Shown here: positions 1-64,000 of the stretch, piece by piece
Position numbering within the stretch: the stretch's first letter is position 1
Layout of the letters: every line of letters begins with the position of its first letter
Assembly (NCBI RefSeq): GCF_024171565.1
Contig: NZ_JALJZZ010000001.1
Location: 558,001-622,000 of the forward strand
Direction: 5' to 3'
DNA: 64,000 nucleotides
Source: Okibacterium sp. HSC-33S16
Lineage (GTDB): Bacteria > Actinomycetota > Actinomycetes > Actinomycetales > Microbacteriaceae
Notes under the pieces: model-generated
Told to the model about the DNA's origin: nothing
What the model saw: the letters and a program-made list of their open reading frames with translations, nothing else
Database searches by the model: none
Program-made: the position numbers and the translations under genes

Positions 1-1
1 C

Positions 2-346
2 ATCGCGGCCGTGTTGCTCATCGCAACCACGATCCGGCTCTCCGCCTATTCGAGGCGGAAGGAGATTGGGATCATGCGACTGGTTGGTGCATCGAACCGG
101 TTCATCCAAACCCCGTTCATCCTGGAGGGCGTGTTCTCGGCGGTGATTGGATCGGTGCTTGCCGGTGGGGCCGTGATCGCGATCGTGCACTTCTTCATCG
201 ACGGCTACCTGGCGCCGATGATGCCGTTCGTAAATTTCGTCGGAATCTCTGACGCGATCATCGTGGTTCCCCTTCTGCTGCTTGTGGGCATCGTGCTTGC
301 CGGTCTCTCCGCGAACTTTGCGATCAAGAGATATCTGAAGATCTAA
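2..346 (+). CDS. ftsX: Cell-division protein FtsX, C-terminal part (truncated by window edge)
   Basis: This is the end of an FtsX/permease-fold membrane protein; the 5' part lies outside the window. The visible 114 residues include the motif RKEIGIMRLVGAS, typical of the FtsX/MacB permease fold, followed by hydrophobic segments around the ERR-free stretches FILEGVFSAVIGSVLAGG and IIVVPLLLLVGIVLAGL. FtsX partners the FtsE ATPase and couples cell division to peptidoglycan hydrolase activation at the septum. The position directly upstream of smpB matches the conserved actinobacterial order prfB-ftsE-ftsX-smpB. Identity is secure for the family and good for ftsX because of this context. Confidence 0.88.
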   Translation: MAAVLLIATTIRLSAYSRRKEIGIMRLVGASNRFIQTPFILEGVFSAVIGSVLAGGAVIAIVHFFIDGYLAPMMPFVNFVGISDAIIVVPLLLLVGIVLAGLSANFAIKRYLKI

Positions 347-384
347 CCGGCGCGGTGCATGCCGTGTTGTTAGACTGATGGGCT

Positions 385-431
385 GCCGGGCACCGTGCCC
401 GGCGCATTCACGCAAGCGGATAGCATCCGCT
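385..431. other. Two small perfect inverted repeats between ftsX and smpB
   Basis: The 108-base ftsX-smpB gap contains two hairpin-forming palindromes. The first has 9-base arms (GCCGGGCAC / GTGCCCGGC) around a single C at 385-403. The second has 7-base arms (AGCGGAT / ATCCGCT) around AGC at 415-431. Neither is followed by a T run, so they are not classical terminators. They could stabilise the upstream mRNA end or slow polymerase. A possible -10 element (TTAGAC) lies just upstream. Confidence 0.5.
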
Positions 432-454
432 CAGAACAATCAACGGAGTAGCTC

Positions 455-931
455 GTGCCCAGGGAACGTGGTCAAAACGTTGTGGCCACCAATCGCAAGG
501 CGCGCCACGACTATCTCATCGAAGACACCTTTGAAGCCGGAATGGTGCTCACCGGTACCGAGGTGAAGTCATTGCGGGCCGGCCGAGCGTCGCTGGTTGA
601 CGGGTACGCCTTCATCGAGGGCGGCGAGGCCTGGCTCGACGCCGTGCACATTCCCGAGTACACCGGTGGTACCTGGAACAACCACCCGCCGAGGCGCAAG
701 CGGAAGCTGTTGCTGCACAAGGCGCAGATCCTCAAGATCAGCCACAAGGTGGCACCGGGCGGGTACACGATCATCCCGCTGAAGCTGTACTTCAGCGACG
801 GCAAGGCCAAGGTCGAGATCGCGATTGCCAAGGGTAAGAAGGAATACGACAAGCGGCAGACGCTGCGCGAGCGGGAAGCCACGCGCGAAGCCGCACGAGC
901 CATTGCCGCCAAGAACCACCTGGGGGAGTAG
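455..931 (+). CDS. smpB: SsrA-binding protein SmpB
   Basis: This 158-residue protein has the usual SmpB length and features: an N-terminal beta-barrel core with [20 protein letters not shown] and [15 protein letters not shown], and a basic C-terminal tail ([20 protein letters not shown]) that folds as a helix in the ribosomal mRNA channel. SmpB binds tmRNA and delivers it to ribosomes stalled on non-stop mRNA. Translation starts at GTG 455, preceded by CGGAG about 8 bases upstream. Its RNA partner ssrA lies 1.6 kb downstream on the same strand. The stop codon shares one base with the GTG of the next gene. Confidence 0.97.
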
Positions 932-1668
932 TGACGATCGCGCCGAAGCTGCCCGTCTCGGGAACGTATAACTTCCGTGACGTCGGCGGTTACCCCACAC
1001 TCGACGGCCGCGTGCGTTACGGCAGGTTGTTGCGCTCAGACGGGCTCTACCGGCTCGGTGAAGACGGGAAACAGCACCTCCGTGAGTTGGGCGTCGGCAC
1101 CGTGATCGATCTGCGCGACGACTTTGAGGTGGGGGTCATGCCAGACGACCTCGATGGGCTCGACGTCCGCACCGTGCACCTGCCGCTGTTTGAAGGCTCG
1201 GGCGCCTCCCAGGGGGAGGCCGCCGTGAGCCTGGCTGTGCTGTATCGACGCATCGTCACCCAGCACTCCGAAGTGGTCGCGCGAGCCCTGCGGGAGCTCC
1301 TGGTTATGGACGAGTCCCCGGTCCTGGTCCACTGCACGGCCGGAAAGGATCGCACCGGCATCGTGGTGGCACTTGCGCTGCTGGCTGTCGGCGTGGATCG
1401 CGAGCTCGTGGTCGAAGACTATGCCCGCTCCGAAGGCAACCTCAGCGGCGAATGGCTCGAGAACATGATCTCCATCATCGTTGAGCACGGCGGCACCGAG
1501 ACGCCCGAGCTGCGGACCCTGATGGGCGGCAGCCCCGGTGAGGTGCTCGATGCCGTGCTCGATGAGCTCGAAGCCGAGCACGGCTCGGTGCGTCAGTACC
1601 TGTTGCGCTCGGGCCTGACGCTCGAGGAACTCAGCATGCTGCAGGACGCACTGGTCGAAGAGGTCTAG
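931..1668 (+). CDS. Tyrosine/serine protein phosphatase (DSP/PTP superfamily)
   Basis: This 245-residue cytosolic protein has the N-terminal signature SGTYNFRDVGG followed by LLRSDGLYRL, and the P-loop HCTAGKDRTG with catalytic Cys135 and Arg141, the signature of the bacterial tyrosine-protein phosphatase family (MPtpB/LptpA-like). Such enzymes remove phosphate from phosphotyrosine, phosphoserine or phosphoinositides. The target cannot be read from the sequence. The GTG start overlaps the smpB stop by one base, so the two are probably co-transcribed. The gene ends convergently with the following SIMPL gene, the stop codons overlapping by four bases. Confidence 0.9.
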   Translation: MTIAPKLPVSGTYNFRDVGGYPTLDGRVRYGRLLRSDGLYRLGEDGKQHLRELGVGTVIDLRDDFEVGVMPDDLDGLDVRTVHLPLFEGSGASQGEAAVSLAVLYRRIVTQHSEVVARALRELLVMDESPVLVHCTAGKDRTGIVVALALLAVGVDRELVVEDYARSEGNLSGEWLENMISIIVEHGGTETPELRTLMGGSPGEVLDAVLDELEAEHGSVRQYLLRSGLTLEELSMLQDALVEEV

Positions 1669-2348
1669 CTGGCTGAACTCGCCTCGAAGCGAGCGTGCAC
1701 CTCAACCGCGATGCGCACAGGCTCCGGCGCGAACTCGGTGGGACCTGAGGTTCCCGCGGCGAGCGACATTGTCCGCAACGGTCCCGGCTCGGGCGGCTGC
1801 GGCGACAAGACCCCCGGCTCCGCGAGATCGATCAGATGGACCGTGTTGAGGCCCAACGCTGATGCATAAACGGATGTTTTCGCCACCGCGTGAGCCACAG
1901 CATCCCGTTGACATTGTTCTTCGAGTTCGTGCCGCGTCGAGTCAGTCAGGCTCCAGTCCAACCCCGAGATGCTGATGCCATCGAGCTCCGAGACCTGATC
2001 GGTCCAGGCACCGACGGCGTCGATACCCGCGAAAATCGCGTCGAGCGTGGACCGGGAGTGAAAGACCAGGGGCACGTGCACCCCTTCCGCGCTCCACGGG
2101 CGCTCGCTCCACACCTGCAACCCGCTGGCCGACCAATCGACGAGGGCCCGGTCGTCAGCGTCGTGGGCGGCTCGCGCCGCCGCTATCACCCGCTCGCGTG
2201 CCTCGGCCGCCCGGTGAAGCACCGCCGCCTTGTCGGGCCCGTCGATGTCGACTCCCACGTGCACAGTGACCCGCTCGGGAATGACGTCCGCAGAGGCCTC
2301 TCCGCGTACCGAGATCACGACAGGGCTGGTTCGGGCATCTGCGCTCAT
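1665..2348 (-). CDS. SIMPL domain-containing protein (DUF541)
   Basis: This 227-residue protein shows the SIMPL/DUF541 pattern: an N-terminal strand VVISVRGEASADVIPERVTVHVGV, a central segment with alternating charged helices, and the terminal GPTEFAPEPVRIAVEVHARFE strand that ends this fold. No signal peptide is visible, unlike many secreted SIMPL proteins of proteobacteria. Members are linked to stress or mating-pair signalling interactions, but the molecular role is unknown. It is convergent with the phosphatase and divergent from ssrA. No clear Shine-Dalgarno sequence precedes the ATG. Confidence 0.8.
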   Translation of the reverse strand: MSADARTSPVVISVRGEASADVIPERVTVHVGVDIDGPDKAAVLHRAAEARERVIAAARAAHDADDRALVDWSASGLQVWSERPWSAEGVHVPLVFHSRSTLDAIFAGIDAVGAWTDQVSELDGISISGLDWSLTDSTRHELEEQCQRDAVAHAVAKTSVYASALGLNTVHLIDLAEPGVLSPQPPEPGPLRTMSLAAGTSGPTEFAPEPVRIAVEVHARFEASSAS

Positions 2349-2398
2349 GGTGCGAGACTACAAGTGAGGAATCGTTTCCCCTAGACGCCTGGACGATG

Positions 2399-2404
2399 TA
2401 TAAT
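2399..2404 (+). promoter_or_regulatory. Candidate -10 box for ssrA
   Basis: A perfect TATAAT lies 123 bases before the mature tmRNA 5' end, on the same strand and directly after the divergent SIMPL gene. The expected -35 region (near 2375) is weak (TTTCCC). A transcript starting near 2411 would carry a leader of about 115 bases, to be removed by RNase P as is normal for tmRNA precursors. Confidence 0.45.
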
Positions 2405-2526
2405 GAAAAGCTGCATCAGCACGATGTGGCAACGCCGGATTGTACCGTTTGGCAACTCAACAGCGCGTGATAGTGATTCACTTCGAAGCGTCGCCTGCTC
2501 GCAGGTCGACGCACACGATGTTGCAT

Positions 2527-2899
2527 GGGGATGATCGGTTTCGACACTGCCTGCGCAACTGTGAGAAGCGGGTCGAGGATCCAGGGTTATCTCGTAAACG
2601 ATCTCTGGAAAACAATAAGTGCCAATTCAAAGCGCACTGACTTCGCCCTCGCTGCCTAAGCGAGCGCACTAAAGAAGTCCGTCAGGCCGGGAATGCTCTC
2701 TACCCGGGTCCTGGCGCCATTTAGAGAGCTTGCTTCTACGTCGTGTCTCAGGGCGTAGAGGGACTCTTACTGAGGCTGGGCTCGTCGGAGTAGGTGCCAG
2801 TGGCAAATTCCGGAGCCGAGTAGAACGTTTTCACTGGATACACCCGTAGAAGGCACACGACCACAGCAGTGGACCGGGGTTCAATTCCCCGCATCTCCA
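2527..2899 (+). ncRNA. ssrA: Transfer-messenger RNA (tmRNA)
   Basis: The 5' end GGGGATGATCGGTTTCGACA is the classical tmRNA start and pairs as an acceptor stem with CATCTCC at 2892-2898 (one G-U pair), followed by discriminator A2899. The T-arm GACCGGGGTTCAATTCCCCG lies just before. The 3' CCA is not encoded (the genome continues CTT). The internal reading frame encodes the tag peptide. The length of 373 bases is normal for one-piece bacterial tmRNA. It acts with SmpB (455-931) to rescue stalled ribosomes and tag the nascent peptide for proteolysis. Confidence 0.97.
2621..2659 (+). other. tmRNA tag-peptide reading frame
   Basis: The resume codon GCC at 2621 begins a frame reading ANSKRTDFALAA and ending at TAA 2657-2659. 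The ALAA end is the degron recognised by ClpXP-type proteases. With the alanine brought by tmRNA itself the tag is A-ANSKRTDFALAA. The sequence is typical of Micrococcales and helps place the organism. Confidence 0.93.
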
Positions 2900-2926
2900 C
2901 TTCCGAATCGCTCTCACGCGCTGTTG

Positions 2927-2960
2927 AAAAAAGGGTCATCCTTCGGGGTGGCCCTTTTTT
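2927..2960 (+). terminator. Rho-independent terminator of ssrA
   Basis: AAAAAAGGG at 2927-2935 pairs through a stem with a TTCG tetraloop to CCCTTTTTT ending at 2960 (15-base arms with two G-U pairs). The T6 run makes a strong intrinsic terminator 28 bases after the tmRNA. Confidence 0.93.
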
Positions 2961-2991
2961 GTTGCCGGCTGCTTTCTGCTTAGCTGGCCTC

Positions 2992-3312
2992 ATGGCAGAA
3001 ACCCGGCGGCTCGAGCTCACCTTGCGCAGACCCAGACTGGGCTGGTGGCCGCGTCCAACCGTGGTCTTCAACGGCCGCGGTCAACCCGCGCAGTGGGGCA
3101 CCGGCACCTGGCAAGTCCCTGCCGATGCCCCGACCGAGGTGTCTATTTTCCTTTTCAACCGAGTGTGGAAGTTTGGTCAGGCTCGCGTCGTCCTCAGTCC
3201 TGGCGATGACCGCCCGTTGCGGTATCGACCACCGCTACTGCCGTTCGGAGCCGGTCGGCTCACACCAGCGCCAGCCCCCATTTCCAGCGAGCGGATGCCA
3301 CGGGGCCGGTAA
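2992..3312 (+). CDS. Small hypothetical protein
   Basis: This is a 106-residue product beginning MAETRRLELTLRRPRLGWWP, directly after the ssrA terminator. The first 80 residues look like a compact beta-rich domain (VVFNGRGQPAQWGTGTWQV, VSIFLFNRVWKFGQARVVL). The C-terminal part is proline-rich. No Shine-Dalgarno sequence is evident before the ATG. The family is not recognised. The composition is consistent with coding, but support is limited to the open frame and its amino acid pattern. Confidence 0.6.
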   Translation: MAETRRLELTLRRPRLGWWPRPTVVFNGRGQPAQWGTGTWQVPADAPTEVSIFLFNRVWKFGQARVVLSPGDDRPLRYRPPLLPFGAGRLTPAPAPISSERMPRGR

Positions 3313-3330
3313 CAATCGCACCTGTCGTGG

Positions 3331-4071
3331 TTAGGACGGAAGAGTCGCCGCCCACGCGGCATATTCCTCGGTGATCATGCGCTGTACGGCTGCGTCGTTC
3401 GCGGTCGATTCGCCGTCGCCCGCCTGTGCACCGTAGTTACCGAAGTTGGCGTGGTTCGCCCCCGGTATCTCTCGAACGGTCGCTGTTTCGGGAAGGTTGC
3501 CACCGGCATCCGCAATCTTCTCCGGTGTACTGAGGCCGTCGTTCTCACCAACGAAACTGAGGGCTGGGAGCCCGCTGCCGGAAAGATCTGACGCGCAATA
3601 GCTGCCGAAGAGGAGTAGACCGTCGACGCGGTCATCGGTCGCGTACTGGCAGGCCTTCACTCCGCCGAGGGAGTGTCCGCCGACGACCCAGCTGTCGACG
3701 TCCGGCACATCATCGGTGAAGGTCTCGAGGGGGCGGAGATCGGCGAGAGCGAGGTTGAGCGTCGGCTTCGTGATGACCACCGTGGTGCCGGCTTCCGCAA
3801 TTCCCGAAAGCTTGAACAGGTAGGCGTACGGGTCGACTCGGGCGCCAGGCACAAAGACGAGTCCGTGATCGCTCGAGCCGGAGGTTGGCGCGAGAATTAC
3901 GCTGTGGCCGGTGTCGGTGATTGAGAGGGCATCAGTGCGCCAGACGGTGAGCGCGGCCTCCCGGTCGCCAGCCATGACGGTATGTGCCCACATCAGGGCG
4001 GCGAGGACAGCGAGCACAACAAACGCCAGCGCCCAGAGGACAACAGTCCTAATCCGGGCGGCGATGGTCAT
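3331..4071 (-). CDS. Membrane-anchored alpha/beta hydrolase
   Basis: This 246-residue protein has an N-terminal transmembrane anchor (residues 8-30, VVLWALAFVVLAVLAALMWA) and an alpha/beta-hydrolase domain. The nucleophile elbow is GGHSLGG with Ser134, a probable acid lies around FVGENDG, and the catalytic His is in PGANHANFG near residue 205. The domain resembles the Abhydrolase_5 family of actinobacteria. The substrate is unknown. The start ATG overlaps the stop of the upstream acyltransferase by four bases, so it is the last gene of the hisN-plsC-hydrolase operon and a lipid or ester substrate is plausible. Confidence 0.82.
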   Translation of the reverse strand: MTIAARIRTVVLWALAFVVLAVLAALMWAHTVMAGDREAALTVWRTDALSITDTGHSVILAPTSGSSDHGLVFVPGARVDPYAYLFKLSGIAEAGTTVVITKPTLNLALADLRPLETFTDDVPDVDSWVVGGHSLGGVKACQYATDDRVDGLLLFGSYCASDLSGSGLPALSFVGENDGLSTPEKIADAGGNLPETATVREIPGANHANFGNYGAQAGDGESTANDAAVQRMITEEYAAWAATLPS

Positions 4072-4847
4072 TTCGACCGGGCCTCCGCCTCACGGGCCTT
4101 GCGCCGCTGGCGCTCGGCCTCACTCACGGCGGCTTCCTCGGGGGTCGGTGCGGTCCCGCCGAGATGGGCGGGCTGCCACCAGGTGCCGGTGCCGTCGTCG
4201 GGGTAACGGGCCTGCGCGGTATCGAGCAGAGCCTGCATGGTGGCGCGAAGCTTGAGTGTGCTCTCGCGCGGGTCAGCACTCGGGTCGACGGAAAAGGCCT
4301 CACCAACTACGTAGCTAATGGGAGTCCCCCATGCCTCGCGGAACGAAGGTTTGCGGCCTTTGGTGAGCAACCGGTGTCCGCCCCAGACCGCGATCGGAAT
4401 GACGGGTACGTGTGCCTCAGCGGCCATCCGGATGGTGCCGGTCTTCAACTCACGGACGGTGAAAGACGTGTTGACGCCGGCCTCCGGGAACACACCGAGC
4501 ATTTCACCGGCTTTGAGCGCGACGATCGCCTGGGAGAAGGCTTCTGCGCCCGCCTTCATATCGACGGAGATGTGGCGCATGCCCCGGAGGAGCCACCCAA
4601 CGACCGGCTTATCGAACGCACCCTTTTTCGCCAAAAAGCGGACCCGGCGCCGGTTTCGCCCCCAGATCATCCACTCGGTGAGCGCGAAGTCCATGTACCC
4701 GAAGTGAGTGATGGCCAGAACTGCACCACCCGTTGCGGGAATGTTCTCAGCACCGGTGACGATCTGCTTCAGCCTGAGTGCACCGAACAGGGCGCGTCCT
4801 GTGGCGATGGCTGTGCTGTATACCGGTTCACTCGGGCGCTTTCTCAT
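4068..4847 (-). CDS. 1-acyl-sn-glycerol-3-phosphate acyltransferase family protein (PlsC-like)
   Basis: This 259-residue protein has the acyltransferase motif I as THFGYMD (His48, Asp53, an HX4D variant with Thr before the His) and motif III as VFPEAGVNTSF. The C-terminal 30 residues are highly charged. PlsC-type enzymes acylate lysophosphatidic acid at the inner membrane. A second PlsC-like gene lies at 61043-61810, so one of the two may have another acceptor. It lies 38 bases after hisN and overlaps the following hydrolase by four bases. Confidence 0.88.
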   Translation of the reverse strand: MRKRPSEPVYSTAIATGRALFGALRLKQIVTGAENIPATGGAVLAITHFGYMDFALTEWMIWGRNRRRVRFLAKKGAFDKPVVGWLLRGMRHISVDMKAGAEAFSQAIVALKAGEMLGVFPEAGVNTSFTVRELKTGTIRMAAEAHVPVIPIAVWGGHRLLTKGRKPSFREAWGTPISYVVGEAFSVDPSADPRESTLKLRATMQALLDTAQARYPDDGTGTWWQPAHLGGTAPTPEEAAVSEAERQRRKAREAEARSK

Positions 4848-4885
4848 AAGGGAATATTAGGGGCGACCGATGGGAGTTCGCCTCT

Positions 4886-5683
4886 TTAGTGACCGAGGTT
4901 GCGAAGCACCTGGTCGTGAAGTACACCGTTGGTCGCGAGTGAGCTTCGCGCGGCGATCGAATCATCACCGTTGACCGCGGAGAATCGGCCTCCCGCTTCA
5001 CGAACGAGGACGACAAAGGGGGCGATGTCGTACTCCTTGACGTCGAACTCGCCGACAATGTCAATGAGGCCCTCCGCGAGGAGCCCGTATGACCACATGT
5101 CTCCATACGCCCTATCCCGCCACACTGTGCGGGAGAGCGTGATGAGTTGGTCGAGGTAGCCGGCCTCATCCCACTGGGCGATGCTCTGAAAGCTCAACGA
5201 GGCGTCTTCCAGCTTTTCAACGCCGGAGACGTGGAGACGCCGGGGCTCGGCGTCGTTCTCGACCAGCCAGGCGCCCGACCCTTCGGCAGCCCACCATCTC
5301 TTCCGGAAGGCCGGGGCGCTGGCCACGCCGACAACGGGATCGCCGTCCACCGCGAGGCTGATCAGGGTCGCCCAGTTGGGAACCCCACGGAGGAAATTAG
5401 CGGTTCCGTCGATCGGGTCGATAATCCACTGTCGAGCGGTCGACCCCTCTGTGCCGTATTCCTCACCGAGAATGCCATCGTCCGGACGCTCGGCAGCAAG
5501 GATCTCCCGGAGTGCGCGCTCGACGGCCAAGTCTGCGTCTGTGACGTGCGTGGCATCCGGTTTCGTAGAAATTTCGAGGTTTGAAGAACGGAAACGGCTG
5601 AGCGATATGGCGTCCGCGGCATCCGCCAACCGGAGAGCAAGAGAGAGGTCATCCGTGAGCGAAGGCGTCGGGGGAGTGGTCAT
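4886..5683 (-). CDS. hisN: Histidinol-phosphatase, inositol monophosphatase family
   Basis: This 265-residue protein has the metal-binding motifs of the FIG/IMPase superfamily: GEEYG (about residue 75), IDPIDGTANF (about 92-101) and a C-terminal EYDIAPFVVLVREAGG. This length and sequence type correspond to actinobacterial HisN, which dephosphorylates L-histidinol phosphate in histidine synthesis. A broader inositol- or sugar-phosphatase role cannot be excluded. It heads a minus-strand operon with the acyltransferase and hydrolase genes, and is divergent from tRNA-Lys. Confidence 0.85.
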   Translation of the reverse strand: MTTPPTPSLTDDLSLALRLADAADAISLSRFRSSNLEISTKPDATHVTDADLAVERALREILAAERPDDGILGEEYGTEGSTARQWIIDPIDGTANFLRGVPNWATLISLAVDGDPVVGVASAPAFRKRWWAAEGSGAWLVENDAEPRRLHVSGVEKLEDASLSFQSIAQWDEAGYLDQLITLSRTVWRDRAYGDMWSYGLLAEGLIDIVGEFDVKEYDIAPFVVLVREAGGRFSAVNGDDSIAARSSLATNGVLHDQVLRNLGH

Positions 5684-5794
5684 GGTTCAACGATACCGAA
5701 ACCCCAAAATGCTGAGGTCTCCTCGATTCGCTAAGGTGGCGAAACGCATGCTATTGTTTTCCACGGTTCGAAGCGCGAGTTTCGAACGAGAAAC

Positions 5795-5867
5795 GCACCT
5801 CTAGCTCAATCGGCAGAGCAACTGACTCTTAATCAGTGGGTTCCGGGTTCAAGTCCCGGGGGGTGCA
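5795..5867 (+). tRNA. tRNA-Lys (anticodon CTT)
   Basis: A complete 73-base cloverleaf: acceptor GCACCTC/GGGGTGC, D-arm GCTC...GAGC, anticodon stem ACTGA/TCAGT with loop CTCTTAA (anticodon CTT), T-arm CCGGG-TTCAAGT-CCCGG and discriminator A5867. CCA is not encoded. Confidence 0.97.
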
Positions 5868-5874
5868 CCGCGAA

Positions 5875-5905
5875 GCCCCGATCATCAGTCGATGATCGGG
5901 GCTTT
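5875..5905 (+). terminator. Terminator after tRNA-Lys
   Basis: A perfect 12-base inverted repeat (GCCCCGATCATC / GATGATCGGGGC) with loop AGTC lies at 5875-5902, followed by TTT. It begins 7 bases after the tRNA 3' end. Confidence 0.9.
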
Positions 5906-5981
5906 CCCGTTGTGCGGGCGATCGGATGGTCTAGCCTTCGAATCACGCAGTTGCGTGCAGAGTCCGCAGGAAGGCATCCGA

Positions 5982-6917
5982 GTGAATATCGAGTCCGTCC
6001 ATCCTGAACTGCGACCCGCCCTCACCAAGCTGCCATCGATGGATCACAGCACCCGGTTCGCCCGGGCTCTCGGCCGATTCGGGCCGCGGCTGTTGCGCAC
6101 CCCGCCGTCGGCCGATGTGGCGATCGAGCGGGCGAAGGCAGGCACCCTGCGGCTCCGCGTGTACACCCCGCGACACGGCGTCTCCGGCGCTGGTTTGCTG
6201 TGGATCCATGGCGGCGGGCTGGTGATCGGTGCGGCCAAGCAGGACGACCGACTGTGCATCAGCACGGCGTCACGACTCCGGATTCCCATCGTCTCGGTGG
6301 ACTACCGCCTCGCTCCGGAGGCACCCTTTCCTGCAGCGCTCGATGACGCGCACGCGGCGTGGGAATGGATCGGCGCACATGCCCACAGCCTCGGTATCGA
6401 CCCCACTCGCCTCGTGATCGGCGGCGAGAGTGCTGGCGCCGGTATCGCCGCAAGCCTGGCGCACCGTTTGCACGACGAGGGCGGCACTCAACCCGCCGCG
6501 CAGTGGCTGTTTGCTCCCATGCTCGACGACCGCACGGCCGCGAGAGCAGAACTCGACGACCTCGACCACCCGGTCTGGAACAACTGCGCCAACCGGTTCG
6601 GGTGGGCCTCATACGTCGGCTCAGCGCCGGGCGCCGACGTGGTTCCGCCCTACGCGGTTCCGTCCCGGCGCACCGACCTCACGGGCCTGCCTCCCGCGTG
6701 GCTCTACGCCGGCGACATCGAACTCTTTCACGACGAGATCGTCGCCTACGCGGAACGGCTGCGGGCGGCTGGCGTGCCCGTCGGGTTCGAGACGGTCACT
6801 GGGGCTGCCCACGGCTTCGAGAATTGGGCGAGTGACACGATCCTCGCCCAGGGTCTCATCGAGCGCGCACAAGGCTGGCTGGCTGACACCCTCGGCATCG
6901 AGATCCGGAAGCCCTGA
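5982..6917 (+). CDS. Alpha/beta hydrolase, HSL-type esterase/lipase
   Basis: This 311-residue protein has the hormone-sensitive-lipase signature HGGG (in LLWIHGGGLVIG), the nucleophile elbow GGESAGAG, the acidic-region motif LYAGDIELFHDE and the catalytic His in GAAHGFENW. These enzymes hydrolyse short acyl esters in the cytoplasm. GTG 5982 was chosen as the start because AGGAAGG lies at 5969-5975 with good spacing and the protein then begins MNIESVHPELRPAL; the longer open frame would run back into the tRNA terminator. It stands alone between tRNA-Lys and zwf. Confidence 0.9.
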   Translation: MNIESVHPELRPALTKLPSMDHSTRFARALGRFGPRLLRTPPSADVAIERAKAGTLRLRVYTPRHGVSGAGLLWIHGGGLVIGAAKQDDRLCISTASRLRIPIVSVDYRLAPEAPFPAALDDAHAAWEWIGAHAHSLGIDPTRLVIGGESAGAGIAASLAHRLHDEGGTQPAAQWLFAPMLDDRTAARAELDDLDHPVWNNCANRFGWASYVGSAPGADVVPPYAVPSRRTDLTGLPPAWLYAGDIELFHDEIVAYAERLRAAGVPVGFETVTGAAHGFENWASDTILAQGLIERAQGWLADTLGIEIRKP

Positions 6918-6989
6918 CCTCGCCCATGGCCACTTCCGGCTGATTCGTCAACGGGTTGTGCTTCAGTATCGCTGTCGTAGGGTCAGATC

Positions 6990-8375
6990 ATGACGCGACC
7001 CGCAACGACTCTCTTTCTCCTCGGTGGTGGAGGCGACCTCTCGTCGCGATTGCTCCTCCCAGCTCTCGGTCAACTCCTCACCGCGCAGCCTGAGCGGCAG
7101 GTGAAGCTGGTTGGCGTTGGAGTTGAAACACTGACGGATGCCGCGTGGCGCGACATCGTGACGTCCTCTTTCGCAACCGTGCAGGCATCCGGTTCAGCCG
7201 TCGAAAGTGTGCTCAGCCAGACCATCTTCCGCACGGCAGACGTGACGGACGTTGGCGGTCTCCGTGAGCTCCTTACTGAGACCGAAGGCACCCCCGCGCT
7301 GTACTTCGCCCTGCCGCCAGCCGTGACCGTCAAAGCCTGTGCTGCGCTTGAGCACGTGGGGCTTCCGGACTCGACAGTGCTCGCCCTCGAAAAGCCGTTC
7401 GGGACCGACGCTGACAGCGCCGCGGCGCTCAACCACCAGCTGACGAAGCTCGTGCCAGAGAACCAGATCCACCGCGTCGACCACTTCTTGGGTCGCTCCA
7501 CTGTCTTCAACCTGCTCGGCTTGCGCTTCAGTAACCGAATCTTCGAGCCGCTCTGGAACTCCGAGCACATTGAGCGCGTTGACATCGTCTACGACGAACA
7601 GCTGGGTCTGGAAGGTCGCGCCGGGTACTACGACAAGGCGGGCGCGCTCGTCGACATGATTCAGAGCCACCTGCTCCAGGTTCTCGCGATCGTCGCCATG
7701 GAACCTCCGTCGACGCTCGACGCCGCAGACCTGCGCGACGCGAAGGGGCTCGTTCTGCGCGCCACTCGACCGTGGCAGGGCGATCCGGCCGCGTCAGGGC
7801 GTCGCGCCCGATACACCGCTGGTTCCATCGGCGATCGTAGCTACCCGGCCTATGCGGAGGAAGAGGGAATTGATCCCGCCAACCGCACCGAAACCCTGGC
7901 CGAGGTGACACTACAGGTCGACAACTGGCGTTGGGCGGGGGTTCCCTTCACCCTTCGGTCGGGCAAAGCGCTTCGCGATCGGCGGCGGGAAATCGTCGTC
8001 ACGTTCAAACCGGCCAAGTGGGTGCCCACCGGATTGAGTGGGGGAGCGGACCGGACAGTGCTCCGGCTCTTCCTCGCCCCCGACAAAATGTCGCTGTCGC
8101 TCAACATCAACGGTGCCGGCGACCCCCACGATCTGGAACGGGTGACGTTCGACGCCGAATTCAGCCCAGGACAATTCAGCGCCTACGGTGAGGTTCTCGA
8201 GGGCATCCTCGATAACGACCCGTCGCTGTCCGTCCGGGGCGACACGGCCGAGCAGTGCTGGCGCATCGTTGAGCCCATCCTGACGGCATGGCGAAATGAC
8301 ACTGCTCCGCTGGAGGAATACGCCGCGGGATCGGTGGGTCCCGACGGCTGGGCGCGCATCGGCGCCCCGGAGTAG
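6990..8375 (+). CDS. zwf: Glucose-6-phosphate 1-dehydrogenase
   Basis: This 461-residue protein has the NADP-binding glycine loop FLLGGGGDLSSR (GGGGDL where the usual consensus is GASGDL), the motif EKPFGTD (residues 134-140) and the active-site RVDHFLG (162-168, His165), then DYDE-like C-terminal regions such as VDMIQSHLLQVLAIVAMEPP. It oxidises glucose 6-phosphate to 6-phosphogluconolactone. The usual partners opcA, pgl and tal are absent here, so this may be a second, stand-alone copy. The altered glycine loop supports a divergent paralogue. It starts with ATG 72 bases after the esterase gene. Confidence 0.9.
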   Translation: MTRPATTLFLLGGGGDLSSRLLLPALGQLLTAQPERQVKLVGVGVETLTDAAWRDIVTSSFATVQASGSAVESVLSQTIFRTADVTDVGGLRELLTETEGTPALYFALPPAVTVKACAALEHVGLPDSTVLALEKPFGTDADSAAALNHQLTKLVPENQIHRVDHFLGRSTVFNLLGLRFSNRIFEPLWNSEHIERVDIVYDEQLGLEGRAGYYDKAGALVDMIQSHLLQVLAIVAMEPPSTLDAADLRDAKGLVLRATRPWQGDPAASGRRARYTAGSIGDRSYPAYAEEEGIDPANRTETLAEVTLQVDNWRWAGVPFTLRSGKALRDRRREIVVTFKPAKWVPTGLSGGADRTVLRLFLAPDKMSLSLNINGAGDPHDLERVTFDAEFSPGQFSAYGEVLEGILDNDPSLSVRGDTAEQCWRIVEPILTAWRNDTAPLEEYAAGSVGPDGWARIGAPE

Positions 8376-8398
8376 CCGCGAACCCGTCCCGGGCTAAC

Positions 8399-8920
8399 CT
8401 ACGAAGCGTGCGCGATGGGCCGGGAGTCGGCGGGGGCCGGCGGGTTTACGAGGCTGGCGTCGACGTGTGACGGGTCGTGACGCTTCGGGTCTGCCCACAC
8501 CGCGATGGCGTTGAGCTCGAAGGTGACCTGGTCGGCGATGGGGCGAGTGACGAGGCTGTCGAAGTCAGGGGCGTCGAACGGTTCTGCATCGAGAACGGAT
8601 GCCCCGAATTCAGCAAGTCCGGATGGCACGTTTTCAGCAACCGGGCTTGCCTGCGCGGTTGACGTGCTCGTTCCGAGGATCGAGGCGGTCACATCCCGAG
8701 CGAGCGAGAAGGCGGCCATGTCCTGGAAGAACTCATCGGTGTCAGCGTCGGCACGCCGCACGAGTGTCCACTCGCCGGAGGCGCCCATGAAATCCTCGAG
8801 GCGCTGACGCACAACATCGAAGAGCTGCTCCTCAGAGAGCTGGACGGCGGGAAGTGGCACCTCAACCGGGGCCGGAGGTGCGACGTTTACCGGTGCGCGG
8901 TGTCGGCGGCGACCAAACAT
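8399..8920 (-). CDS. Hypothetical protein
   Basis: This 173-residue product begins MFGRRRHRAPVNVAPPAP, has a proline-rich N-terminus, then a mixed alpha/beta region (LFDVVRQRLEDFMGASGEWTLVRR, residues 34-58) and a C-terminal domain ending IAVWADPKRHDPSHV. There is no signal peptide or membrane span. The start is supported by AGGGAG 8 bases upstream of the ATG. The family is not recognised. It is convergent with zwf. Confidence 0.7.
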   Translation of the reverse strand: MFGRRRHRAPVNVAPPAPVEVPLPAVQLSEEQLFDVVRQRLEDFMGASGEWTLVRRADADTDEFFQDMAAFSLARDVTASILGTSTSTAQASPVAENVPSGLAEFGASVLDAEPFDAPDFDSLVTRPIADQVTFELNAIAVWADPKRHDPSHVDASLVNPPAPADSRPIAHAS

Positions 8921-9036
8921 GTCCGGAGCTCCCTAGGACTGGTGCGAGTGATAGCTCCAGTGTGAAGGGCGCGCCCCTCATATGGGGCTTGACACGCCGA
9001 CACGCCGCGAATGACGCGAAAGTAACCTGCTTTCGG

Positions 9037-9225
9037 CTAAGCCTTCAGCTTCTTCTGGTCGCTTTTCTCGCTCACGGTGGCGACGGCGTTGGCGACGGAG
9101 ACGAGCCAACCGATCCACAACAGGGCGAGTCGCCAGTCGCGTGGAGCGCTCTTGGAGGTCTGGATGAGTGAAAACGCTCCGGCGATCGCGCTGAGAACAC
9201 TGAAGTTCAAGACGTACTTACGCAT
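9037..9225 (-). CDS. Small membrane protein, hypothetical
   Basis: A 62-residue protein, MRKYVLNFSVLSAIAGAFSL followed by a second hydrophobic stretch LALLWIGWLVSVANAVATV and a lysine-rich tail. Two short transmembrane helices are likely. ATG 9225 is preferred over an in-frame ATG at 9249 because GAAGGGAA lies 6-8 bases before it. The function is unknown. Confidence 0.65.
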   Translation of the reverse strand: MRKYVLNFSVLSAIAGAFSLIQTSKSAPRDWRLALLWIGWLVSVANAVATVSEKSDQKKLKA

Positions 9226-9282
9226 GTGGGATTCCCTTCGTTGCCCCAACGGTATCGACTAATTATCGTTCCGGTGGCACGC

Positions 9283-9310
9283 TTGACAAGGCTGGAGCGC
9301 ACAACATAGG
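9283..9310 (+). promoter_or_regulatory. Candidate promoter of otsA
   Basis: A perfect -35 box TTGACA (9283-9288) is followed after 16 bases by CATAGG (9305-9310), or after 18 bases by TAGGTA. The -10 match is weak. It lies about 120 bases before the otsA start. Confidence 0.4.
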
Positions 9311-9428
9311 TAGCCATCAGCCGAACCGTGTCCTACCACAAAGTCGACGGGAACGCCCCCGGCCCGGCCGGAAAACGACCGGCTGCTAGCCTGAGAAGCC
9401 ACGAAACAGTGGCCAGAGAAGGAGCAGC

Positions 9429-10940
9429 GTGGCATCGCAAAGCAAAGATGAGCCGAACACTTACGACTTCATCGTTGTCGCCAACCGGCTGCCTGTCGAC
9501 AGTGTGACTGACGACACCGGACACCAGCAGTGGCGGATGTCGCCCGGCGGCCTTGTCGCCGCCCTTGAGCCCCTCATGAAGTCGACAGACGGAGCGTGGG
9601 TGGGCTGGCCTGGAGCGGCGGACGTGGTGCTTGACCCGTTTGAGCACGAGAACATCCAGATGGTGCCGATTGCCCTCAACGAGGAAGAAGTCGAGCGCTA
9701 CTACGAAGGATTCTCGAACGACACACTGTGGCCGCTCTACCACGACGTCATTGCGCAGCCGAGTTACCACCGTGAGTGGTGGGAAACCTACGTTGCCGTG
9801 AACCGACGGTTCGCCGACGCAGCGGCACGGATCGCTGACCAGGGTGCAACGGTGTGGGTCCACGACTACCAGCTTCAGCTGGTCCCCGGCATGCTGCGCG
9901 AGTCCCGGCCTGACCTCACCATCGGATTCTTCAATCACATTCCGTTCCCCGCGTACGGCATCTTCTCCCAACTCCCGTGGCGGCAACAGATCATCTCCGG
10001 ACTGCTCGGGGCGGATGTCATTGGGTTCCAGCGGGTTGCCGACGCCGGCAACTTCACTCGAGCCGTTCGGCGCCTCTTTGGTTACGAGACCAAGGGAACC
10101 CGAGTCTGGGTTCCGGTTGGTGACTCGTCCGATGCAACCACCGGTGACCGATCGCATGTTCGCGGCGCCCCGGTGCGGCGCGTGATCGCCCGGGCGTACC
10201 CCATTTCCATCGATGTGACGAGCTACGTCGAGCTCGCGCAGAAGCCCGAGGTGCAGGCCAGGGCTCGAGAGATCCGCGAAGAACTCGGCAACCCGAAGAC
10301 CATCATGCTCGGTGTTGACCGGCTCGACTACACCAAGGGCATCGGCCACAGGCTCAAAGCATTTGGTGAGCTCCTCGCCGAGGGGCGTCTCGACGTGCAG
10401 GACGTCACGCTGGTCCAGGTCGCCAGTCCGAGCCGTGAGCGGGTAGCCAGCTACATGCAGCTTCGCGACGAGATTGAACTCACCGTCGGCCGCATCAACG
10501 GTGACTTCGGATCGATCGGGCACGCCGCCGTCAACTACCTGCACCAGGGATACCCCCGGGAAGAAATGGTTGCCCTGTACCTCGCGGCTGACGTCATGCT
10601 CGTGACGGCACTCCGTGATGGCATGAACCTTGTGGCGAAGGAATACGTAGCCACGCGGGCCGACCTGGGCGGTGTTCTGATCCTCAGTGAGTTTGCCGGA
10701 GCATCCGACGATCTGCGCCAGGCGCTCCTCATCAACCCCCACGACATTGAAGGGGTCAAGGACGCCGTGCTCCGGGCGATCGAGATGCCCGCCACCGAAA
10801 AGCGTCGCCGAATGCGTGCCCTGCGCAAACGGGTCCTCGAGAACGACGTGATCAAGTGGTCGCGCGTCTTCCTCGAGGAGCTGAAGCACGCGACGACCAG
10901 GCACCCGGTCTCGCACGAGTACCCGGATGACAGGCGATGA
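9429..10940 (+). CDS. otsA: Alpha,alpha-trehalose-phosphate synthase
   Basis: This 503-residue GT20 enzyme transfers glucose from a nucleotide sugar to glucose 6-phosphate. Diagnostic motifs are IVVANRLPV at the N-terminus, SPGGLVAAL, WVHDYQLQLVPGMLR, FFNHIPFPAYGIFSQLPWR, GVDRLDYTKGI and RDGMNLVAKEYVA, in the family order. The GTG start is preceded by AAGGAG at 8-9 bases. It overlaps otsB by four bases, so the two-step trehalose pathway is one operon. Confidence 0.97.
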   Translation: MASQSKDEPNTYDFIVVANRLPVDSVTDDTGHQQWRMSPGGLVAALEPLMKSTDGAWVGWPGAADVVLDPFEHENIQMVPIALNEEEVERYYEGFSNDTLWPLYHDVIAQPSYHREWWETYVAVNRRFADAAARIADQGATVWVHDYQLQLVPGMLRESRPDLTIGFFNHIPFPAYGIFSQLPWRQQIISGLLGADVIGFQRVADAGNFTRAVRRLFGYETKGTRVWVPVGDSSDATTGDRSHVRGAPVRRVIARAYPISIDVTSYVELAQKPEVQARAREIREELGNPKTIMLGVDRLDYTKGIGHRLKAFGELLAEGRLDVQDVTLVQVASPSRERVASYMQLRDEIELTVGRINGDFGSIGHAAVNYLHQGYPREEMVALYLAADVMLVTALRDGMNLVAKEYVATRADLGGVLILSEFAGASDDLRQALLINPHDIEGVKDAVLRAIEMPATEKRRRMRALRKRVLENDVIKWSRVFLEELKHATTRHPVSHEYPDDRR

Positions 10941-11719
10941 CTGCCATCCCCGCCGAACTCGAAGCTGCGCTGACCGGACTGGCCGAAACAGAGCACTTGC
11001 TCGTCGCGCTCGACTTCGATGGCACCCTGGCCCCCTTCGTCGACAACCCTGATGACTCGCGGGCCATCCCCGAAGCGCGACAGGCTGTCGCTGCCCTGCT
11101 GGAGGTGTCACACACGACGGTGGCATACGTTTCAGGTCGCGCCATCGATAGTCTGCAACGGGTGGCCGGTTCCGCGGATGGGATCCTCCTCGTCGGGTCA
11201 CACGGCGCCGAGTACCGGTTCGACGGTGTTGACACTCATCCGCCGCTCAGTGAAGACGAACGCGCCCGCGTCCATACCCTGTCGACTGCCCTGAGTTCAG
11301 TGAGCTCGGCTCACCCAGGAACCTGGGTGGAGGCAAAGCCGGCCGGGTTCGCGCTGCACACCCGGGGCCTGTCTGCTGAAAAGGAACGCCTCGCCGCCGA
11401 CGCGGCTCGTGACGCCGTCACCAAAACAAGACTTCCGGTGACGGTGCGCGACGGCAAGGACGTTCTCGAGTTCTCCATTCTCTCTGTGACGAAAGGTGAC
11501 GCAATTCGGCATCTTCGCGACTACACCGGCGCCACGGCGGTCCTCTACGCCGGTGACGATGTGACGGATGAGGACGGCTTTGCCGCGCTGGGCGCTGGCG
11601 ATCTCGCCCTCAAATGTGGAGAGGGAGAGACGGGGGCGAAGTACCGTGTTGCGTCGCCTTCCGAGGTGGCTGCTGTCCTTGCAAGGCTCGCCGAGGACCG
11701 CGCTGCAACCGGCCGATGA
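10937..11719 (+). CDS. otsB: Trehalose-6-phosphate phosphatase
   Basis: This 260-residue HAD-superfamily phosphatase has motif I LVALDFDGTLAPF (about residues 21-33), motif II AYVSGR and the C-terminal AGDDVTDEDGF. It converts trehalose 6-phosphate to trehalose in the cytoplasm. The start ATG overlaps the otsA stop (ATGA), indicating translational coupling. Confidence 0.96.
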   Translation: MTAIPAELEAALTGLAETEHLLVALDFDGTLAPFVDNPDDSRAIPEARQAVAALLEVSHTTVAYVSGRAIDSLQRVAGSADGILLVGSHGAEYRFDGVDTHPPLSEDERARVHTLSTALSSVSSAHPGTWVEAKPAGFALHTRGLSAEKERLAADAARDAVTKTRLPVTVRDGKDVLEFSILSVTKGDAIRHLRDYTGATAVLYAGDDVTDEDGFAALGAGDLALKCGEGETGAKYRVASPSEVAAVLARLAEDRAATGR

Positions 11720-11754
11720 ATTTCAGGGCATGTTCGAGGTTCTAGACTCGATCT

Positions 11755-13449
11755 ATGTCAGAGATCGACCTGAAACCTCGCAGTAGAGCAGTAACAGACG
11801 GAATCGAAGCCACAACGTCGCGCGGAATGCTCCGTGCCGTTGGAATGGGCGACGAAGACTGGGACAAACCCCAGATTGGTATCGCCTCAAGCTGGAACGA
11901 AATTACCCCGTGCAACCTGTCGCTCGATCGGCTCGCTCAGGGCGCCAAGGAAGGCGTTCACTCAGGTGGCGGATACCCGCTGCAGTTTGGAACGATCTCC
12001 GTTTCTGACGGCATTTCCATGGGGCACGAGGGAATGCACTTCTCCCTGGTCTCCCGCGAGGTTATTGCCGACTCCGTCGAAACCGTCGTGATGGCCGAGC
12101 GTCTTGACGGCACCGTGCTTCTCGCCGGCTGCGACAAATCGCTGCCTGGAATGCTCATGGCCGCGGCCCGTCTCGACCTGGCCAGCGTCTTTCTCTACGC
12201 CGGTTCCATCGCGCCGGGTTGGGTGAAGCTCAGCGACGGTACAGAAAAAGATGTCACCATCATCGACTCGTTCGAAGCCGTCGGTGCCTGCAAGGCCGGG
12301 ACGATGAGCGAGGAAGACCTCAAGCGCATCGAGTGCGCCATCGCCCCGGGCGAAGGCGCCTGTGGCGGTATGTACACCGCCAACACGATGGCATCCGTTG
12401 CCGAAGCACTTGGAATGAGCCTGCCGGGGTCCGCTGCACCGCCCTCGGCTGACCGTCGCCGGGACTACTTCGCGCACCGCTCAGGTGAGGCCGTCGTCAA
12501 CATGCTCCGTCTCGGAATCACCGCACGTGACATCCTCACGAAAAAGGCTTTTGAGAACGCAATCGCGGTCGCTATGGCATTCGGCGGATCTACCAACGTT
12601 GTGCTGCACCTGCTCGCGATCGCTCGCGAAGCCGAGGTCGACCTGACGCTGGACGACTTTAACCGCATCGGCGACAAGGTGCCGCATATCGGTGACCTCA
12701 AGCCATTCGGCAAGTACGTCATGAATGACGTCGACCGCCACGGCGGAGTGCCCGTTGTGATGAAGGCCCTGCTTGACGCCGGCCTGATCCACGGCGACTG
12801 CCTTACGGTCACCGGCAAGACTGTTGCTGAGAACCTCGCGGAGCTGAACCCCATGCCGCTTGATGGTGAAGTTATCCGCACGCTGGATAACCCCATCCAC
12901 GCGACCGGCGGTATCACGGTTCTCAGCGGTTCGTTCGCTCCCGAAGGTGCCGTCGTGAAGACGGCCGGGTTCGATGCTGACATCTTTGAAGGCCCTGCGC
13001 GGGTCTTTGAACGTGAGCGTGCGGCCATGGATGCTCTCACCGAGGGCTCGATCGTCGCTGGCGACGTTATCGTCATCCGGTATGAGGGACCGAAGGGTGG
13101 CCCTGGTATGCGAGAGATGCTCGCCATCACGGCAGCCATCAAGGGCGCTGGGCTCGGAAAAGATGTACTACTATTGACGGACGGTCGATTCTCAGGCGGC
13201 ACAACCGGCCTCTGCATCGGCCACATAGCACCCGAAGCGGTGGACGCTGGTCCCATCGCCTTCGTGCGCGATGGTGATCTGATACGGGTCGATATCGCAG
13301 CTCGGTCGCTCGACCTACTTGTCGACGAAACAGAGCTTGCAGCCCGCCGCACTGGCTGGGCACCGCTTCCCCCGCGCTATACCCGTGGCGTCCTCGCGAA
13401 ATACTCCAAGCTCGTGCACTCCGCCGCGGAGGGTGCGATCACTGGATAG
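11755..13449 (+). CDS. ilvD: Dihydroxy-acid dehydratase
   Basis: This 564-residue enzyme of valine, isoleucine and leucine/pantothenate synthesis dehydrates 2,3-dihydroxy-3-methyl(butanoate/pentanoate). Iron-sulfur ligands and signatures are present: [12 protein letters not shown] (about 122-133), [14 protein letters not shown], and the C-terminal [21 protein letters not shown] that carries the catalytic serine region. The start ATG follows otsB by 35 bases. It lies 46 bases before ilvB, and all ilv genes here run in the same direction. Confidence 0.97.
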
Positions 13450-13495
13450 TGTGACGCCTCGATTCAGATCTCTACTCAACAAGGGAACCCATACG

Positions 13496-15316
13496 ATGCC
13501 TGCGGATTCTTCTCCCGCCATATCGCCATCCACTCTCAAAGCTGCTCACACTAACGACGCGCAGACGCCAGAACTCCTCACAGGAGCACAGGCTGTCGTT
13601 CGTACCCTGGAACTGATCGGGATCACCGACGTCTTCGGCCTGCCCGGCGGCGCGATCCTTCCCGTCTATGACCCGCTGATGGACACGACGAAAATCCGTC
13701 ACATCCTTGTCCGTCACGAGCAGGGTGCCGGCCACGCTGCCGAGGGTTATGCGGCCTCCACCGGGAAGGTGGGCGTCGCGATCGCCACCTCGGGGCCAGG
13801 CGCGACCAACCTTGTCACGGCCATCATGGACGCGCACATGGATTCGGTGCCGCTTCTCGCGATCACCGGCCAGGTGTTCTCAACCCTGATGGGGACCGAC
13901 GCATTCCAGGAAGCGGACATCGTCGGCATCACCATGCCGATCACGAAGCACTCCTTCCTGGTGACCGACGCGGCAGACATCCCCTCGACCATTGCGGCGG
14001 CGTACCACATTGCCTCTACCGGTCGGCCGGGCCCCGTGCTCGTGGATATTACAAAGGACGCACAGCAGGACACTGTCCCGTTCATCTGGCCGCCGAAGAT
14101 CGACCTTCCGGGCTACCGTCCGGTGACGAAGGCGCATGGCAAGCAGATTCAAGCCGCAGCTCAGTTGATGGTCGACGCGAAGAAGCCCGTGCTCTACGTC
14201 GGTGGAGGAGTCATTCGTGCCGAGGCTTCCGCCGAGCTTCTCGAGCTGGCAGAGCTGAGCGGCGCTCCGGTCGTGACGACGCTCATGGCACGGGGAGCGT
14301 TCCCCGACTCACACGCGCAGCACCTGGGAATGCCTGGAATGCACGGAACTGTACCCGCTGTTCTCGCGCTGCAGGAATCCGACCTGATCGTCGCTCTCGG
14401 CGCTCGGTTCGATGATCGTGTGACGGGCAAGACTGCTCTCTTCGCGCCACACGCCAAAGTTATCCACGTCGACGTCGACCCCGCTGAGATCTCCAAGATC
14501 CGCACGGCCGACGTGCCGATCGTCGGCGATGCCAAGGACGTCATCGTCGACCTCACCGCGGCGTTTACGTCGGCTCGTCAGGAGACGACCCCCGACATCG
14601 AGGCGTGGTGGAGCTACCTCAACGGCCTCCGCGAAGAGTTCCCATTGGGTTACACCGAACCGACCGACGGTCTGCTTGCGCCTCAGCATGTCATCGAACG
14701 AATCGGCCAGTTGACCGGGCCTGAGGGTGTTTACGCGGCCGGTGTCGGTCAGCACCAAATGTGGGCAGCCCAGTTCATCAAGTACGAGCGTCCCAACTCG
14801 TGGCTGAACTCCGGCGGCGCAGGAACCATGGGTTACTCCGTGCCTGCGGCTATGGGGGCCAAGGTCGCGGAACCCGATCGTGTGGTGTGGGCCATCGACG
14901 GCGACGGGTGCTTCCAGATGACCAATCAGGAACTCGCTACCTGCGCCATTAACAAGATCCCGATCAAGGTGGCGATCATCAACAACTCGTCACTCGGCAT
15001 GGTTCGCCAGTGGCAGACCTTGTTCTACGACGGCCGGTACTCAAATACAGACCTCAACACCGGGCACGACACCATCCGCATACCTGACTTCGTGAAGCTC
15101 GCGGAGGCCTATGGCTGCCTCGGCATTCGGGTGACATCGGCTGACGAGGTGGACGCGGCCATCCAGCTTGCGTTGGATACCAACGACCGCCCCGTCGTGA
15201 TCGATTTTGTGGTGAGCGCCGACGCGATGGTGTGGCCCATGGTTCCCCAGGGCGTCAGCAACAGCTACGTCCAATACGCCAGGGATCACAGTCCGTCGTT
15301 CGATGAGGAGGCCTAA
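13496..15316 (+). CDS. ilvB: Acetolactate synthase large (catalytic) subunit
   Basis: This 606-residue thiamine-diphosphate enzyme performs the first common step of branched-chain amino acid synthesis. Seen in order: the N-terminal TPP-binding PYR domain ([27 protein letters not shown] with the conserved Glu), the central domain ([11 protein letters not shown]), and the PP domain with [18 protein letters not shown] 13496 was chosen because AAGGGAA precedes it at good spacing; the open frame extends upstream into ilvD without support. No room exists in the 46-base gap for a leader-peptide attenuator. Confidence 0.97.
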
Positions 15317-15318
15317 AG

Positions 15319-15828
15319 ATGACCACCCATGTATTGAGCCTCCTCGTCGAGGACAAGCCAGGTCTGCTCACCCGCGTTGCCGGACTCTTTGCACGACGCG
15401 GATTTAACATTGAATCCCTCGCCGTCGGTAAGAGCGAAGTTCCCGGGCTCAGCCGGATCACCGTCGTCGTCACCGTCGAAGGCCTCCCACTTGAACAGAT
15501 CACGAAGCAGCTCAACAAGCTGGTCAACGTGATCAAGATTGTTGAGCTGGACCCTGCCCAGTCGGTACAGCGCGAGCACCTTCTCATTAAGGTTCGTGTG
15601 GATAACACCACGCGGTCCCAGGTACTCGAAGCGGTCAATCTCTTCCGTGCACGAGTTGTCGACGTCGCCACGGACGCCGTTGTGATCGAGGTGACCGGGG
15701 ACTCGGGAAAGACGAACGCCCTGCTTAAAGTGCTCGAACCATACGGCATTAAGGAGATGGCGCAGTCCGGCCTCCTGGCCATCGGGCGTGGCTCCAAATC
15801 CATCACTGAACGCGTATTCAAGAACTAA
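15319..15828 (+). CDS. ilvN: Acetolactate synthase small (regulatory) subunit
   Basis: This 169-residue protein has an N-terminal ACT domain (HVLSLLVEDKPGLLTRVAGLF, then RRGFNIESLAVG) that binds valine for feedback control, and a C-terminal ALS_ss domain (LLKVLEPYGIKEMAQSGLLA). It starts 2 bases after the ilvB stop, with GAGGAG at the end of ilvB as its ribosome-binding site. It forms the holoenzyme with IlvB. Confidence 0.97.
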   Translation: MTTHVLSLLVEDKPGLLTRVAGLFARRGFNIESLAVGKSEVPGLSRITVVVTVEGLPLEQITKQLNKLVNVIKIVELDPAQSVQREHLLIKVRVDNTTRSQVLEAVNLFRARVVDVATDAVVIEVTGDSGKTNALLKVLEPYGIKEMAQSGLLAIGRGSKSITERVFKN

Positions 15829-15894
15829 ATGGCGAGTGGTCCGTGCAGAGCACGGTCCGCCGCATCACAACCTCAACAACAAGGAGATAAATAA

Positions 15895-16923
<1,029 letters not shown>

Positions 16924-16940
16924 TCAGCACTCCCAACAGT

Positions 16941-16972
16941 AAACGGCTCCTGCCTTCGGGCAGGAGCCGTTT
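16941..16972 (+). terminator. Terminator after ilvC
   Basis: A perfect 14-base stem (AAACGGCTCCTGCC / GGCAGGAGCCGTTT) with a TTCG tetraloop, ending in TTTG, lies 17 bases past the ilvC stop. It closes the ilvB-ilvN-ilvC unit. Confidence 0.93.
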
Positions 16973-17413
16973 GTGCGACGTGCATCAGGTTGAACCGGCG
17001 AGGTCGCTTAAGCCCTGCTGAGGAACACTTCGATGACCGGTACCGGTACCGGTACCGGTACCGGTACCGGTGTCGCTGGCCGTCGGACCGGCACGTGCAG
17101 GGTCACGGTGTTGTCCCCGAGGCCCGTCGGCCGAGTGTGCTGGTTGGGCTGGTCGTGCTCGGGGAGATGCACCGCGCAAATGCCCCAATGAATGAAGAGC
17201 CCGAAGCACCCGTGGTCGAACTAGGAAAAGTCGGGTGAGGAAAGCGGGCCAGTAGTCGTGGTCTTCTTTCGCGACAGGTTCGGCGACGGTGATGCTGCTT
17301 TCTGAAACACGGCCTCCCTCCACTCGATGTTCGCTTCTGGACTCGTTCCGCTGGCGTGTGTAGCCGGCCGGGATGCGGGTCGTGGGTGCGAGCAAACGGC
17401 TACGCTGTAAATC
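16973..17413 (+). other. 441-base stretch without a supportable gene
   Basis: Open frames exist on both strands (for example 16990-17238 plus, 16985-17476 minus) but none shows a recognisable domain, a ribosome-binding site or a non-repetitive protein pattern. The notable content is the ACCGGT tandem array at 17036-17071. The region may be the remains of a decayed gene. Confidence 0.5.
17036..17071. repeat. Tandem array of six ACCGGT palindromic hexamers
   Basis: ACCGGT is repeated six times without interruption (36 bases). Each unit is itself a perfect palindrome, so the whole array is self-complementary in any register. Read as codons it would give alternating Tyr-Arg or Thr-Gly. Such microsatellites change length by slippage. 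Confidence 0.95.
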
Positions 17414-17893
17414 ATGAGCACGGATGGCACTGACGACGATGCACTGACCTGGGCCGGTGACGACGAACCAGCGCAAACCACGCCACCCGGTCGTTCCACC
17501 CCGACTGAATCGCCGACACCGCGGGTCGCGTCAGGGTGGAAAGTCGTGGGAAAAACGGGCACAACCGTCAAGACGGCAGACGCAACACCGCCGCGCACCC
17601 AAATGGGATCGGTTTCCCTGGTTGTGCATGGAGTCCTTGGAGGGGTCTACCTGCTGTACGTCATCGGCTGGCTTGTCGCCGCCCAGCGTGATGGGGCGGC
17701 GCCCTCTGACATCGTCGGAAGCGCGATGTACACCGCAGGACTGTGGTTGGCTGTGCTCGCGCCCGCCCTGTGGTTCGGGACCGTACTGTGGCTGACCCGG
17801 GCAGCAGCATCCTCCCGGATGAGGCTGATCGCGCTGGGAATCGGCGTTCTTGTCCTCGTACCCGTTCCGTTCCTCGTCGGAGGTGGCGCATGA
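17414..17893 (+). CDS. Hypothetical membrane protein
   Basis: This 159-residue protein has a polar, acidic N-terminus (about 65 residues, STDGTDDDALTWAGDDEP) followed by three hydrophobic segments (SLVVHGVLGGVYLLYVIGWLV, MYTAGLWLAVLAPALWFG and LIALGIGVLVLVPVPFLVGG). The topology suggests a cytoplasmic tail and three membrane helices. It resembles the DNA polymerase III subunit gamma/tau-named small membrane proteins of Micrococcales, but the function is unknown. It overlaps the next gene by four bases (ATGA), so the two probably act together. Confidence 0.75.
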   Translation: MSTDGTDDDALTWAGDDEPAQTTPPGRSTPTESPTPRVASGWKVVGKTGTTVKTADATPPRTQMGSVSLVVHGVLGGVYLLYVIGWLVAAQRDGAAPSDIVGSAMYTAGLWLAVLAPALWFGTVLWLTRAAASSRMRLIALGIGVLVLVPVPFLVGGGA

Positions 17894-18249
17894 GCGCGGA
17901 AGTGCCCGTCGTCGATACGCCGTCTCGTCGCGTCCCACGGTGGGTCACGACAACGCTGGCCGTTATTTTTGGTCTCCTCTTCGCCTATGACGTGTGGGAA
18001 GCAGTCGGCAACGTTATCGGCATCAGTTGGCTCGTCTCAGGGACGGAGACCGCGATCTCGGTCTTCGGGTGGGTGGTCCTCAGCACCAACATCCTGGTGC
18101 CGATTGCGCTCTTCCTCCTGGCGTTTCGACTGGGGCGGCGCAGGGACCTGCTCGCCCAAATACTGCTCTACCTCACCGGCCTCGGTGTCTCCGCTGTGAT
18201 CGCTCTGGACATCGTTGCGCTCTTCGGTGCGGGCCAGCTGCTGACGTAA
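17890..18249 (+). CDS. Hypothetical membrane protein
   Basis: This 119-residue protein has three predicted membrane helices (WVTTTLAVIFGLLFAYDVW, VFGWVVLSTNILVPIALFLLA and ILLYLTGLGVSAVIALDIVALF). ATG 17890 overlaps the preceding stop by four bases, which fixes the start; the longer open frame has no support. It is paired with the preceding membrane protein and lies upstream of serA. The function is unknown. Confidence 0.75.
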   Translation: MSAEVPVVDTPSRRVPRWVTTTLAVIFGLLFAYDVWEAVGNVIGISWLVSGTETAISVFGWVVLSTNILVPIALFLLAFRLGRRRDLLAQILLYLTGLGVSAVIALDIVALFGAGQLLT

Positions 18250-18340
18250 TACGCCATTCCAACCGAGTAAAGTTCAAGTACGAGCGCTCCGACCGCTGCA
18301 GCGCCCGACACCATCCCCGTTGCAAACAAAGGATTCATCT

Positions 18341-19930
18341 GTGTCAAAACCGGTCGTGTTGATCGCCGAAGAACTCTCCCCAGCGACCGTTGATGCCCTC
18401 GGGCCCGACTTTGACGTCCGGAACGTCGACGGCACAGACCGTCCGGCTCTCCTCGCTGCGCTTGCGGACGCGTCCGCGGTTCTCGTGCGCTCGGCGACCA
18501 AGGTCGACGAGGAAGCCATCGCCGCCGCCCCGAATCTCAAGGTGATCGCGCGTGCCGGCGTCGGACTGGACAACGTCGACATCAAGGCGGCCACCACGGC
18601 CGGCGTCATGGTCGTGAACGCACCGACCTCGAACATCATTTCGGCCGCCGAACTCACCGTTGGCCACATCCTGAGCCTCGCCCGGCACATCCCGCAGGCG
18701 CACAACGCTCTCGCTGCTTCGCAGTGGAAGCGTTCGAAGTACACCGGCACGGAGCTCTACGAGAAGACCATCGGCATCATCGGCCTCGGCCGCATCGGGG
18801 CCCTCATTACGGCGCGACTGCAGGCCTTCGGCACCAACGTCATCGCGTACGACCCCTACGTCACAAGTGCTCGGGCCCAGCAGCTCGGCGTTCAGCTGGT
18901 GACCCTCGACGAGCTCCTCGCTCAGGCTGACTTCATCACCATTCACATGCCGAAGACCCCTGAGACCACCGGGATGATCAGCACCGAACAGCTCGGGCTG
19001 ATGAAGTCGAGCGCATACATCGTCAACGTGGCTCGCGGTGGACTCATCGACGAAGACGCGCTCTACGACGCTCTGGTCTCCGGCACGATTGCCGGCGCTG
19101 GCCTCGACGTGTTCGTCTCGGAGCCGCCCACCGACGAGAAGCTTCTCTCGCTGCCCAACATCATCGTTACCCCGCACCTCGGCGCATCGACCGAAGAAGC
19201 ACAGGAAAAGGCAGGTGTCTCGGTCGCGAAGTCTGTGCGCCTTGCCCTCGGCGGCGAGCTCGTTCCCGACGCGGTCAACGTTGCGGGCGGCGTCATCGAC
19301 CCCTACGTGCGTCCGGGCATTCCGCTCGTCGAGAAGCTGGGCCAGATCTTCGCGTCCTTGACCACCTCGCCGCTCACGAGCGCCGACGTCGAGGTTCACG
19401 GCGAGCTCAACGACTACGACGTGAGCGTGCTCAAGCTGGCTGCCCTCAAGGGCATCTTCACCAACATCGTGAGCGAGACGGTGTCGTACGTCAACGCGCC
19501 GCTGCTTGCGGAGCAGCGCGGCATTGTCGTTCGATTGATCACGGATGCCGAAAGCAACGAATACCGCAACGTCATCACCCTGCGCGGTGCGTTGAGCGAT
19601 GGGTCACAGGTTTCGGTGTCTGGAACGTTGACCGGTACCAAGCAGATTGAGAAGCTCGTCGAGATCAACGGCTATGACGTTGAGGTTCCGATCTCACGCC
19701 ACCACATCGTGATGCTCTACACCGACCGTCCGGGAATTGTCGCGGTCTACGGTCGGCGGTTCGGCGAAGCATCCATCAACATCGCCGGTATGCAGGTCGC
19801 ACGCCGCGAGGCCGGGGGACAGGCGCTCAGCGTTCTGACCGTCGATTCGCCGGTACCCGATGAGATCCTCGAAGCTGTGCGCGCCGACATCGACGCGACG
19901 GTACTTCGTGAGATCGACATCACCGAGTAG
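18341..19930 (+). CDS. serA: D-3-phosphoglycerate dehydrogenase
   Basis: This 529-residue type 1 enzyme performs the first step of serine synthesis. It has a catalytic/NAD-binding part (GIIGLGRIGALITARL, IHMPKTPETTGM, NVARGGLIDEDALYDAL, TPHLGASTEEAQ), an allosteric substrate-binding (ASB) domain, and a C-terminal ACT domain (MLYTDRPGIVAVYGRRFGE) for serine feedback. GTG 18341 was chosen because AAAGGA lies 7 bases before it; an upstream in-frame start at 18320 lacks a site. The length matches mycobacterial SerA. It is followed by a strong bidirectional terminator. Confidence 0.96.
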   Translation: MSKPVVLIAEELSPATVDALGPDFDVRNVDGTDRPALLAALADASAVLVRSATKVDEEAIAAAPNLKVIARAGVGLDNVDIKAATTAGVMVVNAPTSNIISAAELTVGHILSLARHIPQAHNALAASQWKRSKYTGTELYEKTIGIIGLGRIGALITARLQAFGTNVIAYDPYVTSARAQQLGVQLVTLDELLAQADFITIHMPKTPETTGMISTEQLGLMKSSAYIVNVARGGLIDEDALYDALVSGTIAGAGLDVFVSEPPTDEKLLSLPNIIVTPHLGASTEEAQEKAGVSVAKSVRLALGGELVPDAVNVAGGVIDPYVRPGIPLVEKLGQIFASLTTSPLTSADVEVHGELNDYDVSVLKLAALKGIFTNIVSETVSYVNAPLLAEQRGIVVRLITDAESNEYRNVITLRGALSDGSQVSVSGTLTGTKQIEKLVEINGYDVEVPISRHHIVMLYTDRPGIVAVYGRRFGEASINIAGMQVARREAGGQALSVLTVDSPVPDEILEAVRADIDATVLREIDITE

Positions 19931-19936
19931 CTACAC

Positions 19937-19984
19937 GCACAGACAAAGGGAGGGCAACCGCGGTTGCCCTCCCTTTGTCTGTGC
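19937..19984. terminator. Bidirectional terminator (48-base perfect palindrome)
   Basis: The sequence from 19937 to 19984 is a perfect 24+24 inverted repeat with no interruption. The central CCGCGG would form the loop. The arms contain ACAAAGGGAGGG and CCCTCCCTTTGT, giving a short T-rich edge on both strands. It lies between convergent serA and the DUF6458-like gene and should terminate both. Confidence 0.88.
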
Positions 19985-19987
19985 CGG

Positions 19988-20236
19988 CTAGAGCGTGTCG
20001 TTGCGCTCCGCGGTGTCAATGCGTCCGCCGGTGGCGGGGTCGACGGTACTGCGGTTGGTGACGACCGAGCGACGCTTGCGGGTCATCAGCGCGAGGCCGA
20101 CGATGAAGACGACGAGCCCTGCGCCCATCAGGATGTAACCAATGAGGTCGAGGTCGACCCACTCGACCGATACGTTGACGGCAAAGGTGAGAATCGCGCC
20201 AACCGCGATCAGGAAGATTCCCAAACCAATACTCAT
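19988..20236 (-). CDS. Small membrane protein, DUF6458-like
   Basis: An 82-residue protein beginning MSIGLGIFLIAVGAILTFAV with two hydrophobic helices (residues 2-22 and 31-50, LIGYILMGAGLVVFIVGLAL) and a basic, polar C-terminus (RKRRSVVTNRSTVDPATGG). This arrangement is typical of the small actinobacterial DUF6458 family of unknown function. It is convergent with serA. Confidence 0.78.
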   Translation of the reverse strand: MSIGLGIFLIAVGAILTFAVNVSVEWVDLDLIGYILMGAGLVVFIVGLALMTRKRRSVVTNRSTVDPATGGRIDTAERNDTL

Positions 20237-20322
20237 GGTGCTGCTCCTCTAATCGGAGGATCCGCGGTGGATCCACTCACGACCGATCGAAACCGGTCTG
20301 CCGACACAGTACTGGCGGAGGA

Positions 20323-20880
20323 TTAATCCACGCTAGGGGTGGAGAATCGGTCGAGAACTGTGAGAAGGCTGTCGATGCCCTCGGCAGACACGTCGGCGGG
20401 GTCGGGCGTTCCCATGCCGCGCATGGCCGAGTTGAAATAGAGGCCGTCGCTCACAAGTACGATGGCGCGGGCCGTGGCCGGGTCGCCAACCGCCTCGGTG
20501 ATCACTGCCAGCCATTGGCTCCGGATGCTTGCGAGGGCTTCGCCAGCGCGAGCGTCTGCCGCCTGAGCGAGGCGCGAAGTGGCGATGAGGGCGCGGTCGA
20601 GCGGGCTTGATGCGTCGATCGAGGTGCGGATGAGGTAGTCGACCGGTCCAGCCGGGGCCGCCATCATCAGCACCAGGTCCTCGTCGGTGAGCCGGTGCAG
20701 CCGCTCCACCAACCCGGAGGAGAGGGCCTCCTTCGAGCCGAAGTGGTAGAGCAGGCCGCCCTTTGAGACGCCGGCGCGGGAGGCGACCGCCTCGAGAGTG
20801 GCACCTCGCTCACCCAGTTCAAGGAGGAGGTCTTCATAGGCGATCAGGATGCGCTCCTGGGTCGAAGCGGCCCGCGGCAT
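20323..20880 (-). CDS. TetR family transcriptional regulator
   Basis: This 185-residue protein has an N-terminal TetR helix-turn-helix (residues 6-55, ERILIAYEDLLLELGERGAT then VASRAGVSKGGLLYHFGSKEAL) and a ligand-binding helical C-terminal domain. ATG 20880 was chosen because GGAG lies 8 bases upstream and the HTH starts at the family-typical distance; the longer open frame would cross the operator. It is divergent from the MFS transporter at 20985, with a palindromic operator between them, so it almost certainly represses that pump. Confidence 0.9.
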   Translation of the reverse strand: MPRAASTQERILIAYEDLLLELGERGATLEAVASRAGVSKGGLLYHFGSKEALSSGLVERLHRLTDEDLVLMMAAPAGPVDYLIRTSIDASSPLDRALIATSRLAQAADARAGEALASIRSQWLAVITEAVGDPATARAIVLVSDGLYFNSAMRGMGTPDPADVSAEGIDSLLTVLDRFSTPSVD

Positions 20881-20918
20881 TCGCTCATCTCCGTGTTCAT
20901 GGTTCGAGGTCACTTGTT

Positions 20919-20944
20919 CACTGTACCGTCCAGCCGGTACAGTG
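20919..20944. promoter_or_regulatory. TetR operator between regulator and MFS gene
   Basis: A perfect inverted repeat with 10-base arms (CACTGTACCG / CGGTACAGTG) and a 6-base spacer TCCAGC. It overlaps a probable promoter for the transporter: -35 TTGTTC (20914-20919), 18 bases, -10 TACAGT (20938-20943). Binding would block transcription of the pump and probably also of the regulator. Confidence 0.85.
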
Positions 20945-20984
20945 GTCGAGGCGCACGCCATATTTGTGAAGGGAAAATTCCGCA

Positions 20985-22532
20985 ATGACCACGTCACTTC
21001 CGACGCAACAGGCCTCCGTTTCGGAGAGAGTCGGGGCACGTGGATGGTGGGCTCTTGCCGTACTGATGTTGCCCGTGCTGCTCGTTTCCGTGGACAACAC
21101 GGTCCTGAATTTCGCGTTGCCCGCCATTTCGGAAGATCTGACGCCGAGCGGAACGCAACTGCTCTGGATGATCGACATCTACCCGCTCGTGCTCGCTGGA
21201 CTGCTCGTTTCGATGGGGAGCCTGGGGGACCGGATCGGGCGTCGGCGGCTGCTCCTCATCGGTTCGGCGGGTTTCGGCGTCGTGTCGCTCATCGCGGCCT
21301 TCGCGCCCACAATTGAGTTGCTGATCACGGCGCGGGCCATCCTGGGGTTCTTCGGCGCGATGCTGATGCCGTCGACGCTGTCGCTCATCCGCAACATCTT
21401 CACCGACCGAGACCAGCGCCGGCTTGCGATTGCGGTGTGGGCGAGCGGATTCGCCGCCGGGAGTGCGCTCGGGCCCATCATCGGTGGGCTGCTGCTCGAG
21501 CAGCTCTGGTGGGGCTCCGTCTTCCTCATCGCGGTGCCCGTGCTGCTGCCGCTGCTCGTTTTCGCCCCAGTGCTCGTGCCCGAATCCCGTGACCCGAACC
21601 CCGGCCGCCTTGACCCAGTGAGCATTGTGCTGTCGCTTGGCACGATGCTGCCGCTGGTGTACGGCATCAAGCACGCTGCGACAGAGGGGCTCGACGTTCT
21701 GGCGGTGGCCTGCATTGCCGCTGGCGTTGTCGCCGGGGTGCTCTTTGTGCGTCGGCAGTTCCGGGTTGAGTCGCCGATGCTCGATATGGCACTGTTCCGG
21801 ATTCCGCAGTTCAGCGGCGCGATTGTGGTGAACCTGTTCAGCGTCATCGCCCTCGTCGGTGGATTGTTCTTCGTCACGCAGCACCTGCAACTCGTGCTCG
21901 GACTGTCGCCCCTCGCTGCCGGATTCGCGCTCGTTCCGGGCCTGCTGACGATGATCGTTGCCGGGCTGGTCATCGTGCCGATCGCGGCGCGCGTTCGGCC
22001 CACCATCGTGATTCCGGTGGCCCTTGCTTTCTCGGCCCTGGGCTACGGGGCTATTGCCCTCACCGGCGGCGACGTCTCCGCGAACGGCATAGCCCTGTGC
22101 TTTGTGGCACTCGGCTTGGGAATCGGTTCGGCAGAGACCGTCTCGAATGAGCTCGTCCTCGCCCATGCGCCCGCCGCCAAAGCGGGAGCAGCGTCTGCCG
22201 TCTCGGAGACGGCGTACGAACTGGGTGCTGTGCTCGGAACGGCGACGCTCGGTACCATCCTGACGGCGTCGTACCGAAACGCGGTCGTCGTGCCCGACGG
22301 CCTCACCGGCGAGCAGTCGCGAGCGGCGGCCGAGACACTCGGGGGAGCGGTGGCGGTTGCAGCCGAACTGCCGGCTGAGATCGGAGCGCGACTGCTCGAC
22401 TCAGCCAGGGTTGCGTTCGACAGCGGGGTTGGCCTGGCCGCTTGGGTCGGTTTCGCACTCATCGTCGCCGCCGGCGTGGTCGGTGCACTCTCGCTCCGCA
22501 ACGTGCGGGGGAGCGGCGAGGCGGCGCAGTAG
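20985..22532 (+). CDS. MFS transporter, DHA2 (14-TMS) drug efflux family
   Basis: This 515-residue protein has about 14 hydrophobic helices. Motif A is GSLGDRIGRRRLLLIGS (residues about 78-94), motif C-like sequences GFAAGSALGPIIGG follow in TM5, and the N-terminal LLVSVDNTVLNFALPAISEDL is characteristic of the EmrB/QacA family. It probably exports toxic compounds using the proton gradient. It is controlled by the adjacent divergent TetR regulator. The ribosome-binding site is AAGGGAAAA. Confidence 0.93.
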   Translation: MTTSLPTQQASVSERVGARGWWALAVLMLPVLLVSVDNTVLNFALPAISEDLTPSGTQLLWMIDIYPLVLAGLLVSMGSLGDRIGRRRLLLIGSAGFGVVSLIAAFAPTIELLITARAILGFFGAMLMPSTLSLIRNIFTDRDQRRLAIAVWASGFAAGSALGPIIGGLLLEQLWWGSVFLIAVPVLLPLLVFAPVLVPESRDPNPGRLDPVSIVLSLGTMLPLVYGIKHAATEGLDVLAVACIAAGVVAGVLFVRRQFRVESPMLDMALFRIPQFSGAIVVNLFSVIALVGGLFFVTQHLQLVLGLSPLAAGFALVPGLLTMIVAGLVIVPIAARVRPTIVIPVALAFSALGYGAIALTGGDVSANGIALCFVALGLGIGSAETVSNELVLAHAPAAKAGAASAVSETAYELGAVLGTATLGTILTASYRNAVVVPDGLTGEQSRAAAETLGGAVAVAAELPAEIGARLLDSARVAFDSGVGLAAWVGFALIVAAGVVGALSLRNVRGSGEAAQ

Positions 22533-22577
22533 GCTGGAACACAGTCATCCTTGTCCTTTCGCACCCATGGAGCGCAC

Positions 22578-23633
22578 ATGCCCGGTCCCGTCAAGCTTGC
22601 AGTCATTCCGGGAGATGGGATCGGACCGGAGGTCGTCGCTGAAGCGATCAAGGTGCTGGATGCTGTCACGGCGGCGAGTGGGACAACCTTTGAGAAGACG
22701 TGGTTCTCTCTCGGTGCTGGCCGGTTCCTCGAGACCGGGGACGTTCTCACCGACGACGACCTCGCGAGCATCGCGTCGCACGACGCCATCCTTCTCGGTG
22801 CCGTGGGCGGTGTCCCGGGTGACCCCCGACTGAGAAACGCCAACATTGAGCGCGGGCTCCTGCTGCGGTTGCGCTTTTCCCTCGACCACTACGTCAACCT
22901 GCGGCCCACGCGGGTGTATCCCGGCGTTCCCAGTCCGCTCGCGAACGCCGGCGATGTTGACTTCGTCGTGGTTCGTGAGGGCACCGAGGGGCCGTACGTC
23001 GGTAACGGTGGAGTGATCCGCCAGGGGACGCCTCATGAAGTGGCCAATGAGGTATCCGTGAACACCGCATTCGGTGTGGAGCGTGTCGTGCGGTTCGCTT
23101 TCGCGCAGGCGGCCCAACGGCGAAACAAACTCACGCTCGTCCACAAGACGAACGTGCTGACCTTCGCTGGCGGCATGTGGCAGCGCATCGTGAACGAGGT
23201 TGCCGTGGAGTTCCCGACGGTCACCGTTGACTATCTGCACGTGGACGCCGCGACGATCTTCATGGTGACGGACCCTGCTAGATTTGACGTGATCGTCACA
23301 GACAACCTCTTCGGCGACATCATTACAGACCTGGCCGGCGCAATCAGCGGTGGTATCGGGCTGGCGGCCTCGGGAAACATTAACCCGGATGGCGCCTTCC
23401 CGAGTATGTTCGAGCCGGTCCACGGTTCAGCCCCCGATATTGCGGGACAGCAGAAAGCGGACCCGACCGCCGCCATCCTCAGCGTCGCGCTCCTGCTCGA
23501 GCACCTGGGCCTCGTTGACGAATCAGCGGCGGTAACGACAGCCGTGACCGCAGACATTGCCGGTCGGGATTCCCGCGCACGCAGCACCTCGGAAATCGGG
23601 GATGCGATCGCTCGCGCTCTCGGCGCACACTAG
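22578..23633 (+). CDS. leuB: 3-isopropylmalate dehydrogenase
   Basis: This 351-residue enzyme oxidatively decarboxylates 3-isopropylmalate in leucine synthesis. It shows [20 protein letters not shown] at the N-terminus, the actinobacterial short motif [23 protein letters not shown] and the signature [26 protein letters not shown] (in two halves). ATG 22578 is preceded by GGAG; an upstream in-frame codon at 22551 is not supported. It is followed by ilvE 44 bases later, so the two form a unit separate from leuCD (57.5 kb). Confidence 0.96.
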
Positions 23634-23677
23634 ACAAAACGCAACATTGAGCGTCAGCTCACCGAAGGATCGAAATC

Positions 23678-24799
23678 ATGGCTCTCGCAGCAGACACAGA
23701 AACCGAATACTTCCCGCTCAGCTTTGAGCAGCGGCCGAACGACAGTGTTGTCGCCGAGGCCGAACGCGAAGTCATTCTCGCCAACCCCGGGTTCGGAAAG
23801 CACTTCACCGACCACATGGTCGCCATCGACTGGACCGTCGAGGAGGGGTGGCATGACGCACGGGTGCAGCCGTACGGACCTTTGCAATTGGACCCCGCAG
23901 CATCCGTTCTTCACTACGCCCAAGAAATCTTCGAAGGCCTCAAGGCGTACCGGCATGCCGACGGATCTGTGTGGACCTTCCGCCCGGAGAAGAACGCGGA
24001 ACGGTTCCAGCGATCTGCGCGACGACTCGCGCTTCCTGAGCTGAGCGTCGAGGACTTCATCGAGTCGATCGCCCAACTCGTGCGCACAGACATTAACTGG
24101 GTTCCTGACGGTGACGACACGAGCCTGTACCTCCGACCGTTCATGATCGCCAACGAATCATTCCTCGGTGTGCGTGCGGCACAGCGCGTCGGGTATTACG
24201 TCATCGCGAGCCCGGCTGGCGCCTACTTCTCCGGCGGCGTGAAGCCGGTATCGATTTGGCTTTCCACCACATACAGCCGCGCCAGCCGTGGGGGAACCGG
24301 TGCAGCCAAGTGCGGCGGCAACTACGCGGCATCGTTGCTGCCCCAGCAGGAAGCGGCCGAGAACGGCTGCGCCCAGGTACTCTTCCTGGACGCCGAGTCG
24401 AACAACCGCATTGAAGAGCTTGGCGGCATGAACATTTTCTTCGTCCACAAGGACGGAAAGGTCGTCACGCCGGAACTCACGGGCAGCATCCTCGAAGGCG
24501 TGACTCGAGACAGCATCCTCCAGCTCGTGCGCGACCGCGGCTTCGCGGTTGAAGAGCGCGCCGTCACCATCGACGAATGGCGTGAGGGCGTCGAGTCAGG
24601 AGACATCACCGAGGTGTTCGCGTGCGGTACGGCCGCGGTGATCACCCCAATCGGTGAGCTCAAGAGCCCGGACTTCTCGATCGGAGCGCCCGACGCCGAG
24701 CCGGGAGAGCTCACCCTCAGCATTCGTGAAGAACTGACCGACATCCAGTACGGCCGCCGCGAAGACACCCACGGCTGGCTCTACCGGCTCGACGCTTAA
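23678..24799 (+). CDS. ilvE: Branched-chain amino acid aminotransferase
   Basis: This 373-residue fold-type IV PLP enzyme performs the last transamination for valine, leucine and isoleucine. Visible: [35 protein letters not shown], the PLP lysine in [25 protein letters not shown] and [15 protein letters not shown]. The length matches group II (eukaryote/actinobacteria-like) enzymes. The ribosome-binding site is GAAGGA. It lies downstream of leuB and 18 bases before the FAH-family gene. Confidence 0.96.
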
Positions 24800-24817
24800 T
24801 TCGACAGAAGGATCCCT

Positions 24818-25576
24818 GTGAAAATCGCACGCTTCAGCCACGACGGCGCCATCAACTTTGGAATCCTCGACGAGACGGACTTTGTCGTTCTCGCGGGAGA
24901 CCCCATGTTCTCGGGGTTCGAGACCACAGGGGAGCGCGTCCCGCTCGCCGACGCCGTTCTCTTGGCACCGGTGATTCCTCGGTCGAAGGTTGTGTGCGTT
25001 GGTAAGAACTACGCGGACCACGCCAAGGAGATGGGCGGGGAAGCCCCGGAAGAGCCGCTGCTATTCCTCAAGCCCAACACGTCGGTGATCGGGCCGAACG
25101 ACCGCATCGCGCTCCCGTCACTGTCCCGGCAGGTCGAGCACGAGGGCGAGCTGGCCGTCGTTATCGGGTCTGTCGCCAAGAATGTGCGGGCTGAGGACGC
25201 CGACAGTGTCATCTTCGGCTACACCATCGCGAACGACGTCACCGCGCGCGACCTCCAGCGTTCCGACGGTCAGTGGACCCGAGCGAAGGGCTTCGACACC
25301 TTCTGCCCCCTCGGCCCGGTGATCGAGACCGAGTTCAGCTTTGACGGCGCAAGCCTCGAGACCCGGGTGAACGGTGAGGTTCGTCAGAACGCGCCGCTCA
25401 CCGACATGATCCACTCGGTTGCCGAGATCATCGCGTACGCGTCGGCTGTCTTCACCCTTCTCCCTGGTGACGTCATTCTCACCGGTACACCGGCGGGCGT
25501 GGGGCCGATCGTATCGGGCGACGTGGTCGAGGTGGAAATCGGCGGGCTCGGCACTCTGAGGAACGCCGCCGTCTAG
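24818..25576 (+). CDS. Fumarylacetoacetate hydrolase family protein
   Basis: This 252-residue protein has the FAH-family core: CVGKNYADHAKEMGGEAPEE (residues about 66-85), metal ligands in HEGELAVVIG (Glu) and TIANDVTARDLQRSDGQWTRAKGFDTF, and the C-terminal LTGTPAGVGP. Small FAH proteins act as oxaloacetate decarboxylases or acylpyruvate hydrolases. Its place after ilvE and before gltX is common in Actinobacteria. The GTG start is preceded by AGAAGGA. Confidence 0.92.
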   Translation: MKIARFSHDGAINFGILDETDFVVLAGDPMFSGFETTGERVPLADAVLLAPVIPRSKVVCVGKNYADHAKEMGGEAPEEPLLFLKPNTSVIGPNDRIALPSLSRQVEHEGELAVVIGSVAKNVRAEDADSVIFGYTIANDVTARDLQRSDGQWTRAKGFDTFCPLGPVIETEFSFDGASLETRVNGEVRQNAPLTDMIHSVAEIIAYASAVFTLLPGDVILTGTPAGVGPIVSGDVVEVEIGGLGTLRNAAV

Positions 25577-25621
25577 CGTATCCCCGGGGCGCCGGGCGTT
25601 GAGCGACTAGGATTAACCCTG

Positions 25622-27142
25622 ATGTCCAGCGCAACTACACCCCAGTTCTCCACGGCCACCGGCACGGACGTTCGCGTTCGATTTTGCCCTTCCCCGACAG
25701 GTACGCCCCACGTCGGACTGATCCGCACGGCCCTTTTCAACTGGGCATACGCGCGGCACACCGGCGGCAAATTGATCTTCCGTATCGAAGACACCGACGC
25801 GGCGCGAGACAGTGAAGAGAGCTACCAGCAGATCCTCGACGCACTGCGTTGGCTCGAGCTTGACTGGGACGAGGGTGAGGGAGTCGGCGGAGACCAGGGT
25901 CCGTACCGCCAGTCGCAGCGTTTCGACATCTACTCCGATGTGATCGAGCGGCTCAAGGATGCCGGTCATGTCTACGAGAGCTTCTCGAACGCCGAGGAGA
26001 TCGACGCCCGCAACACGGCTGCCGGTCGCCCCAAGCAGTTCGGATACGACAACTTCGACCGCGACCTCACCGAGGAGCAGAAGGAGGCCTTCCGCGCCGA
26101 AGGTCGTTCACCAGCACTTCGCCTCCGCGTGCCCGACTCCGACCTGAGCTTTGACGACCTTGTCCGTGGTGAGATCACCTTCCCGGCCGGTTCCTTCACG
26201 GACTTTGTCGTCGTGCGTCCGAACGGGCAGCCGCTGTACCCCTTCGTGAACCCGGTCGACGACGCTCTGATGGGTATCACCCACGTCCTCCGCGGCGAAG
26301 ACCTCCTGCCATCGACCCCCCGACAGATCGCGCTCTATCACGCGCTCATCGACATCGGACTGACCACGTTCGTGCCGCGCTTCGGTCACCTTCCCTACGT
26401 CATGGGTGAGGGCAACAAAAAACTCTCCAAGCGTGACCCCGAGTCGAACCTGTTCCACCACAAAGACCGTGGTTTCATCCCTGAAGGACTCGTCAACTAC
26501 CTCGCACTACTCGGGTGGGGTCTCTCGGCTGACCGCGATGTGTTTTCGCTCGACGAAATGGTCGCAGCGTTCGATGTTGTCGACGTCAACCCGAGCCCTG
26601 CGCGCTTCGACCTGAAAAAGGCGGAGTCGATCAACGGCGACCACATTCGTTTGCTGGCCGCTGACGACTTCGCAGAACGCACCATTCCGTACCTGGTGGA
26701 TGCGGGCATCCTCACCGAACCGCTCACCGACGACCAGCGCCGCATCCTTGCCGAAGCGGCCCCGCTGGTTCAGGAACGCATCGCCTTGCTCGGCGAAGCT
26801 CCCGGAATGCTCGGATTCCTATTCACGGATGCCACGGGCTTCGTTTATCAGGACGACGCGCTGAAAAGCCTTCCGCAGAATGCCACCGAGGTGCTCGATG
26901 CGTCGCTCACCGCTCTCGCCGACATCAACGATGCTGACTGGAATGCGACAAACATCCAGGGCGCACTCGCTGCGACGCTGATCGAAGGGCTGGGGCTCAA
27001 GCCCCGCATTGCCTATGGCCCCCTCCGCGTCGCCGTCTCGGGCCGCCGGGTGTCCCCGCCGTTGTTCGAGTCCATGCACATCCTCGGCAAGGCTGACGCT
27101 CTCGCACGCCTCGAGCGACTGAAGACCCACCTCGCGTCGTGA
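25622..27142 (+). CDS. gltX: Glutamyl-tRNA synthetase
   Basis: This 506-residue class I synthetase has the HIGH-type motif [10 protein letters not shown] (residues about 21-30) and the KMSKS-type motif KKLSKRD (about 267). In Actinobacteria, which lack GlnRS, GltX also mischarges tRNA-Gln for the GatCAB amidotransferase; a tRNA-Gln gene lies 1 kb downstream. Its stop overlaps the GTG of the next gene by four bases. Confidence 0.97.
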
Positions 27143-28047
27143 GCGAGACCTTCGACGTCGTCGTGATCGGCGGTGGGCCTGCCGGGCTCTCCGCCGCGCT
27201 GAACCTCGTGCGCGCTCGCAAGCGGGTGCTCCTCCTCGACGGAAACCGCCCGCGTAACGCGGCCACACTGTTTTCACACGGGTTTCTCACCCGTGACGGT
27301 GTCTCACCGCTCGAGTTGCGCAAGATCGGGCGTGAGGAAGTCGCCGGGTATGCCAACGCCGACGTGCAGTTCGCCCGCGTCACGCGGGTGACTGCACACG
27401 ACGACGGATTCCGGGTCGAGGCCGAGGGCATCCGCGGCTCGGCTGATCGCGACGTGGTGACGCGTCGCGTGCTCGTCGCGACCGGGCTCACCGAAACGCT
27501 GCCGGCGATTGGCAACATGCGTGCCTACTACGGCACCGCTCTGCACAGCTGCTTCGAGTGCGACGGTTACGAAAAGGTGGGGGAGGAGCTCGCCATCATT
27601 GGCGAGAGCGACGATCTGTACGAACGCGCACTTCTCGCAACGGTCTGGTCAGACGACGTGATCGTCTTCACGAACGGTGTGGGGATCGTGTCAGATTCCG
27701 ATGAGCGGATGCTTTCGGATCGCAATATTCCCGTCGAACGTCGCGAGGTGGCTGAGTTCGTCGGAGACCGCGGGCAGCTCAGCGGACTGAAGCTCGTCGA
27801 TGGAACGATCGTTCCTCGCACAGCGGGGTTCGTGCGGCCGCTCTGGCACGCGACTCACTCCTACCTGGACGCCCTCCAGCCGCGAACTGACGAGCTGGGA
27901 CTCCTTCTCGTGGATCAGGGTGGCCGGACGAATGTCCCGGGCTTATATGCCGCTGGAGACATCACTCCACCAGGACCGGAGCAGCTCATCGTCGCCGCAG
28001 GCGCCGGTGCGCGGGTCTCGGCTGCCATCGTGCGTGACTCAATTTGA
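27139..28047 (+). CDS. Thioredoxin-reductase-like NAD(P)/FAD oxidoreductase
   Basis: This 302-residue flavoprotein has the FAD-binding [20 protein letters not shown] at the N-terminus, a redox-type CFEC motif ([10 protein letters not shown], residues about 136-145), and [21 protein letters not shown] at the C-terminus. It belongs to the low-molecular-weight thioredoxin reductase fold, but the second Rossmann motif ([15 protein letters not shown]) departs from GGGDSA, so it may use another partner than thioredoxin/NADPH. GTG 27139 overlaps the gltX stop. Confidence 0.88.
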
Positions 28048-28072
28048 GAGTGGGTCGCGGTTAGGCTACAGT
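28044..28072 (+). promoter_or_regulatory. Promoter of tRNA-Gln
   Basis: A -35 box TTGAGA (28044-28049), a 17-base spacer and a -10 box TACAGT (28067-28072) predict a start near 28080, giving a leader of about 27 bases before the tRNA. The -35 overlaps the stop codon of the preceding gene. The 13-mer GGCTACAGTTGAC containing the -10 recurs before the TerC riboswitch at 56262. Confidence 0.6.
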
Positions 28073-28106
28073 TGACTCTCGGCCGGGGGTAATACCTAAA
28101 GGCCCT

Positions 28107-28178
28107 TGGGGTATGGTGTAATTGGCAACACGGATGATTCTGGTTCATTTGTTCTTGGTTCGAGTCCAGGTACCCCAG
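28107..28178 (+). tRNA. tRNA-Gln (anticodon CTG)
   Basis: A 72-base cloverleaf: acceptor TGGGGTA/TACCCCA, D-arm GTGT...ACAC, anticodon stem GATGA/TCATT with loop TTCTGGT (anticodon CTG), T-arm CTTGG-TTCGAGT-CCAGG and discriminator G28178. CCA is not encoded. Confidence 0.96.
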
Positions 28179-28185
28179 CAGTAAG

Positions 28186-28210
28186 ACCCTCGCTTCGGCG
28201 GGGGTTTTTT
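28186..28210 (+). terminator. Terminator after tRNA-Gln
   Basis: ACCCTCGC / GCGGGGGT stem with a TTCG tetraloop (28186-28205), followed by TTTTT. It lies 7 bases after the tRNA. Confidence 0.92.
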
Positions 28211-28348
28211 GTTTCGCCGTCGTTGGCGCCTCCCACGTTTTTGCTTGCCTCGTCACCGCTTCGTGGCCTGTACGAGAGTGCCTTGGATACCGGGGCAATC
28301 GCCGGCGCCCACCTGATGCATCAGGGCTCGCCAGTCTCAGGGGCGAGA

Positions 28349-28636
28349 ATGGAGGGCATGAATGCAGAACCGGATCACGAGCTTGACGCGCTGATCAGGG
28401 CGATACCAGAGGGCTGGACGCGGGTACGGATGGCAGGCCAGGACTGGGGTGTCACGCGTACAACGCGAGCGGGCGGCAAGGTCATGTCCCTTGATGCCGA
28501 CCGTCTCGGCGACAGCGAGCATTTCGGCGCAAACGTGTGGATTACTTCTGAGGGCTACTTTCTCAGACCATGCGAGGTGCCCGCAGAGAAAGTCATGCAG
28601 CTTCTGCGTGATGCCGCGGAAACCCTGGAAGGGTGA
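28349..28636 (+). CDS. Small conserved hypothetical protein
   Basis: A 95-residue protein, MEGMNAEPDHELDALIRAIP, with the pattern EGWTRVRMAGQDWGVTRTTRAGGK and a C-terminal LRPCEVPAEKVMQLL. The motif EGW-x-GVTR-GG-K-RPCE-P-EKV recurs in small actinobacterial proteins sometimes labelled peptide methionine sulfoxide reductase, but no MsrA/MsrB active-site motif is present. ATG 28349 is chosen because AGGGGCGAG precedes it; ATG 28358 is an alternative with a GGAGGG placed too close. The function is unknown. Confidence 0.7.
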   Translation: MEGMNAEPDHELDALIRAIPEGWTRVRMAGQDWGVTRTTRAGGKVMSLDADRLGDSEHFGANVWITSEGYFLRPCEVPAEKVMQLLRDAAETLEG

Positions 28637-28804
28637 GCGATATCGCGTGCCCTGTACGCAATAACGTCATCGGCGGCGCGCGTGCCACGACTGAACTCAA
28701 CGCGCAGTTGACGGCACGTGACGTCTTCGCTGAGAACACGCCAGTTGGATACTGAAGGCGCCGGCTATCGACGCGGTCCGCGGCGGTCGTGCCGGTCAGT
28801 CGCC

Positions 28805-29074
28805 CTACCAGATCGTGCCGCCGCCGACCGAGATGCCGGCCCACGTGATTGCAATGAAGATCCCTGCGAATACGACGGGGGCGATGCCTTTGCCGTTACG
28901 CGCAATCCCCTTGAAGAGCGCAATAACGGCCAGAATCGCGGCGATGACGGACAGTCCGCCGCCAAGAATCAGCCCGATGAACAGGGGGATAGGCATGAGC
29001 ACGAGGCCAGCCAGCGCGAACCAGAAGGCGGCCCAGGCGGTCGGATTTGAGGGGCGTGCGATGAAGGAAGACAT
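28805..29074 (-). CDS. Small membrane protein (DUF4190-like)
   Basis: An 89-residue protein with a short N-terminus then two long hydrophobic helices, AFWFALAGLVLMPIPLFIGL to GGGLSVIAAILAVIALFKGI, and a third at the C-terminus (VVFAGIFIAITWAGISVGG). The pattern with a central G-rich loop and KGIARNGKG resembles DUF4190-type membrane proteins. ATG 29074 is the only normal start near the hydrophobic core; the frame continues 95 residues upstream with a polar, acidic sequence that lacks a start codon next to a ribosome-binding site. Confidence 0.65.
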   Translation of the reverse strand: MSSFIARPSNPTAWAAFWFALAGLVLMPIPLFIGLILGGGLSVIAAILAVIALFKGIARNGKGIAPVVFAGIFIAITWAGISVGGGTIW

Positions 29075-29449
29075 GCGTCTATCATCTCCCGCTTCGTAAG
29101 GCGGTTGGTCGACCTCGCCTGCACCCGAGGTGTCAGCCGGTCCGCCCTCATCCCGGCCAGAAATATCTTCAATTGCGGGGACGGTGGCGGCCGCCTCGCT
29201 CTTCGGTCGCTCAACTTCTGTCGCTACTCTCCGAAGGTTCTGAGGCGGCGCGGCTTGGCGACGAAAGGGTCTGTTACGGAACGTGACGAACGTGGTCCGG
29301 ATCCGAAGCTTCGCCAGATATTTTGGCTGTAGAGCCACAGTCGATGCGGGATGACCCACACCCCGAACCCGGAGATGTGTGGTTCCGAATCATCTATCTG
29401 ACGGTATGCACCGCACCCCATACCCCAAGCGCGAAAAATAGGAGCCACC
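29075..29449. other. 375-base divergent intergenic region
   Basis: The region lies between the minus-strand membrane protein and the MetQ-like lipoprotein gene. No RNA gene, repeat or convincing riboswitch was found; in particular no SAM-riboswitch core was seen before the lipoprotein gene. The part near 29090-29230 reads as an open polar frame continuous with the minus gene. Confidence 0.4.
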
Positions 29450-30367
29450 GTGACGAAGTCATCCCCCAAGAAACTCAAAATACGCATCCTTGCCTCGCTG
29501 GCCGTCGTACCACTTGCAGCGCTCCTGGCGGGTTGCGTTGGAAGCGCCGGTGCCTCCGAGGACACATCGGCTGAAAACGAAACCGTCAAAATCGGTGTCG
29601 TCGGTGCGAGCGACCCGTACTGGGAGACTTACGTCGACGCAGCAGCTGATGAAGGGATCACCGTCGAACTCGTCGACTTCTCGGACTACAACCAGCCGAA
29701 TCCGGCACTGGCCCAAGGTGAACTCGACCTCAACCAGTTCCAGCACATCATCTACTTGGCGCAGTTCAACGAAGCCAATGACGAGGACCTCGTCCCCGTC
29801 GGGTCGACAGCGATCTACCCGCTCGGCCTGTACTCGACACAGTACGACAGCGTGGAGGATATCCCGGATGGTGCCACCGTCGCCGTTCCGAACGACCCCA
29901 GCAACCTGGCCCGCGCCCTCCTCGTGCTGCAGTCAGCCGACTTGATAACCCTCACGGGAGGTGGAAGCACCTATTCAACGGTTGCCGAGATCGATGAATC
30001 GACGTCGCGTGTCAAAGTCACTGAACTGGACCCCACCCTCACGGCGACGTCCCTTCCCGACGTCGCAGCGGCAATCATCAACAACGACTTCATCGTCGAC
30101 TCCGGTCTCGAAGCAAGCGATGCGATTGCACAGGACGACCCGTCCGACCCCAATGCGCTTCCGTACGTCAACATCTTCGCCGCACGTGCTGAGGATGCGG
30201 ACAACGAGACGTACAAGAAGCTCGTTGAGATCTACCAGAACACGAAAGCTGTCACAGACGGCGTGATTGAAAACTCGGGCGGCACGGCCGTGATTGTGAA
30301 GAGCGATGTCAAGGATCTGAGTACCTCGCTTAAGACCGAGCAGGAAAACATCGCAAAGCAGGGTTAG
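29450..30367 (+). CDS. MetQ/NlpA family substrate-binding lipoprotein
   Basis: This 305-residue lipoprotein has a lysine-rich N-terminus and lipobox LLAGC (Cys29). The mature domain shows the NLPA signature: VKIGVVGASDPYW, DLNQFQHIIYL, YPLGLYS, VAVPNDPSNLARALLVLQ and AAIINNDFIVDSGL. The family binds methionine or other amino acids for MetNI-type ABC importers. The ATPase and permease genes are not adjacent, which is unusual, so the substrate is uncertain. The GTG start is preceded by TAGGAG. Confidence 0.9.
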   Translation: MTKSSPKKLKIRILASLAVVPLAALLAGCVGSAGASEDTSAENETVKIGVVGASDPYWETYVDAAADEGITVELVDFSDYNQPNPALAQGELDLNQFQHIIYLAQFNEANDEDLVPVGSTAIYPLGLYSTQYDSVEDIPDGATVAVPNDPSNLARALLVLQSADLITLTGGGSTYSTVAEIDESTSRVKVTELDPTLTATSLPDVAAAIINNDFIVDSGLEASDAIAQDDPSDPNALPYVNIFAARAEDADNETYKKLVEIYQNTKAVTDGVIENSGGTAVIVKSDVKDLSTSLKTEQENIAKQG

Positions 30368-30643
30368 CCGCGACTCGGCACGAGAGGCGAGAGGCGCTGG
30401 AGCTACGGGTCCGGTGCCTCTCAGCTTGATGAAGCCTTCATCCGAGGACCGTCGGCGTGGCTGGGGTCGTGGCCAGCGCGCACGGAACCTCCAGCAGCAT
30501 GCGGACGGAGCCTCCAACTTGGCCCGTGATCCACGAGGTCGCATGATTTGATGGGCTACTGCGAGTAGCGTCCCGCCTACACAGATAAAGTTTGCGCACC
30601 GGAGAGCTTACGGAAACAGAAACTCTGGTGGAGAGGAGACGCC

Positions 30644-31141
30644 GTGGTTGTGTCGAGCGCGGGCATCCTGCTGTACCGACTGACAGATGAGGCGGAGCTG
30701 AAGGTGTGGATCGCCCACATGGGCGGTCCGTTTTGGGCAAGAAAGCAGGCCGCGGCTTGGTCGATCCCGAAGGGGGAATTCGACACTGGAGAAGACCCAT
30801 TCGTGGCGGCTCGGCGGGAGTTTGAAGAGGAGATCGGTGTGCCAGCCCCTGACGCGCCCTATTCCTGTTTGGGTAAATTCCCGCAGCCCTCGGGCAAGAT
30901 CGTAACCGTCTTTGCGGCGGAGGCAGACTTCGATGTTGATCGGGTGCAGAGCAACACTTTCGAATTGGAATGGCCCAAAGGATCCGGGGTGTTGAAGGAA
31001 TTCCCCGAGGTGGACGATGCGCGGTGGGTGGGGCTTGAAGACGCCCGCACAAAGCTCGTTCGCGGGCAGGTCGCCGTGCTCGATGCCCTGACGCAGATGT
31101 TACGGGCCGAAGGCCGTCTCGGTGATTCAGCTCGCGGTTAG
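30644..31141 (+). CDS. Nudix hydrolase
   Basis: This 165-residue protein has the Nudix box as GEFDTGEDPFVAARREFEEE followed by IGV (residues about 45-67), with the REFEEEIG catalytic core. The sequence (SAGILLYRL, VWIAHMGGPFWARK, AWSIPKGEF) resembles NTP pyrophosphohydrolases related to MutT and diadenosine hydrolases. The GTG start is preceded by GGAGAGGAG. It stands alone; about 275 bases separate it from the lipoprotein gene. Confidence 0.92.
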   Translation: MVVSSAGILLYRLTDEAELKVWIAHMGGPFWARKQAAAWSIPKGEFDTGEDPFVAARREFEEEIGVPAPDAPYSCLGKFPQPSGKIVTVFAAEADFDVDRVQSNTFELEWPKGSGVLKEFPEVDDARWVGLEDARTKLVRGQVAVLDALTQMLRAEGRLGDSARG

Positions 31142-31214
31142 GAGTACGCGCCGAGCACCTCGCGGCGGGACGGCACCAGCGCTCGTCTGAGACGCTGATG
31201 TGATAGCCGATCAG

Positions 31215-31547
31215 TCAGAGGCCGGAACTCTCCGAGGTCGTAGCCCGCTTGATATCGTCGTGGGTCCGCTCGAAATTCTCGAGCTCATCGCGATCTTCGG
31301 GAAGGGCTGGCCGCGATCGACGAGCACGGGATATCCCGTATGCACTAAGAAAGCCGACTGGACCGACCGAAATGACGTTGTCCCGAGTGGCAACGAGCGG
31401 CACGCCGCAAGCAATTCGAAGAGCAGAAGGATCGATACTCCTTAACCTGTTGCGCAGCAGGGCATCATGAGAGCCTTCTACCAGAAGTGCTGCCGTGTAG
31501 TTCGCTCGCACACCGAGGGTTGCTGCACAGCACTCAAGTGTGCTCAT
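31215..31547 (-). CDS. Candidate small gene of atypical composition
   Basis: A 110-residue open frame, MSTLECCAATLGVRANYTAA to a hydrophilic charged end (EDRDELENFERTHDDIKR), divergent from the permease gene. The amino acid pattern looks protein-like (GVPLVATRDNVISVGPVGF) but third codon positions are only about 57% G/C by eye, clearly lower than in neighbouring genes, and no good ribosome-binding site is seen. It may be a young or foreign gene, a decaying gene, or chance. No family is recognised. Confidence 0.3.
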   Translation of the reverse strand: MSTLECCAATLGVRANYTAALLVEGSHDALLRNRLRSIDPSALRIACGVPLVATRDNVISVGPVGFLSAYGISRARRSRPALPEDRDELENFERTHDDIKRATTSESSGL

Positions 31548-31572
31548 CTTGGTTCGACAAAGGAGGCCCCAA

Positions 31573-32982
31573 ATGAGCGATCCGTCCTGGACCCAAGTGG
31601 TTAAGACTGTCGAACCGGAACAACCCGAGCTGAAGAGGGTGCTCGGACCGGGACTGCTGCTCCTGTTCATCGTCGGGGACATCCTCGGCACGGGCATCTA
31701 TGCACTCACGGGCCAAGTCGCCGCTGAAGTGGGAGGCGCTGCCTGGCTCCCATTCCTGCTCGCCTTCGCCGTGGCAACGGTGACTGCCTTCTCGTACCTC
31801 GAACTTGTCACGAAATACCCTCAGGCAGCGGGCGCTGCGTTGTATACGCATAAGGCGTTCGGTATCCACTTCTTCACGTTCATCGTCTGCTTCGTGGTGA
31901 TGTCCTCCGGAATCACGTCAGCATCAACGGCCTCCCGCGCGTTCGCGGCGAACCTCGCCGTGGCTTTCGGGATCCCTGACGAGACGGTGACGACGATGCT
32001 CATCGCGCTCGCATTCATCGTCCTGATCACCGTGGTCAATCTGCGCGGCGTCGCCGAGAGTGTGTGGCTCAACGTTGTGTTGACTCTCGTGGAGCTCTCC
32101 GGTCTTCTCCTCGTCATCCTGATCGGTATGTGGGCAATCGCGGGCGGTAACGCTGACTGGTCGCAGGTTGTCGCGTTCGAAACTCCCGAGGACAAGAACG
32201 TATTGCTCGCGGTCAGCACAGCCACGTCGTTGGCATTCTTCGCGATGGTTGGTTTTGAGGACTCGGTCAACATGGCCGAGGAGACCAAAGACCCGAGCCG
32301 GATCTTCCCCAAGATGATGTTGACGGGACTTGGGATCGCGGCGGTGATCTACGTCCTCGTTTCGATCACCGTGGTGGCTCTGGTGCCCATCGGTGATTTG
32401 GTCGGCAGCGAGACTCCTCTGGTTACTGCGGTCGAGGCGGCGGCACCGGGTTTCCCCATCAACGACCTTCTCCCGTTCATTTCCATGTTCGCCGTCGCCA
32501 ATACCGCGCTGATCAACATGATGATGGCAAGCCGTTTGCTCTACGGCATGAGCCGGCAACAGGTCTTGCCGCCGTTCCTGTCGAAGGTCGCGCCCAAGCG
32601 GCGCACCCCCTGGGCGGCGATCCTCTTCACCAGCGCACTGGCCATCGGCCTGATCGTCTACGTTTCACTTGACGCTGAGGGATCGATCGTCGCGTTGCTT
32701 GGCGGAACAACCTCGTTGCTGCTCCTCACCGTTTTCGCCGTGGTGAACGTTGCTGTGCTCGTGCTGCGTCGGCAGCCCGTCGATCACAAAACCTTCCGGA
32801 CGCCGGTGGTCCTGCCGATTATCGGAACACTCACCTGCCTTTATCTGGTTCTCCCGTGGACTTCGGGGCGGCCGGTGGGGCAGTACTGGATCGCGGTTGT
32901 GCTCCTGGGAATCGGCGTTTTGCTGTGGGGAGCCGAGCGGCTCTACACGATGAGTAGACGCCGCCGTGAGAGCCACACATAG
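31573..32982 (+). CDS. Amino acid permease (APC superfamily)
   Basis: This 469-residue protein has about 12 membrane helices. The first helix carries the APC substrate-binding motif VGDILGTGIYALTG (residues about 35-48), TM6 carries AFFAMVGFEDSVNMAEETKDP, and TM8 GMSRQQVLP. These features match the cationic/neutral amino acid transporter branch. ATG 31573 was chosen because AAAGGAGG (31559-31566) lies 6 bases upstream, the strongest ribosome-binding site in this part; the frame extends 11 codons further without one. It is convergent with the LGFP-repeat gene. Confidence 0.92.
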   Translation: MSDPSWTQVVKTVEPEQPELKRVLGPGLLLLFIVGDILGTGIYALTGQVAAEVGGAAWLPFLLAFAVATVTAFSYLELVTKYPQAAGAALYTHKAFGIHFFTFIVCFVVMSSGITSASTASRAFAANLAVAFGIPDETVTTMLIALAFIVLITVVNLRGVAESVWLNVVLTLVELSGLLLVILIGMWAIAGGNADWSQVVAFETPEDKNVLLAVSTATSLAFFAMVGFEDSVNMAEETKDPSRIFPKMMLTGLGIAAVIYVLVSITVVALVPIGDLVGSETPLVTAVEAAAPGFPINDLLPFISMFAVANTALINMMMASRLLYGMSRQQVLPPFLSKVAPKRRTPWAAILFTSALAIGLIVYVSLDAEGSIVALLGGTTSLLLLTVFAVVNVAVLVLRRQPVDHKTFRTPVVLPIIGTLTCLYLVLPWTSGRPVGQYWIAVVLLGIGVLLWGAERLYTMSRRRRESHT

Positions 32983-33021
32983 CGGCGACCGCGCTCTCGA
33001 GCTTTAACCGTTAACGGCAGT

Positions 33022-35304
33022 TCAACCACGCGAAATCGGCCGAGAAAGCACCTCGAAGCCGTCTTGAGACGTCCAACGGAGTTCACCGCGTTGGAACGTT
33101 TGCGTGACCGTTCCGTCCTCGTGGGAGACGGTATCGCCCGTCGGGTGGCCGAGCTCGGAGAGTCCTCCGCCGAGGCGTCGATGCTGGACAGCGAACTCAG
33201 CCGTCATGACGTGCGTGCCGCCGGTAAGCGATGAATAGAGTACGCCGTTCTTGAATTGCTGGCTCTGCCCGCGACCGTCGACGGTACGAACGTCGCCTGT
33301 TGGCATGCCGAGCTGACCGTCCGGCCCACCAAGCTCCGCGTAGCGGGTAGCGATCAGCCCCGAGACGATTCGCGCGCCGTCCGCCTGAGAGACATAGATG
33401 AAGCCGCGTTCGAATTGTTGACCCGACTTGCCTGACGGGTACGTGGTGGTATCGGTTACCGGCGCGCCCAGCGTCTCACTGGTTTTGTCATAGAGGGCAA
33501 TGACCCGGTCGAGGACCATGTGGGCGGTGTCGCCCACCTGAATAATGGCCCCGTTCTTGAACGGCTGACGGGTGACGCCGGATGCAGTGTCCGCGGCGTC
33601 AGTGGGAGAGCCCAGGGCGCTATCCGGGCCACCGAGGCGTTCATAGGTTTCGCCGATGGTGCCGGTGGTCTGATGGATGCCGGTTCGGCGGGAAATGAAC
33701 AGCCACCCGTTCGAGAACTTCTGGCCGATCGTTCCGTTCTTGTACGTCACAGTACTGCCCGCGGGTGATCCGAGGGACCCGGCAGCCCCTCCGCGCTCAC
33801 CATAGACGTTGGCGGCTGCCGTCAGGAGGTATTGCGCGCCCTGCTCCGGGGTATGGATGGCAATACCGTTTTCAAATTCTTGTTGTGTCAAACCGGTCGA
33901 GAGGACAGATGCGGGTGCGAGGGGGGCCCCGAGCACCCCGGATGGACCGTTCTCAACCACGTAAAGATCACCGATCGCGCCCGTCACAGCGATAATCTCG
34001 CCGTCGGCCGACGCGCGGTGAAGCCATCCGTGTTCGAAAGACTGGCTCGACTGATCGCCTTGTGTCTGAGTGTTCGTCGTCGGGTATCCGAGCGGACCGC
34101 TGACGCCGCCCGCCGTAGTGAGGGCTGAGTGAAAGTCTCGCAGAACGAATCGCACACCCGTCTCTGTGGACGAGTAGAGGACGCCATTCCGGAACGTCTG
34201 CGAGTGCTCCTTGGCAGGGCTGGCGGGATATCCGAGGAACCCCGCCGGTCCTCCGGTGAGGTTGTACGCCTCACCGAGGTCGCCGGTGGTCGCCGTTGCG
34301 GTGTCGGTAGACTTTTCCCAGTACGCCCAGCCCGATGTGAATGCCTGGCCGATTCCGCCGTCGGTATAAGTCAGCACTTCGCTGGTCGCGACGCCCAGAC
34401 CGTCAGCAGCCTGAGACAGCTCTGGCGCTGTGCTGAAACGCAACGGCCCCCGCTGCGCGACCGGCGTGGAACCCGCGCGGACCGATCCGAACCACGTCGT
34501 GAAGAGATTGAAAAAGTTGCGGTTTCCATAGGCGGAGCACGCATCTCCGGTACCCGTCCCCGCCGCGAGTGCGGCCGCGTTCGGCTGGTACGGAGTGTAG
34601 GTGTAGAGAGAAGCCGTCGCCATATTCTCGATGTGCACCTCAGATGAGCCGCATGACGCGGTGGGTGACCATCGAATGGCGACCCTTTTTCCGGGAGCGT
34701 ACTGAGTGAACGCTTTCGACGTACCCTCCGGGTTGGTGTAACGAATGAACTGGGACGCTGACTTGTACACTTGGTTGAAGAATCCGAAGTATTCACTGTC
34801 GCACGGGGCCGTGTCGGGGCATCCGTAGCCCATCGCGATGGTGTACTTCCGTTCGGTGGGCCTCGTCGTCGTAACGAGACCCTGCTCCTTCTCCATCAGG
34901 ACAAGAAGCACCTGCGGGTTGATGCCGCAGGCGGTTGCGACCGAGGAAATAATGCGGGCAGCAGACTCCCTCGACCCGCCGTTGTATCGCGAGCACATCG
35001 CATCCGCAGGTCTCGGGGTGGTGGCGAAGGTCGCTGCCCGAAGGCAATCGGTGGCCTCGCAGGCGCTGCCTTTGTCGTCGAGAAAATTCTGGATTTCGCT
35101 CTCGGTCATCGACTGCGCGTTGTAGAAGACCGCGTCATCGATGATGTTTCCGGCGTTGAAGACCGGCGCATCCGCACGCGCAGACAGCACGGCCCCCGTG
35201 GCCAGAACGACGGCGATCACCGCAACGACTGCAACGATGACTGCAGCCCGTCGTGGCAGGCTTCCGCGGCGCTGTGCACGGAGCGGAAACGGAGGGGTGT
35301 TAAT
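33022..35304 (-). CDS. Secreted LGFP-repeat cell-surface protein, probable ATT start
   Basis: This 760-residue protein starts with a signal peptide (LRAQRRGSLPRR, then hydrophobic AAVIVAVVAVIAVVLATGAV, cleavage near SARADA). An N-terminal domain (about residues 45-275) contains six or more cysteines and LLVLMEKEQGLV, which resembles the catalytic helix of lysozyme-like folds. Then follow about eight LGFP-type repeats (GFLGYP, GPLGYP, GVLGAP, GSLGSP, ALGSP, TLGAP, QLGMP, ELGHP), which bind the actinobacterial cell wall. The frame has no ATG, GTG or TTG upstream of a GTG at 35220 that would destroy the signal peptide's basic region; ATT 35304 has AAGGA at ideal spacing. It lies downstream of the GH13 gene. 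Confidence 0.85.
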   Translation of the reverse strand: MNTPPFPLRAQRRGSLPRRAAVIVAVVAVIAVVLATGAVLSARADAPVFNAGNIIDDAVFYNAQSMTESEIQNFLDDKGSACEATDCLRAATFATTPRPADAMCSRYNGGSRESAARIISSVATACGINPQVLLVLMEKEQGLVTTTRPTERKYTIAMGYGCPDTAPCDSEYFGFFNQVYKSASQFIRYTNPEGTSKAFTQYAPGKRVAIRWSPTASCGSSEVHIENMATASLYTYTPYQPNAAALAAGTGTGDACSAYGNRNFFNLFTTWFGSVRAGSTPVAQRGPLRFSTAPELSQAADGLGVATSEVLTYTDGGIGQAFTSGWAYWEKSTDTATATTGDLGEAYNLTGGPAGFLGYPASPAKEHSQTFRNGVLYSSTETGVRFVLRDFHSALTTAGGVSGPLGYPTTNTQTQGDQSSQSFEHGWLHRASADGEIIAVTGAIGDLYVVENGPSGVLGAPLAPASVLSTGLTQQEFENGIAIHTPEQGAQYLLTAAANVYGERGGAAGSLGSPAGSTVTYKNGTIGQKFSNGWLFISRRTGIHQTTGTIGETYERLGGPDSALGSPTDAADTASGVTRQPFKNGAIIQVGDTAHMVLDRVIALYDKTSETLGAPVTDTTTYPSGKSGQQFERGFIYVSQADGARIVSGLIATRYAELGGPDGQLGMPTGDVRTVDGRGQSQQFKNGVLYSSLTGGTHVMTAEFAVQHRRLGGGLSELGHPTGDTVSHEDGTVTQTFQRGELRWTSQDGFEVLSRPISRG

Positions 35305-35310
35305 GGTTGA

Positions 35311-35315
35311 TCCTT
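35311..35315 (-). promoter_or_regulatory. Ribosome-binding site supporting the ATT start
   Basis: AAGGA on the minus strand lies 6 bases before ATT 35304-35302. No other candidate start in the frame (CTG 35259, GTG 35220) has a properly spaced site, and an in-frame TGA at 35352-35350 closes the frame upstream. Confidence 0.65.
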
Positions 35316-35456
35316 GAAACGAGTGAGGCGTCTTGGGTTCGGCTTCTCGTCATACTGTCGGCCGGCCCGCCGTGTTCGTCAGGTGCGCTTCGATGCCGAT
35401 GAACGGGCATCCGCTCAGATCACTGCATGATGCTGCTCGGCGGTCACCGGTTAACG

Positions 35457-35487
35457 CAGCAGAGCCCCGGCAAGCGAGGCTCTGCTG
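35457..35487 (-). terminator. Hairpin after the GH13 gene
   Basis: A perfect 10-base stem (CAGCAGAGCC / GGCTCTGCTG) with an 11-base loop begins 17 bases past the stop of the GH13 gene. There is no proper T run, so it may act as a Rho-type or mRNA-end structure rather than a classical terminator. Confidence 0.55.
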
Positions 35488-35503
35488 TGCGGCGCGGGAG
35501 AGA

Positions 35504-37774
35504 TCAGTTCTCGACGAGAGCGTCCATCGGTTCGATGGGCTCCTCATCCGGGTCCCGACCGAGCAGGAACAATCCTGCATACGGTTCGAGGCGCACGGTG
35601 AAGCTCTGCAGGTCGTCGACGTGACCGATCTCCTCACCGGTCTGGGCGTTGTAGACGATCCGTCGCGGCGTGAGCGCAGATGATCGCACGGTTCCTTCGA
35701 TCGTCTCACCCGTGAAGTTGAGAACGGTCACCTGGAGCCGTGCGTCCTCGAGGGTCGGGTCGCCACCGTCGAGCCGGTGCACCATCACGAGCATCCCGGG
35801 GTGGGCGACGTCCGGGATGTCGAGCTGCGTGCCGATGTCGAGTCCGAGCGTGCTGCGGGTCTCGAGAATACGAGCGACCTGGCTGGCGAATGAGTTCTCA
35901 TCGTCGAGCTGATGCGGAAGCGAACCGTACAGCGAACGGCCACGAGGCATCCCCGAACTGGAAGAATTCGCTTCGGGTTCGGAGTCCATCAGATCGTGCG
36001 CGCCCCGGTGTACCCAGCGCGTGTCACCTTCGGCGATGAGGTCCTTCACCTGCTCGGACGGCAACGGCAGCATGCCCAGCAGATCCCAGGCGCTCAGTGC
36101 GAACACCCCGGGCTGCCAGGCGTTGAACATGACGAGAAGAAGATGAGCCTTGCGGATGTTGTCGATGTGCTCTTCGGTGATGGCGTCGAGCGTCGTCAAT
36201 CCCTGGGCAGCTGCGATAGCGGATGCTGTCGTGCACGCAATTCCGTTGGTCGTAAAAACGAGATTGTAATCGGCAGCATCGCCGGTGAGCTTCTCCACCA
36301 GGTCAGCCCTGATGGTTTCGGCAAGCTGCGCCCCGGTGATGTCCTCGTCGCGGAACGGGTAGACGTCGTTGCGGTGCAGTGTTGCCCAGTGCACCAGCTC
36401 GTAGGTCAACTCGTCGTGGTTTTGGAGGGCGTGCACCAGGCTGACCGGCTCGACACCGGTGGAGAGTGAGGTGCGGAGGGTAAGCCGGAGGAACTCCGTG
36501 TCGCCCATGGCCAGAGCGTGCTGGTAGGCGGGTCGGTTGATGAAGTCGTAGGAAAGGTCGGCGCCGACACGGCCGGTGTCGCGAATGTCCTCCATCGTGA
36601 GGTTGAGCTCCTGGAAGGAGAAACCGCCGACTTTGCGCACCATGCTCGCAATGACGTGGTTGGCCGCCTCGGAGAGCGGGTGGCCCTCAGACCAGGCCGG
36701 TGACCCCTCAGCGCTCTTCTCCACGCCGAGGAATCCGTTGGCGTCGAGACGCAGTGCGCTCGAGCCGAGGTCACCCAGGGAGTGCAGCGCGTCGCCGATG
36801 ACCAGGCGCATGCCGGCGAAGGTCGGGTCGAGCCAGTTGATCGAGGGCTGGCCCTGCTTGAAGTAGTGCAGGTACACCCAGCGGCGGGTTCGGCCGTCGG
36901 CGCCGAGGACCGGGGCCGTGACGCTCCAGTTTGTTTCCTTGTGGCCGGGGGAGTAGAAGATGACCCGCTGCAGCTGGCCGATGATGTACCCCAGGTCGGC
37001 GAGGCGTGCTTCTGTCGCCGGATCCAGGTTGACCGAATCGCGGTGCTCGGGAACGTCGGGGAGTTCGTGCCAGTCTTCTTCCGGGATTTCGACCATGTGG
37101 TAGATGCCCGGGTAGTCCTTGTACCCCATTTCGGCCAGTCGGAAGTCGGCGCCCTTGCCAGTGTGACCCGGGACGATGTCGTCGATGACGCTTCCGCCAT
37201 ACTGGTCGGCAACATCGGAGAGCTGACGGAATTCGTCGTCGGAACCGAACGCCGGGTCGATCTGGGTGCTGATGCGGTCGAAGTGACCGTCGACGCTTGC
37301 GGTGCTCGTCCAGCCGGTGATGCCGCCGGCCTGCTTGACCGGCCCGGTGTGCACGGCAGTGATGCCGATCTTCTGGAACGCCTTCCACAGTTCCTCGTCG
37401 CCGAGGGCAGCGAGGTAGGACTGCCCGGAGGCGGTGATGAGCGAAATTGGGTATGCCGTGAACCAGACCGACGCCGTCTGGATGGCTCGCCGCGCGTCAG
37501 GTCGCGCGTAGGGGTTGCGCCACATGCTTGGCTGGCCGGAGAGACCGCGGCCGAGGACCTCGGCGTCGCGAAGCATGGATTGCCGGATCAGCCACTCGAC
37601 GTACGAGGGGTTCGATGCGTCCGCAGAACGCGGATCGGAAAATGACCGGCGAATGCTGCTCGCCCGCATGTTTGAGCGCGGGCGGAGGCGCTTGGGACGC
37701 GCCGGATAGAGATCTTCGTCGTACGTGATTTCGATTGGCTCGATCTCGATCTCGATCTCGGGTTCGTCAGTCAT
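35504..37774 (-). CDS. GH13 alpha-amylase family protein, trehalose-synthase-like
   Basis: This 756-residue enzyme has the GH13 catalytic regions: region I as DDIVPGHTG (198-206), region [12 protein letters not shown] with nucleophile Asp344, region III FSFQELN with acid/base Glu389, and region [10 protein letters not shown] (His453, Asp454). NHDEL is typical of trehalose synthase/maltosyl-transferring relatives, so interconversion of maltose and trehalose is a reasonable guess, but substrate is unproven. The C-terminal domain is beta-rich. The N-terminus has an acidic EIEIEIE stretch encoded by tandem GAGATC units. ATG 37774 follows GAGGAG; the open frame extends 67 codons upstream without support. 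It is divergent from the eight-gene operon. Confidence 0.87.
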
Positions 37775-37942
37775 CGTGGCGTGCTCCTCTGCCCGTGCAT
37801 ACCAAACGGCGGTCGACCGTTCTGCGTAAGCACGAGTATGCCGGTTATCCGGAATAAGCGGCAATGAGAGTCGACCGGTGGTGTGCCGCGCCCAATTGGT
37901 GTAACGGAGTTGACGATGCCACCTGACCCCTAGAGTGGTCGC

Positions 37943-39043
37943 ATGGCCTTTGAGGGGAGACCAGTGATAACTCAATCGTTCCGTGCCATCGTGGTCGAAG
38001 ACGATCCCGATGTGCTGTTCTATGTGCAGACGCTTCTGACGCGCCGGGGGTTCGACGTTCGCGCGTTATCTGACCCGCTTCTCGCCGCTGAGGCGACCCG
38101 GCAATTTCACCCCGACGTCGTCATCACCGACATCGAAATGCCCGGGCTCAGCGGACTGGACCTCATTGCCCAGGTCCGTGATGCGCAACCCGGAACACCG
38201 GTTGTCGTGATGACCGCACACGTGTCGGTGAACTACGCGGTTTCTGCGCTGCGTAACGCCGCCGACGAGTTCCTCACGAAACCAATCGCATCGAAAGAGC
38301 TCGTCGGTGTGGCCACGCGTCTGGCCGAAGAATTTCGCCGCGCACAGGCATCCGTTCATCGAAATATTGTTCTGGCCATCGGAGCGCACCCCGATGACGT
38401 GGAAATCGGTGTTGGCGGCCTGCTGGCCGCGCACCGTGCTGCGGGGGATACGGTGGCGATTCTGACGCTCTCGCGCGGATCACGTGGCGGAGAGGCAGAT
38501 GGCCGCCAGCACGAGTCGCTCGCGTCGGCGGAGATGCTCGGAGCGCGACTGTTTCTCGAGGACCTGCCCGACACCGCGATTAGCAACGCTGACCCGACAG
38601 TGGGAATCATCGAGCGGGTGGTGGCCGAGGTCAACCCGACGACCGTGTACACGCACAGCGACCACGACCGGCACCAGGACCACCGGGCCGTGCACAGCGC
38701 TGCGCTGGTGGCAACGCGCCGTGTGAAGACTGTCGCGTGCTTCCAGAGCCCGTCTGCCACGGTTGATTTCCGGCCGAACCGGTTCGTGTCGATTGACGGG
38801 TTCACCGAAAGGAAGCTCGAGCTGCTGAACTGCTTCGCCTCGCAGGCGGGCATTCGCGACTACCTTGAACCGGACTTTGTGCTGGCCACCGCTCGCTATT
38901 GGAGCAGGTACGGCACCGGAAAGAACTGCGAACCGCTCGAAATCGTGCGGGAAGCATCCGACGTTGTGGCATCGCACGCCGACATCGAGAGCGCCGTGCG
39001 CGCCGAGAAGAACCGAATTTACGAGCAGGGAGCCTCACGATGA
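37943..39043 (+). CDS. Receiver domain fused to PIG-L/LmbE deacetylase
   Basis: This 366-residue fusion has two parts. Residues 13-132 are a CheY-like receiver with acidic Asp20-Asp21, phospho-acceptor Asp63 (ITDIEMPG), Thr91 and Lys113. Residues 140-330 are a PIG-L deacetylase with the zinc motif AHPDDVE (His149, Asp152) and the third ligand in HQDHRAVH (His247). PIG-L enzymes remove N-acetyl groups from GlcNAc-containing compounds. The fusion implies that phosphorylation controls deacetylase activity. It is the first gene of an eight-gene operon ending with a histidine kinase. No DNA-binding region is present. It overlaps the next gene by four bases. Confidence 0.93.
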
Positions 39044-40041
39044 CCCGAGTTTTAGTCACAGGAACAGGGGGACCGGCCGGAGTTGCCGTCGTGCGATCCC
39101 TGCTGAACCGCGGAGACGTCGAGCTGTTCTCGGCCGACATGGACGGTTGGGCAAGCGGACTCTATCTGGTGCCAGCCGATCACCGCAGAATTGTTCCGCG
39201 CGGGCTGGCTCCTGACTTTGTGGACGCGATTATCGAACTTTGCACAAACGACCACATTGACGTGGTGTTCTCAACGGTCGACGCGGAGCTGCCAGCGCTG
39301 GCTTCGCGCCGTGATGAACTCCAGGCCGAGACCGGCGCAGTTCTGACCGCCCCGACTCTCGCAACACTCGACGTGACCCTCGATAAGTTCCTGCTGGCCG
39401 AGCGCTGCACGCCGGTTGTACGGGTTCCGGAGACGCGCCTGCTCAACGCCGACGGCGCTGCGGCCGACTGGGACTTCCCGGTGATCGTGAAGCCCCGCCG
39501 CGGTGCCGGATCGCGAGGAGTGCGTATGGTCGAGAGCCGTGACGCATTGAACTCGCTCGGCGTCGACGAGGCACTGATCATTCAGGAACTCCTGCCGGGC
39601 GACGAGTTCTCTGTCGACGTTTTTGCGGATGCAGATGGTCACGTGATCGCATCGGTTCCGCGCACCCGTACCCGGGTTGATTCCGGTGTCTCGATTGCGG
39701 GGCACACCGTCAAAAACGATGAACTCGAACAGACTGCCGCCGCGGTGGCCGGCGCCATCGGCCTGGTCGGTGTCGCGAACGTTCAGCTGCGGTACGACCG
39801 GCACGGGGTCGCGGCGCTGCTTGAGGTGAACCCGCGGTTTCCAGGCGCCATGCCCCTGACGATCGCCGCCGGCGTGGACATGCCCTCGCTCGCCCTCGAC
39901 CTGGCGCTCGGGGCAGAACTGCCGAGCAGCATCGACTTTGCGGAGATCGCCAACGTGCGGTTCCTCGAGGATGTCTTCGTACCGACGAGCGAGATCCTGT
40001 ACTCCGAGAACGCAGCACACGACGAAGGTCTCGAAGAATGA
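39040..40041 (+). CDS. ATP-grasp domain protein (carboxylate-amine ligase type)
   Basis: This 333-residue protein has an N-terminal pre-ATP-grasp Rossmann-like region (RVLVTGTGGPAGVAVVRSLL), then an ATP-grasp fold with Lys116 (DKFLLAERC), the ATP loop IVKPRRGAGSRGV (Lys151), IIQELLPGDEFSVDVF (Glu183) and the metal motif LLEVNPRFPG (Glu262, Asn264). It resembles the CarB/PylC-type ligases that join a carboxylate to an amine or acceptor. ATG 39040 overlaps the previous stop (ATGA) and has GGGAG upstream. The acceptor is unknown; an amine exposed by the upstream deacetylase is an attractive possibility. Confidence 0.9.
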   Translation: MTRVLVTGTGGPAGVAVVRSLLNRGDVELFSADMDGWASGLYLVPADHRRIVPRGLAPDFVDAIIELCTNDHIDVVFSTVDAELPALASRRDELQAETGAVLTAPTLATLDVTLDKFLLAERCTPVVRVPETRLLNADGAAADWDFPVIVKPRRGAGSRGVRMVESRDALNSLGVDEALIIQELLPGDEFSVDVFADADGHVIASVPRTRTRVDSGVSIAGHTVKNDELEQTAAAVAGAIGLVGVANVQLRYDRHGVAALLEVNPRFPGAMPLTIAAGVDMPSLALDLALGAELPSSIDFAEIANVRFLEDVFVPTSEILYSENAAHDEGLEE

Positions 40042-40772
40042 GTCAGAACGCCGCGTCGATCCTGGCCGGGGATCACCATGTCCACTCCACCTTCTCCGAC
40101 GACGCGACAAGCACCCTTGCCGAGAATGTCGCGGCGGCGGTAGAACACGGGGTCGCGCGTCTCCGGCTGGTCGACCACGTTCGCCAGTCGACCACCTGGG
40201 TTCCGGATTTCCTTCGGGCGGTCGCAGAGCTCGACGTGCCCGATGGGCTGACGGTGCTGACGGGCGTCGAGGCGAAGATTCTTAACGCCTCGGGATCGCT
40301 CGACATCCCACCGGGATTGAGCTTCGGTGACGGTGGAATTGATACCGTCCTCATCGCCGACCACCAGTTTCCTGGAACGGACGGACCCTGGTCGCCGCGA
40401 GAAGCGCGCGAACGCCTCGATCAAGGCCTCGACGTCGGATACGCACTCGACCTCCTGATCGGTGCTCTGGTCGGCGCCATGGAGTCAGTGCCGTCAGCTC
40501 AGTTGGCACACTGTTTCTCCATCCTTCCCAAGATCGGCTTGTCGGAAGGCGACTTCACGGACGACCAGCTTCGGACGTGGGCGAGGGCAGCGGCTCGAAC
40601 GGGAACCCTCCTCGAAGTCAACGAAAAATGGGCATGCCCCGGACCGCGCGCCCTGCGGGCGGCTGTGGACGCTGGCGTCACGCTCGTTGCGTCCACGGAC
40701 AGCCATGCGGCCGGAGACATCGGACGGTATGCGCGTGTGAACCACCTCCTCGCTGAGGCGGGTGTCGAATGA
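40038..40772 (+). CDS. PHP domain phosphoesterase-like protein
   Basis: This 244-residue protein has the PHP metal-binding set: DHHVHSTFSDD (His14, His16, Asp21), LVDHVRQS (His47), GVEAKIL (Glu78), IADHQFPG (His109), LAHCFS and the C-terminal TDSHA. These ligands form the trinuclear centre of histidinol-phosphatase-type and other PHP hydrolases. The substrate is probably a phosphoester produced within the operon. It overlaps both neighbours by four bases. Confidence 0.9.
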   Translation: MSQNAASILAGDHHVHSTFSDDATSTLAENVAAAVEHGVARLRLVDHVRQSTTWVPDFLRAVAELDVPDGLTVLTGVEAKILNASGSLDIPPGLSFGDGGIDTVLIADHQFPGTDGPWSPREARERLDQGLDVGYALDLLIGALVGAMESVPSAQLAHCFSILPKIGLSEGDFTDDQLRTWARAAARTGTLLEVNEKWACPGPRALRAAVDAGVTLVASTDSHAAGDIGRYARVNHLLAEAGVE

Positions 40773-42268
40773 CGGGAATTGATATCGGAGCGATCACGGC
40801 GGGAACCCTGACCGTCGTCTTCCTCGTATTTGTCTTCACCGGCGCCATCCCGGTGATCTCGGCGGCGTACTCGTTTCTCGCCATTCCGCTCCACGCTTTC
40901 CGCAATCACTACGCGAAGGCCAAGCCATACACCCCTCGCGTTGCTATCGTCATTCCGGCGTGGAACGAAGGTGCGGTGATCGGTGCGTCCATCGACCGGC
41001 TTATGGCGCTCGACTACCCCCTCGAATCGCTGCGGCTGTACGTCGTCGACGATGCCAGTACCGACGACACCCCTGACGTTATCCAGGCGAAAGAACAGCA
41101 GTACCCGGGCAACGTCTTCCACCTGCGACGTGAACAGGGTGGTCAGGGCAAGGCCCACACGCTGAACCACGGCATCCGACTGATCCTCGAGGATGACTGG
41201 ATGGAAGCCCTCCTCGTCATGGATGCCGACGTCATCTACACACCGAACTCCCTTCGACGGATGACCAGGCACCTCGCAGATCCTGATGTTGGAGCGGTCT
41301 CCGCCTACATCCGCGAAGGCAGCAAAGACAAGAACTACCTCACCCGGTTTATTGCGCTCGAGTATGTGCTCTCGCAGCCAGCCGCGCGACGCGCCCAGAA
41401 CGTTCTGGGGGCTCAGGCTTGCCTGGCCGGAGGGGCACAGCTTCACTCGCGGGAGAATCTGATCGCGATCGGCGGACAGATCGATACCTCCTCGCTGGCC
41501 GAGGACACAATCACGACGTTCGAAACGCAACTCCGCGGGCGGAAGGTGGTTTTCGAACCGCTTGCCGTTGTGCTCGCCGAGGAACCCGGTTCCATCGACG
41601 CGCTCTGGAAGCAACGGCTGCGCTGGGCTCGAGGTAACGTCACCGTGACGTCGAGGTATCGACGCATCTGGTTCCGCCCGTCGCGTGTCCACAAGCTCGG
41701 CACAATCTCGTTCGGCCTGGTCTGGTTCAGCTTGTGGTTGCTTCCCATCGCGATGGTGCTGTCGTCCATCGGGCTCGTCGGACTTCTGCTGCTCGAAAGC
41801 GATCTGGCGTCAACGGTCTTCCGCGCGCTGTGGATCTCGGCCGCCTGCACCTTCGCCTTCACCCTGGCTCTGGGGGTGCAGCTCGATTCTGAACTGACGC
41901 GGATCACGTGGCGCGAAGTGCTGACCTTCCCGGGCATCATCTCGATGCTCGTCATGCTGACGGCGTTCTTCCCAGGAGTCCTGCTGGACTGGGTGCCGAG
42001 CCTGTTTCATCTGAGGTTTACATCGGATGGGCTCTTTTGGGTGACCCTGTCGATCTACATCTGGATCTCTGTGTCGATGTTCGGCGCCTGGATAGCGCGA
42101 AAGATTGAGAACACGGCAATCGGCCGGGTGCTCACTCCCGTTCTGATCTATCTGGTCGGATATGGTTCTCTCTTGTGCGCGATCACCTTCGACTCGTACA
42201 TCAAAGAACTGCGACATGCTGAGGCCAAGTGGGACAAGACAGAAAAGACGGGACGGGTGACCGCGTGA
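40769..42268 (+). CDS. Processive GT2 glycosyltransferase, membrane-embedded
   Basis: This 499-residue protein has an N-terminal membrane helix (about 8-40) and a GT2 catalytic domain with VIPAWNEG (62-69), DDASTDD (Asp94-95), the DXD motif MDADV (152-154), the general-base region LAEDT (Glu245-Asp246) and the processivity motif QRLRW (282-286). Four or more membrane helices follow (about 310-485). The D,D,D,Q(Q/R)XRW set is that of cellulose, hyaluronan and poly-GlcNAc synthases, so it probably extrudes a polymer of hexose or amino-sugar units. No PilZ domain is visible; regulation is likely through the operon's receivers. Confidence 0.92.
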   Translation: MTGIDIGAITAGTLTVVFLVFVFTGAIPVISAAYSFLAIPLHAFRNHYAKAKPYTPRVAIVIPAWNEGAVIGASIDRLMALDYPLESLRLYVVDDASTDDTPDVIQAKEQQYPGNVFHLRREQGGQGKAHTLNHGIRLILEDDWMEALLVMDADVIYTPNSLRRMTRHLADPDVGAVSAYIREGSKDKNYLTRFIALEYVLSQPAARRAQNVLGAQACLAGGAQLHSRENLIAIGGQIDTSSLAEDTITTFETQLRGRKVVFEPLAVVLAEEPGSIDALWKQRLRWARGNVTVTSRYRRIWFRPSRVHKLGTISFGLVWFSLWLLPIAMVLSSIGLVGLLLLESDLASTVFRALWISAACTFAFTLALGVQLDSELTRITWREVLTFPGIISMLVMLTAFFPGVLLDWVPSLFHLRFTSDGLFWVTLSIYIWISVSMFGAWIARKIENTAIGRVLTPVLIYLVGYGSLLCAITFDSYIKELRHAEAKWDKTEKTGRVTA

Positions 42269-42435
42269 GCGCTCCAGATCTGACACCCACCGACCCGCGC
42301 AATCCCGGGGACGCCTTCCTCCAGCAGGAGATCGACGAGAACAGGCTTTCCGAACGCGCGCTGATTCCACAAGCACTCATCGCCTTTGCGTTTGTTGCCG
42401 TGCTCGTCATTGTGAGGGAGATCTTTTTCGTATGA
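42265..42435 (+). CDS. 56-residue single-span membrane protein
   Basis: A small protein (SAPDLTPTDPRNPGDAFLQQ at the N-terminus) with a polar 30-residue front part and one C-terminal membrane helix (ALIPQALIAFAFVAVLVIV). Both junctions overlap neighbours by four bases (GTGA at 42265, ATGA at 42432), which strongly supports it as a real gene although it is short. Its position directly after the synthase suggests a small accessory subunit, as seen with other polysaccharide synthases. No family is recognised. Confidence 0.8.
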   Translation: MSAPDLTPTDPRNPGDAFLQQEIDENRLSERALIPQALIAFAFVAVLVIVREIFFV

Positions 42436-42794
42436 GTGATCCCACCCGAGTCCTTATCGTCGAGGACAACCCCGATCAGCGCGACCTTCTCCGGCGCAAC
42501 TTCGAGCGCGCTGGATGCACGGTCGTCCTCGCAGAGAGCGCCGAGGCGGCAACAGCGGAGTACCGCAAACACACCCCCGATCTCGCGGTTGTCGACCTAA
42601 TCCTTCCCGGCATGGACGGCCCCACCTTCATCGATCAACTCAAATCGGAGCGACCCGATTGTGCCATCGTCGTGACCAGTGTCCTCGACCCGGCCGACTT
42701 TCCAACGTCCGATGGAGTGCTACCAAAACCGTTCACACGTGCGCAAGTTGACGCGGTCCTCGAGTCGTGTCTCCCGGAAAGGCAACATCAATGA
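42432..42794 (+). CDS. Stand-alone response-regulator receiver domain
   Basis: This 120-residue CheY-like protein has acidic Glu11-Asp12, phospho-acceptor Asp55 (VVDLILPGMDG), Thr82-Ser83 and Lys99 (LPKPFTRAQ). No output domain is present. It could act as a phosphate shuttle or allosteric partner for the kinase and the receiver-deacetylase fusion. It overlaps the next receiver by four bases. Confidence 0.94.
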   Translation: MSDPTRVLIVEDNPDQRDLLRRNFERAGCTVVLAESAEAATAEYRKHTPDLAVVDLILPGMDGPTFIDQLKSERPDCAIVVTSVLDPADFPTSDGVLPKPFTRAQVDAVLESCLPERQHQ

Positions 42795-43186
42795 CCGAAG
42801 GTCCGCAGCGCCGCGTAGTAATTGCAGATGACGATGCTGATATGCGGATGCTTGTGGAGATTGCGGTGCGCAAGGCGGGCATGATGCTCGCTGCGGTGGC
42901 CACAGACGGAGACCAGGCGTGGCAGGCAATCCTCGACCACACGCCGGATCTGATTGTGCTGGACGTTTCGATGCCGGGGATGAGCGGCCTCGATGTGTGT
43001 CGTCGTGTCCGCAATGATCCCACTCTCGCTCACATTCCCATCCTGTTGCTGTCGGCCGGCGTGAGCGGCGCTTCGCGCGAAGCTGGCAAGCAATCCGGAG
43101 CAGACGATTTCATGCCGAAGCCGTTCAGCCCGAAGGCGTTGATTGAAAAACTTATCGTCCTGTCTAGCGGACGGGGAAGCGAGTGA
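42791..43186 (+). CDS. Stand-alone response-regulator receiver domain
   Basis: This 131-residue receiver has Asp12-Asp13-Asp14, phospho-acceptor Asp58 (IVLDVSMPGMSG), Ser88 and Lys110 (FMPKPFSPKAL). ATG 42791 is fixed by the ATGA overlap with the preceding gene; an upstream in-frame start at 42767 is less likely. There is no DNA-binding output. The two single receivers differ considerably, so they are not a recent duplication. Confidence 0.94.
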   Translation: MTEGPQRRVVIADDDADMRMLVEIAVRKAGMMLAAVATDGDQAWQAILDHTPDLIVLDVSMPGMSGLDVCRRVRNDPTLAHIPILLLSAGVSGASREAGKQSGADDFMPKPFSPKALIEKLIVLSSGRGSE

Positions 43187-44937
43187 GCCTGCTGTACAGA
43201 GCGGCGAAGTGGGTCATCCGCTCCGACCGACCGAGTCCGTTGCTCAAGCATTTCCCCACCGTGATTGCATTGGCGGTCGCGATGCTCATTACGGTGTGGT
43301 TCGGGCTCCCCATGCCTCAGCCAATCGCCGTCGTGTGTTCTGCCGTGGTTGGTGCCGGGTCGGTTGCCCTCGCCGCGTGGTTCTCCCGCAACGAGGCAAC
43401 AACCCGCTGGGTTCTTGCCGTGCCGCTGGCAGGGCTGCTCGCGGTCGCATTGCTTCGCCTGGGAACGGGCGGTGCCACCTCGCTCTTTGCGTCGCTCATG
43501 ATTCTTCCGATCGTCTGGATAGCGTCGGAAGACGGTCGACGATGGATTGCCGTTGCCGGATTGGGTACCGCTGCGGCCATCATGCTTCCGTTTGCCGTTC
43601 TCGGAGAGGAACCACGCGATGCGACTGAGTGGCTGAGGGGCGTCGTCGCACCGCTCGTATACACGATGGTTGCAGCGGTCATCAATGAGATGTCGAGGCA
43701 GAACCGCTCACAGTTACGAGCCATCCGCGCACTCGCCGAGCAACGCGAAGGGACTCTGGCTGAATCCCTGGCTCAAGCAAGCCAGCTTCGCGAATCCGAA
43801 GCTGAGCTGCGCCGGGCGAACTCATTCACATCGAGCGTCCTCGACGCGGTGACGGTGCAGTCGATCATCGGAACCGATCTCACCGGTCTTGTCAACGTGT
43901 GGAACCCGGGCGCCGCGTCCATGTTGGGTCGAACAGCCGAAGAGACGCTGGGGCGCGCGTCCATCCTCGACTTCCATCTCGACGACGAACTCGAGAATCG
44001 TTCACGAGAGCTCAACTACCCGACCGGAGCAACCGTGCTCAACCCCGGATTCTCCGCGCTTGTCGAGTCAGCTCGCCTCGGGGTGGCCGAGATGCACGAG
44101 TGGACCTACCGACGCGCTGACGGCAGCGAGTTCCCGGCCGAAGTGGCTGTCACGCGACGGGTGGACGATCGAGGCGCGACCACCGGATACATCTTCGTCG
44201 CGACGGACATCACCCAGGCGGTGGAGGTCTCCCGCCTCAAGGACGAATTTGTCGGCCTGGTCTCGCACGAACTTCGCACACCGCTCAGCTCAATCCTCGG
44301 CTACCTCGAACTCATGAAGGACGATGAGGATGCGCCGCTCTCGGACGAGCAACAACTGTACCTGGGAGTCGCCGAGCGTAACGCCCATCGGTTGCTCGGG
44401 CTTGTGGGAGACCTACTCTTCACGGCACAGGCAGACTCCGGTGGATTCCCGCTCGCCGTGGGGGAGGTGGCCGTCGGCGACGTGATTACCGGCGCCGTCG
44501 CCTCGGCGCGACCGGTCGCGGACGCGGCCGGCATCACACTGGAGTCGACAGGCGTCCCCAGCGACCTCGTCATTGAGGCTGATCGTGGACGCCTCGGCCA
44601 GGCCATCGACAATCTCGTGTCCAACGCCATCAAATTCACGCCGCGAGGTGGCAGCGTCTCGGTCGGGCTGGTCGAACCCGACGGCGACGGTCCGCTCGAG
44701 ATCACGGTGCGAGACACCGGCATGGGAATCCCCGCCGCTGAGCTTGACCAGCTCTTCACCCGGTTCTTCCGCGCCACGACGGCCACCGCAAACGCGGTTC
44801 CGGGCGTCGGCCTCGGTCTCGTCATCACCAAGGCCATTGTCCAGGCCCACCACGGTGAGCTCGATGTGTCGAGCGTGGAAGGCGAAGGAACGGTGTTCAC
44901 CCTCCGGCTGCCGGTCGACGCGCGCGTCCTCTCCTAG
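43183..44937 (+). CDS. Membrane sensor histidine kinase with PAS domain
   Basis: This 584-residue kinase has five or six membrane helices (about residues 23-172), a short coiled coil (175-212), a PAS domain (about 212-345, ending IFVATDITQAVEVSRLK), a HisKA dimerisation helix with the phospho-acceptor in SHELRTPLS (His362) and a HATPase_c domain with N box IDNLVSNAIKF, DTGMGIP and GVGLGLVITKA. There is no attached receiver. The membrane part is a putative sensor with little periplasmic sequence, so it may sense the membrane or an intramembrane ligand. It is the last gene of the operon; its stop overlaps the stop of the convergent metallo-hydrolase. Confidence 0.94.
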   Translation: MSLLYRAAKWVIRSDRPSPLLKHFPTVIALAVAMLITVWFGLPMPQPIAVVCSAVVGAGSVALAAWFSRNEATTRWVLAVPLAGLLAVALLRLGTGGATSLFASLMILPIVWIASEDGRRWIAVAGLGTAAAIMLPFAVLGEEPRDATEWLRGVVAPLVYTMVAAVINEMSRQNRSQLRAIRALAEQREGTLAESLAQASQLRESEAELRRANSFTSSVLDAVTVQSIIGTDLTGLVNVWNPGAASMLGRTAEETLGRASILDFHLDDELENRSRELNYPTGATVLNPGFSALVESARLGVAEMHEWTYRRADGSEFPAEVAVTRRVDDRGATTGYIFVATDITQAVEVSRLKDEFVGLVSHELRTPLSSILGYLELMKDDEDAPLSDEQQLYLGVAERNAHRLLGLVGDLLFTAQADSGGFPLAVGEVAVGDVITGAVASARPVADAAGITLESTGVPSDLVIEADRGRLGQAIDNLVSNAIKFTPRGGSVSVGLVEPDGDGPLEITVRDTGMGIPAAELDQLFTRFFRATTATANAVPGVGLGLVITKAIVQAHHGELDVSSVEGEGTVFTLRLPVDARVLS

Positions 44938-45572
44938 ATATCGAGCGTGTCGCCGGGTGCGAGCGGAAAGAAGGTGCCGCCGTTCTGCTTCGTCGCCCAC
45001 GTGATGCGGGTGTTGGCCATCTCCTTGCCGGCCTTGGCCAGCACCATCTCGTGGGTCGGGAAGCTGCGCCGCGGCTTGACCGTCAGCACGTAGTCCATCA
45101 CGTCGCCGATCTTGAGCCACGGAGCCCCGGCAGGAACAGCCATCACGTCAACCTCGACGCCCTCCGGCACGGTATACGAGTCGCCGCCGTAGTAGACGCT
45201 GCCGTTGATGAGCACCCCGACGTTGTCGACGACCGGAATCGACGAGTGAATCACATTGTGCTTCGACCCGAAGAATTCGAGCCGAAACGGACCCACCTCG
45301 ATCGTGTCACCAGCGGCAACCACTTCGACGTCAAAGCCGGCGGCAGCTGTCGCAAAGCCCTGCGGGCCGAAAATCCGCACGTCGGGGCTCTTTGACCGAA
45401 TCCGCTCGAGTTGCTCGGGCGTCCAGTGGTCGGGGTGCTCGTGGGTCACAACGATGGCGTCCGCTTGCGCACCGTCGGTGATGGCCGTTGTGAACGAGCC
45501 CGGGTCGACAAACAGTTTCCTGCCCGAGTCCTCGAGGACAAGGGCGGCGTGTTCGAGTTTCGTCAACTTCAT
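44934..45572 (-). CDS. MBL-fold metallo-hydrolase, UlaG-like
   Basis: This 212-residue protein has the metallo-beta-lactamase-fold motif THEHPDH (residues about 43-49), a front strand KLTKLEHAALVLEDSGRKLF, FFGSKHNVIHSSIP, YYGGDSYTVP and the end motif SFPTHE. It resembles the UlaG/YtkL-type small hydrolases of unknown substrate. It is convergent with the kinase gene (four-base overlap) and divergent from the lipid kinase. Confidence 0.87.
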   Translation of the reverse strand: MKLTKLEHAALVLEDSGRKLFVDPGSFTTAITDGAQADAIVVTHEHPDHWTPEQLERIRSKSPDVRIFGPQGFATAAAGFDVEVVAAGDTIEVGPFRLEFFGSKHNVIHSSIPVVDNVGVLINGSVYYGGDSYTVPEGVEVDVMAVPAGAPWLKIGDVMDYVLTVKPRRSFPTHEMVLAKAGKEMANTRITWATKQNGGTFFPLAPGDTLDI

Positions 45573-45639
45573 ACCCCGAGCTAACTCGGTCGAGCCGTCC
45601 TGAGCAAGGCGACGCGGCGACTGCTGGCATACTCACATC

Positions 45640-46539
45640 GTGACCACCCTTCGCCGCATCGCGGTCGCCATCAACCCCGAGGCCTCGTTCGGCAAGACCC
45701 GTTCCGTCGGACCGGCTGTCATCGCCGCCCTCGAAGCGCGAGGCGCAACGGTGCTCCCGCTCCAGGAGCCCAACATTGAGCTTCTCCGGCAGAGCGTGAA
45801 GGTAAGGGTCGGTCAGGGCATCGACGCCCTCGTCGTGGTCGGAGGTGACGGCATGGTGAGCCTCGCCGCCAATGCACTCGCCGAGACGACGATTCCGCTC
45901 GGCATCATTCCCAGCGGCACCGGAAACGATGCGGCACGCGGTCTCGGAATTCCCATCGGGGACACGGATGCTGCGGTGCAGCTTCTCTGGACGGCTCTCC
46001 AACACGGTCCCCGCGCTATCGATGTCGGAGTGGTGCGCCATGGACTTCACACCACCCGATTCGTCGGCATCCTCTCCGCGGGCTTCGACGCGATCGTCAA
46101 CGAACGCGCGAATACCTGGGCCCGGCCGCGGGGGAGGAGCCGCTACACCCTCGCCCTGATACGCGAACTCGCCGTGCTGAAACCGCGTCGGTACGAGATC
46201 ACCGTCGATGGAGTCACCTCCGAGCGGCGCGCCGTTCTCATCGCCGTTGCCAACAACGGTTCGCTTGGTGGCGGCATGCGTGCCGTCCCGCACGCCAGCA
46301 TGGAGGACGGGCTGCTTGACTTGTTTGTTGTCGCGCCGCTGTCGCGCTGGCGATTTCTGCGGCTCTTCCCCCGCGTCTTCTCGGGAACGCACACCGACCT
46401 CGACGTGGTCTCATTTCGCACGGTGTCGAGCGTGACTCTAGACGCGGACGTCCTCATTGCCTACGCTGACGGTGAGCGTATCGGTTCGCTTCCGGTCGAG
46501 GTCAGCGTGCTCCAGCGGGCGCTGTGGGTGCTGGCCTAG
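45640..46539 (+). CDS. Diacylglycerol kinase family lipid kinase
   Basis: This 299-residue protein has the DAGK catalytic motif VVVGGDGMVSLAANALAE (residues about 66-83), the second motif IIPSGTGNDAARGLGIP and C-terminal motifs VANNGSLGGGMRAVPHASMEDGLLDL (in two parts). Family members phosphorylate diacylglycerol, sphingosine-like lipids or related alcohols. The GTG start has no strong ribosome-binding site. It is followed by tRNA-Glu. Confidence 0.92.
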   Translation: MTTLRRIAVAINPEASFGKTRSVGPAVIAALEARGATVLPLQEPNIELLRQSVKVRVGQGIDALVVVGGDGMVSLAANALAETTIPLGIIPSGTGNDAARGLGIPIGDTDAAVQLLWTALQHGPRAIDVGVVRHGLHTTRFVGILSAGFDAIVNERANTWARPRGRSRYTLALIRELAVLKPRRYEITVDGVTSERRAVLIAVANNGSLGGGMRAVPHASMEDGLLDLFVVAPLSRWRFLRLFPRVFSGTHTDLDVVSFRTVSSVTLDADVLIAYADGERIGSLPVEVSVLQRALWVLA

Positions 46540-46547
46540 CGCTCGAT

Positions 46548-46576
46548 TTGTTCGCGCCGAATTCCTGTGTCATACT
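46548..46576 (+). promoter_or_regulatory. Promoter of tRNA-Glu
   Basis: A -35 box TTGTTC (46548-46553), a 17-base spacer and a -10 box CATACT (46571-46576) with an upstream TGT extension. The start is expected near 46583, about 10 bases before the tRNA. Confidence 0.55.
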
Positions 46577-46592
46577 CATACACGTTGTTTCC

Positions 46593-46665
46593 GGCCCCAT
46601 CGTTTAGCGGCCTAGGACACCGCCCTCTCACGGCGGCAGCACGGGTTCAAATCCCGTTGGGGTCA
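46593..46665 (+). tRNA. tRNA-Glu (anticodon CTC)
   Basis: A 73-base cloverleaf: acceptor GGCCCCA/TGGGGTC, anticodon stem CCGCC/GGCGG with loop CTCTCAC (anticodon CTC), T-arm ACGGG-TTCAAAT-CCCGT and discriminator A46665. CCA is not encoded. Confidence 0.97.
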
Positions 46666-46673
46666 CAACTCAT

Positions 46674-46711
46674 AAAAACCCTCGTAACAGGTTTCTGTTG
46701 CGGGGGTTTTT
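46674..46711 (+). terminator. Terminator after tRNA-Glu
   Basis: AAAAACCC (46674-46681) and GGGTTTTT (46704-46711) close an imperfect stem containing CGTAACAG/CTGTTGCG, with a short loop. The T5 run supports intrinsic termination. Confidence 0.88.
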
Positions 46712-46800
46712 GTGTTTAATCTCTCAATCGGCAGTTCCTGCATCGCGTGCTGCTTTTCTGCCGCCATGGGGCATCCGTCGCAGTTTCTTCATCTCTAATG

Positions 46801-46830
46801 TTGCGAACATGTAAAGACACCGGCCATAAC
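46801..46830 (+). promoter_or_regulatory. Candidate promoter of the oligopeptide transporter
   Basis: TTGCGA (46801-46806), an 18-base spacer and CATAAC (46825-46830). A transcript start near 46837 would leave a leader of about 118 bases before the substrate-binding protein gene. The match to consensus is partial. Confidence 0.35.
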
Positions 46831-46954
46831 GCCGAGCCTGCCTCACCTCCTGCATCCGGTTGTGCTAGTAAAGGAGCACACCAAAACACTGCGGCGTCGC
46901 AGACCCCCATTCGCGCGCCTTGGTGTCCATACATTCACAGAAGGGGAGACGGAT

Positions 46955-48583
46955 ATGGCATCCGCATCCACCAACGGCAAGCGAATCGCTACAGCCACCG
47001 CAGCATTCGCTGTGACGGCCCTCGCGATCTCTGGCTGCGCAGGCACCTCAGGAAGCAACTCCTCGGGCGGATCAGCGAAATCGATCACCGTGGGAACCAC
47101 GGACAAGGTCACAACGCTCGACCCGGCCGGTTCGTACGACAACGGTTCGTTCGCCGTCATGAACCAGGTGTTCCCGTTCCTCATGAACACCCCGTACGGC
47201 AGCCCCGACGTCGAGCCCGACATTGCGGAGACCGCAGAGTTCACGGCGCCGACCGAGTACACGGTCACGCTCAAGGACGGGCTCAAGTGGGCCAATGGCA
47301 ACGAGCTCACCTCGAGTGACGTGAAATTCTCGTTTGACCGCCAGCTCGCCATCGCCGACGACAACGGTCCGTCGTCGCTGCTCTACAACCTCGACAGCGT
47401 CGAGACCCCGGACGAGACCACAGTCGTGTTCAAGCTCAAGCAGGAGAACGACCAGGTCTTTGCGCAGATCCTCTCCAGCCCGGCCGGCCCGATCGTTGAT
47501 GAGGACGTGTTCGCTGCTGACGCCCTCACCTCTGACAAGGAGATCGTTGACGGCGAGGCATTCGCCGGCCAGTACACGATCGCGAGCTACGACTTCAACA
47601 ACCTGATCTCGTACAAGGCCAACCCGGACTACCAGGGGCTCCTCGGCAAGGCGGAGACCGAGACGGTCAACGTCAAGTACTACGCAGAGTCGGCTAACCT
47701 CAAGCTCGCCGTGCAGGAGGGCGACATCGACGTAGCGTTCCGCAGCCTCAGCGCAACGGACATCGCCGACCTCGAAGGCAACGACAAGGTGAAGGTGCAC
47801 CAGGGCCCCGGTGGAGAGATCCGCTACATCACCTTCAACTTCAACACCCAGCCGTTCGGTGCATCGACACCTGAGGCCGACCCGGCCAAGGCTCTCGCCG
47901 TGCGCCAGGCAGTTGCTGACCTGATCGACCGCGAAGAGATCGCCGAGGAAGTGTACAAGGGCACATACACCCCGCTGTACTCGTTCATGCCTGAGGGCCT
48001 GACCGGAGCGACCACCGTACTCAAGGACCTGTATGGCGACGGAGACGGCGCTCCGTCCGAGGAGAAGGCCGCTGAGCGTCTGAGCGCGGCTGGAATCACC
48101 ACCCCGGTCGTGCTGAACTTGCAGTACTCGAACGACCACTACGGCCCGTCCTCGGGTGACGAATACGCACTGATCAAGTCGCAGCTCGAAGCCTCCGGCC
48201 TGTTCACGGTCAACCTGCAGACCACTGAATGGGTCCAGTACTCGAAGGACCGCTCGAGCGACGTCTACCCGGCGTACCAGCTCGGCTGGTTCCCCGACTA
48301 CTCGGACGGCGATAACTACCTGACGCCGTTCTTCCTCAAGGAGAACTTCCTCGCGAACCACTACGACAACCCGGAAGTCAACGACCTGATCCTCAAGCAG
48401 GCGACGACCGTTGACGCCGACGAGCGCGCGAGCATCTTCGAGGAGATCCAGGCCAAGGTGGGTGCGGACCTGTCGACAGTGCCGTACCTCCAGGGGTCGC
48501 AGGTCGCTGTTGCCGGAGCTGGCGTTGACGGGGTTACCCTCGACGCGTCGTTCAAGTTCCGCTACGCACCGCTGAGCAAGTAA
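46955..48583 (+). CDS. Oligopeptide ABC transporter substrate-binding lipoprotein
   Basis: This 542-residue family 5 (SBP_bac_5) protein has a lipoprotein signal (lipobox AISGC, Cys28) and the family motif around TLDPAGSYDNGSFAVMNQVF, then LKDGLKWANGNELTSSDVKFS and AVRQAVADLIDREEIAEEVY. It captures peptides or related solutes for the DppBCDF-type importer encoded next. ATG 46955 was chosen because GGGGAG lies 7 bases upstream and the signal peptide then has normal length. A double hairpin follows the gene. Confidence 0.94.
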   Translation: MASASTNGKRIATATAAFAVTALAISGCAGTSGSNSSGGSAKSITVGTTDKVTTLDPAGSYDNGSFAVMNQVFPFLMNTPYGSPDVEPDIAETAEFTAPTEYTVTLKDGLKWANGNELTSSDVKFSFDRQLAIADDNGPSSLLYNLDSVETPDETTVVFKLKQENDQVFAQILSSPAGPIVDEDVFAADALTSDKEIVDGEAFAGQYTIASYDFNNLISYKANPDYQGLLGKAETETVNVKYYAESANLKLAVQEGDIDVAFRSLSATDIADLEGNDKVKVHQGPGGEIRYITFNFNTQPFGASTPEADPAKALAVRQAVADLIDREEIAEEVYKGTYTPLYSFMPEGLTGATTVLKDLYGDGDGAPSEEKAAERLSAAGITTPVVLNLQYSNDHYGPSSGDEYALIKSQLEASGLFTVNLQTTEWVQYSKDRSSDVYPAYQLGWFPDYSDGDNYLTPFFLKENFLANHYDNPEVNDLILKQATTVDADERASIFEEIQAKVGADLSTVPYLQGSQVAVAGAGVDGVTLDASFKFRYAPLSK

Positions 48584-48593
48584 GTTATTCCCG

Positions 48594-48651
48594 CTGAAGG
48601 TTCACCTTCAGTAGTTCCTGCAGGGCGATCGGTTACCACCGGTCGCCCTGC
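48594..48651 (+). terminator. Two hairpins between binding-protein and permease genes
   Basis: A perfect 8-base stem (CTGAAGGT / ACCTTCAG, 48594-48611) is followed by a 14-base stem (GCAGGGCGATCGGT / ACCGGTCGCCCTGC, 48620-48651, one G-U pair, loop TACC). There is no strong T run. Such structures commonly give partial termination or mRNA stabilisation, so that the binding protein is made in excess of the membrane components. Confidence 0.8.
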
Positions 48652-48723
48652 ACACCTTTGTGATTGGCAGGTTGACCGCTGAGTTCCCTCACCATCCCGG
48701 CGACGAACGGGGCACCCACACCC

Positions 48724-49785
48724 GTGTCGAAGCCGGCATCCCCCCGCCCCCGGAAGGGCTCGGGCGGAAGCTTCTGGCGCTATCTCGTCATCCGCTTCCT
48801 GCTCATCATTCCGACCGTCTTCATCCTGGTCACGCTTGTGTTCATCCTCATGCGTACGACCGGAGACCCGATCACCGCTGCCCTCGGCGACCGGCTCACT
48901 GCCGTCGAACTCGCCGAACGTGTTGCTGCGGCTGGCTACGACCGGCCGATCTTCGTCCAGTACATGGAGTACCTCGGACAGATCCTCACCGGTGACTTCG
49001 GCACAACGCTGAGCGATAACCGCCCTGTGCTCGAGGTTCTCCTCACCTATGGCGCCGCAACTCTTGAGCTCGCCTTCTACGCCCTCATCGTCGCATTCGC
49101 GGTCGGTATTCCCCTCGGCATGGTCGCCGCATACTTCCGTGACAAAACTCCGGACGCCATCCTGCGCATCGTCGCCATTCTGTTCTACGCGACCCCCGTA
49201 TTCTTCGCGGGCATGCTCCTCAAGCTCATCTTTTCGGTTTGGCTCAAGGTGCTCCCGGTTTCCGGCCGTGGAACCACGACCACTGAACTCGAGATGCAAC
49301 TGCTCGAAGGCAAGACGGGCATCTATCTCTGGGACGCGCTTCGGATCGGCGACCCGGGCATCCTCGGCGACGTGCTGGCCCACGCCGTGCTTCCCGGCCT
49401 GACGCTTGGACTTCTCACCGCAGGAATCTTCCTCCGCCTGGTGCGGACGAACGTCATCGGTACGCTGTCGACCGACTACGTTGACGCCGGTCGTTCGCGC
49501 GGAGTCCGCGAGTTCCGACTCGTCACCAAGCACGCCTACCGGCCCGCGCTCATCCCCATCATCACGGTGATCGGCCTGCAGATCGCGCTCCTCCTCGGCG
49601 GCGCCGTGCTGACCGAGACCACCTTCGAATGGAAGGGGCTCGGCTTCCAGCTCGCGGAGTACCTGCAGGCGCGCGACTTCGTTGCCGTCCAGGGCATCGT
49701 TGTGCTGCTCGCTGTGATCGTTGCCCTCACCAACTTCATCGTCGACGTGATCGCCGCTCTGATCGACCCACGAGTGAGGTACTAA
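48724..49785 (+). CDS. Peptide ABC transporter permease (DppB type)
   Basis: This 353-residue permease has an N-terminal helix (YLVIRFLLIIPTVFILVTLVF), five more hydrophobic segments, and the EAA-type loop DYVDAGRSRGVREFRLVTKHAYRPA (in two halves) that contacts the ATPase. The N-terminal GDPITAALGDRLTA matches DppB/OppB. GTG 48724 is the assigned start; no strong ribosome-binding site is visible. It precedes the DppC-type gene by 2 bases. Confidence 0.93.
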   Translation: MSKPASPRPRKGSGGSFWRYLVIRFLLIIPTVFILVTLVFILMRTTGDPITAALGDRLTAVELAERVAAAGYDRPIFVQYMEYLGQILTGDFGTTLSDNRPVLEVLLTYGAATLELAFYALIVAFAVGIPLGMVAAYFRDKTPDAILRIVAILFYATPVFFAGMLLKLIFSVWLKVLPVSGRGTTTTELEMQLLEGKTGIYLWDALRIGDPGILGDVLAHAVLPGLTLGLLTAGIFLRLVRTNVIGTLSTDYVDAGRSRGVREFRLVTKHAYRPALIPIITVIGLQIALLLGGAVLTETTFEWKGLGFQLAEYLQARDFVAVQGIVVLLAVIVALTNFIVDVIAALIDPRVRY

Positions 49786-49787
49786 GC

Positions 49788-50840
49788 ATGGCCATCACCA
49801 CAGCCACATCACCATCAACGCCCAAGCGCAGCCTTTGGCGACGCCTTCCCATCGTCCACCAGCTCTCGCAGAGCGTGGGAATCCAGCGCGGCATGCTCGT
49901 CACCGGACTCGTGCTCACCGCCCTGTTCGTGCTCACTGCACTCCTCGCACCGATCCTCGCGCCGTACGGCTACAGCCAGCTGCGTGACGAGTCGGGCGGA
50001 TTCGGAGCACAGCGCCCGCCGAGCGCCGAGCACCTGCTCGGAACAACGGTCGGCGGATACGACGTCCTCTCTCGCGTCATCTGGGGTGCCCAGACCGCGC
50101 TGAGCGTTGTCGTTGTCGCCGTTCTGCTGTCGATCTTCGCCGGCGTCGCGCTCGGACTGGTCTCCGGCTACTTCGGTGGGTGGCTCGACCGCATCCTCGT
50201 TGTCGTCTGCGACGCGATCTACGCATTCCCCACCCTGCTCCTGGCCATCGTGATGTCGATCGCCATCTCGGGAGGACAATCCAGCCTGTGGGGAGGAATC
50301 TTCGCGGCCGCGATCTCCATCACCGTGGTCTTCATCCCGCAATACTTCCGGGTGATCCGCGCCGAGACGGTGCGCATCAAGTCGGAGGCCTATGTCGAGA
50401 GCGCAAAGGTCGTCGGAACCGGGAACGTCCGCATCATGTTCCGACACGTCCTCCGCAACGCGACACGTACACTCCCGTTGATCTTCACCCTCAACGCATC
50501 CGAGGCCATCCTCACGCTCGCGGGCCTGGGCTTTTTGGGCTTCGGTATCGAACCGACCTCCGCAAGTGAGTGGGGCTTCGACCTCAACAAGGCACTGTCC
50601 GACGTGTCGAGCGGCATCTGGTGGACCTCGGTTCCGGTGGGCCTCGCGCTCGTGCTTGCCGTTCTCGGCATGACGCTCGTCGGCGAGAGCCTCAATGACC
50701 TGGCCGACCCGCGTCTCCGCGGACGCCGTGCCGTCGCCGCCTCCTCAGGAACGGTCGCCGAGACGTCGGTCGTCCCCGGCGGTAGCCTCACGGCAGGACC
50801 CGGCGGCCTCGCCGGTCTCGAGAACGAAGGACGATCATGA
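49788..50840 (+). CDS. Peptide ABC transporter permease (DppC type)
   Basis: This 350-residue permease has the N-terminal OppC-type extension, a first helix LVTGLVLTALFVLTALLAPIL, HLLGTTVGGYDVLSRVIWGAQ (the OppC signature), and the EAA loop KSEAYVESAKVVGTGNVRIMF. The C-terminal 40 residues are an Ala/Gly/Val-rich cytoplasmic tail. ATG 49788 follows the previous stop directly; upstream frame extension is a shadow. It overlaps the ATPase gene by four bases. Confidence 0.93.
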   Translation: MAITTATSPSTPKRSLWRRLPIVHQLSQSVGIQRGMLVTGLVLTALFVLTALLAPILAPYGYSQLRDESGGFGAQRPPSAEHLLGTTVGGYDVLSRVIWGAQTALSVVVVAVLLSIFAGVALGLVSGYFGGWLDRILVVVCDAIYAFPTLLLAIVMSIAISGGQSSLWGGIFAAAISITVVFIPQYFRVIRAETVRIKSEAYVESAKVVGTGNVRIMFRHVLRNATRTLPLIFTLNASEAILTLAGLGFLGFGIEPTSASEWGFDLNKALSDVSSGIWWTSVPVGLALVLAVLGMTLVGESLNDLADPRLRGRRAVAASSGTVAETSVVPGGSLTAGPGGLAGLENEGRS

Positions 50841-52525
50841 CCGACGTACTGCAGATTCGAGACCTCGATGTCTCCTTCGCCACCGACGCGGGTGCCGTCA
50901 AAGCGGTCGACCGCGTCAGCCTGACCGTCGGCCCCGGCGAAGTCGTTGCCATCGTGGGGGAGTCGGGCAGCGGCAAGACCGTGACTGCCAAAACAATCCT
51001 CGGGCTCCTACCTGAAACGGCAACGCGATCCGGTGCCGTGCTCCTGCGCAGCAAAGACGGGTCGAGCGAAAACGACATCGTCTCCGTCTCGAAAGACCGG
51101 CTCAGGCAGATCCGTGGCGCCGACGTTTCGATGGTATTCCAGGAGCCGTCGACCGCCCTCAACCCGGTCTACACGGTGGGATGGCAGATCGCCGAGGGCC
51201 TCCGCGCCCACGATCCGAAGCTCAGCGCCAAGGCGGCTCGCGCCCGCGCCATCGACATTCTCACCCGGGTCGGCATTCCCGAGCCTGAGGTGCGAGTCGA
51301 CTACTATCCGCACCAGTTCTCCGGTGGCCAGAAGCAGCGCGTTGTCATCGCCATGGCTCTCGTCCTCGACCCCGGTCTGATCGTCGCCGACGAGCCGACA
51401 ACGGCGCTCGACGTCACGGTGCAGGCCGAAATTCTCGACCTGCTTCGCCGCTGCCGCGACGAGTTTGGGTCGAGCATCGTCCTCATCACCCACAACATGG
51501 GTGTGGTCGCTGACCTCGCTGACCGTGTCGTCGTGATGTACCAGGGAGAAATCGTTGAGGAAGCGGATGTCTACAGCCTCTTCGCGAATCCCCAAAACGA
51601 TTACACCAAAAAGCTCCTTGCTGCCGTTCCCCGCATTGGCCAGAAAATCGAGGCGGCTGAGCGCAAGGCGCCCATCGCTCGCGACGCCGAGCCGGTGGTC
51701 CGTGCCGAAAAGCTCCAGATTGAGTACCCGGGCCGCATGGGTCGGCCTGGGTTCAAGGCCGTTGATGGCGTGAGCTTCTCGATCGCTCCGGGTGAAGTGC
51801 TCGGGCTCGTGGGGGAGTCAGGCTCAGGAAAGACCACGATCGGCCGGGCCATCGCGGGACTGACCAAGGTCACAGGTGGTTCTCTCCGTGTCCTCGACTC
51901 CGAAATGAACGGAATGAAGGAACGGGCGTTCCGCCCGAAGCGCAGCTCGATCGGATTCGTCTTCCAGGACCCGGCGTCGAGCTTCAACCCGCTGCTCACC
52001 ATCACCGAGTGCGTCGCCGAGCCGCTCAAGGTGCACCGTAAGGACCTCGACGCCCGCGCGGTGTCGCAGCGCGTTGGCGAACTGCTCGAGGCCGTTCAGC
52101 TGCCACGGTCCTATGGCGATCGCTACCCACACGAGCTCAGCGGCGGCCAGCGCCAGCGCGCGAGCCTGGCGCGGGCGCTTGCCCTGAACCCAAAACTGCT
52201 GGTCGCAGACGAGCCGACGAGCGCCCTCGACGTATCCGTCCAGGCGCGGGTGCTCGAGTTGTTTGCCGAGCTCCAGGCCGAACTCGGTTTCGCGGCCCTG
52301 TTCATCAGCCATGACCTCGCTGTCGTTGACATCCTGGCCGACCGGATCGCTGTTCTCTACCACGGCAAATTGATCGAAGAAGGAACCGGGGTCGAAGTCC
52401 TCGGAGCGCCGAAGGATCCGTACACACAGCGGCTGCTTGCCTCACTGCCGGTGCCGGACCCGATTGCGCAGGCCGAGCGGAGACGCCTTCTCGCCGATCT
52501 CATCGCCGGGAACCCACCGGCCTAG
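50837..52525 (+). CDS. Fused double ATP-binding protein of peptide ABC transporter (DppD-DppF)
   Basis: This 562-residue protein has two complete ABC ATPase domains. The first has Walker A GESGSGKT (residues about 39-46), signature FSGGQKQRV and Walker B LIVADEPTTAL. The second has Walker A GESGSGKT (about 329-336), signature LSGGQRQRA and Walker B LLVADEPTSAL. Each half carries the OppD/F-type C-terminal extension. It energises the permeases encoded just upstream. The fusion is common in Actinobacteria. Confidence 0.95.
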   Translation: MTDVLQIRDLDVSFATDAGAVKAVDRVSLTVGPGEVVAIVGESGSGKTVTAKTILGLLPETATRSGAVLLRSKDGSSENDIVSVSKDRLRQIRGADVSMVFQEPSTALNPVYTVGWQIAEGLRAHDPKLSAKAARARAIDILTRVGIPEPEVRVDYYPHQFSGGQKQRVVIAMALVLDPGLIVADEPTTALDVTVQAEILDLLRRCRDEFGSSIVLITHNMGVVADLADRVVVMYQGEIVEEADVYSLFANPQNDYTKKLLAAVPRIGQKIEAAERKAPIARDAEPVVRAEKLQIEYPGRMGRPGFKAVDGVSFSIAPGEVLGLVGESGSGKTTIGRAIAGLTKVTGGSLRVLDSEMNGMKERAFRPKRSSIGFVFQDPASSFNPLLTITECVAEPLKVHRKDLDARAVSQRVGELLEAVQLPRSYGDRYPHELSGGQRQRASLARALALNPKLLVADEPTSALDVSVQARVLELFAELQAELGFAALFISHDLAVVDILADRIAVLYHGKLIEEGTGVEVLGAPKDPYTQRLLASLPVPDPIAQAERRRLLADLIAGNPPA

Positions 52526-52538
52526 GGCAGAGCAGCTC

Positions 52539-53576
52539 ATGAGCGGCGTCGGCTCCGACCGATTCGGGACAGCAGGGCCCCGAATCGTCGGAGTCGACAT
52601 CGCCCGGGGAATCGCGATCCTCGGCATGTTCGTCGCGCATACTCTGCCCAATCCGGGCGACACCGAGCTGATCGCCGACGGGCGCTCGTCTATCCTCTTC
52701 GCGACACTCGCCGGGGTGTCGCTCGGTATTGTGTCCGGCCAGGATCAGCCCACAGTGCGCGGCTCACGCGCCCGCGTCTACCGGGCCGTGCTTATTCGAG
52801 CCCTCGGCATCTTTCTCCTTGGCGTGGTCCTGGCCTCGATGGCCAGCGAGATCGCCATCATCCTCGATTACTACGCGATCATGTTTGTGCTCGTGCTGCC
52901 CGCCCTCTTCCTGCCTCGGTTCGTCCTGGTCGGGCTCCTGGCCCTCTTCGCCTGGGGAGCCCCGGCCCTCGCCGCCGCTGTCGAGGGTTCACGTGTCGAA
53001 CAGTCGACGTCGCTCGCCGACATAGCCCGCGAGTATTTTCTGACCGGCTACTACCCGGCATTGGTCTGGCTGCCGTTCCTCCTTGCTGGGCTCATCGCAG
53101 CCCGGTCCGGGCTCACCCGCCCCTCGACCCAGTGGGCGCTCGTTGCGGTGGGCTGCGTTTCCGCGTTCGCCGGGTACGGCAGCGCCCGGGTCTCACCGTC
53201 CATCACCGCAGAAGCACATTCCGGCACACCAGCAGAGATCTTTGGCTCAGGTGGAGTGGCTCTCGCCGTACTCGGTGTCTTGCTGTTGCTGACCTCGTCC
53301 ACTAACGCCGCAGTGCGTCGGGCAGCGACGCTGGTGTTCTCGCCGGTCGCTGCCGCCGGCTCGATGGCGTTGAGTGTCTACACCGTGCAGATCCTGGTGC
53401 TCGCCATTGCCGTTCGGGTGCGCGACGGATCCGGCGCAATCGACTATCCGGGCTGGCCGCTCCTCTGGACCCTCATCGTCTGCACCCTCCTGTTCGCCTG
53501 GCTGTGGCGCCGTTTCCTTGGTCAGGGCCCGCTCGAACGAGCCCTCTCGGCGGCAACGGGGTCCCGCCCGGGCTGA
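52539..53576 (+). CDS. DUF418 / heparan-alpha-glucosaminide N-acetyltransferase-like membrane protein
   Basis: This 345-residue integral membrane protein has about 9 hydrophobic segments. The N-terminal IVGVDIARGIAILGMFVAHTL is the signature of the DUF1624/DUF418 membrane acetyltransferase-like superfamily, and the end domain (MALSVYTVQILVLAIAVRV) matches DUF418. Members are thought to move acyl or acetyl groups across the membrane. ATG 52539 is chosen over an upstream frame that overlaps the ATPase gene. It is convergent with the GH15 gene. Confidence 0.82.
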   Translation: MSGVGSDRFGTAGPRIVGVDIARGIAILGMFVAHTLPNPGDTELIADGRSSILFATLAGVSLGIVSGQDQPTVRGSRARVYRAVLIRALGIFLLGVVLASMASEIAIILDYYAIMFVLVLPALFLPRFVLVGLLALFAWGAPALAAAVEGSRVEQSTSLADIAREYFLTGYYPALVWLPFLLAGLIAARSGLTRPSTQWALVAVGCVSAFAGYGSARVSPSITAEAHSGTPAEIFGSGGVALAVLGVLLLLTSSTNAAVRRAATLVFSPVAAAGSMALSVYTVQILVLAIAVRVRDGSGAIDYPGWPLLWTLIVCTLLFAWLWRRFLGQGPLERALSAATGSRPG

Positions 53577-53586
53577 GCAGGAGCCG

Positions 53587-55374
53587 TTACGACTGTTCGC
53601 GCGCCTCGGCCCGACGGATCGCCTTGGCGGCAAGCACGAGTGCCAGGTGAGAGAACGCCTGCGGCGTGTTTCCGGCCTGGCGTCCCGCCGTCACGTCGTA
53701 TTCCTCCGAGAGCAACCCGACGTCGTTGGTGAAGCTCACCAGTCGATTCATCAGCCGACGAGCGTCGTCCAGCCGTCCGCTTTCGGCATACTGCGTGACC
53801 AACCAGAACGAACAGGCGAGAAACGGATGCTCCGTCCCCGGCAGGCCATCCACCCCGGCTTCTGTTCGATAGCGCAGCACCACGCCATCGCGAAGAAGGT
53901 CGGCCTCGATAGCGGCGACCGTTCCGAGCATGCGCGGGTCCGTCGGGTGGCAATAGCCCACTTCGGAGAGCTGAAGGAGGGACGCATCGACCTCGGTGGT
54001 GCCGTAGTACTGGGTGTAGCTGTTGCGCTCCGCATCGAAGCCTTCGGTCTCGATTTCCTCTCGGATCAGGGCGCGCAGCTCGATCCAGCGGTCAACCGGC
54101 CCGTCGAGTCCGAACTCGGTCACCGCCCTGATGGCACGGTCGAAAGCGGCCCACATCATCACCCGCGAGTGGGTGAAGCGCTGAGGCGCTCCCCGGATCT
54201 CCCAGATTCCCTGGTCGGGGGCTTGCCAATGGGTTTCCATGAAGCTGATCAGCGCCCGCTGGAGCGACCACGAGTATGCGGTTTCGGCCACTCCAGCGAC
54301 GCGCGCGTTATGGAGGGCGACCATAACCTCACCGATGACGTCCGACTGGAACTGCAGGGCTGCCGCATTGCCCACTCGCACCGGTGATGAGCCGCGGTAG
54401 CCGGGCAGGTGCGGCAGTTTCCGCTCCGGGAGGTCGCGCTCGCCCCCGAGACCGTACATGATCTGCACATCCTTCGGGTCACCGGCAATCGCCCGCAGCA
54501 ACCAGAGGCGCCAACGGTCGACGCTCTCGGTGATGCCGCAGGAAATGAGGGCGGTGATGGTGAGTGATGCGTCGCGCAACCAGACGTACCGGTAATCCCA
54601 GTTGCGGCTGCCGCCGAATTGTTCGGGCAACGATGTGGTCGCGGCGGCCACGATGCCACCGGTCTCCTCATGGGTCATTGCGCGCAGGGTGAGCAGCGAA
54701 CGGGCGACGTCTTCGGCGTATGAACCGTGTTGCTCGAGAATGGCCGACCACTCAGCCCACCAGTCGCTCGTGAGACGCAGTTGCTCGTCGACATCAAGGG
54801 GGCCGGGTGGTTCGCGGTGCGAGGGGTACCAGGTGAGTGTGAGGTCGACCACAGCGCCGTCGCTGACGACGAAGGAGTTTGCGTGTTCGTGGTCACTGGC
54901 GAACAGTTCGGGGCCGCGGACCACGATTCCGTCGGGGCCGGCCACAGCGACGAGCGCGACGCCCGTGTCTTCGACGACCTTCCGCACCCACGGCATCGCT
55001 GTTGCGTAGCCGAACCGGATACGCAGCTCCTGCGAGAATTCGACCGTTCCAGAAATCCCGCGCACCCGGCGCACGACGTCGGCGCGGTGATCGGTGCGCG
55101 GCATAAGGTCGGTCACCTCGGCCACTCCGGTGTCGGTGGTCCAGGTGGTCACCAGGGTGAAGGAGTCGCCGTCGTACCGGCGCACCGCCGATGCGGAGGG
55201 TGACGACGGCGCGAGCCGCCAGCGCCCGTGATCTTCGGTGCCGAGGAGCGCACCGAACATGGACGGCGAGTCATACCGGGGCATGCAGAGCCAGTCGATA
55301 CTGCCGTCGATGCTGACCAGGGCAGCGGTATAGCAATCGCTGATCAGTGCGTAGTCTTCAATGCGTGACGCCAC
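53587..55374 (-). CDS. Glycoside hydrolase family 15 protein
   Basis: This 595-residue cytosolic protein has the N-terminal beta-domain start SRIEDYALISDCYTAALVS and IDGSIDWLCMPRYDSPSMFG, and the (alpha/alpha)6-barrel motifs GGSRNWDYRYVWLRDASLT (about 270-288), RVMMWAAFDRAIRAV and FLACSFWLVTQYAESGRLDDA. Actinobacterial members include trehalases and glucoamylases, so with otsAB in the window trehalase is possible but unproven. GTG 55374 is chosen by similarity to the usual family start (MASRIEDYAL); GTG 55395 is an alternative. Confidence 0.9.
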   Translation of the reverse strand: MASRIEDYALISDCYTAALVSIDGSIDWLCMPRYDSPSMFGALLGTEDHGRWRLAPSSPSASAVRRYDGDSFTLVTTWTTDTGVAEVTDLMPRTDHRADVVRRVRGISGTVEFSQELRIRFGYATAMPWVRKVVEDTGVALVAVAGPDGIVVRGPELFASDHEHANSFVVSDGAVVDLTLTWYPSHREPPGPLDVDEQLRLTSDWWAEWSAILEQHGSYAEDVARSLLTLRAMTHEETGGIVAAATTSLPEQFGGSRNWDYRYVWLRDASLTITALISCGITESVDRWRLWLLRAIAGDPKDVQIMYGLGGERDLPERKLPHLPGYRGSSPVRVGNAAALQFQSDVIGEVMVALHNARVAGVAETAYSWSLQRALISFMETHWQAPDQGIWEIRGAPQRFTHSRVMMWAAFDRAIRAVTEFGLDGPVDRWIELRALIREEIETEGFDAERNSYTQYYGTTEVDASLLQLSEVGYCHPTDPRMLGTVAAIEADLLRDGVVLRYRTEAGVDGLPGTEHPFLACSFWLVTQYAESGRLDDARRLMNRLVSFTNDVGLLSEEYDVTAGRQAGNTPQAFSHLALVLAAKAIRRAEAREQS

Positions 55375-55441
55375 TCGTTCAGTGTGGCATTTCACCTGCG
55401 GGCGGGCAGCTTTTCTCTCCGACTCTCAGCGAACGTCCCGA

Positions 55442-56155
55442 TTACGAGCGCAACGCCTGTCGCTCACCCGCCGCCCGTGCGATGGCACCCGAATCAACAT
55501 GCGTATCGGCCAGCCGGTGCTCTGCGGGACTGATCGGAGCAGTCCCGACGGGTGCGGTCTGGTGTCCGCCGGGAGCAGCGGATTTCGACATCCTGTCGAT
55601 TGCGGCCAGTGCGAGAGCCGACACGATGAACACCATGTGGATGACGACTTGCCAGAACACGCCCTGGGACGTGTAGTTCTCTCCGGTCAGGTCCTGTCCA
55701 CTGCCAGCATCCGTCATATCTCCGACTTCGATGAATGTCTTCAGCAGGTGGATCGATGAAATGCCGATGATTGCCATCGCGAGCTTGACCTTGAGCACAT
55801 TTGCGTTGACGTGCGAGAGCCACTCCGGCTGATCGGGGTGCCCGTTGAGGTTGATCTTGGAGACGAACGTCTCGTAGCCACCGATGATCACCATGATGAG
55901 CAGGTTCGCGATCATGACCACGTCGATGAGGCCGAGGACCGCCAGCATGACACTCGCCTCGGTGACGTCAGCGGAATGGTTGATGACGTCATCGCCCAGG
56001 TGCCACAATTCCTGGACAAAAACCCAGACGTAGATGAGCTGGGCAGCAATCAGGCCGAGGTAGAGCGGCGCCTGGAGCCAGCGGCTGAAGAAGATCATGT
56101 AGCCGATGCTGGAAACGGCGAAACTGCGGGCGGCCGGGGGAGTGGGAGAGGACAC
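55442..56155 (-). CDS. YqhA/UPF0114 (TIGR00645-like) membrane protein
   Basis: This 237-residue protein has four membrane segments (FFSRWLQAPLYLGLIAAQLI, VMLAVLGLIDVVMIANLLIMVI, LAMAIIGISSIHLLKTFIEV and VVIHMVFIVSALALAAIDRM) and a polar C-terminal tail. The motif DVVMIANLLIMVIIGGYETFVSKI with ISSIHLLKTF identifies the YqhA family of unknown function. GTG 56155 was chosen because CTGGAG lies just upstream and the first helix is then at normal distance. Confidence 0.85.
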   Translation of the reverse strand: MSSPTPPAARSFAVSSIGYMIFFSRWLQAPLYLGLIAAQLIYVWVFVQELWHLGDDVINHSADVTEASVMLAVLGLIDVVMIANLLIMVIIGGYETFVSKINLNGHPDQPEWLSHVNANVLKVKLAMAIIGISSIHLLKTFIEVGDMTDAGSGQDLTGENYTSQGVFWQVVIHMVFIVSALALAAIDRMSKSAAPGGHQTAPVGTAPISPAEHRLADTHVDSGAIARAAGERQALRS

Positions 56156-56272
56156 GGGGCTCCAGGGGGAATGGGCGGGTGCTGCGCGAGAACAGCAGTG
56201 GATAAATCCTAGGGTGGCGAAGCTGAGAGCTTGGGTGTGAGTCAGAGGCAGCGACGGCATCGGCTACAGTTG

Positions 56273-56386
56273 ACCGAGCGAAGGGGAGTATCCCTCTGCA
56301 CGGCATCCGTCATCACGGGTCACAATGGTGAGACCCCGGGCGTCGTGGCACGGCACAACTGGTCGTTGCGGGAGAGACTTTCGGGT
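56273..56386 (+). promoter_or_regulatory. yybP-ykoY manganese riboswitch (probable)
   Basis: The 5' core GAAGGGGAGTATCCC (56280-56294) and the 3' core GGAGAGACTTTCGGG (56371-56385) are the hallmark conserved segments of the yybP-ykoY aptamer, separated by two GC-rich hairpin regions. Stem P1 can form between CGAAGG (56279-56284) with an upstream ACC and CTTTCG-GGT. The element lies directly before a TerC family gene, the classic context of this Mn2+-sensing riboswitch. Boundaries are approximate. Confidence 0.75.
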
Positions 56387-56404
56387 AATTCTTGTACCCT
56401 TTTT
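56383..56404 (+). terminator. Candidate riboswitch-controlled terminator
   Basis: GGGTA (56383-56387) can pair with TACCC (56395-56399) around a 7-base loop, followed by TTTTT. The 5' arm shares GGGT with the 3' side of aptamer stem P1, so forming the ligand-bound P1 would prevent this weak terminator. The stem is short. Confidence 0.45.
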
Positions 56405-56427
56405 CCCTACTCATCTGAAAGGCCCGG

Positions 56428-57429
56428 ATGAACCTGGCACTTCCTCTCTGGTTCGAAATCGGCTCCTACGTGGTGCTCGGACTCATTCTGCTCGCCGACC
56501 TCGCTCTCGTGGCGAAGCGGCCGCACATCCCGTCGATGAAAGAGTCCACCCTGTGGGTGGTGTTCTACGTCACGCTGGCGCTGGTGTTCGCCGGACTGAT
56601 GTTCCTCACGGCGGGCGGCGAGTACGCGGGGCAATTCCTGGCCGGGTGGCTCACCGAGTACAGCCTGTCAATCGACAACCTGTTCGTGTTCGTGATCATC
56701 ATGGCCCGGTTCTCGGTGCCGAAGCGGTTGCAGCAAGAAGTGCTCATGGTCGGCATCATCATCGCGCTGATCTTCCGCGGCATCTTCATCCTGCTGGGCG
56801 CGCAGCTGATCGAAAGCTTCAGCTGGATCTTCTACCTCTTCGGTGCATTCCTGCTCTTCACCGCGTGGAAGCAGGCCTTCGGTGAGAACGAGGATGCCGA
56901 CGACGGCGAAACCGCACTCATCTCTTATATGAAGCGGCACATCAACATGTCGCCGGACTTCCATGACTCGAAGCTCCGCACGGTGATCGACGGCAAAAAG
57001 GTGTGGACGCCCATGCTGGTCGTGTTCATCGCCATCGGGACGACCGACGTCATGTTCGCGCTCGACTCCATCCCGGCGATCTTTGGTATCACCCAAAGTC
57101 CGTTCATCGTCTTCACCGCGAACATTTTCGCTCTTATGGGACTGCGACAGTTGTACTTCATGCTCGGCGGCCTGCTCGAGCGACTCGAGTACCTCAAGTA
57201 CGGCATCGCGTTCATCCTCGCGTTCATCGGTGTGAAACTTGTGCTGCACGCAATGCACGAGAACGAGTTGCCGTTCATCAATGGAGGCCAGCACATCGAG
57301 TGGGCGCCCGAGGTGAACACCTGGACCTCATTGGGTGTCATCATCGTTTCGATGGCCGTAGCGACCATTGCGAGCCTGATCAAGGCGCGCCGGGACACCC
57401 CGAAGAAAGAAGCCGTCTCAAGCGAGTGA
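56428..57429 (+). CDS. TerC family membrane protein (probable Mn2+ exporter)
   Basis: This 333-residue protein has about 8-9 membrane helices and the two TerC motifs with paired acidic residues in helices: LTEYSLSIDNLFVFVII and IGTTDVMFALDSIPAIFGIT. TerC/Alx/MeeY proteins export manganese, sometimes to metallate secreted enzymes. Control by the upstream yybP-ykoY element fits that role. The start ATG has AAAGG 7 bases upstream. The C-terminus is charged. Confidence 0.92.
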   Translation: MNLALPLWFEIGSYVVLGLILLADLALVAKRPHIPSMKESTLWVVFYVTLALVFAGLMFLTAGGEYAGQFLAGWLTEYSLSIDNLFVFVIIMARFSVPKRLQQEVLMVGIIIALIFRGIFILLGAQLIESFSWIFYLFGAFLLFTAWKQAFGENEDADDGETALISYMKRHINMSPDFHDSKLRTVIDGKKVWTPMLVVFIAIGTTDVMFALDSIPAIFGITQSPFIVFTANIFALMGLRQLYFMLGGLLERLEYLKYGIAFILAFIGVKLVLHAMHENELPFINGGQHIEWAPEVNTWTSLGVIIVSMAVATIASLIKARRDTPKKEAVSSE

Positions 57430-57454
57430 TATTCTGAGGATCGTGCTGTTCCGG

Positions 57455-57487
57455 ATGCTTCTTCTTAGCTGCCGCGACGGGGCCTAG
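57455..57487 (+). CDS. Leucine leader peptide of leuCD
   Basis: A short frame ATG-CTT-CTT-CTT-AGC-TGC-CGC-GAC-GGG-GCC-TAG encodes [10 protein letters not shown]. Three consecutive leucine codons are all CTT, a rare choice in this GC-rich genome. An in-frame GTG-CTG start at 57443 would add another leucine and lies closer to GAGGA. The frame runs into the 5' arm of a long hairpin just before leuC, the arrangement of ribosome-mediated attenuation. Confidence 0.7.
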
Positions 57488-57509
57488 TCACCAGGCCGCC
57501 CCGTCGCGG
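57472..57509 (+). promoter_or_regulatory. Attenuator hairpin before leuC
   Basis: A perfect 11-base GC-rich stem (CCGCGACGGGG 57472-57482 / CCCCGTCGCGG 57499-57509) whose 5' arm overlaps the end of the leader-peptide frame and whose loop holds the leader stop codon. A ribosome stalled on the CTT codons would cover the 5' arm and prevent the stem, allowing leuCD expression. There is no T run, so action may be partly at Rho-dependent or translational level. Confidence 0.68.
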
Positions 57510-57552
57510 GGTTCGTCGATGCCTGATCCACCACTCTTCCAAGGAACGCATC

Positions 57553-59046
57553 ATGCAGCAGACAACAGAGTCCACTGAGCAGGCGCCGGCACACGCGCCA
57601 ACCAGTAACCCGGAACACGCAGCACCGGCTTCGAAGCCGCGGACGCTCGCGGAGAAGGTCTGGGACGATCACCTCGTCGCCAAGGGCGATGACGGAAATC
57701 CCGACCTCATCTACATCGACCTCCACCTGGTCCACGAAGTGACGAGTCCACAGGCCTTTGATGGCCTCCGGCTCGCCGGGCGACCGGTTCGTCGCCCCGA
57801 CCTCACGATCGCAACCGAAGACCACAACACGCCGACCATCGGCATCGATCGGCCCATCGCCGACCTGACCAGCCGCACGCAGATCGAGACGCTACGGAAA
57901 AACGCCGCCGAGTTTGGCATTCGACTGCACTCGCTGGGTGACATCGAGCAGGGAATCGTCCACGTGGTCGGTCCCCAGCTCGGCCTGACTATGCCTGGGA
58001 TCACTGTGGTCTGCGGCGACTCACACACCTCCACCCATGGCGCCTTCGGTGCGATGGCGTTCGGGATCGGAACGAGCGAGGTCGAGCACGTCATGGCGAC
58101 CCAGACGCTGCCGCTCAAGCCGTTCAAAACCATGGCGATCAACGTTGAGGGCACCTTGCGCCCCGGAGTCACCGCGAAAGACATCATCCTCGCGGTCATC
58201 GCCAAGATTGGAACCGGCGGTGGCCAGGGCTATGTGCTCGAGTACCGCGGTTCGGCCATTCGTGCGCTTTCCATGGAGGGGCGGATGACCATTTGCAACA
58301 TGTCGATCGAGGCCGGCGCACGCGCGGGCATGGTGGCGCCGGACGCCACCACCTACGCCTACCTGCAGGGCCGCCCACACGCTCCGTCTGGCGCGGACTG
58401 GGACGATGCTGTCGCCTACTGGGACACTCTTGCCACCGACGAGGGCGCCACATTCGATGCTGAGGTGTTCCTTGACGCCAACACCCTCGACCCCTTCGTC
58501 ACCTGGGGCACCAACCCGGGCCAGGGAGTGTCGCTGAGCGACGCGGTGCCGAACCCGGCAGCCATCACCGATCCCAACGAGCGGGCCGCCGCCGAGCGCG
58601 CGTTGGAATACATGGACCTCGCCGCAGGCACCCCGATGAAGGAGATCCCGGTCGACGCGGTCTTCATGGGCTCCTGCACCAACAGCCGGATCGAAGACCT
58701 TCGCGCCTTCGCCTCGGTGATCCAGGGCAAAAAGAAGGCCGACGGTGTGCGCGTCATGGTGGTGCCCGGCTCCGCCCGCGTGCGCATCGAAGCCGAGGCT
58801 GAGGGCCTCGACCAGGTGATCAAGGACTTCGGCGCTGAATGGCGATTCGCCGGGTGCTCGATGTGCCTCGGAATGAATCCGGACCAGCTCGCTCCAGGCG
58901 AGCGCTGCGCGTCAACGAGCAACCGCAACTTCGAGGGCCGCCAGGGCAAGGGTGGACGAACTCACCTCGTGTCACCGTTGGTCGCTGCAGCAACCGCGAT
59001 CCGCGGCACACTTTCCAGCCCCGCCGACCTCGAAGGAGCGAACTAA
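57553..59046 (+). CDS. leuC: 3-isopropylmalate dehydratase large subunit
   Basis: This 497-residue aconitase-family protein has [21 protein letters not shown] (near residue 50), [21 protein letters not shown], and the iron-sulfur cysteines in [13 protein letters not shown] and [15 protein letters not shown]. It isomerises 2-isopropylmalate with LeuD. The N-terminus carries a 30-residue polar Pro/Ala-rich extension before [18 protein letters not shown] lies 8 bases before the ATG. It is separated from leuD by two bases. Confidence 0.97.
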
Positions 59047-59048
59047 GC

Positions 59049-59645
59049 ATGGACAAGTTCACGACGGTCACCGGCATCGCTGCACCGCTGACGCGGTCCA
59101 ACGTCGACACCGACCAAATCATCCCCGCGGTCTACCTCAAGCGCGTTACGAAGACGGGTTTTGAGGACGCGCTTTTCGCCGGGTGGCGGCAGGACCCCGA
59201 TTTCGTCTTGAACCAGCCGCAGTTCCACGGCGCCAGCGTTCTGGTCGCCGGTCCGGACTTTGGTACCGGCTCGTCGCGCGAGCACGCCGTCTGGGCGCTG
59301 CGCGACTTCGGATTCAAGGTCATCCTCAGCCCGAGGTTCGGTGACATCTTCCGCGGCAACTCCGGTAAGCAGGGCCTCTTGGCTGCGCAGATCTCCGAAG
59401 ATGACACCAAACGGATCTGGGCGGAAATAGATCGGGCACCGGGAATAGAAATTACCGTCGATCTGGTTGCCAAGACTGTCACTATCGGTGAGCTCACGGT
59501 TTCATTTGAGATCGATGATTACACTAGGTGGCGATTGATCGAAGGCCTTGACGACATAGGCCTGACCCTGCGTGACGAGGCGCGGATCACCGAATTTGAG
59601 GCAGCCAGGGAAAACTGGCGCCCCAAGACACTTCCCATCAAGTAA
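59049..59645 (+). CDS. leuD: 3-isopropylmalate dehydratase small subunit
   Basis: This 198-residue protein has the swivel-domain motifs [15 protein letters not shown] (residues about 17-31), [21 protein letters not shown] and [16 protein letters not shown]. It forms the heterodimer with LeuC. ATG 59049 follows the leuC stop directly, with GGAG in the end of leuC as ribosome-binding site. Confidence 0.97.
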
Positions 59646-59667
59646 TCAGGCTGCGCAGGTAAAACAT

Positions 59668-61035
59668 TTGACTTCACTTCTTCAGGATGCATCACGGGCA
59701 GGAGCCAGCGTGGGGCTAGCAGGAGACAAAATCACCATTCACGGTGGACGTCCGCTCTCCGGTCGCATCGAACTGAAGGGGGCGAAGAACCTGGTGACCA
59801 AAGCCATGGTTGCCGCCATCCTCGGTGAGACGCCCAGCGTCCTCCGCGACGTCCCGGACATCAGCGATGTCCGGGTCGTTCGCGGTCTTCTCGACGTGCA
59901 TGGCGTCAAGGTGACGAGCGACGAAGAGGGCGTGCTCATGCTCGACCCGTCGAACGTCGAGAGCGCGCATATGGCCGACATCGACGCACACGCAGGATCG
60001 AGCCGTATTCCGATCCTGTTCTGCGGTCCTCTGCTGCACCGACTCGGTGAAGCGTTCATCCCCGACCTCGGTGGCTGCCGCATCGGTGACCGCCCGATCG
60101 ACTACCACCTCGAGGTGTTGCGCCAGTTCGGCGCCGTCGTCGAGAAACAGCCGAGCGGCATCCGGATGAGCGCCCCGAACGGTCTCAAGGGCACCAAGGT
60201 GCACCTTCCGTACCCCAGCGTTGGCGCCACCGAGCAGGTCCTGCTCACCGCCGTCCGTGCCGAGGGAATCACCGAGCTCCGCGGTGCAGCGATCGAACCC
60301 GAGATCATGGATCTCATCAACATCCTGCAGAAGATGGGTGCGATCATCACGGTCGACACCGACCGTGTCATCCGAATCGAAGGCGTCGACCGGCTCGAGG
60401 GCTACAGCCACACCGCCCTGTTCGACCGCAACGAAGCCGCCAGCTGGGCTGCCGCTGCCCTCGCAACCGAAGGTGACATCTTTGTGGGCGGTGCCCGCCA
60501 GGGCGAAATGCTCACGTTCCTCAACGTGTTCCGCAAGGTCGGTGGAAAGTTCGACATCCACGATGACGGAATTCGTTTCTACCACCCGGGCACCCCGCTC
60601 AACCCGGTGATCATCGAGACCGATGTGCACCCCGGGTTCATGACCGACTGGCAGCAGCCGCTCGTTGTTGCACTCACCAAGGCTCAGGGCGTATCGATCG
60701 TCCACGAGACCGTGTACGAGCAGCGCTTCGGTTTCGTCGACGCACTTGTCGAGATGGGTGCCACCATCCAGGTGCACAAGGAGTGCCTCGGTGGACAGGC
60801 GTGCCGGTTCGGTCAGCGCAACTTCAACCACTCAGCGGTGATCTCCGGCCCGACGAAGCTTCACGGTGCCGACATCGTCGTCCCCGACCTCCGTGGTGGG
60901 TTCTCCCACCTCATTGCGGCGCTCAGCGCCGAGGGAACGTCGACGGTGTCCAACGTCGGAATCATCAGCCGCGGTTACGAGAAGTTCATCACGAAGCTCG
61001 AGCAGCTGGGAGCCGACTTCGTTCTCGAAGGATAA
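59668..61035 (+). CDS. murA: UDP-N-acetylglucosamine 1-carboxyvinyltransferase
   Basis: This 455-residue enzyme performs the first committed step of peptidoglycan synthesis (enolpyruvyl transfer to UDP-GlcNAc). Seen: the N-terminal catalytic KGAKNLVTKAM (Lys-Asn pair), the active-site loop LGGCRIGDRPIDYHLEVL with Cys137 (the fosfomycin target; mycobacteria have Asp here), and LPYPSVGATEQVLL. TTG 59668 is chosen because the following residues TSLLQDASRAGASVGLAGDK look conserved; GTG 59710 with AGGAG 5 bases upstream is a good alternative. It begins 22 bases after leuD. Confidence 0.95.
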   Translation: MTSLLQDASRAGASVGLAGDKITIHGGRPLSGRIELKGAKNLVTKAMVAAILGETPSVLRDVPDISDVRVVRGLLDVHGVKVTSDEEGVLMLDPSNVESAHMADIDAHAGSSRIPILFCGPLLHRLGEAFIPDLGGCRIGDRPIDYHLEVLRQFGAVVEKQPSGIRMSAPNGLKGTKVHLPYPSVGATEQVLLTAVRAEGITELRGAAIEPEIMDLINILQKMGAIITVDTDRVIRIEGVDRLEGYSHTALFDRNEAASWAAAALATEGDIFVGGARQGEMLTFLNVFRKVGGKFDIHDDGIRFYHPGTPLNPVIIETDVHPGFMTDWQQPLVVALTKAQGVSIVHETVYEQRFGFVDALVEMGATIQVHKECLGGQACRFGQRNFNHSAVISGPTKLHGADIVVPDLRGGFSHLIAALSAEGTSTVSNVGIISRGYEKFITKLEQLGADFVLEG

Positions 61036-61042
61036 TGGGGCG

Positions 61043-61810
61043 GTGACCGCTGCACCCCGAACCGTGCGCCCCCGGGCGAGCGCGGAAAAGACCCGCCCGT
61101 CCATTTACTGGCTCCTCGCATCAATAGCGTTGCCCCCGGCTTCGCTCATGATGCGACTGAAGATTTCGGGTGGCGAGAAACTTCCGCGCAGCGGAGCGTT
61201 CATTCTCGCCCCCAATCACTTCAGTGAGATCGACCCCATTGTCATCGGCGTCGCAGTCTGGAAGCTCGGTCGTGCGCCGCACTTTATGGCGAAAGCCGGA
61301 CTGTTCAAGGTCCCGGTGATCGGCTACTTGCTGCGAAAGTCCGGCCAGGTGCCGGTCGAGCGTGCCGGTGCCGTGCGCGGCCAGGACCCGGTCGCGATCG
61401 GTGGCGAGCTCGTCGACAAGGGGCAGGGCGTCGTCGTGTACCCGGAGGGTTCGCTGACCCGCGACCCCGACCTCTGGCCGATGCGCGGAAAAACGGGCGC
61501 CGTCCGAATTGCCTTGACCCACGGCATCCCGATCACGCCTGTCGCTCACTGGGGAACCGACAAAGTGATGGCACGATACTCACGCAAGATCAATTTCTTC
61601 CCGCCGAAACGTGTTGACGTCAAGGTGGGAGACCCGGTTGATCTGTCACGGTTCGCCGATCGGCCACTCGACCAGGCGACTCTCAGCGAAGCAACGGCCG
61701 TCGTGATGGCCGCGATCACCGAGTTGCTGGCTGACTTGCGCGGCGAGACGCCGCCAGCCGAGCCGTGGGATCCCAGCAAGCACAACCAGAAAGACACAGG
61801 CCGCTTTTGA
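61043..61810 (+). CDS. 1-acyl-sn-glycerol-3-phosphate acyltransferase (PlsC type)
   Basis: This 255-residue protein has the acyltransferase motifs APNHFSEIDPIVIG (His59, Asp64), the GQVPVERAG substrate-binding motif and VVYPEGSLTRD. Lysophosphatidic acid is the expected acceptor. GTG 61043 lies seven bases after murA, and the stop overlaps the TTG of gpsA (TTGA). The cluster murA-plsC-gpsA-ddl joins cell wall and phospholipid synthesis and is conserved in Actinobacteria. This copy is the better candidate for the main PlsC. Confidence 0.92.
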   Translation: MTAAPRTVRPRASAEKTRPSIYWLLASIALPPASLMMRLKISGGEKLPRSGAFILAPNHFSEIDPIVIGVAVWKLGRAPHFMAKAGLFKVPVIGYLLRKSGQVPVERAGAVRGQDPVAIGGELVDKGQGVVVYPEGSLTRDPDLWPMRGKTGAVRIALTHGIPITPVAHWGTDKVMARYSRKINFFPPKRVDVKVGDPVDLSRFADRPLDQATLSEATAVVMAAITELLADLRGETPPAEPWDPSKHNQKDTGRF

Positions 61811-62928
61811 GCCGTAAGACAACAGCACGTGTCGCCGTTCTCGGCACGGGCAGCTGGGGCACGACCTTCGGCAAGATCCTCGCCGACGGCGGATCCCAGG
61901 TCACCATGTGGGCGCGACGCCCCGAGCTGGCCGCAGAGATTTCCAAGTCTCACCGCAACAGCGACTACCTCCCTGGGGTCCTGCTCCCGTCGAACTTGAC
62001 GGCAACCGCCAACCTCGCCGACGCTCTCAAGGGCGCCCAGCAGGTGTTCATCGCGGTGCCGAGCCAGTCGCTGCGCGAGAACCTCGTCGCCATCCGCCCG
62101 CACATCGACGACACCGTGATCGTGGTGTCGCTCATGAAGGGCGTGGAGAAGGGATCCGGGCTTCGGATGAGCGAGGTTATTGCTCAGGAGCTGGACATTG
62201 ACCCCGCGCGCATCGCCGTGGCATCCGGTCCGAATCTTGCCCTGGAAATCGCCCGCGAACAGCCGACGGCCGCTGTCGTGTCGTCGCAGAGCCTCGAGAC
62301 CGCCTCTGCGGTCGCCCTGCTGGCACGCAACAAATATTTCCGAACGTTCGTCAATACGGATGTCATCGGTACAGAATTCGGCGGCGTGCTGAAAAACCTC
62401 ATCGCGGTCGCGATCGGCATCGTCGACGGGGTCGGCTACGGCGAGAACACCAAGGCGTCGATCATCACCCGGGGACTCGTGGAGATGACCGACTTCGCGG
62501 TTGCGCAGGGCGCGAAAGCGGAGACACTCTCGGGACTTGCCGGGCTGGGCGACCTCATCGCCACCTGCCAGTCGCCGCTGTCCCGCAACAACACAGCCGG
62601 GCGGCTGCTCGGCCAGGGCTACAGTTTTCCGGCGGTGGTCAAGCAAATGCAGCAGACCGCTGAGGGCCTCGCGAGCGTGGCTCCCGTGCTCGAACTGGCC
62701 CGCTCGATCGGCGTGGAGATGCCGATCGTTGAACAGGTCAAGCAAGTGCTCGACGGCACTCTTGACCCCAAAGACATTGCACCGCACCTCACGACAGACA
62801 GCGACGAGCCCCAGGGCGAAAGGACAAACGATGATCGAGAAGCGCCGGGTGGTGGTGTTGTTTGGAGGTCGTTCAAGCGAGCATTCGATCAGTTGCGCAA
62901 CGGCCGGGGGAGTACTCCAGGCAATTGA
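61807..62928 (+). CDS. gpsA: Glycerol-3-phosphate dehydrogenase [NAD(P)+], long C-terminal tail
   Basis: This 373-residue protein has the Rossmann loop VAVLGTGSWGTTFGKILAD, GPNLALEIA, the catalytic Lys in KNLIAVAIGIVDGVGYGENT, and the substrate motif LAGLGDLIATCQSPLSRN. It makes sn-glycerol 3-phosphate for phospholipids. The family normally ends near residue 335; here an extra tail of about 40 hydrophilic residues overlaps ddl by 98 bases in another frame. TTG 61807 is fixed by the overlap with the acyltransferase stop. A frameshift near the 3' end could explain the tail. Confidence 0.95.
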   Translation: MSRKTTARVAVLGTGSWGTTFGKILADGGSQVTMWARRPELAAEISKSHRNSDYLPGVLLPSNLTATANLADALKGAQQVFIAVPSQSLRENLVAIRPHIDDTVIVVSLMKGVEKGSGLRMSEVIAQELDIDPARIAVASGPNLALEIAREQPTAAVVSSQSLETASAVALLARNKYFRTFVNTDVIGTEFGGVLKNLIAVAIGIVDGVGYGENTKASIITRGLVEMTDFAVAQGAKAETLSGLAGLGDLIATCQSPLSRNNTAGRLLGQGYSFPAVVKQMQQTAEGLASVAPVLELARSIGVEMPIVEQVKQVLDGTLDPKDIAPHLTTDSDEPQGERTNDDREAPGGGVVWRSFKRAFDQLRNGRGSTPGN

Positions 62929-63925
62929 CCGCTCGCTCTTCGACGTCGTACCGGTCGGGATCACCCGTGACGGCATTTTCGTTCTTGAAGAAGACAAGCC
63001 TGAGCGGTTTGGCCTCGACCCGTCGCACTTGCCTGAGGTCGTCGACAACGGCAGCCGGGTGCGGTGGCCGGAAAGCGCAACGAGCCGCGAGCTGACTGTC
63101 ACGGTCAACGACGAGTTGACGTCCCTCGGCGACATCGACATCGTGTTCCCGATTCTGCACGGGCCGTTCGGAGAAGACGGCACGCTCCAGGGCATGCTCG
63201 AGCTCATCGACATGCCCTACGTCGGAAGCGGAGTGCTCGCCTCGTCCCTGGGCATGGACAAGCACTTCACCAAGACTGTGCTTGAGCACGCGGGAATTGC
63301 GGTGGCGCCGTGGCGCACGGTGTCACGTCGTGACTACCACGTGGACGACTCCGTGGCCCACGACGCTCTCCGTGAGCTCGGGGCGCCCGTGTTCGTCAAA
63401 CCGGCTCGCGCGGGGTCGAGCGTCGGAGTAAGCAAGGTCACGTCGCCCGAGCAGCTTGATGCTGCCATGCGCACCGCTTTCGCCGAGGACTCGAAAGTTC
63501 TGATCGAGAAAGGCATGCCCGGACGCGAAGTTGAAATCGCCGTGCTTGGCGGGCGTCCCGGAGAACCTGCACGGGCATCCGTCGCTGGTGAGATCGTCAT
63601 CACCGGACGTGATTTTTACGACTTCGACGCAAAATACCTCGACGCTCCCGGAATCGAGCTGGTCTGCCCTGCTGACATCGACGCCGACACTCTGGCCGCG
63701 TTACAGTCGATCGCTCTGCGGGCGTTCGATGCTATCGGCGCCGAGGGTCTCGCGCGCGTGGACTTCTTCCTCACCGAGAACGGCATCGTGGTCAACGAGG
63801 TCAACACCATGCCCGGGTTCACCCCGATCTCGATGTTCCCGAGCTGCTGGATCGCGAGCGGCCTGAGCTACGCCGATCTCATCACCGAACTCATCGATGT
63901 CGCCGGCGAGCGCTTGGCGGCTTAG
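62831..63925 (+). CDS. ddl: D-alanine--D-alanine ligase
   Basis: This 364-residue ATP-grasp ligase makes the D-Ala-D-Ala dipeptide of peptidoglycan. It shows RVVVLFGGRSSEHSISCATA at the N-terminus, PILHGPFGEDGTLQGMLEL, GSGVLASSLGMDKHFTK, FVKPARAGSSVGVSKV, DFYDFDAKYLD and VNEVNTMPGFTPISMFP. ATG 62831 has AAAGGA 6 bases upstream and gives the normal N-terminus, although it lies inside the gpsA frame. It is convergent with the next gene; their stop codons overlap. Confidence 0.97.
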   Translation: MIEKRRVVVLFGGRSSEHSISCATAGGVLQAIDRSLFDVVPVGITRDGIFVLEEDKPERFGLDPSHLPEVVDNGSRVRWPESATSRELTVTVNDELTSLGDIDIVFPILHGPFGEDGTLQGMLELIDMPYVGSGVLASSLGMDKHFTKTVLEHAGIAVAPWRTVSRRDYHVDDSVAHDALRELGAPVFVKPARAGSSVGVSKVTSPEQLDAAMRTAFAEDSKVLIEKGMPGREVEIAVLGGRPGEPARASVAGEIVITGRDFYDFDAKYLDAPGIELVCPADIDADTLAALQSIALRAFDAIGAEGLARVDFFLTENGIVVNEVNTMPGFTPISMFPSCWIASGLSYADLITELIDVAGERLAA

Positions 63926-64000
63926 TCGAGCACGTCTTCAGCACCGACGCACGCCGTCGTCTGCGGAATCACGGACACGGCCCCGGTGAGGTCAATGAGA
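63922..64000 (-). CDS. C-terminal end of a DUF3515-like protein (truncated by window edge)
   Basis: On the minus strand the last 26 codons read LIDLTGAVSVIPQTTACVGA followed by EDVLD and TAA. DUF3515 lipoproteins commonly lie next to ddl in Actinobacteria and end with a similar VPQT-C pattern, so this is probably that gene. The start lies outside the window. Confidence 0.6.
   Translation of the reverse strand, partial: LIDLTGAVSVIPQTTACVGAEDVLD

Follow-up and report, generated by a model that had tools for sequence, protein, structure and literature searches.

What would a bacterium build with a de-N-acetylase that carries its own receiver domain, an ATP-grasp ligase, a PHP-domain enzyme and a membrane glycosyltransferase, and what is a sensor kinase doing in the same operon? 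The question is raised by eight + strand genes at 37943-44937 of a 64,000-nucleotide stretch of the Okibacterium sp. HSC-33S16 genome, hereafter the window (Table 1). An earlier note, made from the letters alone, had described eight genes joined by 4-base overlaps, and this is what we find: the eight reading frames are all confirmed, as are the domain assignments, and each of the seven junctions is a 4-base overlap (ATGA or GTGA). The gene limits need one correction, since for the first gene GTG 37964 appears the more likely start than ATG 37943, because the purine-rich GAGGGGAG lies directly 5' of it and because the alignment of the receiver-PIG-L protein with its closest relative among the matches listed (locus L042) begins only at residue 9. 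Promoter and terminator scans gave nothing exceeding shuffled sequences, and Pfam placed no sugar-nucleotide, export or assembly genes among the eight.

Table 1. Genes of the operon, in window coordinates
Feature	Coordinates	Strand	Evidence
REC-PIG-L, receiver fused to PIG-L/LmbE de-N-acetylase	37943..39043	+	Pfam PF00072 2.2e-27, PF02585 1.6e-23
ATP-grasp ligase (PRK12767 / PylC-like)	39040..40041	+	Pfam PF15632 6.6e-31
PHP-domain metallo-phosphoesterase (YcdX/HisJ-like)	40038..40772	+	Pfam PF02811 2e-7
Membrane GT2 glycosyltransferase, cellulose/hyaluronan-synthase fold	40769..42268	+	Pfam PF13641 2.2e-30
56-aa one-helix membrane mini-protein	42265..42435	+	Small hydrophobic ORF kept in relatives
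Stand-alone receiver RR2	42432..42794	+	PF00072 1.3e-18; without output domain
Stand-alone receiver RR3	42791..43186	+	PF00072 5.3e-26; without output domain
Membrane sensor histidine kinase, PAS/HisKA/HATPase	43183..44937	+	PF02518 3e-28, PF00512 5.9e-18, PF13426 3.2e-9

Our answer, to which we give about even chances, is that the operon encodes a short pathway at the cytoplasm and inner membrane whose product is an aminosugar glycan or glycoconjugate modified at nitrogen, one of the enzymes being under direct two-component control. The membrane GT2, aided by the one-helix mini-protein, would add a sugar (probably GlcNAc) to an acceptor or growing chain, PIG-L would deacetylate it on the cytoplasmic side, the amine so exposed would be coupled by the ATP-grasp ligase to a carboxylate such as an amino acid, and the PHP enzyme would take a phosphate off the substrate or product of this ligation. 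The kinase would phosphorylate the receiver fused to PIG-L and thereby switch deacetylation, instead of or besides transcription, and the stand-alone receivers would probably relay or buffer phosphate. Substrates, reaction order and direction of control are all what we infer. A cytoplasmic PIG-L cannot act on a polymer that has already been exported, and this counts against the proposal, as do the lack of sugar-nucleotide, export and assembly genes among the eight and the operon's patchy occurrence.

Gene order was compared in 80 of the 114 relatives found. PIG-L, ATP-grasp and PHP keep their order in 80/80, and GT2 comes next after PHP in 69; the other 11, every one a Leifsonia, lack an in-operon GT2, and in nine of nine genomes checked with this layout the GT2 lies at another genome site. 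The four-gene order from PIG-L to GT2 also recurs in 13 distant loci. The recurrence of order and tight coupling points to more than chance, because the core enzymes of window and relatives (among the matches listed) are 54-87% identical. The expectation that the genes stay together in other Micrococcales is thus right for a conserved unit but not for all eight genes, which occur as a full set in 10 of the 80. In distant members the biosynthetic core is joined to two-component genes in more than one arrangement, and gene order thus divides the eight genes into a core of five (PIG-L, ATP-grasp, PHP, GT2 and mini-protein) and an attachable signalling part. The operon occurs in several actinobacterial families, patchily (two of six genomes of the window's genus), and since cultivated soil and leaf bacteria carry it, among them Microbacterium, Leifsonia and Cellulomonas strains, it is open to test. 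Naming the product from flanking genes was rejected: none conserved between genera could do so, shared flank families being confined to close relatives.

Plasmid-borne relatives of the ATP-grasp ligase have a glycan-type neighbourhood in six of six annotated cases fetched, and because relatives elsewhere sit in such loci, a surface-glycan or glycoconjugate role, already put forward in the earlier note, is the best reading of the sequences. A HAD or PHP gene adjoins the ATP-grasp gene in five of these six neighbourhoods; no plasmid-borne relatives of the PHP protein itself were found at 1e-6. The PHP enzyme would be a phosphatase, given its family and the analogy with the adjoining HAD genes; the YcdX (1m65) profile matches it at E 1.8e-10, in an alignment that takes in the HxH, GvEA and DSH stretches, and H14, H16, H47, E78, H109, H158, D221 and H223 are invariant in 21 rows. 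Conservation was counted throughout on proteins read whole (73 PIG-L, 78 ATP-grasp, 80 PHP, 67 GT2 and 77 kinase relatives, each plus the window), and alignments A1-A4 hold 18-21 selected rows. The nearest solved structure to the ligase is 2pn1 and its PRK12767 matches reach 161 bits, all under cut-off; both enzymes fall under the curated cut-offs of every NCBIfam model matched. The Ter-operon ATP-grasp pathway (PF15632) does not fit, with no Ter families in the operon or in the seven neighbouring genes scanned. An anti-phage system was rejected, the PADLOC matches being weak and at receiver and kinase domains only.

Judged by its conservation, the 56-residue protein is real. A small hydrophobic ORF is present in 80/80 relatives and its start, scored as the one nearest -4 to the upstream stop, lies exactly 4 bases before that stop in 77. 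Furthermore, a strongly hydrophobic small ORF follows the GT2 stop in 78/81 loci, compared with 0/92 after PIG-L, 0/92 after ATP-grasp and 0/83 after the kinase; after PHP it is seen in 11/92, which equals the number of loci without an in-operon GT2. The strict hydrophobicity limit misses the mini-protein after three GT2s (L159, L161 and L171), the first two having it at lower score, and L174 was left out of this control. It also follows GT2 in 7/7 of the first-fetched distant cores, and is probably a partner of GT2 or of the core pathway; a place in the two-component system was rejected on account of its presence after GT2 in kinase-less cores. One-helix proteins of this size are easily missed by gene finders.

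How, then, does the kinase reach the pathway? In the window protein D20, D21, D63, T91 and K113 of the fused receiver are conserved, leaving the phospho-acceptor intact, and the AHPDD and HxxHQDH-type motifs of PIG-L are likewise conserved and intact; the kinase has five N-terminal helices predicted from hydropathy, then PAS, HisKA and HATPase domains, with a conserved SHELRTP stretch. Across 93 loci (L164, a 27% PHP match with no further core gene, was left aside), PIG-L has an intact receiver in 84, and in 83 of these the locus also contains a kinase; for the odd one out, L082, the contig ends about 250 bases upstream. A degenerate or absent receiver occurs in seven loci, each covered by at least 6.3 kb per side, and none of them has a kinase; the remaining two (L049 and L052) are cut inside PIG-L. 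The signalling genes stay linked to the core whether they are downstream of it, upstream of it, or upstream but on the other strand. In a tree of 35 selected loci (L174 left out) all kinase-less loci except L162 fall into a single clade, so this correlation represents one or two evolutionary events. It is unlikely, in our estimate, that the two-component system is an ordinary neighbour working on transcription through an unlinked response regulator, with the PIG-L receiver decorative or serving dimerisation only. In favour of that explanation, seven cores lack both a kinase and an intact receiver, so that deacetylase function needs no phosphorylation in general, and stand-alone receivers occur in 70 of the 80 close relatives; but the D, D or E, D, T and K of the fused receiver are kept in 82 of 83 kinase-linked loci (the exception, L174, is a misalignment, its sequence having the usual motifs), K and T are lost in all six kinase-less loci that still have the domain, the fused receiver is the sole one found in eight kinase-bearing loci by profiles built from fused receivers, which remote receivers may escape, and Pfam finds no DNA-binding domain among the window operon's eight proteins. 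We infer that the kinase of the locus is cognate to the fused receiver. Most likely the signal acts through the receiver-deacetylase itself rather than through gene expression, and the signal-controlled production proposed earlier would have to be amended accordingly.

What the glycosyltransferase makes divides the two other explanations. It is possible, if doubtful, that GT2 is a processive synthase extruding a PNAG-like aminosugar polymer, with the mini-protein as an IcaD/PgaD-like accessory and PIG-L and ATP-grasp acting on a precursor or the cytoplasmic chain end. PgaC/IcaA (TIGR03937) is its best NCBIfam match, at 125.3 bits versus a cut-off of 422.3; D152 and D154 of the DxD motif (152-154) and Q282, R285 and W286 of QxxRW (282-286) are invariant in 18 rows; and the fold of its predicted model resembles those of hyaluronan synthase and BcsA. 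That GT2 synthases can have small membrane partners is already known, and PMC7112194 describes pgaD and icaD as non-homologous and needed for full function of their glycosyltransferases. A fixed synthase-accessory pair is weakened, however, because the Leifsonia mini-protein stays in the operon when GT2 moves; none was found after GT2 at six relocated sites, and the gene lists of three of six fetched sites showed no other consistent partner. In the full-length fold search the mannosyltransferase PcManGT came out best, with hyaluronan synthase fitting no better. PcManGT is a non-processive enzyme whose acceptors are lipid-linked. The processive, polymer-type synthase of the earlier note has its DxD and QxxRW motifs, while its membrane channel and processive elongation are putative. 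A small soluble or lipid-anchored conjugate is about equally possible, if doubtful: here GlcNAc would be placed on a small acceptor, deacetylated and aminoacylated, following the order of the mycothiol and bacillithiol pathways and of NodC-NodB-NodA in lipo-chitooligosaccharides. The PcManGT match agrees with this, as do MftF (84.5 bits) and NodC (74.1 bits) among the GT2 model matches, the lack of any signal or membrane domain on PIG-L, ligase and PHP (Pfam), the receiver on PIG-L being a cytoplasmic domain, and BshB1 (6p2t) as best solved relative of PIG-L, alongside TT1542 (1uan); against it, the BshB1 model scores 81.4 bits versus a cut-off of 182.5, a separate Mca (above cut-off) and an MshB-like gene (below cut-off) lie elsewhere in the genome, and no candidate acceptor was found.

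Returning to the directly controlled aminosugar pathway, one may go further and propose, with somewhat less than even confidence, an undescribed class of glycan or glycoconjugate pathway in which an ancient PIG-L/ATP-grasp/PHP core, traces of which occur in archaea, produces an aminoacylated aminosugar, a phosphorelay gates de-N-acetylation, and the membrane kinase sets the charge or modification of a surface molecule in seconds without transcription. Direct control, if right, would make the operon an exceptionally clear example of a sensor in bacteria acting on a biosynthetic enzyme, with kinase, receiver-enzyme and pathway in one operon and kinase-less natural variants that also lack the key receiver residues. 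The PIG-L/ATP-grasp/PHP set, which recurs in actinobacteria and as far away as a haloarchaeon, would then have its first assigned function, and so would the family to which the one-helix mini-protein belongs.

The earlier note did not recognise the combination as a described system, and among the matches listed from the open-access literature we likewise found no published description of the gene set. With mycothiol and bacillithiol it shares the logic of glycosyltransferase, PIG-L deacetylase and ligase; here, however, the glycosyltransferase is a GT2 (PF13641) and the ligase an ATP-grasp enzyme, whereas MshA/BshA and MshC/BshC belong to other enzyme families. The MshB model is absent from the best 25 of 96 NCBIfam models and, because Mca and the MshB-like gene sit elsewhere, we rejected the operon as the genome's mycothiol pathway, so that the parallel drawn earlier survives as analogy and not as kinship. 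The pgaABCD and icaADBC operons resemble it in a GT2-superfamily enzyme and aminosugar deacetylation, and the mini-protein may correspond to their separate small membrane accessory, but their deacetylase is PgaB/IcaB where PIG-L stands here (no CE4-type Pfam match among the eight proteins), they are not known to have a ligase, and GT2 falls under the at least 422.3 bits of TIGR03937 that mark a PNAG operon. On E. coli plasmid KS-NP019_P1 PIG-L (34% identical over 187 aa) is directly followed by GT2 in a locus with an acetyltransferase and YaiO, to which the gene names yaiS and yaiP belong; that GT2 is only 24% identical over 234 aa, the locus has an outer-membrane barrel, and its annotated neighbours include neither ATP-grasp nor PHP nor two-component genes. 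The plasmid trio of Halobaculum sp. XH14 shares the PIG-L, ATP-grasp, PHP order, the 4-base overlaps and the glycan-type neighbourhood, but its ATP-grasp is 31% identical, PIG-L and PHP match over part only, and no receiver, kinase or glycosyltransferase is annotated beside it. Finally, receivers fused to metabolic enzymes are on record, including a REC-PF13641 (BcsA-like) glycosyltransferase in Methanobacteriaceae (PMC5847659). The likeness is a receiver on a metabolic glycan-type enzyme, whose activity can thereby follow an environmental signal; the difference is that here it sits on PIG-L, the PF13641 glycosyltransferase is a separate gene of the operon, a neighbouring kinase is conserved, and the arrangement is found in several actinobacterial families. 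Two marks of a response regulator with enzymatic output are present, an intact receiver fused to an enzyme and a kinase, presumably cognate, in the locus (83/84); a change of enzyme activity on phosphorylation would be a third.

Across relatives, the operon is a conserved core, probably of glycan type, to which signalling genes are attached in varying number and position. The eight genes claimed in the earlier note are all present where it placed them and with the identities it gave (a receiver fused to a PIG-L de-N-acetylase, ATP-grasp ligase, PHP hydrolase, GT2 glycosyltransferase, a one-helix protein of 56 residues, a pair of stand-alone receivers and a membrane-bound PAS/HisKA kinase), and its 4-base overlaps occur, as ATGA or GTGA, at all seven junctions. 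For the first gene, GTG 37964 is a more probable start than ATG 37943, since the former is preceded by GAGGGGAG and the PIG-L alignment of L042, a locus from another genome, begins at residue 9 of the window protein. The 5' flank is a divergent amylase-like gene (Pfam match slightly below cut-off) whose real start is probably the ATG near 37775, which would leave a divergent promoter region of probably ~170-190 bases; at the 3' end, an opposite-strand lactamase-fold gene shares four bases with the end of the kinase gene. Also on the 5' side is a gene for a protein of 732 residues that has four stretches of LGFP repeats, a repeat of the cell-wall binding type.

Searching named genomes with the PHP protein as query gave 114 relatives. 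The closest named one found is M. manganoxydans (67-87% identity protein by protein), by which the window's genome is probably a Mycetocola, and the best 80 were taken as loci from hosts including Microbacterium, Leifsonia, Leucobacter, Cellulomonas, Agromyces, Sanguibacter, Janibacter, Nakamurella and Pseudonocardia. Among these best 80 of 114, PIG-L, ATP-grasp and PHP keep their order in 80/80, GT2 lies immediately 3' of PHP in 69 and a kinase is present in 78, the exceptions being L052, where the contig end cuts PIG-L, and L082, whose contig begins ~250 bases upstream of PIG-L. Between PHP and kinase there are two stand-alone receivers in 10 loci, one in 60 and none in 8 (none were found in L052 or L082), so the full eight-gene set, which the earlier note proposed to test for staying together, occurs in 10/80. 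In a second genome collection, strong PHP matches (E below 1e-60) occur in 43 of 398 family members, counting the window's genome itself, with weak matches in 13 more, and since 2/6 genomes of the window's genus carry the operon, its distribution is patchy. Decay or assembly errors have split genes into several frames in three loci: L084 (its GT2 and kinase genes), L102 (its ATP-grasp and kinase genes) and L174 (several genes).

The eleven loci whose operon has no GT2 are all titled Leifsonia, and there the mini-protein lies directly 3' of PHP; in 9/9 further genomes with this layout (genus g76), a 69-73% identical GT2 is found elsewhere. Six of these nine sites were fetched, and no mini-protein stands behind the relocated GT2 at any of the six; gene lists were compared at three, which share no consistent partner. 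Genes presumably encoding a luciferase-like oxidoreductase and an FMN-reductase-like protein lie directly before one relocated GT2 (L136) and ~2 kb from another (L134), and both kinds recur in six to seven Cellulomonas loci (L105, L112, L116-L120), there upstream of the operon and on the opposite strand, a recurrence that may be chance or old linkage.

Further afield, with searched-from genomes counted in, distant members were found in 14/297 genomes of an order sample, 4/396 of a phylum sample (one a weak match, set aside) and 3/24, 5/159, 1/24 and 3/121 in the families of four hits. The order PIG-L, ATP-grasp, PHP, GT2 holds in all 13 distant regions retained (L157-L163, L170-L175), including L174, whose frames are broken and whose source genome is rated 72% complete. 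A kinase gene lies near the core in six of them: upstream in the same orientation in L158, L159 and L174, upstream on the opposite strand in L157 and L173, and downstream in L175. In the other seven, at least 6.3 kb to either side of the core is free of any kinase. A mini-protein ORF follows GT2 in 7/7 first-fetched distant cores, kinase present or not, and this places the mini-protein with the core; the idea that it belongs to the two-component system was rejected, since it also stands behind GT2 in kinase-less cores.

Over the 80 relatives and 13 distant loci together, an intact receiver is fused to PIG-L in 84/93, with a kinase in 83 of those 84 (the exception is L082), and 7/93 have neither; L049 and L052, truncated within PIG-L, fall outside these classes. 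L174, which the automated alignment misplaced, shows the usual motifs in its sequence. Of the seven loci with neither, L162 has a bare PIG-L and the other six retain a receiver-like stretch with D or N in place of the catalytic lysine and A, G or V in place of the threonine. In a midpoint-rooted tree of 35 loci the kinase-less loci group in a single clade, with a support of 1.0 if L162 is left out and 0.77 if it is included, so that the joint absence of intact receiver and kinase amounts to one or two evolutionary events, not seven; a partly independent argument for their coupling is that the signalling genes moved position several times yet remained linked to the core. Three things, namely this co-occurrence, the eight kinase-bearing loci in which the fused receiver is the sole receiver found, and the lack of any Pfam DNA-binding match in the window's receivers, are most simply read as making the deacetylase itself the output of the signalling.

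ATP-grasp relatives occur in 116 plasmid records, of which seven regions, a non-random choice, were fetched, one lacking annotation. The neighbourhood is glycan-type in 6/6 annotated regions (Priestia, Haloarcula, Roseibium, Sphingobium, Sinorhizobium medicae and Halobaculum, the last on account of aminotransferase and polysaccharide deacetylase genes, with no annotated glycosyltransferase). The ATP-grasp gene adjoins a HAD (3) or PHP (2) gene in five of the six, which suggests that a phosphatase-type enzyme, either PHP or HAD, is the regular partner of this ligase type. In Roseibium aggregatum a response regulator gene lies directly upstream of the ATP-grasp and HAD pair of a polysaccharide locus, and ~2 kb beyond it, on the opposite strand, is a kinase gene; this may be a further case of signalling coupled to such a ligase. 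In S. medicae the PHP and ATP-grasp genes overlap by 4 bases, and the pair stands directly behind the sulfate-activation genes cysD, nodQ and cysQ.

Coordinates of the features discussed (L-numbers are loci fetched from other genomes or plasmids)
Feature	Location	Strand	Remark
LGFP-repeat protein	window 33022-35220	-	
Amylase-like gene, longest frame	window 35504-37975	-	TTG start, overlapping the operon's first gene
Luciferase-like and FMN-reductase-like genes, Leifsonia	L136:9326-11367		
Luciferase-like and FMN-reductase-like genes, Leifsonia	L134:3979-5976		
Roseibium aggregatum plasmid region	L179:1087-7602		
Halobaculum sp. XH14 plasmid region	L181:5294-7643		
Sinorhizobium medicae plasmid region	L182:1517-6930		

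Searches of an open-access library listed no paper describing the gene set or a receiver fused to PIG-L, in line with the earlier note, which did not recognise the combination; the operon is real and conserved and, as far as these searches reach, undescribed. Parts of it resemble other loci: the plasmid of the archaeon Halobaculum has PIG-L, ATP-grasp and PHP in the same order, again joined by 4-base overlaps and among glycan-type neighbours, though its PIG-L and PHP resemble the window proteins weakly and over part of their length. Of 52 records of PIG-L relatives three contexts were fetched, and these show PIG-L followed directly by GT2 on an E. coli plasmid, a polysaccharide locus in Paracoccus, and an adjoining acetyltransferase and YaiO in Enterobacter. 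Receivers fused to a PF13641 glycosyltransferase are among the methanogen proteins described in a census (PMC5847659), and response regulators with enzymatic output are an already known kind. The operon is probably a two-component system of this enzymatic-output kind, joined to a core that probably modifies an aminosugar glycan.
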